Of a stretch of 21,058 nt of DNA, positions 1-21,058 are shown one piece after another. The translations under genes and the position numbers were made by a program. Under the pieces are notes generated by a model. It saw only the letters and a program-made list of their open reading frames with translations. It was not told where the DNA came from and made no database searches. The number at the start of each line of letters is the position of its first letter. Positions within the stretch are counted from its first letter, which is position 1. The DNA is from a virus: the IMG/VR virus record IMGVR_UViG_3300044701_001786, positions 1-21,058 of that record; one strand, written 5' to 3'.

Positions 1-89
1 TCGAATGGTTCTAGACGGTGGTAGCTGATTATTTTTCCACACCTTGAGGCGGCGTAGCCGATGGCGGATGGAATGAGACGTGTTTCCAT
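1..89 (-). CDS. Possible N-terminus of an HNH-type endonuclease (partial, runs off the left edge)
   Basis: Reading leftwards from an ATG at 89-87 the frame stays open for 29 codons to the window edge. The start of the peptide contains LIPSAIGYAASRCGKIISYH, which resembles the short N-terminal motif (NUMOD4-like, pattern IPG-Y-VS-G-I-S) found in many phage HNH homing endonucleases. No Shine-Dalgarno sequence is visible: the ATG follows directly after the T-run of the terminator behind the capsid gene, and an in-frame TAG lies upstream inside that hairpin. It may therefore be a chance open frame. The motif resemblance and the common placement of free-standing endonucleases after capsid genes are the only arguments for it. 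Confidence 0.3.
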   Translation of the reverse strand, partial: METRLIPSAIGYAASRCGKIISYHRLEPF

Positions 90-90
90 G

Positions 91-115
91 AAAAAAGGGG
101 CCCCGTAGAGCCCCT
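91..115 (-). terminator. Rho-independent terminator after the major capsid gene
   Basis: On the minus strand AGGGGC, an 8-nt loop and GCCCCT form a 6-bp GC-rich stem followed directly by six T. It lies 26 bases beyond the stop of the capsid gene, where the late transcript would be expected to end or be attenuated. Confidence 0.85.
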
Positions 116-140
116 ATCATACCTTATACAGAACCTGTTA

Positions 141-1253
141 TTAGTAGGCGCTGACATCAAAAGGCGTGTTGCAAAGCAGACGGGCCACAGGAACCATCTT
201 GGTGGTAGCGAACACGAGGTTCCAGGAGGCGGTGTCGGCCAGGTTGCCAGTGGTGGCAGCGTTGGTCGGGTTGTCGCCAGCGACGGCCCACTTGGTGCCG
301 GTGATGTGGTAACCGTAGTGGTAGTCCACAGCCAGAACGTCCTGCATGGACAGGATGTTGCGGTCGGCAGCCAGACGCAGGTCCTGTTGGATGCCCTCGG
401 AAACCACGCCGGACTTGAAGAGGTACACGGGGTACTTCTTGGCGTGGGTGGAGGTGCCGCCGGTCAGAGCGACCAGTTGGTCGTCGATCACCACGCGAAG
501 ACCAGCAAACGTGGCCACTTCAGGTGCTGCAACACCCACACCGCCGCCGCCCCAGGTGATGGCACCACCAGTGGACAGAGCCGAGGTGCTGAAAACCAGC
601 ATCCCGATCTGTTGCAGGTAGTACGCCACGTTGGAGTGCATGGCGATGGCGTCGAGTTCGTCGCCGCGCTCACCCAGAACTGCCTTGGTAGCCACAACGT
701 TGGCAACGTTGAGGAAGTTGGCCTCAGTCATCGAACCGGGGACACCGGCAAATGACTTGTTGACTTGGTTGGGGCCGAGGACGCCAGCGCCGGAGATGCC
801 GCCGAACAGACCAAGCAGTTGAGCGGCGAGGGTGCCGGTCTTCAGCTTGTTGATGGCGGCGGTCAGCTGGTTGCGGACGTGAGCCAGGGGGTCGGCGCCG
901 GAACCCAGCTTGCTGAGGTCATCAGCGGCATAGGCGAAGCCACGGTGCAGCAGGGTCATGATCTGCTCGTCGGCAGTCACGTTCTGAGGCACCAGGTAGC
1001 CGCCGCCGCCACCCCAGGTGTTGGTGCTGAGGATTTGGGTCTCAGTCGGGGCGATGGGGTCGAAGAAAGGCACGCGAACACGGGTGCCACCAGCGCGGGC
1101 ATCCAGAGCAGCATTACGCTGCACAATGCCGCTTTGGATCCACTTCGATTGCTCGAAGATGCCCTCGGCGGTGTACTGAAGAAATTCGGGACGGGTGACA
1201 AGGTTCGACAGGAAAGTCGAACCAGACCCGTAGTTACCTGCAAAGGAAGACAT
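141..1253 (-). CDS. Major capsid protein
   Basis: This 370-residue protein is the likely main shell subunit of the virion. The N-terminal part contains an IFEQSKWIQSGIVQRN segment, then RVRVPFFDPI, then a Gly-rich loop (TWGGGGGYLVP), HRGFAYAADDLS and DPLAHVRNQLTAAINKL. This order matches the N-arm/E-loop/spine layout of a family of HK97-fold phage coat proteins that I recognise by pattern. Length is typical for a coat protein. The ATG is preceded by GGAG with 7-nt spacing. It sits directly downstream of the coiled-coil scaffold-like gene and upstream of a terminator, the classic scaffold-capsid order. Family assignment below 'coat protein' is uncertain. Confidence 0.85.
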   Translation of the reverse strand: MSSFAGNYGSGSTFLSNLVTRPEFLQYTAEGIFEQSKWIQSGIVQRNAALDARAGGTRVRVPFFDPIAPTETQILSTNTWGGGGGYLVPQNVTADEQIMTLLHRGFAYAADDLSKLGSGADPLAHVRNQLTAAINKLKTGTLAAQLLGLFGGISGAGVLGPNQVNKSFAGVPGSMTEANFLNVANVVATKAVLGERGDELDAIAMHSNVAYYLQQIGMLVFSTSALSTGGAITWGGGGVGVAAPEVATFAGLRVVIDDQLVALTGGTSTHAKKYPVYLFKSGVVSEGIQQDLRLAADRNILSMQDVLAVDYHYGYHITGTKWAVAGDNPTNAATTGNLADTASWNLVFATTKMVPVARLLCNTPFDVSAY

Positions 1254-1300
1254 GGGGTAGCTCCAGTGGAGTCAAGGTTGGGGTTGTGCCCCACAGGGGC

Positions 1301-2008
1301 TTAGGCACCGGCTTCTGCTTTGAGGAGGCGGGCCTTGTCGGGGTCCTGGGCCAAAAGCATCATTTGCTGGGTAATGTTCCAGCTATCTTTTGCCCAAGGG
1401 TTGGATTGTCCGGGGAATGCGGTGGCGCGGGCACTGCCCGTTACACCCATGCCGGCCCTGTTAGTTGCTGCGAAGTGATGTTCGTAGCCACTGCCAGGGT
1501 TTTTCAGATTAGCAATGTAGTCGCTAACTGGAAGTTCGACGCCGCCGACAACAGCCACAGGCTGACCATCTTTAGCGCGAAGTTGTTCCTGAAGTAAACG
1601 ATACAGCTGATCGGGTGCCAGTGCACCAGCCTGGGAAAGCTGGGCGATGGCGGCGGATTTCAGTTGTTCCTGCGTGAAACCCTGTTTGACTTGCTCGACT
1701 TCGCTTTCTTTAGCGGCGAGTTGTTGCTTTAACTCGGCAACTGTTTGTTGGGCCTCTTCCCACAGGGTCTTGTACTCGCCGGATTCGGCAAGTTTTGTGG
1801 TCTTGGCCTGTTCCTGTGCCTGCTGGATGGCGTCGAGTTGCTTTTGGAGGTTTTCGCGGTTTTCGCGGTCCTTGCGGCGTTCGTTGATGAGTTCTGCGTT
1901 TTTTGCTTTGACGGCTTCCAGTTGGGCGGCCAGATCGGAGCTTTCAGCCACAGGCTGGGGGGCAACGGGTTCCACGGGAACCACTGGTGCTTGCTGTTCT
2001 TCGGACAC
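1301..2008 (-). CDS. Capsid scaffold-like protein
   Basis: The protein has 235 residues. It opens with a Pro/Val/Glu-rich segment (roughly residues 1-25), followed by a long highly charged coiled coil (about 25-115, rich in Q, K, E and A, for example LQKQLDAIQQAQEQAK). The tail is more globular and ends in a helical, basic segment. Scaffolding proteins of tailed phages have this design: an extended helical body with a short C-terminal coat-binding region. Its position between the fibre genes and the major capsid gene supports the role. No protease motif (Ser-His-type prohead protease) is seen, so it looks like a scaffold without a fused protease. Function is inferred from architecture and position. 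Confidence 0.75.
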   Translation of the reverse strand: MSEEQQAPVVPVEPVAPQPVAESSDLAAQLEAVKAKNAELINERRKDRENRENLQKQLDAIQQAQEQAKTTKLAESGEYKTLWEEAQQTVAELKQQLAAKESEVEQVKQGFTQEQLKSAAIAQLSQAGALAPDQLYRLLQEQLRAKDGQPVAVVGGVELPVSDYIANLKNPGSGYEHHFAATNRAGMGVTGSARATAFPGQSNPWAKDSWNITQQMMLLAQDPDKARLLKAEAGA

Positions 2009-2050
2009 AGGTGTACTACTTAGACCCGTCTACTTTAGCAGTTAAAAGAG

Positions 2051-2338
2051 TTAAGACTTCCAGGTACCGGAGACGTTGGCCGAGACAGCGGTGACTGTTT
2101 TCCAGGTGCCGGATACGTTGACGTAGATGGCGGTTGCCTGCTTCCAGGTGCCGGAGATGTTGGCCCAAACATTGAAGCCGGTGATGACAGCGCCAGGGCC
2201 GACCGCGACAAACGGCTGGCCGAGGTAGGCGATGTCAAGGGTTTCGGTGTCGAGCGACTTGGCCTCGACCTGCACGAATGGCTGGCCGAGGTACGCAATG
2301 TCGAGCGTGGCGAGGTCGGTGTTACTCGGTAATGCCAT
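2051..2338 (-). CDS. Small virion-type protein built from two kinds of internal repeat
   Basis: This 95-residue protein consists almost wholly of repeats. TLDIAYLGQPFV occurs at residues 11-22 and 33-44, and N(I/V)SGTWK occurs at 60-66, 74-80 and 88-94 with an exact 14-residue period. Repeats of the IAYLGQPFV type and of the VSGTWK type both occur in phage tail or fibre-associated proteins that I recall. This suggests a small beta-structured, possibly trimeric virion component, but no enzymatic motif exists. It overlaps the 66-residue gene upstream by 17 nt and precedes the scaffold gene. A structural, fibre or decoration role is inference from repeats and context. Confidence 0.65.
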   Translation of the reverse strand: MALPSNTDLATLDIAYLGQPFVQVEAKSLDTETLDIAYLGQPFVAVGPGAVITGFNVWANISGTWKQATAIYVNVSGTWKTVTAVSANVSGTWKS

Positions 2339-2522
2339 CGGTCACCTCCACCTCCGCCTGTTGTGCGGCCACATAGGCGACAGCGGCATCTTGGATGTCG
2401 GCCATGGTGGGGTAGTCCTGGAATTTCAGGAACACCGCCTGCTCGTCGGTGATGCAGACACGGGCGTACCACTTGCCCGCCATGTCTTGTTCAACGGAAT
2501 GGACGTGATAGGTCATGGTCAT
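2322..2522 (-). CDS. Hypothetical 66-residue protein in the fibre cluster
   Basis: I do not recognise this protein. It begins MTMTYHVHSVEQDMAGKWYA, continues with a hydrophobic beta-type stretch and finishes with an acidic helical tail (AAVAYVAAQQAEVEVTDG). Its start overlaps the end of the long fibre gene by 4 nt (ATGA type) and its end overlaps the next gene by 17 nt, so translational coupling within the operon is likely. The size and placement are like the small accessory or chaperone genes that follow tail-fibre genes, but nothing in the sequence proves this. Confidence 0.6.
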   Translation of the reverse strand: MTMTYHVHSVEQDMAGKWYARVCITDEQAVFLKFQDYPTMADIQDAAVAYVAAQQAEVEVTDGITE

Positions 2523-4990
2523 GCTTGCGAGATGGTCATGTCGTCAACCCACCCGGAGAAGGTGGTGCCGCCCCAGGCTTCAGCGGTGATCTCCACCACG
2601 CCAACCTCGGTCGGGGTGAAGGTGATCGTCAGCTCCTCCCAGGTGTCTGCGGCAGCGGTCATGGCGCTCACCACGTCGGAGGTGACGCCGGCAATCTGGC
2701 CGCCTTTGCAGACCAAGCGCATCGTGAGGCCGGTGTTGCTACGGCGCATCCAGGCTTTGACGGTGACAAGCGAGTTGGCGGCGCAGGCGACTTTGGCGAG
2801 GGAGAGGGTGACGGGGCGGAGCGATCCCCGCAACGTAGTGCTTGTCGGCTGGAGTTTCCAGCTAATACCACTGGCAGTTTTGCGCTCGTCGGTTGCAGAA
2901 GAAATTAACCCCCCGTCCATGAATACTTTGTGATTATTGGTCGTTTGATCATGATTATGCGAAAATACTTGACCGCTTGAAAAATTATTGCTGAATGTTT
3001 CTGTTGTACTTGCTAAGAGGCAATTCAATAACAATACGTTTGCTGCACCAAAAGTGATGTCACGAGAGCTATTGTTTTCTAGTTTTATATTTTTAGCGTT
3101 TAAGCCGGCGTTGACATTAAGTCCTGCATTGGTGCAATTTGCTATAACAGGATTGCTTGCGTATAGCGGACGGAGCACAAAATTTCCAGGATTAGAGCTA
3201 GCTGTAATGCCTTCCTCGCAGCTAAGTACGCCGTAACCAAGGTTTACAGTGCAATCTTGTGAAATGTATCTAAAGCCAACAGACGGAGATGCAACGATAA
3301 AATCAAGATTTATAGTAGCCCTTGGCCCGCTTCCTTGGAGTATGACACCTGTAAACACTCCAGATGTACAGTTATTCGCTGCAATAATGCTAACTGTATT
3401 GTTGTTACCATTGCTGCCATCAACTGCTTGCGTAAATCGTGCAAATGCAAATTTTTCTATTACGCCCCAAGAAATTGAGCCGTAACTTAACGCAACGCCA
3501 TTCCCGTTTTGCCCGTTCACCCACGTCTCTAGGTTTTGCGTGCTCATCGCCGTTCGATCCCACCCGCCGCTGTAGGTGATGGGGCTGCCGTCGGTGCCGG
3601 ATTCTTGGATGGTTTGCAGCGCTGTGGTGGCTGCTGCCGCTGGTCCCAGCTTGATGGTTTCGCGCTTCCAGGTGGTGACGGTTTCGCTGGTGCCGTAGTA
3701 GCCGCGCACGCTGGTGCTGGTGGGTGTGGCGTTGGTGTCAGCGTCGAGCATCACGCGGGTGCCGTTGATGCTTTGGATGCCCCACCATGTTTCGCCTGTG
3801 GTGTTCTTGCCAATCAGGCTGGTTAGCGTCAGGCTGTCGGCGGCGCTACTGGCTTTGCAGGCGATGATGTTGCTCAGCAGGAACGTCTGAGCGCCGTTGT
3901 CAGTATTGACGTAGAGCGCAATGCTTTGGATGCTGCTGCCTAAGGCAGTGCCCAGGTCAACAGTGACTGGCATCCAACGGGCCGTGACAGCCAGCGCTGG
4001 AATGCTGATGGTATTGACAACGGTGACGCCATTGGCATCAGAACAGAGCCGTAGATCTACGGCACCGGCAGTTCCGAGAGTGCCACTTACCTGATAAATC
4101 CAGAAACTGACCTGTTGATAACCGGAGAGGTCTAATGTGCTTGGCAGCGTCCAGTACGCTGCTAGCCCTGTAGTGAATCCTGCGGCAATGGCAATACTAT
4201 CGGCTTGGTTTCCTTCTTTGGGAAGGCTGGAACTGAGTGCCGTGGTCACATTTGCACTGGCTGTCCACGCTGTCCGTCCTGGTCCGGTGCTGGCGATGTT
4301 TTGCGTGACGGCGCTGGCCAGCATTACACGGGTGTTGTTACGAAGGCGGACGGTGCCACTCGCGACGCCTGTGCCATTGCCGACACTGCCGTCCAGCGTG
4401 AAAGTATTCGCACCCGTGACCGTTATTTCCCAAGTGCCGTTGGCGTTGGTGTTTACCGTGTGGTTAGTGACCACCACCGTGTCGCCTGTGCTGTAGCCGT
4501 GCGCGGTGCAAGTGATCGCAATTGGCGTGGCATTGGTGCTGCTGGTGATGCTCTTCGTCGCCTGCAGCGCCTGCGAGGTCCACACGCCGTTTTGACCCAG
4601 GCTTGTGGGTGCCGGGCTGCCCATGATGCGGATCGTGTCGCCGGGCAGGGTGCGTACTGCCGTCGCACCAGTGGTGATGTTCTTCCACCGCCCGCCGATG
4701 TAGTACTGGCGGTCCACGGCCTGGTTGGCCAGAGCCGTGCCGCCTGAGATCGCCGCAATGGTCAGCGACGTGCTCGACACCCATGCGGTGATGTTGTACA
4801 CCGCGTAGATGGTGCCGTTGAAGATGCTGAGATACTGCCCGATCAGGCTGCCATCGTTCGGGAATGACGCCGTGGCACTGCTGAACGTTGCCGTTGTGAT
4901 TCGGCCATCCGTGCCTTGTGCCAGCAGGCTGAAGCTGGTGCCGCCGTAGTTGTCGTTGCCGTTCTCAAAATCGAGGAAAAGTGTGGCCAT
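2519..4990 (-). CDS. Large tail-fibre/tailspike-like virion protein with C-terminal sugar-binding-like domain
   Basis: This 823-residue protein is rich in Thr, Ser, Gly and Asn and dominated by beta-strand patterns. The N-terminal 150 residues (MATLFLDFENGNDNYGGTSF onward) look like a virion-attachment or fibre-head region. The centre, roughly residues 480-700, has repetitive hydrophobic/Asn runs like a right-handed parallel beta-helix. The last ~110 residues (VKAWMRRS...DTWEELTITFTP...WGGTTFSGWVDDMTI) resemble a carbohydrate-binding module of the jelly-roll type. Together this suggests a receptor-binding fibre or spike. No catalytic residues for depolymerase activity can be assigned by eye. 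Bases about 2900-3530 are markedly AT-richer than the flanks, suggesting that the beta-helix part was acquired separately. Confidence 0.75.
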   Translation of the reverse strand: MATLFLDFENGNDNYGGTSFSLLAQGTDGRITTATFSSATASFPNDGSLIGQYLSIFNGTIYAVYNITAWVSSTSLTIAAISGGTALANQAVDRQYYIGGRWKNITTGATAVRTLPGDTIRIMGSPAPTSLGQNGVWTSQALQATKSITSSTNATPIAITCTAHGYSTGDTVVVTNHTVNTNANGTWEITVTGANTFTLDGSVGNGTGVASGTVRLRNNTRVMLASAVTQNIASTGPGRTAWTASANVTTALSSSLPKEGNQADSIAIAAGFTTGLAAYWTLPSTLDLSGYQQVSFWIYQVSGTLGTAGAVDLRLCSDANGVTVVNTISIPALAVTARWMPVTVDLGTALGSSIQSIALYVNTDNGAQTFLLSNIIACKASSAADSLTLTSLIGKNTTGETWWGIQSINGTRVMLDADTNATPTSTSVRGYYGTSETVTTWKRETIKLGPAAAATTALQTIQESGTDGSPITYSGGWDRTAMSTQNLETWVNGQNGNGVALSYGSISWGVIEKFAFARFTQAVDGSNGNNNTVSIIAANNCTSGVFTGVILQGSGPRATINLDFIVASPSVGFRYISQDCTVNLGYGVLSCEEGITASSNPGNFVLRPLYASNPVIANCTNAGLNVNAGLNAKNIKLENNSSRDITFGAANVLLLNCLLASTTETFSNNFSSGQVFSHNHDQTTNNHKVFMDGGLISSATDERKTASGISWKLQPTSTTLRGSLRPVTLSLAKVACAANSLVTVKAWMRRSNTGLTMRLVCKGGQIAGVTSDVVSAMTAAADTWEELTITFTPTEVGVVEITAEAWGGTTFSGWVDDMTISQA

Positions 4991-4998
4991 GCGCTACC

Positions 4999-5259
4999 TC
5001 AGGCGGTGTACTTGATCCAGATGTCGCCGTCAGACCCGCCCGTAGGGTCGCTGGTGCTCGTCGTGATGTTCCGCAGGCCGGTGCCGCTGGAGCCGACTCG
5101 TGTGGCGGACAGCTCCACCACGCTCGCAGTGCCTGAGTCCTTCTTCGTGTACAGCTTGCCGTCGTAGGTGTTGAGCGCCAGTTCGCCCAACTCCAGGTCG
5201 CCCGTTGTTGGGACCTTGGCCGCTACGGCGGATCGCTTCAGCTTGATGAGGTTTGCCAT
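4999..5259 (-). CDS. Small fibre-adaptor-type structural protein
   Basis: The protein has 86 residues. The N-terminal half (MANLIKLKRSAVAAKVP, then DLELGELALNTYDGKLYTKK) is a pattern I recognise from the N-termini of many phage tail-fibre and hinge-type proteins, especially cyanophage ones. There the LKRS...P...GELALN..DG.LY motif forms the attachment domain. Here the fibre shaft is missing and the protein ends soon after (GSDGDIWIKYTA), so it may be a stand-alone adaptor or trimerisation piece. The same motif layout opens the next gene upstream in the operon (5298-6362), so the two are probably paralogues at the N-terminus. Confidence 0.7.
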   Translation of the reverse strand: MANLIKLKRSAVAAKVPTTGDLELGELALNTYDGKLYTKKDSGTASVVELSATRVGSSGTGLRNITTSTSDPTGGSDGDIWIKYTA

Positions 5260-5297
5260 GTGGCTGTCCGTTGAGTGCTATAAAGCTGGACGGTGAA

Positions 5298-6362
5298 TCA
5301 GAAGGTGCCGCCGTCGATAGTGGCGTTGGGACTGAGGTAGTCAGTGCCGTCGACTGCAGCAGTGAAGGCACTGGTGCCGTTGCCCTTGAGAATACCAGTA
5401 AGTGTGGTTGCGCCAGTGCCGCCATCGCCTACGGCAAGGGTGCCGGTGATGCTGCTGGCGCCAAGATCGACTGCGAGGTTGTTGCTCTCGAAGACGATGC
5501 CGCCGTTGGCCTTCAGGTTTACGTCCAGCTCCGAGCCGGTCAGAGTCAGGCCGTCGCCGGCAGTGAAGTTGGCTCCCGAGCTGGCAATTGAGATCGTGCC
5601 ATTGCCGTTGGTAATGCTGATGCCGCTACCAGCGGTGAGCGTGGTCTTGCTCAGGCCGCCGGTAGACGTATTACCAATCAGCAGTTGGCCGTCGGTATAG
5701 CTGGTCTGACCGGTGCCGCCGTAACCCACGGCAACCGTGGTGCCCTGCCACACACCCGTACCGATGGTGCCGACAGTGGTCAGGCTGGAGCTGGTGACGC
5801 CGGAGCCGAGTGTGGTGCTGCTTAGGACGCTGGTGCCGTTGATGTAGTAGGACTTGCCGGTAAGCAGGTTGAAATGCTCGCTGGAGGTCCAGGCGTCAGT
5901 GGCGTCGACCCAGTTGAAGGTTTTGTCGGTGGTGCCACGCAGGGTGATGCCGCCGCCGTCTGATGTGGCGTCCGAGGGGGATGCCGTGTCAGCCAGGACG
6001 ATGTTCTTGTCGTCGGTGGTGACGGTCGTGCTGTTGATCGTCGTGGTCGTGCCGTTGACCGTCAGGTTGCCGCCGACTGTGACCGCTCCAGTGGTGGTGA
6101 AGCCGTCAATGGTGGCGCCGGTCAGGGCTAGGGTGCCGGTTACCGTTTTGGTGCCGGTGATGGTCTGGTTGCCGGTCAGCGAGACGAATGCACCATCGCC
6201 TGCAATGGCCGGGATTGTGGTGGCGTCGCCATTACCATCGGCGCCCTTGCCGTAATAGAGAATATTGTCTACTTCGTTGAACGCCAGTTCGGCGTTTTTC
6301 AGCCCCGAAGGGGCGCCAGCAGCACCACTGACCCTACGCTTGATTCTGAGTGTGTTGGCCAT
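5298..6362 (-). CDS. Tail-fibre-like structural protein
   Basis: This 354-residue protein contains long runs of T, G, S, N, V and I with no aromatic-rich or catalytic segment. The N-terminal ~45 residues (MANTLRIKRRV...ELAFNEVDNILYYGKG) match the same attachment motif as the neighbouring 86-residue protein. Next come shaft-like repeats (TITGTKTVTGTLALTGATI; VGGNLTVNGTTTTINSTTV), two GGTG segments (VGYGGTGQT and VGDGGTGATTLTG), and an end in ATIDGGTF. These patterns are typical of phage side or tail fibres. Its ATG overlaps the stop of the upstream collagen-like gene (TAATG), indicating coupled translation. Receptor specificity cannot be read from the sequence. Confidence 0.8.
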   Translation of the reverse strand: MANTLRIKRRVSGAAGAPSGLKNAELAFNEVDNILYYGKGADGNGDATTIPAIAGDGAFVSLTGNQTITGTKTVTGTLALTGATIDGFTTTGAVTVGGNLTVNGTTTTINSTTVTTDDKNIVLADTASPSDATSDGGGITLRGTTDKTFNWVDATDAWTSSEHFNLLTGKSYYINGTSVLSSTTLGSGVTSSSLTTVGTIGTGVWQGTTVAVGYGGTGQTSYTDGQLLIGNTSTGGLSKTTLTAGSGISITNGNGTISIASSGANFTAGDGLTLTGSELDVNLKANGGIVFESNNLAVDLGASSITGTLAVGDGGTGATTLTGILKGNGTSAFTAAVDGTDYLSPNATIDGGTF

Positions 6363-6658
6363 TAAAAGTTGGCTCCGTCAACGATGGTAGTGGTGGTCCA
6401 CGTGCTGTCGGCTTTGTACGTGGCGGACGCAGCGTCGTAATAAACGACACTCTTATCTACTTTAGCCGCGTCATTCACAAGGATGCCCGAGGCTCCCGGA
6501 ATTCCTTGGGGGCCTTGGATACCCTGCGGGCCTTGTGGTCCAACCTCCAGGGTGCTGACTAGTACTGCCGGGCTGGGTGCAGTGACAACTGTGGTATCAC
6601 CGTTGCCCTCGGTGACTACGACAGTCTTTGCTGTGTCTGTGACGTTGACCGTGGTCAT
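6362..6658 (-). CDS. Collagen-like short fibre protein
   Basis: This 98-residue protein has a Val/Thr-rich N-terminus, followed at residues 40-58 by six Gly-X-Y triplets (GPQGPQGIQGPQGIPG). That is the collagen-like trimerising rod found in many phage tail fibres. A short beta-type C-terminus ends TTTIVDGANF, which resembles the C-terminal ATIDGGTF of the next gene. It probably forms a trimeric linker or fibre piece in the adsorption apparatus. It overlaps its neighbours on both sides (ATGA with the gene at 6655-6993, TAATG with the fibre gene at 5298-6362). Confidence 0.75.
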   Translation of the reverse strand: MTTVNVTDTAKTVVVTEGNGDTTVVTAPSPAVLVSTLEVGPQGPQGIQGPQGIPGASGILVNDAAKVDKSVVYYDAASATYKADSTWTTTTIVDGANF

Positions 6659-6993
6659 GCTGTGTAACCCTCGGACACGTAAATATTGCCCTCTAGGTAG
6701 TATTCACGCAGACTGCTGGGGTTCTCCAGGAGCACGTCGTAGTAGCACTCGTCCGGGAGTGATGTTGTTTGGGTGTCTGTTAGGGCGATGGCGATTTGGC
6801 CGGTGGCACGATTTGTATAGGTAACTGCAAAATCAGCGTATTTTGTTGTGCGCTCGCGGTTCCAGACCTGGGAATATGCGGTCCAGCCGGTTAAGTTAAT
6901 TGGGGTGCCTGTGCTGTCCTTGAATTGCAGCGAGACGCTGTAATCGGCGCGGCGCTGGAGTGAAATGTTGTAGGTGCCAGGGGAGACAGCCAT
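6655..6993 (-). CDS. BppU-N-like baseplate/fibre-associated protein
   Basis: This 112-residue protein contains VSLQFKDSTGTPINLTGWTAYSQVW, followed by a beta-rich tail with a TGQIAIALTDTQT segment and YYDVLLENPSS. The pattern 'F-D-G-PINLTG-...' followed by short strands resembles the N-terminal domain of upper baseplate proteins (BppU type) and similar Ig-like domains in phage fibres. It starts one base after the portal stop (TGA-A-ATG) and overlaps the collagen-like gene by 4 nt. A structural role linking fibre parts is inferred from domain resemblance and context. Confidence 0.6.
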   Translation of the reverse strand: MAVSPGTYNISLQRRADYSVSLQFKDSTGTPINLTGWTAYSQVWNRERTTKYADFAVTYTNRATGQIAIALTDTQTTSLPDECYYDVLLENPSSLREYYLEGNIYVSEGYTA

Positions 6994-6994
6994 T

Positions 6995-8413
6995 TCACTC
7001 GTCCTCCGTTGTAGTCATTGTATCGGGCTCCGGTTGCTCAGACGTCTCGACAACATCCTCGATGGCGTCTGCTTCCTCTTCGATGTTTACGTTGTCGGGC
7101 AGGATTTCGCCACGGCGCAGGATTTCCAGCAGCATGGCGTCGGTGATTTTGCCTGCTTGGTTGAGTTGGGTGAGGACCGCGACGTCTTGGCCGATTAGGC
7201 GGTAGTAGTCGAAGTCGCGGTCGATTGTGATTTCGGGCGGTTCCATGCCGACGTACTGGGCGGCGAAGGCGAACGCTTGGTTGAGGGCAGACTCCAGTTC
7301 TTGGCTGATGATTGAAAGGACCGAGTTGGACTGGGCCTGGTCGATGCGCTTTGCCTCGGCAGACTCCGCGACGAATTTCTGGCCGAAGAGTTTGGTGACG
7401 CCCAACGTGGACATTTGAGAGGCCAGGGACTCCAGTTCGGCCATCTGGGCGTCGAAACTGGTGGCGTCCGCCTGCACGTAGTACGCCTTGTTGCCCGGTT
7501 GCATGGCGATGGCGTAGTTCACGCCCATCGTTGCGGAACCCGTGGTGTCGTCCCAGCCCTCTAGGACAAGGGTGGGCATTGCGGCGATGTGGAGGGCGTG
7601 GATTAGGTCGGCTTGGCGTTGGTAGTGGGTGATGTTGAGGTTGGCGATGTCCAACAACGGTGGTTGGGAGATCAGTAGGCCACGGCGGTTGCTGTAGATG
7701 GGGACCAGGGGGATTTCGTCCAGGCTGTAGCCGCCGGACTCGCTGAATTCGACGACTTCCTGGCCCAGGGTGTAGAGGTCGTAGCGGCCTGGGTATATGA
7801 CGCGCATCTGCTCGATCTGCTCCTCGCCGAAATCGTTGAGAGGGCGGACGTCGTAGTCGTGGATGCGGACCTGGAGTAGGCGGTTAGTGCCGCCTTCCTT
7901 GCGCCAGCCCCAGATTTGAGGGGCGTCGACGTGGACAAAGTAGGGGCGGCGGCCCATGGCGCGTTCTTCCGCCAGGTTGCGGGCACCCATTGCCGCCGGA
8001 TAATCAACCAGGACGGCGCTATGGCCGTAGGTCAGGCTGCTTACCAGTGCGCGGCGGGCGTACTCGTTGATGCTGGAGCCCAGGCCGTCGATGTCTTGGC
8101 ATAGATCCAGCCAATATTGGTCGCCCTCGACGTGGATGGGCTTGCGGAGGATCGCACCAGCGGCTGTTTCGATTAGGCGGCTGGTGTACGGGGAAAGGAC
8201 GGAGCGGTTTACTCGCGTTAGGTAGGCATCCTCGTCTTCTCGCGGTTCCTGCGGGAGGTAGGTCTCGGACAGGTCGCGGATGTAGTTGGTGCCACGGGTG
8301 ACGGCAGCCATAATGCCCCAGTCCGGCATCATGGCGATGACGTCCAGGCTGCGGACGAAGGGGGACTCGCTGACTACAGCGCCAGTTGGGGGGATGTTGG
8401 CGCTGTAAACCAC
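6995..8413 (-). CDS. Portal protein (DUF4055-like)
   Basis: This 472-residue protein would form the DNA entry and exit ring at one capsid vertex and bind the terminase. It shows the DUF4055-type portal layout: an N-terminal MMPDWGIMAAVTRGTNYIRDLSETYLPQEP region, RLIETAAGAILRKPI, a central NLNITHYQRQADLIHALHIAAMPTLVLEGW helix-strand stretch, FGQKFVAESAEAKRIDQAQSN, and a long helix ending in an acidic tail. The start is GTG, preceded by AGGAGG with 6-nt spacing. Length and location, downstream of the large terminase on the same strand, are as expected. No frameshift or missing region is seen. Confidence 0.88.
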   Translation of the reverse strand: MVYSANIPPTGAVVSESPFVRSLDVIAMMPDWGIMAAVTRGTNYIRDLSETYLPQEPREDEDAYLTRVNRSVLSPYTSRLIETAAGAILRKPIHVEGDQYWLDLCQDIDGLGSSINEYARRALVSSLTYGHSAVLVDYPAAMGARNLAEERAMGRRPYFVHVDAPQIWGWRKEGGTNRLLQVRIHDYDVRPLNDFGEEQIEQMRVIYPGRYDLYTLGQEVVEFSESGGYSLDEIPLVPIYSNRRGLLISQPPLLDIANLNITHYQRQADLIHALHIAAMPTLVLEGWDDTTGSATMGVNYAIAMQPGNKAYYVQADATSFDAQMAELESLASQMSTLGVTKLFGQKFVAESAEAKRIDQAQSNSVLSIISQELESALNQAFAFAAQYVGMEPPEITIDRDFDYYRLIGQDVAVLTQLNQAGKITDAMLLEILRRGEILPDNVNIEEEADAIEDVVETSEQPEPDTMTTTEDE

Positions 8414-8452
8414 GGGTTGCCTCCTACTTTGTACCTATTTTGGCACTCTGGG

Positions 8453-8725
8453 TCACCACTTTTCGCGGTTTGCCCAAAATGCGGCTGACATTTTGCCCTT
8501 AGCGATATTTTTAGCGTGTCGCGCCTTGAACGATGCCCTTCTGGCCTTGTCCGCTGCTGATTCTCCTTTTTGTGCTGGTGAGCCAGACACGCCCTGCTGA
8601 CCGAAACGGATAAGTTTTACGGTTGAGCCCTCCTTAGCCAAAACGGCGTGGGACTTTTTGGGGTGGTTGGGGGTGCGCTTGGGTTGGTTATAACCCGAGA
8701 ATTTTTCGCCGCGATACTCAATCAT
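8453..8725 (-). CDS. Small basic conserved phage protein
   Basis: I chose the ATG at 8725-8723, giving 90 residues. A very purine-rich ribosome-binding stretch (GAGGAGGAAGAGGAAG) lies just before it, and the protein then begins MIEYRGEKFSGYNQPKRTP. A longer frame reaches back nine codons through the acidic tail-coding region of the neighbour and is less likely. The protein is strongly basic, with motifs KSHAVLAKEGSTVKLIRFGQ, GVSGSP, a run of RRASFKARHAKNI and a final SAAFWANREKW. I recall this type from phage virion gene clusters but cannot name a function. A DNA-contacting or head-completion role is only a guess. It overlaps the acidic gene upstream by 8 nt. Confidence 0.7.
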   Translation of the reverse strand: MIEYRGEKFSGYNQPKRTPNHPKKSHAVLAKEGSTVKLIRFGQQGVSGSPAQKGESAADKARRASFKARHAKNIAKGKMSAAFWANREKW

Positions 8726-8915
8726 CTTCCTCTTCCTCCTCAACTTCGTCATCTACATCAACGAGGACTTCAACTCCAGTGAAGACATTGCCCATGAAGC
8801 CTGCGAATAGCGTGGCGTCCTGGGGAGTTCTGAAGCTGAAGGTGACCTCGGACCTGCCGGTGTCCGCATCGACTTCGATGAACGTTGGGTAGCCGTGGAT
8901 GGTGTGGATTGTCAT
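8718..8915 (-). CDS. Small protein with acidic C-terminal tail
   Basis: This 65-residue protein has an N-terminal small beta domain (IHTIHGYPTFIEVDADTGRS, then FSFRTPQDATLFAGFMGNV) and ends in a run of Asp and Glu (DDEVEEEEEDD). It starts on the stop of the upstream gene (1-nt overlap) and overlaps the basic protein downstream by 8 nt. The pairing of an acidic-tailed protein with a very basic one translated from overlapping frames is notable. I cannot assign a function. Confidence 0.6.
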   Translation of the reverse strand: MTIHTIHGYPTFIEVDADTGRSEVTFSFRTPQDATLFAGFMGNVFTGVEVLVDVDDEVEEEEEDD

Positions 8916-9280
8916 TACATCGCTCCAAGTTTGGCGGAGATTGTTGCCGTGGTATCGCTGGTAAGGGTGAGAAGGTGGACGCGCAGGAAGCGGTTGGGTT
9001 GGTTTTGGATGTAGTACATGATTGTTTCGTTGTCGGTGATGGTGTTGGTGCCAGCGTGTTTGGTGGTGATGGTGAGGTGGCCCCAGTTGATGCCGTCGAG
9101 GCTGCCGTCGAAGTCGAAGACGGCCTGTTTGCCGCCACCACTCAGGCCGGAGACGGTGATTTGGACGGCCCAGTTGCGGGCGACGGCTTCATTTACAGGG
9201 AAAAAGCCGACCGTGGTGCGCGAGCCGAGGTCGTAAACCGTTAATTCGCCGTCATAGACGATGCCGCCGTCGAGTGCCAT
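8915..9280 (-). CDS. Beta-rich virion-type protein
   Basis: This 121-residue protein has no recognised enzymatic motif. It has alternating hydrophobic strands and a central FDFDGSLDGINW segment at residues 55-66, followed by strands ending YIQNQPNRFLRVHLL and a small hydrophobic tail. This pattern is like small beta-sandwich virion or decoration proteins of phages. Its ATG overlaps the stop of the basic 53-residue gene upstream (TAATG), so the two are probably translated in tandem. Assignment is by composition and context only. Confidence 0.6.
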   Translation of the reverse strand: MALDGGIVYDGELTVYDLGSRTTVGFFPVNEAVARNWAVQITVSGLSGGGKQAVFDFDGSLDGINWGHLTITTKHAGTNTITDNETIMYYIQNQPNRFLRVHLLTLTSDTTATISAKLGAM

Positions 9281-9441
9281 TACTTCTTACCTTTTTTGGC
9301 GGTTTTGGCGGATGCCTTGAAAGCGGCGGCGGTGGGGGCGCCTTTTGCTCCAGGCTTACGCATCTTCTCGCCACTTCCGGCGGCGATACGTTTGCGCTTG
9401 GCGGCGATATTTGCGTACAAACCAGGCTTTTTGGCGGGCAT
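9280..9441 (-). CDS. Very basic 53-residue protein between large terminase and virion genes
   Basis: This frame is short but convincing. It opens MPAKKPGLYANIAAKRKRIA, continues with GSGEKMRKPGAKGAPTAAAF and ends in a Lys-rich tail, with about one third Lys plus Arg and no acidic residue except one Glu. I recognise the pattern (GLYANI-KRKRI-GSGE-MRKPG-KGAPT) from small proteins encoded in many cyanophage genomes, where function is unknown. It lies 16 nt after the terminase stop and its TAA overlaps the ATG of the next gene. The high positive charge suggests DNA or RNA binding, perhaps within the head or during packaging, but that is inference. Confidence 0.75.
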   Translation of the reverse strand: MPAKKPGLYANIAAKRKRIAAGSGEKMRKPGAKGAPTAAAFKASAKTAKKGKK

Positions 9442-9457
9442 CTGGCGTTAGCCGTAG

Positions 9458-10702
9458 TTACCACACACGATAGTTGGTCTTGCCCATGGATTCCGGCTTT
9501 GCCAGGTTGAAGACCTGCAGACACAGGTAGCCGAGGGCGTCGAAGGCGTGATCCACGCCCAGGTTTTTGTTGGGGAGGCCCGTGTTGGGGGCGTAGGTCA
9601 ACGTGCGAAGGGATTTTATTAATTCTTTACATCGCGGGTGGATGAAGAGGCGGCGGGTGCCCGATGCGTCGAGGAGGGCAGTGTTGACGCAAGTGATCTT
9701 GTCGCGGATTTTCCAGGGGGAGCGCGGGCTGGAGACAGTGAAGCCGGATTTGCGGAGGATGTTGTGGTCGGTGGCGCCAACGCCAGAGGTTTTGCGGGCG
9801 CCGCCTGTTGGGTCGGGGCACGCGATGATGCGGCGCTCCACGCCGTAGCGGTTTTGGACCTCTTCGCAGAAATCCCAGGTGGTGGCGCCACCGGTCATGA
9901 TGATTTCGTCGAAAACCCACAGGACGTCGCCCTTTTTGACGGCGCAAATGCCTGACATGGGGTCGATGTTGAAGTCCACCCCCAGCAGCAAGGGCAAAAC
10001 TGGTAGGTCTTGGACGATCTTGTCGATGTTGTCGTCCGAGAAGGAGACCGCGACGAGACCGCTGAGATTCTCGAAGCTGGCCTCGAATTCTTGGCGGAAG
10101 GTGCGGGCGTCGAGTTGGGCGCGGGCGGCTTCGATTTCGGCTGCTGGGACGTTATCGCCCTCAATCGTGGTGAATTGCCACCGGGCCCAGTCCGGATCGT
10201 CCTCCTCGCAGTAACACCAGAGGTCGTAAAACCAGCTCGCGGTTCCATCTGGGGTGGAGATGAAGAGGGCCCATCCCTGTTTGTCGGCAAGGGCGGGGCG
10301 GATCACCTCGAACCAGACCTCGGAGTCCATGAAGGCGGCCTCGTCCAGCACCACGCCCGCCAAACTCCGGCCTCGCAGGGCCATGGCGTTCTCGGTGCCC
10401 TTCAATTCGATGGTGCTGCCGTTCACCAGCTCGATCTTGAGGTCGGTCTCGTTTTTGCTTTTGACCCAGGCTTTTGGGACGAGGCGTTTGAGTAGCTTCC
10501 ACACGATGTCCTTCGCCATTCGGTAGCTGGGGGCGCAGTAGAAATAGGTTTCGCCCGGGCGTTCGATGGCTCCACGCAGAAGTTCGACGCAAGAGAGGTA
10601 GCTCTTGCCGAATCGGCGACCGGCGACGAGGACGCGGAATCGGGTGCGGCTTGCGAAGACTTCGCCCTGTGCGTGGCGAAGACTGACAGTGTTATCGCTC
10701 AT
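9458..10702 (-). CDS. terL: Terminase large subunit (ATPase-nuclease)
   Basis: This 414-residue protein is the DNA packaging motor that translocates and cuts the concatemer at the portal. The ATPase domain has the Walker A variant GRRFGKS at residues 28-34, a Walker B VVLDEAAF at 117-124 with catalytic Glu 121, and a coupling FISTPDG motif at about 148-154. The nuclease domain (RNase H fold) is marked by LLGVDFNIDPM with Asp 243, an IACPDPTGG segment carrying a second acidic residue, and HAFDALGYL near the C-terminus. All key motifs are present and no truncation is seen. The ATG lies just after an inverted repeat (10707-10732). The small subunit is not adjacent: the only candidate lies 3.3 kb away at 13958. 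Confidence 0.95.
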   Translation of the reverse strand: MSDNTVSLRHAQGEVFASRTRFRVLVAGRRFGKSYLSCVELLRGAIERPGETYFYCAPSYRMAKDIVWKLLKRLVPKAWVKSKNETDLKIELVNGSTIELKGTENAMALRGRSLAGVVLDEAAFMDSEVWFEVIRPALADKQGWALFISTPDGTASWFYDLWCYCEEDDPDWARWQFTTIEGDNVPAAEIEAARAQLDARTFRQEFEASFENLSGLVAVSFSDDNIDKIVQDLPVLPLLLGVDFNIDPMSGICAVKKGDVLWVFDEIIMTGGATTWDFCEEVQNRYGVERRIIACPDPTGGARKTSGVGATDHNILRKSGFTVSSPRSPWKIRDKITCVNTALLDASGTRRLFIHPRCKELIKSLRTLTYAPNTGLPNKNLGVDHAFDALGYLCLQVFNLAKPESMGKTNYRVW

Positions 10703-10943
10703 GCGGACTACCCTACTGCAATAGAAGGTAGTGGGTGCATATTTTTTGGGCCGGCGCGTTCCAGTCGCTGGAGAATCGAATCCCTACCCCGTGGCTGTGT
10801 AACAGAAGAGAGAAATGGGAATGTATCAGTAGGTTCCCAGGGCCCCGCACACGCGCTAAATGTTACGAACTGTACCCCCTTGAGTATAGCTAACCGCGCC
10901 GCCTTAAGTGTAAAGGAAGCGCGGCCGTGCTAGTCATACAAAC
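10703..10943 (-). promoter_or_regulatory. Leader region upstream of terL with a dyad and a possible -10 element
   Basis: No convincing gene is seen in these 241 bases. On the minus strand a TATACT hexamer (10888-10883) could be a -10 element for the late genes, but the best -35-like match (TTTACA) is about 20 nt away, so the promoter call is weak. Close to the terL start an inverted repeat with arms ACTACC (10707-10712) and GGTAGT (10727-10732) would form an RNA hairpin ending four bases before the ATG, overlapping the probable ribosome-binding site. A GGGAA...TTCCC inverted repeat lies at about 10817-10838. Confidence 0.35.
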
Positions 10944-11126
10944 CTAGTCGAATCCGTAACCTGTCGATGTGATCTTAAAGTTATAAAGTTCGGGTCGGGT
11001 TGCTCTCAACCTGTCGACCAAGTCTTGAGCCTCCCAGATACACTCTTTGATCCAACCTTCACCGACAACGGTACCGTCAGAGTATCTGTAGTCTGCAGTG
11101 ATGCGGTGAACTGTGAACCGGGCCAT
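10944..11126 (-). CDS. Hypothetical 60-residue protein
   Basis: I do not recognise it. It begins MARFTVHRITADYRYSDGTV and continues with an amphipathic helix (EAQDLVDRLRATRPELYNF), ending in a short strand, so it looks like a small beta-alpha-beta protein. The ATG is preceded by CAGGAG with 7-nt spacing, a good ribosome-binding site, which is the main reason to accept it as real. It lies between the terminase leader and the hydrophobic micro-ORF. Confidence 0.6.
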   Translation of the reverse strand: MARFTVHRITADYRYSDGTVVGEGWIKECIWEAQDLVDRLRATRPELYNFKITSTGYGFD

Positions 11127-11153
11127 GGTGGGGCTCCTGCGGTGTGGTGTTGA

Positions 11154-11264
11154 CTAGTCAATTGTAGCACAGAACAAGCCAGCTACCAGGAAGCCGGCGG
11201 CCAATGGGAGGAAAGCTGTCGACGTGGCAGCAACTAGCAGACAAGCGGCGATGATGCGAGACAT
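11154..11264 (-). CDS. Hydrophobic micro-ORF, possible single-span membrane peptide
   Basis: An ATG at 11264 opens a 36-codon frame ending at TAG. After MSRIIA it is almost entirely hydrophobic (residues 5-33, including CLLVAATSTAFLPLAAGFLV), enough for one membrane span, with one Arg before it and one Asp at the end. Such micro-proteins can be holin-like, superinfection-related or toxin-like, but nothing here decides between these. No ribosome-binding site is obvious (CCGAACCACC before ATG), so the call is tentative. Its stop lies in the palindrome TGACTAGTCA (11151-11160). Confidence 0.35.
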   Translation of the reverse strand: MSRIIAACLLVAATSTAFLPLAAGFLVAGLFCATID

Positions 11265-11376
11265 GGTGGTTCGGGATTGTACGGTTTGGCGGTGAGAATA
11301 GCGGGATCAGCTGGCAACACTGGCCGGTAGGGTCCCACGCTTGCGACGGCTGAGACCCTCCGAAGGGAAAAGCGCA
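11265..11376. other. Short intergenic stretch with mutually exclusive stems
   Basis: No gene is seen. AGGGTC (11329-11334) can pair with GACCCT (11354-11359), and CCCT within the latter (11356-11359) can instead pair with AGGG (11364-11367) as a tight 4-bp hairpin. The two pairings exclude each other. No T-run follows on either strand, so this is not a standard terminator. Confidence 0.35.
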
Positions 11377-12024
11377 CTAACAGCTGCGGAAGACGAGCCA
11401 ATCACCGCCGCCCAGATCATGCAGCCGGTAGCCATCACCTAATACAAGTTCACGCCATGTAGCGTCCCAGTCGATGCAGGTAAAAGGCCACCTAGTGTTA
11501 GCCGCTGACAAGTCGCCGCAGTCTTCCGCCAATGCGGCTGCATAATCAGCGCCGGCCCGTTCCTCGCTCCAGCCTTCGGCGCGGCCTTGGTAGGAGTCTT
11601 CCAAGTTGTCCGGGTCAATCCCGTCTGCCTCCAGCTCGGCAATCAGCGCCGCCCAACCGGTCGGATCATCCACATCCAAACCTAGGTGCTCCAGGGCTTC
11701 CGCCCAATCTTCGGTCAGCCAGAATCCAAAACAGGCGCCGTCACCTTCGGATGCACCGAAGTAGAAGCCGGTGGGTGCCAACTCGCCCAGTCGATCGAAC
11801 GCCCAATCAACGGCGACGCTCCAAGGTTCACAGTGCTCGGGCCCCACAACGTCGGAAGCGTAGGAAGCGCATTGCTGCAGGTCTGACCGGAACGGCTCCG
11901 GCACGTCTTGCCCGAGCTGGTCAAAAGCGCCCAGGTAGGCGTCGGCAAGGTGATCGAGTCGGAGCGTGTCAGTGCTCACGATCCAAGGAAAGGACGCGAG
12001 CTGTTCGGCGGTGTAGTGGGTCAC
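11377..12024 (-). CDS. ArdA-like antirestriction protein with an unusual N-terminal half
   Basis: This 215-residue protein has 43 Asp plus Glu against 9 Arg and no Lys at all, the extreme acidity expected of a DNA mimic. The C-terminal ~75 residues (DSYQGRAEGWSEERAGADYA, then CIDWDATWRELVLGDGYRLH and a final WLVFR) follow the C-terminal ArdA pattern (aY-G-..., YIDwe-arel, VF). ArdA inhibits type I restriction enzymes by imitating bent DNA. The first ~115 residues do not look like the ArdA N-domain. They contain GFYFGASEGDGACFGFWL, which resembles a (S)QGDGA-(S)F motif seen in other phage proteins of unknown role. Start is GTG with GAGG eight bases before. It is probably expressed early, to protect incoming DNA. 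Confidence 0.65.
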   Translation of the reverse strand: MTHYTAEQLASFPWIVSTDTLRLDHLADAYLGAFDQLGQDVPEPFRSDLQQCASYASDVVGPEHCEPWSVAVDWAFDRLGELAPTGFYFGASEGDGACFGFWLTEDWAEALEHLGLDVDDPTGWAALIAELEADGIDPDNLEDSYQGRAEGWSEERAGADYAAALAEDCGDLSAANTRWPFTCIDWDATWRELVLGDGYRLHDLGGGDWLVFRSC

Positions 12025-12082
12025 GGGGGTTACCTCAGGGTGGGGTTAACTGTGCAAGATTAGAACCGGATCCGGCAGTCTG

Positions 12083-12886
12083 TCAAGCCAGTGCCGGAGC
12101 GAGTGGAGAGCTGGAGCCATCGGGCCACGGATACGACTCCCGGCGCCATTCCTGCTCTGGTGCTAGCAGCGGCAGTCCGGTGAGCTCCCGGAGGTCGGCG
12201 AGGTCCAGGGCTTCGGCCACCCTTGACACGCGGATGTAGAAACCGTGGCAGCTCTCCTCCTCCCAGTACTCGTTGGCAGAATCCGCGCAAGCGTAAAAAA
12301 GTTCCAGCAGACGAGAATCCAGATTCTCCACTGCCTCCAGCTTGACCTCGGCCCAGTCGGTCTCCGAGTCTTCCGGAGCGTACTGATCCAGCGCGGAGAC
12401 TACGACAGCTCTCCACTCCGAAGCGGCCCAGCTCTCCCACTCCTGTTGTTGGCACTCCAGTTCAAGTTCGGAGTGGTCGGACTCGTCGAGAATCGGATAC
12501 GACTCCAGGGCCTCGATGCTCTCCAGCATCTGATCCGTGATAAAACGGAGATCCAGCGCAATCCCATCGGCGTCACCGTCAGCACGTTCCAGCTCTACGG
12601 GGAACTCTGCGCGGAAGACGCGGGCGTTGCTCCGGTAGTGTGATGGGGCGTCGTAGCCGCCGGGCCAGCTGCGGTCATCGTTGAGGCGGTCGGGGCTGAA
12701 AAGCAGTCGGCAGTTAGTCCACCGCTGCTCCAGGCACTCCTTTAGAGCTGCTTCCGGGGTGCGGATACCGAAGCACGGCAACCGGTCAACGTCGTATCCG
12801 CGTTGGTCTGCATCGCGCCGGTCCAGAATCCAGACTCCGGCGCATCCGTTGAGTCGCTCCAGTCGGTCAGTCAGTGTGGGGTGCAT
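12083..12886 (-). CDS. Acidic 267-residue protein of unknown function next to the ArdA-like gene
   Basis: I do not recognise a named family. The protein is rich in Asp, Glu and Trp and poor in Lys (two). The N-terminal part (GVWILDRRDADQRGYDVDRL...) looks beta-type. The middle carries a helix-rich segment ALESYPILDESDHSELELEC followed by WESWAASEWRAVV, a pattern I have seen in uncharacterised phage proteins. The C-terminus has SCHGFYIRVSRVAEAL. It lies immediately upstream of the ArdA-like gene on the same strand, sharing its acidity, so an accessory anti-defence role is possible but unproven. The ATG lacks a clear Shine-Dalgarno sequence. Confidence 0.6.
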   Translation of the reverse strand: MHPTLTDRLERLNGCAGVWILDRRDADQRGYDVDRLPCFGIRTPEAALKECLEQRWTNCRLLFSPDRLNDDRSWPGGYDAPSHYRSNARVFRAEFPVELERADGDADGIALDLRFITDQMLESIEALESYPILDESDHSELELECQQQEWESWAASEWRAVVVSALDQYAPEDSETDWAEVKLEAVENLDSRLLELFYACADSANEYWEEESCHGFYIRVSRVAEALDLADLRELTGLPLLAPEQEWRRESYPWPDGSSSPLAPALA

Positions 12887-13024
12887 GGCATGGTGTGCCG
12901 ATGTGTTTGCCCAGTATGGGCCCCAGTGCCGCCCATCTCCTGCCGTTGTTGTGCAAGTTTACAAATCGGCTGGGAGGGGTTGCGCCTGCTGCTATTGTGC
13001 AAGGGTTCATTAGGCCTACCCGCC
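12887..13024. promoter_or_regulatory. Divergent control region with repeated TTGTGCAAG element
   Basis: This gap separates the minus-strand anti-defence-type genes from a plus-strand gene pair. It holds two exact copies of TTGTGCAAG (12949-12957 and 12995-13003), 46 bases apart. The core TTG-TG-CAA has dyad arms as in an operator. A related TGTGCAAG lies at 12051-12058, 27 bases upstream of the ArdA-like start. This suggests one regulator acting on several early promoters; exact promoter elements are not clear. Confidence 0.4.
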
Positions 13025-13246
13025 ATGGCAACCCCAAACCAAGCGGTGAGCGTCACGCTTGCCGCAGAACACTGGCTCCGGATTGAGCAAGCCCTATGGG
13101 CTGCAGAATCCCAGCTCCACCGGACAGGTAATACACAACACGCGTGGCGCTACCACCACACCCGCCAGCTGATCCAGCACGTAACCGCAGGCTGGGATCA
13201 CTCCGGTGGTTTGGAAGTTCTCCACGCTTGGGAATCCGACTCATGA
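13025..13246 (+). CDS. Hypothetical 73-residue helical protein
   Basis: I do not recognise it. From the ATG at 13025 it reads MATPNQAVSVTLAAEHWLRI and then a helix-rich, His/Gln/Trp-rich sequence (QALWAAESQLHRTGNTQHAW). It has no signal peptide or membrane segment. Frames reaching further upstream run through the control region and are less likely. Its TGA overlaps the ATG of the next gene (ATGA at 13243-13246), so the two are probably translated together. Confidence 0.55.
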   Translation: MATPNQAVSVTLAAEHWLRIEQALWAAESQLHRTGNTQHAWRYHHTRQLIQHVTAGWDHSGGLEVLHAWESDS

Positions 13247-13668
13247 GCGGTGGAGAGTGGAACACTAGGCGCGAGCTGAAACAACAAGCCGCCGACGCCC
13301 GCGAACTGTTGCGCGAACAAATCAGGCTAGAGAAACGACAGCTCCGGGATCTGCGCTATTGCGCGGAACGGTCAACCCTGACCCAATCCGATTGGGCCGA
13401 CTTCTTAAAGCTGCACCAGCAGCACGGTAAAGAAGGTCTGCGCCAGCTATGGGAGGATCTGATCCCGTACTGGGAGGTCTGCCAGCGCCTCAACGGGGGC
13501 GCCCCATGCCCGCCGGATCTGTGGCCTGACTGGGCCAGCCAAATTAAGTGCAGAAAAAACGCGCATCCGGAACGGACACGCCCGACCACCAGAAAGGCCC
13601 CAGGCTCACCCCGTAAGCCCCGCACCGATAAGGGCAAACCCCGCGCAACCTACAAGGCCCGCACCTAG
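13243..13668 (+). CDS. Basic coiled-coil protein with Pro/Lys/Arg-rich tail
   Basis: This 141-residue protein starts from the ATG that overlaps the preceding stop. Residues about 8-50 form a charged helix (RRELKQQAADARELLREQIR), the middle is helical with several Trp, and the last ~40 residues are very basic and Pro-rich (KNAHPERTRPTTRKAPGSPR), typical of a disordered nucleic-acid-binding tail. I do not recognise a family. It is followed 20 nt later by a strong terminator, so this pair forms its own short transcript. A nucleic-acid-binding or regulatory role is inferred from composition only. Confidence 0.6.
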   Translation: MSGGEWNTRRELKQQAADARELLREQIRLEKRQLRDLRYCAERSTLTQSDWADFLKLHQQHGKEGLRQLWEDLIPYWEVCQRLNGGAPCPPDLWPDWASQIKCRKNAHPERTRPTTRKAPGSPRKPRTDKGKPRATYKART

Positions 13669-13688
13669 GGCCCCAGTCGCAACCCCCG

Positions 13689-13717
13689 GGGGTCCGCACC
13701 ACGCCGGACCCCTTTCT
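13689..13717 (+). terminator. Strong rho-independent terminator after the plus-strand pair
   Basis: GGGGTCCG (13689-13696) pairs perfectly with CGGACCCC (13705-13712) across an 8-nt loop, followed by TTTCT. It lies 20 bases after the stop of the basic coiled-coil gene. Confidence 0.85.
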
Positions 13718-13783
13718 GCTGTCCCAGGGTAAGACTCGTGCGACTCGCAGCGAGACTCTCCCGCAGGTCCCAGTACCCGTAAG

Positions 13784-13800
13784 GCCTGGGCCTCCCAGGC
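13784..13800. other. Perfect 7-bp hairpin in the convergent intergenic region
   Basis: GCCTGGG and CCCAGGC pair with a three-base loop. No T-run follows on either strand, so it may be a processing or protein-binding hairpin, or a factor-dependent stop for the minus transcript ending at 13958. Confidence 0.5.
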
Positions 13801-13957
13801 TGCGACAAAACCGCTACACCTACACCTACGTGATACGTAAGCGTGCAAATGTACCAGGCTTGCATGACTTTTCAGCCTATGAATGGGCTCCAGTCATGAA
13901 TGCGACTTGGCGGCCTTGAATGCGATTCCAGGTCTTGAATGGCTTATGAATGGCCCC

Positions 13958-14473
13958 TCAGTCCTTGCTGCGCTTGTCCTCGACTGTGATGTTCAACGTT
14001 GGCGCTTGATTAGCAGCCTCCTCCACACTGCCCTCGCCCATTGCACGTCCCAGGCTGTCAAGCAGTTGTGCGACCACCTGGAAGTTGCCGCGCTTGAGGG
14101 CTTTCTTGATTGTATGCATCCGCATGTTGTTGACCTGGTTGAGGAATTCAGCTCGCTCTCCAGCGAAATCCTCCTTCATTAACTTCTTGGCTTCTGCAAG
14201 ATAGTTTTCTGCCTGACGGTAGCTGACACCGTAACGAGTGGAAAGTTGGCAGGCATTCTCCCTGTACGATCCACCCTGAATCATCAGCATGTAGGCCGCG
14301 TTGATACGCTCCAGCATCTGGGCATCGTTAATTGGGCGGCCCTTTGAATAGCGATTCTCAGCCCGAGTGAATGGCGAAACAGCTCCAGTCCGCTTCTCGG
14401 GCTTGACACCACCGTCAATCGGTTCGATGTCTTCGTTCTGGCTAATGTCGTCGATCACGGCTGCGACAGTCAC
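13958..14473 (-). CDS. Probable terminase small subunit or HTH DNA-binding protein
   Basis: This 171-residue protein has a disordered N-terminus (about 1-45). A helical DNA-binding region follows at about 50-95 (MLERINAAYMLMIQGGSYRE, then ACQLSTRYGVSYRQAENYLA), which reads as a helix-turn-helix with GVS at the turn. A coiled-coil-like oligomerisation segment comes next (FAGERAEFLNQVNNMRMHTI), and a short C-terminal peptide ends PTLNITVEDKRSKD. That order (HTH, central oligomerisation helices, short portal- or large-subunit-binding tail) fits small terminases. No other candidate is near terL. A transcription factor is the alternative. Start is GTG with GGAG 11 bases upstream. The distance to terL (3.3 kb, other genes and a strand switch between) is unusual. 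Confidence 0.5.
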   Translation of the reverse strand: MTVAAVIDDISQNEDIEPIDGGVKPEKRTGAVSPFTRAENRYSKGRPINDAQMLERINAAYMLMIQGGSYRENACQLSTRYGVSYRQAENYLAEAKKLMKEDFAGERAEFLNQVNNMRMHTIKKALKRGNFQVVAQLLDSLGRAMGEGSVEEAANQAPTLNITVEDKRSKD

Positions 14474-14516
14474 AAACTGTTCGACTCCAGTGTATAGCTA
14501 CTTTGAGTCGAGGGCG

Positions 14517-15362
14517 TCAGCCCGAGACGTGCGGCAGTTGGAAGTATTGCTCCACCCGCCCCAGGAATGAATCCTTAGCCCAGGCTAGTTCATCTGTACT
14601 AAACACGAACACGTCTGGCTTGCCGCACCTGCGGGCCAATACCACGGCTGCTCCAGACGGCTTGAGGCCGGTCATGTGCTCCAGTCCCAGTGCGTAGGCA
14701 CCGAGTTGGTCGAAGTATGAATGGCCCCTGCCGATCTCCTTGCGTCCCACGCTGGTCTTCCAGTCCGCGACAATCAACCCTGAATGGCCCTTGAGGCTTA
14801 CCAGTGCGTCGCAGGTTCCAGCGAAGCCGGCGGGGTGGTGGATGCTGAATTCGCTGGCGAAAATTTCTGTGACGTTTTCAGCGATCCAGCCGGACAAGCC
14901 ACGGGCATAACCTGAAGCGCTCCAGCCGACTTTGGGGACGTTGGGGTGGACTTTGCTGAGGGCCCACTCCGTAATCTTGCTGGGGATGCGGGCTAGGCCC
15001 TGGTCGTCCCAGTGAATGGCGTTGCGTTTGTTTGCAGTGCTACGTGCTAGGCGTTGTGAAGTTTTGAGAAGATATTCAGCCTGTGAATGGGCCATGTTGC
15101 CGCGATTCGCAGCAACGTCCCGTTGTTGAGAAGCCTCGGCCTCCCCCAGTCGTGCGACCCAGCGATCCAGTCCGGTAGTGTCGCTGGTTTCCTTAAGAAT
15201 ATGTGTGACAGAAGAGTACACATTACCTTTATCGTCCCTGTAAACCCTGTAGGGTCCCGAATTATCCTGTACCAGTTTTCGATGTCTTAAACCAGCGAGA
15301 GTGTCTTGTGTGTTGGACATCGAAGATACTACTTCCCTCTTGGATTCTACTACCTGTGTCAA
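14517..15362 (-). CDS. PD-(D/E)XK nuclease of RecB/Cas4 type
   Basis: This protein has 281 residues from a TTG, or 267 from the ATG at 15320. The nuclease core is visible: Glu 171, GTCDALV with Asp 185, LIVADWKTS with Asp 200 and Lys 202, and QLGAYALGLE at about 219-228 (numbered from the TTG). These are the RecB-like motifs for two-metal DNA cleavage. Such phage exonucleases act in recombination or DNA processing, usually with an ssDNA-binding partner, and one lies two genes away. The TTG overlaps the HNH stop (TTGA) with GGAG 7 nt upstream. The ATG has AGGGAAG 11 nt upstream and may be the ancestral start if the HNH gene was inserted. Whether it is an exonuclease or a Cas4-like enzyme is not settled. 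No Cys cluster for a Fe-S site is evident. Confidence 0.75.
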   Translation of the reverse strand: MTQVVESKREVVSSMSNTQDTLAGLRHRKLVQDNSGPYRVYRDDKGNVYSSVTHILKETSDTTGLDRWVARLGEAEASQQRDVAANRGNMAHSQAEYLLKTSQRLARSTANKRNAIHWDDQGLARIPSKITEWALSKVHPNVPKVGWSASGYARGLSGWIAENVTEIFASEFSIHHPAGFAGTCDALVSLKGHSGLIVADWKTSVGRKEIGRGHSYFDQLGAYALGLEHMTGLKPSGAAVVLARRCGKPDVFVFSTDELAWAKDSFLGRVEQYFQLPHVSG

Positions 15363-15880
15363 CTAGCTGCTCCAGGTGAGGCCATGTCGCCGAAATGCAA
15401 AACTGCTGCGTCTGCATAGGCTTTAGCTGCTTCCTCTGTAGTAGGGAAACAACCCAAATGGATAAGTTCTCCGTTTACGCGAATACGTGCTTGGTAGCTG
15501 CTGCACCGTGAAAGTTTACGCACTCCTTTTACGCCGAGTGTATTGTTCTTGTACACAGTAGTGTTTCGCGGTTGTTCTCCAGCTTGTACTAAGCGCAGAT
15601 TGAATGGGCAATTGTTTGCTCTGTTGCGGTCGGCGTGGTCAATTTCTTGTGTACCAGGATCTTTACCGCTTAACCAAGCCCACACAAGGCGGTGGGCGTA
15701 GTACTTGTCCCCGTTAAATGCTCCGAAGACATACCCACTCGTAGAAATGACTCCGAATGGGCCGCGTTTTGAGACAACACCTTTACGAGGGCGGCGAATA
15801 AGCCTGCCATCCCAAAGCCGGAGATCGAATGCCTCCCACAGCTCTTCGGCAGCTGGAAGGGGCTTGTATGCTTTTGCCAT
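15359..15880 (-). CDS. Free-standing HNH homing endonuclease with AP2 domain
   Basis: This 173-residue protein shows an HNH core: YYAHRLVWAWLSGKDPGTQE, then IDHADRNRANNCPFNLRLV, with His, Asp-His and Asn at the expected spacing. After that comes an AP2-type DNA-binding domain at about residues 120-165 (GVKGVRKLSRCSSYQARIRV, GELIHLGCFPTTEEAAKAYA). This combination is standard in phage and cyanobacterial homing endonucleases. It is not inside an intron: the genes on both sides are intact. It sits between the nuclease and the ssDNA-binding-type gene, and a 30-nt hairpin (15904-15933) lies just upstream of its start. Such genes spread by cutting endonuclease-free alleles and copying themselves in. 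Confidence 0.85.
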   Translation of the reverse strand: MAKAYKPLPAAEELWEAFDLRLWDGRLIRRPRKGVVSKRGPFGVISTSGYVFGAFNGDKYYAHRLVWAWLSGKDPGTQEIDHADRNRANNCPFNLRLVQAGEQPRNTTVYKNNTLGVKGVRKLSRCSSYQARIRVNGELIHLGCFPTTEEAAKAYADAAVLHFGDMASPGAAS

Positions 15881-15903
15881 CGCCTAGTACAGATAGGTGG
15901 TCG

Positions 15904-15933
15904 GGGGCAGGGTGTTGCAAGCACCGCTGCCCC
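15904..15933. other. Long hairpin between ssDNA-binding-type gene and HNH gene
   Basis: GGGGCAG (15904-15910) pairs with CTGCCCC (15927-15933). GGTG (15911-15914) pairs with CACC (15922-15925), with one bulged base and a 7-nt loop, giving an 11-bp stem. No T-run follows on the minus strand. It could stop or process the transcript, or control translation of the HNH gene. Confidence 0.6.
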
Positions 15934-15946
15934 ACAATTTTACCCG

Positions 15947-16528
15947 TTACGCAGGCTTAAAAGGGTTCCCGTTTGTGAGGAGCCTCGAGATATCGAAGCC
16001 CTCTGCTTTCGCCTCAATCCAGGCTGAATCCAGGTGCTCTTGGCTGCCCTTCTTACGGGGTGCAGGGCGAAGGGTGTACTCAGTGGTAAGACCGGCACCC
16101 TTCTTGGACAGGATGAAGTCCCACTCCAGGAGATTTTCATAATCCTCCATTTGGCTGACCTGATCCAGCTCCTTGATGATTGACTTCTGGGTCAACTGCA
16201 GGACCTGGACTTTGCCCGCGTCATACACGTACACAGGGACCGCTATGAAAAATTTGATGTCCACGGTGCCAGGGCCGCCACGGCCTTCGCGGGGCTCGAA
16301 GTCGCCCAGTTCGGCGGTCACGTCCTCGGGGGTGGGCTGGTGGTCGAAGCGGAACGGCTTGGATTGGCCATCGCACTGGCCCCAGCACTCGAAGCCTTCG
16401 AGGGGTTGGTCGGACAGCAGTGCGAAGCGCACGGAGCCGCCGTCGGGAAGTTTGGAAACTTGCAGGTAGCCGCCGCCGGAAGCGGAGCCCGAAACGGATG
16501 CTGCGGCTTGCTTGGAAAGGAATCCCAT
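15947..16528 (-). CDS. Probable phage ssDNA-binding (SSB/gp32-like) protein
   Basis: I chose the ATG at 16528, giving 193 residues and a clean start MGFLSKQAAASVSG. Upstream codons of the longer frame run through the divergent promoter. The sequence has a Gly/Ser-rich start, then beta-rich strands (GGSVRFALLSDQPLEGFECW, then DIKFFIAVPVYVYDAGKVQV), then QKSIIKELDQVSQMEDYENL-WDFILSKKGAGLTTEYTLRPA. The last part resembles the 'I-(K)xL-(D)...-y(D)f-I-r-G-GL-T-Y' pattern of OB-fold phage ssDNA-binding proteins of the gp32 class. There is no acidic C-terminal tail like classic SSB or gp32. It lies divergent from the primase-helicase and upstream of the nuclease, which supports a replication/recombination role. 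The function is inferred. Confidence 0.5.
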   Translation of the reverse strand: MGFLSKQAAASVSGSASGGGYLQVSKLPDGGSVRFALLSDQPLEGFECWGQCDGQSKPFRFDHQPTPEDVTAELGDFEPREGRGGPGTVDIKFFIAVPVYVYDAGKVQVLQLTQKSIIKELDQVSQMEDYENLLEWDFILSKKGAGLTTEYTLRPAPRKKGSQEHLDSAWIEAKAEGFDISRLLTNGNPFKPA

Positions 16529-16676
16529 GGTCGTGTTTGTAGGGTTTGGTCGGGCTGTGTTGCCCAACGTGTGACACAGTAACACGGGGTTGCCCCCGCG
16601 TCTACCCTAATGAAACGGCCCCAGCGAGAAACCGCCGGAGCCGTAGAAACACACATTCCTGTAGGAGTCTAACACT
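16529..16676. promoter_or_regulatory. Divergent control region between ssDNA-binding-type and primase-helicase genes
   Basis: These 148 bases must hold both start signals. Nested dyads stand out: CTGTGT (16555-16560) with ACACAG (16574-16579), GTTG-CC-CAAC (16559-16568), and CGGGG-ttgc-CCCCG (about 16585-16598). Further along, ACGGC and GCCGT flank a 20-odd base loop. The primase start (GTG) has AGGAG with 9-nt spacing. Exact -10 and -35 elements are not convincing. Confidence 0.5.
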
Positions 16677-19094
16677 GTGTCAAGAGAGTCTCAAGAGTTG
16701 CTGGCTTTTGTGCGCCAGTTGCCGGTGGGCATGGCATACACCCCCATCTACGCCAAGGGCTGCAAGCTGGTTTCCGGCACCGTCAGCAAGGGCAAGACGC
16801 CGCTGGAGCGGGCGCACCACGCTGACCTGAATCCGTCTGATGTGGCACTTCAGATCGAGCGGAAGCCGGATGTGTTCCGGGCTGTGGGTGTGTTTACCGG
16901 TGCCAGGAGCAAGGGTCTCGTGATTCTTGACGTGGATCGCAACCTGGCCAAGTTGAAGAGCAAGTGGGGTGAGTCCCTGGAAGGGGCCCCCATGGTTACC
17001 AGCACCAAGCCGAATGCGGCCAAGTACCTGTTTCGGGTGCCCGAGGAGCTGTGGCCCGACGTCAAAGGTTTTGGCCTTTCGGATACAGGGGCGGGCTATG
17101 AGGTCCTGTGGGGCCGCCAGGGGCTCCTGTACGGGGCTTACCCGGGGTCTAGCGATGGGAAGGGCCTGGAGGGCTTCTACGGCTTTGTAGGCGATCTGGA
17201 GGCCATTCCAGAAGCTCCAGGGTGGTTGCTGGCGGAGATGAAGGACCACGCCGGGAAAGAGGTGGCCGACGGGGGTTTTATTAAGAACCGTAAAGCCCTG
17301 GATTTCTCAGATCGAGACCCGGGTGAGGTGGCTGAGATTATTCAGTCCGCGCTGCGGGTGATTCCAGGGCAGGGGGCTGGTAGTCGGGACCACTGGATCA
17401 AGGTGGGTATGGCGATCCACTCGGAGTTGCCGACTGAGTTGGGCATGACGTTGTGGTCGGCCTGGTCGGCGGATGATCCCGAGTACGCCGATGAATGGTC
17501 CGACGCCAATCCCTGTGAGCAGGTCTGGAAGAGCTTCAAGAAGGGCTCTGTGACCTTGGGGACGCTGTTTTGGATGGCGGACCAGCAGATGCCCGGACGG
17601 CTGTGGTTGCCCGAGGATTTGCGCAAGGTGGTGACCCAGCTGGAGGAGGCTGCAGGGGACTACGAAAAACTTCCTAAGTTCGCCGAAATCATTGCGGCCA
17701 CTAAGGATGCGCTCCAGTTGGAGAACCCCGCGGAGCAAAAGTATGAGCTACATAAAATTGCTCATAAAGCCAAAATGCGGGATGCTTTTGAGCTGGAGAA
17801 GATGTATGTAGATCAGGTTCAATATGAGTCTCAGTCGGAGACTATGACGGTCAAGGAACTGTTCGAGCAGAACTTTGAGCGGAGTTATTTGATTCCTGAT
17901 CTGCTGCCAAACCCTGCTGTCGTCTTGATTTACGGCGCTGGTGGTGACGGGAAGTCAATGGCAGCTTGGACTCTGGCTAAACACGTTGCTACCGGGGCGC
18001 CATTCGTTATTCGAGGGCAGCATGTCCCAGTGCAGCAGGGGCCGGTGCTGCTGCTAAACGGAGATCAGCCGCTGGGGCAGGTGCAGGAGCAGCTGCAGGA
18101 GGTTGAGATGCCTGCCGATGCTCCAGTCACCCTGCGTACTGACTGGACGCTCCAGTCGTATGCACGCTTCCAAAAACTGATGGAACGGGTGCGGCCCCGG
18201 CTGGTGGTGATCGACTCGCTTATCGGCTGCTCTGGTGGTAGGGCGTTCGACGAAAACAAGTCGGATTTCGCCACGCCTCTGTACTGGCTGACCCGGAACA
18301 ACGGGGTGCTTTTCCCGGCTACCACCATCCTCATCATTCACCACGCCAACAAAACCGGCGGCTTCCGGGGCACCAGTGCGATCCGGGATGCGGTGGATGA
18401 AACCTGGAGCCTCAAGCGGCCCAGCGACAAGCAGATCGAGCAGACGGGAGGCAACGCCCGGATCATCACCATTGAGAAGTCGCGCTCTGGACGCGGAGGC
18501 ACCAGCCTGCTGCTGCGTCAGGAGGCCGACCTGACCTTCACGCTGGCCGATTGGACCCCTGAGGTCGATCCAACCGAAACGGCGCCTTCTGGGGTCACTG
18601 ACAGGGTGCTCCAGCGGCTTCGCGTGGTTTACCCCGATGGCAAGACCCGGGAAGACCTCAACGCCGACGCTCTGTGTGGTGGCAGCGTCGCCGGAATCAG
18701 GAAGTCGCTCCAGCGGCTGGAGAAGCGTGGCCTGATTCAAGTGGTGGGCACCCGTAAGGACTCCCCTAAAGGCGGTAGACCCAGCAATGTGTACCAGGCG
18801 GTTGTAGCTCTCTCGCGGGGAGAGGGGGGAAAAGGGTGTCTCATTGACCAAAAACCCTGTCCTGACAAGGATTTAGCAATGGGACACTACCCTGCTGAAG
18901 TAGAAAGTGTCCCAGTTGCCTCTCAGATGGGACACCTTGGCTCTGTAGAGGGGGGCTGTCCCATTGCAGATCCCTCTGATACCAAGCGGTCTCAGCAAAT
19001 GGACACCCCTGAGACATATACCCCCGCGAGGGAGGAGCGCACGGAAGCCGAGATGGAGCAGCTGAAGCAGGCTGCGGCGGACGCATGGAGCTGA
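16677..19094 (+). CDS. Primase-polymerase/helicase fusion (prim-pol plus RepA-like ATPase)
   Basis: This 805-residue protein would prime and unwind at the phage fork. The N-terminal ~210 residues form a bifunctional primase-polymerase domain: metal-binding DVD at 85-87 (VILDVDRN), then TSTKPNAAKYLFRVPEE and GYEVLWGRQGLLYGAYPG. A PriCT_2-like helical linker follows (GSRDHWIKVGMAIHSELPTE, residues about 235-310). Next is a RecA-fold helicase with Walker A GAGGDGKS at 420-427, Walker B LVVIDS with Asp 513, IIHHANKTGGFRGTSAIRD, and a C-terminal winged-helix-like segment near 640-705. The last ~100 residues are low complexity and contain a DNA repeat array. GTG start with AGGAG 9 nt upstream. First gene of the plus-strand early operon. 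Confidence 0.85.
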   Translation: MSRESQELLAFVRQLPVGMAYTPIYAKGCKLVSGTVSKGKTPLERAHHADLNPSDVALQIERKPDVFRAVGVFTGARSKGLVILDVDRNLAKLKSKWGESLEGAPMVTSTKPNAAKYLFRVPEELWPDVKGFGLSDTGAGYEVLWGRQGLLYGAYPGSSDGKGLEGFYGFVGDLEAIPEAPGWLLAEMKDHAGKEVADGGFIKNRKALDFSDRDPGEVAEIIQSALRVIPGQGAGSRDHWIKVGMAIHSELPTELGMTLWSAWSADDPEYADEWSDANPCEQVWKSFKKGSVTLGTLFWMADQQMPGRLWLPEDLRKVVTQLEEAAGDYEKLPKFAEIIAATKDALQLENPAEQKYELHKIAHKAKMRDAFELEKMYVDQVQYESQSETMTVKELFEQNFERSYLIPDLLPNPAVVLIYGAGGDGKSMAAWTLAKHVATGAPFVIRGQHVPVQQGPVLLLNGDQPLGQVQEQLQEVEMPADAPVTLRTDWTLQSYARFQKLMERVRPRLVVIDSLIGCSGGRAFDENKSDFATPLYWLTRNNGVLFPATTILIIHHANKTGGFRGTSAIRDAVDETWSLKRPSDKQIEQTGGNARIITIEKSRSGRGGTSLLLRQEADLTFTLADWTPEVDPTETAPSGVTDRVLQRLRVVYPDGKTREDLNADALCGGSVAGIRKSLQRLEKRGLIQVVGTRKDSPKGGRPSNVYQAVVALSRGEGGKGCLIDQKPCPDKDLAMGHYPAEVESVPVASQMGHLGSVEGGCPIADPSDTKRSQQMDTPETYTPAREERTEAEMEQLKQAAADAWS
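18836..19006 (+). repeat. Alternating inverted-repeat array within the primase-helicase 3' end, candidate origin
   Basis: Six sites match the consensus CAATGGGACAC with alternating orientation: GTGTCTCATTG 18836-18846 (reverse), CAATGGGACAC 18877-18887 (forward), GTGTCCCA 18907-18914 (reverse), ATGGGACAC 18927-18935 (forward), CTGTCCCATTG 18956-18966 (reverse), CAAATGGACAC 18996-19006 (forward). A TGTCctGACA dyad lies at 18858-18867. Forward copies encode MGH or MDT. Reverse copies encode CLI, SVPV or CPI in two frames, so the DNA rather than the peptide is conserved. Lambda has its origin iterons inside the linker of gene O, a clear precedent. Confidence 0.6.
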
Positions 19095-19098
19095 CGCC

Positions 19099-19434
19099 GT
19101 GTCTAACTTTTTGTTATGGCTCCTTGCCAAAATCAGCAAGCCTGCGCGGAGGGATCCAGTGGCCGTAACCGACAGCAGGCCAAAGCCCCGTCCTCCCAGG
19201 CGGCCCACCTTCAACTTCATCCAGAACTCCATCCCCGATGACGTCCACAGCGTCATCAGGACCACGTGGTTCAAAAACGGGAAGGTCTGCGAGGTGGACC
19301 AGATCATCCTTCCCGAGGATGAAGACTCCCTGGAGGTGTTCCAGTACCTGGTCGGTGGGGCTCTGCGGAATGGTTGTGACGTCACCGTCATGACCACCTA
19401 CCCTCCTGAGGCCTTGGGGGTGCCCCGCGAATGA
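19099..19434 (+). CDS. Hypothetical 111-residue protein
   Basis: It has a GTG start with GGAG 8 nt upstream, placed in the end of the primase gene. The N-terminus is hydrophobic then basic (MSNFLLWLLAKISKPARR), possibly a weak membrane anchor, followed by a Pro/Arg-rich linker. A small globular domain follows (WFKNGKVCEVDQIILPEDED, LEVFQYLVGGALRNGCDVTV). I do not recognise a family. Its TGA overlaps the ATG of the next gene (ATGA), so it is coupled in the early operon. Confidence 0.6.
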   Translation: MSNFLLWLLAKISKPARRDPVAVTDSRPKPRPPRRPTFNFIQNSIPDDVHSVIRTTWFKNGKVCEVDQIILPEDEDSLEVFQYLVGGALRNGCDVTVMTTYPPEALGVPRE

Positions 19435-19661
19435 CCGACTCGAAACTGCTGCAGCGCCTACAGAAAGCGGGCCAGTGCTGCGATACCTGCGGGAACGCCT
19501 ACGGCAAACCCACATCGGGTATGAGTACGTGCTGGCACGGGGTTTGCGACGTCTGCGGACTGGAGATGACCGTCACCAGCACCCGCGACTACGGCTACTT
19601 GCAGCAGGGGATTGTTACAGCACGTAAAGCGGACGCTTGCGATACCGCTGGCCGTGTGTAA
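19431..19661 (+). CDS. Small zinc-binding (Cys-rich) protein
   Basis: This 76-residue protein has a CDTC pair near residues 18-21 and a CDVC pair near 39-42, with further Cys and His in between (STCWHGVC), giving a likely single or double zinc site. The pattern C-x2-CG-xYGK ... T-W-G-C-DVCG ... RDYGYL is one I recall from small conserved phage proteins of unknown function. It overlaps the previous gene by 4 nt. It probably acts through protein or nucleic-acid binding in the early programme. No catalytic motif is seen. Confidence 0.65.
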   Translation: MTDSKLLQRLQKAGQCCDTCGNAYGKPTSGMSTCWHGVCDVCGLEMTVTSTRDYGYLQQGIVTARKADACDTAGRV

Positions 19662-19708
19662 CACTAAGGGAGTTCAACCAAAGGGGAGGCGCCTGTCTCC
19701 CTAACACA

Positions 19709-19978
19709 ATGGACGTAACCCTAACCATCCCTCAAGAGAAAGTCACCCAACTCAGCATCTGGTACTTCGCCGTCCGCTGGAGCCGTTTTGCCTTGGAAGA
19801 CAAGGTGAAGATGTACCAGCGGGCAAACCAGCCCTGTGCTTACGACGAGACTTGCCTGCTCACCCTTTTGGAAGTAGAGAAGTTTCTCGAATCCACCTGG
19901 AACGACTACATGGATACCCTTCAGGAAAACCTCCAGGCTTCCCGAGACAAACTCGCTGCGGTACCGACCTATGCCTGA
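19709..19978 (+). CDS. Hypothetical helical 89-residue protein
   Basis: I chose the ATG at 19709 (MDVTLTIPQEKVTQLSIWYF). The longer frame from 19637 would overlap the end of the zinc-binding gene and reads less like protein. The protein is mostly amphipathic helix (ALEDKVKMYQRANQ, TLLEVEKFLESTWNDYMDTL, QENLQASRDKL), suggesting a small helical bundle. I do not recognise it. A GGGAG...CTCCC inverted repeat lies 10-30 nt upstream and may influence its translation. It overlaps the next start by 8 nt. Confidence 0.55.
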   Translation: MDVTLTIPQEKVTQLSIWYFAVRWSRFALEDKVKMYQRANQPCAYDETCLLTLLEVEKFLESTWNDYMDTLQENLQASRDKLAAVPTYA

Positions 19979-20249
19979 TGTGCTTGCCGTACTGGAATTT
20001 GATTGTGATGTCGATGGGCTTTGTACTGTTGTCGCTGACGTCGATGACGTTGTTGTTGTCGGCAAGGCGTCGTTACTCGACCCAGAAGAGTACGGACCTG
20101 CCATGTGCCGAGGCTCCTTCTACCTTCAAGATGAAGAAGTGATTCCAGAGGACGATGGAGACCTCGCAGAGTTTGTCGAAGCCCGAGTCAGCACCTGGGA
20201 GCCGGTCGACCTGTCCGATCTATACGGCGATTGCGAGGACAGTCCGTAA
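19971..20249 (+). CDS. Extremely acidic 92-residue protein of unknown function
   Basis: About 26 Asp plus Glu face three Lys plus Arg, giving a net charge near -23 in 92 residues. The N-terminus is beta-like and hydrophobic/acidic (VLAVLEFDCDVDGLCTVVAD, VDDVVVVG), the rest alternates acidic loops and short helices (DEEVIPEDDGDLAEFVEA). Small acidic folded proteins in phage early regions often mimic DNA (Ocr, ArdA, Ugi and some anti-CRISPR types), but I cannot place this one in any family. It overlaps the previous gene by 8 nt. Confidence 0.6.
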   Translation: MPDVLAVLEFDCDVDGLCTVVADVDDVVVVGKASLLDPEEYGPAMCRGSFYLQDEEVIPEDDGDLAEFVEARVSTWEPVDLSDLYGDCEDSP

Positions 20250-20481
20250 CGAGGCTGACTACGACGACTGGGAGTACGGCACTGAGCCGATCCGTGGAGA
20301 CACTGCCTGGGTAGCCCCGACCAGTGTGCTCCACGTCTACTCCCGGTTGCTCCAACGGTTTCAGGAAGCAGAGACTGTGAGTCATCAGCAGCTGGCAGCC
20401 ATTGCTATTTCTGAGCTTCTTACTCTCCCACCTGAGACGCTGACGAGACTCTCGCAAACGCTCACTTCTCTAGTACACTAA
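20155..20481 (+). CDS. Hypothetical protein with an uncertain start
   Basis: The frame from the ATG at 20155 gives 108 residues but overlaps the acidic gene by 95 nt. Its first ~30 residues read like an out-of-frame copy of that gene. Protein-like sequence begins near the upstream stop (NEADYDDWEYGTEPIRGDTA), continuing VYSRLLQRFQEAE and a helical C-terminus. No ATG, GTG or TTG lies between 20158 and the GTG at 20326, which would give only 51 residues. So either the long overlapping start is used (AGAGG lies just before it) or the two frames are joined by a +1 shift. Confidence 0.45.
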   Translation: METSQSLSKPESAPGSRSTCPIYTAIARTVRNEADYDDWEYGTEPIRGDTAWVAPTSVLHVYSRLLQRFQEAETVSHQQLAAIAISELLTLPPETLTRLSQTLTSLVH

Positions 20482-20500
20482 TTTCGTTTTATTACTCGCC

Positions 20501-20911
20501 ATGCTTACTCTCCTCTCTGACAAGGAAATCAACCAGCTCCACAGCTACATGACGGAGTTGACCACCACGGTGGAAAACCTGACCCGGATTCTCGGTGGCG
20601 CCCAGACCGTTGCCTTCGACTTCGAGCAGCCAATCACTCCAAAGCCAGTCAAAGTTTCTGCTGCCCCAGTGCAGAAGTCTCAGCGTAAGACTCGTGGGTC
20701 CAAGCCTCGTAGGGGTGGCAACGCATCCCTGTCGGTGCGCCAGGTTGGCGAGATCAAGCGGTTGCTTGGTACCGGCAAGTCTGCAGCCGCGATTGCCCGT
20801 GAGTTCAAGGTCCACTACAGCACCATCAACGCCATCAAGTGGGGCAAGACCTGGAAGGATGTCGAGGCTGCCAACTCCAAGCCCTTGGAGATTGTGGAGA
20901 TCCGTAAGTGA
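20501..20911 (+). CDS. HTH DNA-binding protein
   Basis: The protein has 136 residues. The N-terminal ~35 residues are a coiled-coil-like helix (LSDKEINQLHSYMTELTTTV) that could mediate dimerisation, followed by a basic linker (SQRKTRGSKPRRGGN). The C-terminal half is a recombinase/Hin-type helix-turn-helix (LSVRQVGEIKRLLGTGKSAA, IAREFKVHYSTINAIKWGKT). This is a phage regulator type I recognise by motif, without a catalytic domain, so it is probably a transcription factor or DNA-organising protein. It has no clear Shine-Dalgarno sequence. Its TGA overlaps the GTG of dcd. Confidence 0.7.
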   Translation: MLTLLSDKEINQLHSYMTELTTTVENLTRILGGAQTVAFDFEQPITPKPVKVSAAPVQKSQRKTRGSKPRRGGNASLSVRQVGEIKRLLGTGKSAAAIAREFKVHYSTINAIKWGKTWKDVEAANSKPLEIVEIRK

Positions 20912-21058
20912 TTTTGTGTGACAGCGAGATTCGGGCCCTCTGTGAGGGGGGCCTTGTCGATCCTTACGATCCAGTCCTAGTCAATCCAGCCAGCCTGGAT
21001 GTACGCCTTGGGTTTGAGTTGATGGTTGAGGTGGAGGAGTATCCGACACTGATTCCAG
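20908..21058 (+). CDS. dcd: dCTP deaminase, N-terminal part (truncated by window edge)
   Basis: A GTG at 20908 overlaps the previous TGA (GTGA) and opens a frame that runs off the right edge after 50 codons. It reads MILCDSEIRALCEGGLVDPY, then VLVNPASLDVRLGFELMV. The MIL-D-EI start and the QPAS-LD-RLG motif (here NPASLDVRLG) are hallmarks of dCTP deaminase (and bifunctional dCTP deaminase/dUTPase), which makes dUTP from dCTP for thymidylate supply. Catalytic residues lie beyond the window. It follows a replication cluster, consistent with nucleotide supply during phage DNA synthesis. Confidence 0.8.
   Translation, partial: MILCDSEIRALCEGGLVDPYDPVLVNPASLDVRLGFELMVEVEEYPTLIP

Follow-up and report, generated by a model that had tools for sequence, protein, structure and literature searches.

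A dyad-symmetric array of GGACA sites within a phage primase-helicase gene: a candidate replication origin inside the coding sequence of its putative initiator

Introduction

The Rep protein (pri-rep) of SaPI/PICI elements and Cch2 of SCCmec are self-loading helicases whose C-terminal domain reads short repeats located at the gene's 3' end; the iterons of Cch2 are AAGTG, the primase is linked or fused, and allelic Pri-Rep variants exist (PMC7581432, PMC6092414). A comparison with SV40 and the papillomaviruses is drawn in the first of these papers (PMC7581432). The alpha protein of P4 unites in one polypeptide a primase, a helicase and a winged-helix domain for origin binding, which reads repeats (work cited in PMC4234260). 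The pRN1 protein ORF904 and that of Bordetella phage BIP-1 combine an AEP, a PriCT_2 domain, an SF3 helicase and a wHTH, with an origin situated 3' to the gene (PMC4234260). Initiator genes that contain origin repeats are known from lambda (gene O; PMC3985674), a precedent that the first-pass annotation of the present locus had cited, and from SPP1, where oriL is in gene 38 (PMC6316719). In geminiviruses, residues of the iteron-related domain of Rep covary with bases of the iteron, and the exchange of 200–360 bp switches replication specificity (PMC2974675).

Here, an array of short sites is described in a 21,058-nt stretch of viral DNA (IMG/VR record IMGVR_UViG_3300044701_001786, positions 1 to 21,058; hereafter, the window). 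The array is probably a replication origin nested in the gene of its own initiator, made up of two inverted half-origins and read by the wHTH domain of the encoded protein.

Results

Organization and symmetry of the array

The presence of the array in the window is confirmed: all six sites of alternating orientation that had been proposed for positions 18836-19006 were found there, in the order - + - + - + (Table 1). One copy matches CAATGGGACAC exactly, two differ from it at one base and three at two. Across the window the total for this motif is ordinary (8 seen, 7.05 expected), while the clustering is not, with six sites in 171 nt, where 300 dinucleotide shuffles of the whole window gave at most three, and six sites in the 340-nt tail of the gene against at most two in 2000 shuffles. 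All six lie inside the coding sequence and, as was also predicted, fall in different frames depending on orientation (offsets 2, 1, 1, 1, 2 and 0), so that the encoded peptide differs with orientation. The palindrome about position 18921, an outer repeat on its axis, the GGACA core of the sites and the wHTH encoded immediately upstream had not been noted in the first-pass annotation.

Table 1. Positions of the array, of the gene that contains it and of neighbouring genes in the window.
Feature	Positions	Strand	Sequence or basis
Site A	18836-18846	-	CAATGAGACAC, degenerate core; motif search; slot kept in relatives at -258 from stop
Site B	18877-18887	+	CAATGGGACAC; motif search; slots of relatives
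Site C	18907-18917	-	AACTGGGACAC; motif search; slots of relatives
Site D	18925-18935	+	AGATGGGACAC; motif search; slots of relatives
Site E	18956-18966	-	CAATGGGACAG; motif search; slots of relatives
Site F	18996-19006	+	CAAATGGACAC; motif search; slots of relatives
Dyad axis of whole array	18921		Mirrored sums of A/F, B/E and C/D, matching outer repeat
Outer inverted repeat, left arm	18808-18820	+	CTCTCTCGCGGGG; 13 nt, 92% complementary to right arm
Outer inverted repeat, right arm	19022-19034	+	CCCCGCGAGGGAG; axis common to array
Left accessory box (tentative)	18855-18870		CCCTGTCCTGACAAGG (relatives CCAGTnnnnnACTGG); between A and B; relatives compared; weak in window
Right accessory box (tentative)	18972-18989		CCCTCTGATACCAAGCGG (relatives CCAGTGATACCAATGG); between E and F; relatives compared
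Primase-helicase gene, array in 3' end	16677-19094	+	805 aa; ORF; Pfam; helicase fold
PriCT-2 domain (residues 222-301)	17340-17579	+	Pfam PF08707, E 2e-17; beside N-terminal primase region
RecA-like SF4 helicase core (residues 390-561)	17844-18359	+	Pfam AAA_25, E 4.6e-20
wHTH domain (modelled residues 634-716), proposed origin-binding	18576-18824	+	AlphaFold; Foldseek
Recognition helix (residues 671-684)	18687-18728	+	R675 codon 18699-18701; Q679 codon 18711-18713
Disordered stretch (residues 711-787) encoding array	18807-19037	+	pLDDT <50 throughout, 22-29 in most
C-terminal helix (residues 790-804), 3' of array	19044-19088	+	pLDDT 77-89; conserved
Terminase large subunit	9458-10702	-
Exonuclease	14517-15362
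HNH_3 endonuclease	15359-15880	-
SSB-like gene	15947-16585
Small HTH protein	20501-20911	+	HTH_38, resolvase-like
dCTP deaminase-like gene, start (probable)	20917-21058	+	Weak Pfam match; cut by window end

The six sites are spaced 41-30-18-31-40, and the sums of the three mirrored pairs agree within 1 bp, an arrangement with a probability of about 0.002 for alternating sites placed at random. The TCTCGCG of the left arm of the outer repeat is conserved in many relatives. Symmetry is also general among them: over 105 lineages, a median of 86% of sites per lineage have a mirror partner within 1 bp, and the symmetry reaches p<=0.05 in 79. It extends to the flanks outside the motif, where complementarity at arm distances of 80-180 is 0.41-0.52, compared with 0.21-0.29 about shifted axes. 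The spacings in relatives cluster at values (10/11, 16 or 26, 34/35 and 44/45 bp) that differ by roughly one helical turn, and in the canonical group the two halves of the array can be recognised as inverted copies of one another, including a second box. This mirrored box (CCAGTnnnnnACTGG/CCAGTGATACCAATGG), found between the outer and the next sites, is clearer in L031, L051, L053 and L059, and is possibly bound by another protein.

The primase-helicase protein

The encoded protein carries a primase-associated region, an SF4 helicase and a C-terminal wHTH in one chain, as judged by the presence of the domains, their activities being inferred. Pfam returned no TOPRIM match in the protein, and PriCT_2, a partner of AEP primases, was found instead. 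By Foldseek, the predicted helicase fold matches DnaB (E 1.6e-9) and RSF1010 RepA (TM 0.65 of target), and sequence searches of the PDB gave only generic wHTH proteins and a weak match to RSF1010 RepA. The AlphaFold model of the wHTH (about residues 640-708) has helices at 640-650, 658-663 and 671-684 and wing strands at 687-693 and 703-708, and the best Foldseek matches to this predicted fold are winged-helix domains and wHTH regulators.

Beyond the disordered stretch that encodes the array, the chain ends in a helix that follows the array in nearly all relatives (L007-L469), and R788, E792 and A800 of the C-terminal region are invariant in 31 relatives. This helix may contact another replication protein, and such a role would account for a reading frame that is kept open across the array.

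Conservation of the array in related viruses

Viral contigs were scanned six times and genome contigs once, which yielded 201 non-identical homologous genes. An alignment of such homologues had been suggested as a check on the array, and it was borne out: the motifs persist while the peptide drifts, with four or more GGACA/TGTCC sites within the terminal 340 nt in 198 of the 201 genes and three sites in another two. The sole homologue without GGACA is L451, in which all six sites read CGACA. The invariant core in the relatives is GGACA, and the bases preceding it vary by lineage. Counted from the stop codon, the common slots are -258(-), -213(+), -197(-), optionally -187(-) and -163(+), -151(+), -135(-) and -90(+); a second group has runs of the same orientation at 10-bp steps on the left and their mirror image on the right. 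Each of six near-complete contigs has one dense cluster per genome, of 7-12 sites, whereas the second-densest place has 2-4. In a MAG relative on a Proteobacterial contig (L247, array at 7081-7295), the frame stops at 7220 inside the array, and the four mirrored pairs, with identical sums, run on past the stop and leave half of the array beyond it, although an assembly error is not excluded.

Among cultured phages, a tblastn search recovered S-CBS4 as the only relative, and this distant virus (28% identity) has no such array. It has the same gene order of exonuclease, annealing protein and ATPase, which makes a cyanobacterial host plausible, but no more. Cyanophage S-2L was considered as a relative on account of its similar terminase and rejected, since its PrimPol is of another type and it lacks such an array. 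The large terminase subunit encoded in the window is about 43% identical to those of S-2L and of Vibrio phages, and the replication genes are unrelated to those of S-2L. An HNH_3 endonuclease gene between the exonuclease and SSB-like genes is perhaps a homing endonuclease within the replication block.

Substitution rates were obtained from relatives at 80-98.5% protein identity. Motif substitutions were counted conditional on one genome keeping GGACA; an earlier count conditioned on both genomes was biased and was replaced. Core bases differ at 0.12/0.13/0.16 by codon position and the tail outside the core at 0.35/0.38/0.40, with no codon periodicity, compared with 0.13/0.09/0.40 in the gene body and 0.25/0.10/0.57 for GGACA words within that body. 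From these rates, the tail peptide is nearly free, while the sites are held. The core is constrained equally at all codon positions and the tail peptide drifts, so the suggestion that selection acts on the array DNA rather than on the encoded peptide is well supported. The disorder of the encoded stretch could also point to coincidental low-complexity repeats, or to a repeat in the peptide, but this is hardly credible and already contradicted by an array that is present in about 200 homologues, lacks codon periodicity, is symmetric and is homogenised within genomes.

Covariation between the sites and the recognition helix

The one to four bases 5' of GGACA are specific to a lineage and largely common to all sites of one genome. 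The mean motif mismatch is 0.88 of 4 within a genome and 2.01 between genomes at the same slot, and none of 2000 slot-preserving permutations gave a within-genome value as low. Homogenisation of this kind implies one reader acting in trans. When the protein columns outside the tail were scored for corrected mutual information against the two bases that precede GGACA, the highest value fell to residue 675 of the recognition helix, both among 416 columns in 62 lineages (0.388, next 0.287) and among 495 columns in 105 lineages (0.360, next 0.247). The base at -1 is G with lysine at this position (12/12) and with arginine (35/41), T with glutamine (13/13) and threonine (5/5), and A with glycine (8/10); it is C in 8/10 cases with an acidic residue 679. 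The two bases before the core are TG with R675 and GG with K675, and for position -3 it is residue 701, in the wing, that ranks first. Examples are the window itself (R675, TGGGACA), L059 (K675, GGGGACA), L031 (Q675, GTTGGACA), L041 (G675) and L153 (C-type). Among the lineages compared, N679 is unique to L451, which alone has an altered core as well; the replacement at the position of Q679 together with CGACA has the appearance of a natural specificity switch.

Covariation scores are inflated by phylogeny and linkage. In a test on disjoint nearest pairs, residue 675 led the wHTH columns in the first set (p=0.008, 26 pairs), but in the enlarged set it ranked tenth overall (p=0.024, 50 pairs, 6 discordant), and several columns of the gene body outscore it. 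This weak support means that linkage between the wHTH and the array accounts for part of the covariation, and the case for residue 675 rests on its rank and margin, its location in the recognition helix and the chemical sense of the pairings, and not on the disjoint-pairs test.

Linkage also leaves room for a different reader, either the HTH protein encoded 1.4 kb downstream or a host factor, with the wHTH covarying merely as the neighbour with which the array is swapped; the weak disjoint-pairs result would fit this. Under linkage alone, however, covariation should be spread broadly over the wHTH, but residue 675 is well separated from all other columns and has chemically sensible pairings, and L451 alters residue 679 along with a base of the core. 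A separate reader is accordingly considered improbable. The small downstream HTH protein remains a candidate accessory DNA binder. The most likely reader of the array is the protein's own wHTH, and its binding to the array is strongly supported by the sequence data, although physical binding is an inference and there are no binding data.

In the pair L053 and L057, the DNA is 88-99% identical over residues 1-630 and 56-78% identical over the wHTH and array, and the motifs differ; L044 and L059 show a similar pattern. It is evident that the sites move, or diverge, along with their reader.

The first-pass annotation had further proposed hairpins between neighbouring opposite copies, and the sequence can indeed fold (mean z -5.8; a control stretch gave -0.8). 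The functional form could then be a structured single strand or RNA with a large stem-loop, either like the pRN1 origin stem-loop or as an mRNA element. Mirrored flanks resemble each other more than other pairs do (0.51 against 0.28), and in pRN1 and BIP-1 similar replication genes are followed on the 3' side by stem-loops (PMC4234260). The folding scores, however, are strong at least partly because the sites are inverted copies, the mirrored flanks are mostly not complementary (0.26-0.52), and Rfam gave no match. The runs of one orientation at 10-bp steps suit duplex binding, and the lineage-specific bases are common to all copies rather than to partners only and follow residues of the recognition helix. 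Because of this covariation, binding to duplex DNA is favoured over a hairpin, and there is little to recommend a structured strand as the functional form.

Evidence for and against origin function

The first-pass annotation had left open whether the locus was an origin or a regulator array. The array itself is supported and an origin is the better of the two readings, but origin function is only inferred. The main rival is an operator: the wHTH would bind the sites and thereby control transcription of the early genes that follow, or act as a roadblock to that of its own gene, with no start of replication. The domain does resemble generic transcription regulators (PadR, GntR and MarR type), the next genes begin at 19099, and covariation due to binding would look identical. 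On the other hand, the reader forms one chain with a primase and a helicase, the sites are about 2.2 kb from the start of the gene, and 5-13 helically phased, symmetric sites are more than operators usually need. An operator is judged unlikely on these grounds.

Skew, named earlier as a further check, did not point to the array. Regression at four-fold sites, separating coding strand from replichore, was applied to 15 near-complete contigs of 42-47 kb (G001-G006 and G008-G016). The skew is mainly that of the coding strand, which is strong (-0.16 to -0.37); the replichore term is small and, in 15/15 contigs, opposite in sign to that expected with the array as origin; cumulative GC skew over whole contigs did not locate an origin either. 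Either skew carries no information here, or it speaks mildly against a theta origin at the array. No AT-rich unwinding element was found, the array having an AT content of 0.43-0.50 and the gene body one of 0.42.

In the most probable scheme, with the array as an origin, the wHTH of the primase-helicase would bind the GGACA sites; its recognition helix (R675 and Q679) would read the core together with the bases immediately 5' to it, and the wing may touch bases further out. The two inverted half-origins on one dyad axis would place two helicase assemblies head to head; this opposed arrangement is inferred. The duplex would then melt, the same polypeptide would prime, and the helicases would depart in both directions. 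Melting, priming and firing are inferred from the domain content and by analogy with SaPI Rep, Cch2 and P4 alpha. Since reader and sites adjoin, they could be exchanged as one cassette, giving rise to phages with mutually blind origins.

Discussion

Taken as a whole, we lean, though only slightly, towards a broader interpretation, in which a dyad-symmetric double half-origin, lying in an SF4 primase-helicase gene between the origin-reading wHTH and the C-terminal helix, has sites that follow a simple code linking amino acid to base and diversify by cassette exchange, so that reader, sites and helicase make up a self-contained, switchable unit of replication specificity in hundreds of environmental phages, and represents an origin class undescribed in the literature searched. 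That search, which did not cover most subscription journals or any preprints, found no description of such an arrangement, and novelty is provisional.

If this is right, a single gene is enough to read both origin and initiator in a widespread, apparently uncharacterised group of ~45-kb environmental phages, possibly cyanophages, and one or two residues suffice to predict the specificity of the protein for DNA. An SF4 helicase (DnaB/RepA-type) would be fused to its own origin-binding domain on a symmetric array, as if to set two helicases on the duplex, a way of working known chiefly from SF3/AAA+ initiators. A coding sequence would be evolving as an origin while the protein tolerates the drift, and replication specificity could switch rapidly among near-identical phages, as in geminiviruses. 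The roughly 200 natural variants make these claims directly testable.

The comparison with geminivirus Rep holds in that a residue of the putative initiator covaries with a base of the site and exchange is cassette-like, but Rep is an unrelated rolling-circle initiator of ssDNA plant viruses. The initiators of lambda and SPP1 are not helicases and load a separate DnaB-type helicase, whereas the phage protein has a helicase domain of its own; their repeats are described as direct repeats or iterons, with an AT-rich region in SPP1. SV40 T antigen and papillomavirus E1 also use symmetric, very short sites, which are bound by the helicase's own DNA-binding domain and on which two opposed hexamers assemble. 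They are SF3 helicases with N-terminal origin-binding domains, and their origins lie outside the helicase coding sequence.

In pRN1 and BIP-1 the domain order is close to that of the phage protein, but the helicase is SF3 and the stem-loop origin has no conserved sequence or iterons, whereas the phage sites are conserved and their flanks mostly not complementary. The phage protein is like P4 alpha in joining a primase region, a helicase and a wHTH in one chain, with primase activity inferred, and differs from it in that the P4 primase is of the TOPRIM (DnaG) type. The P4 origin (ori/crr) lies outside the alpha gene. Like the SaPI/PICI proteins, the phage protein is a helicase with a C-terminal wHTH, at least by domain presence. 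SaPI Rep and Cch2, however, have AAA+/SF3-type helicases and not an SF4 RecA-like one (AAA_25; DnaB and RSF1010 RepA in Foldseek), and the SaPI/PICI ori is 3' of the gene with sets of iterons flanking an AT-rich region, whereas the phage array is intragenic and has no AT-rich centre. The array module resembles the self-loading initiator-origin modules of the SaPI and P4 type, and differs from them enough not to be filed as a member.
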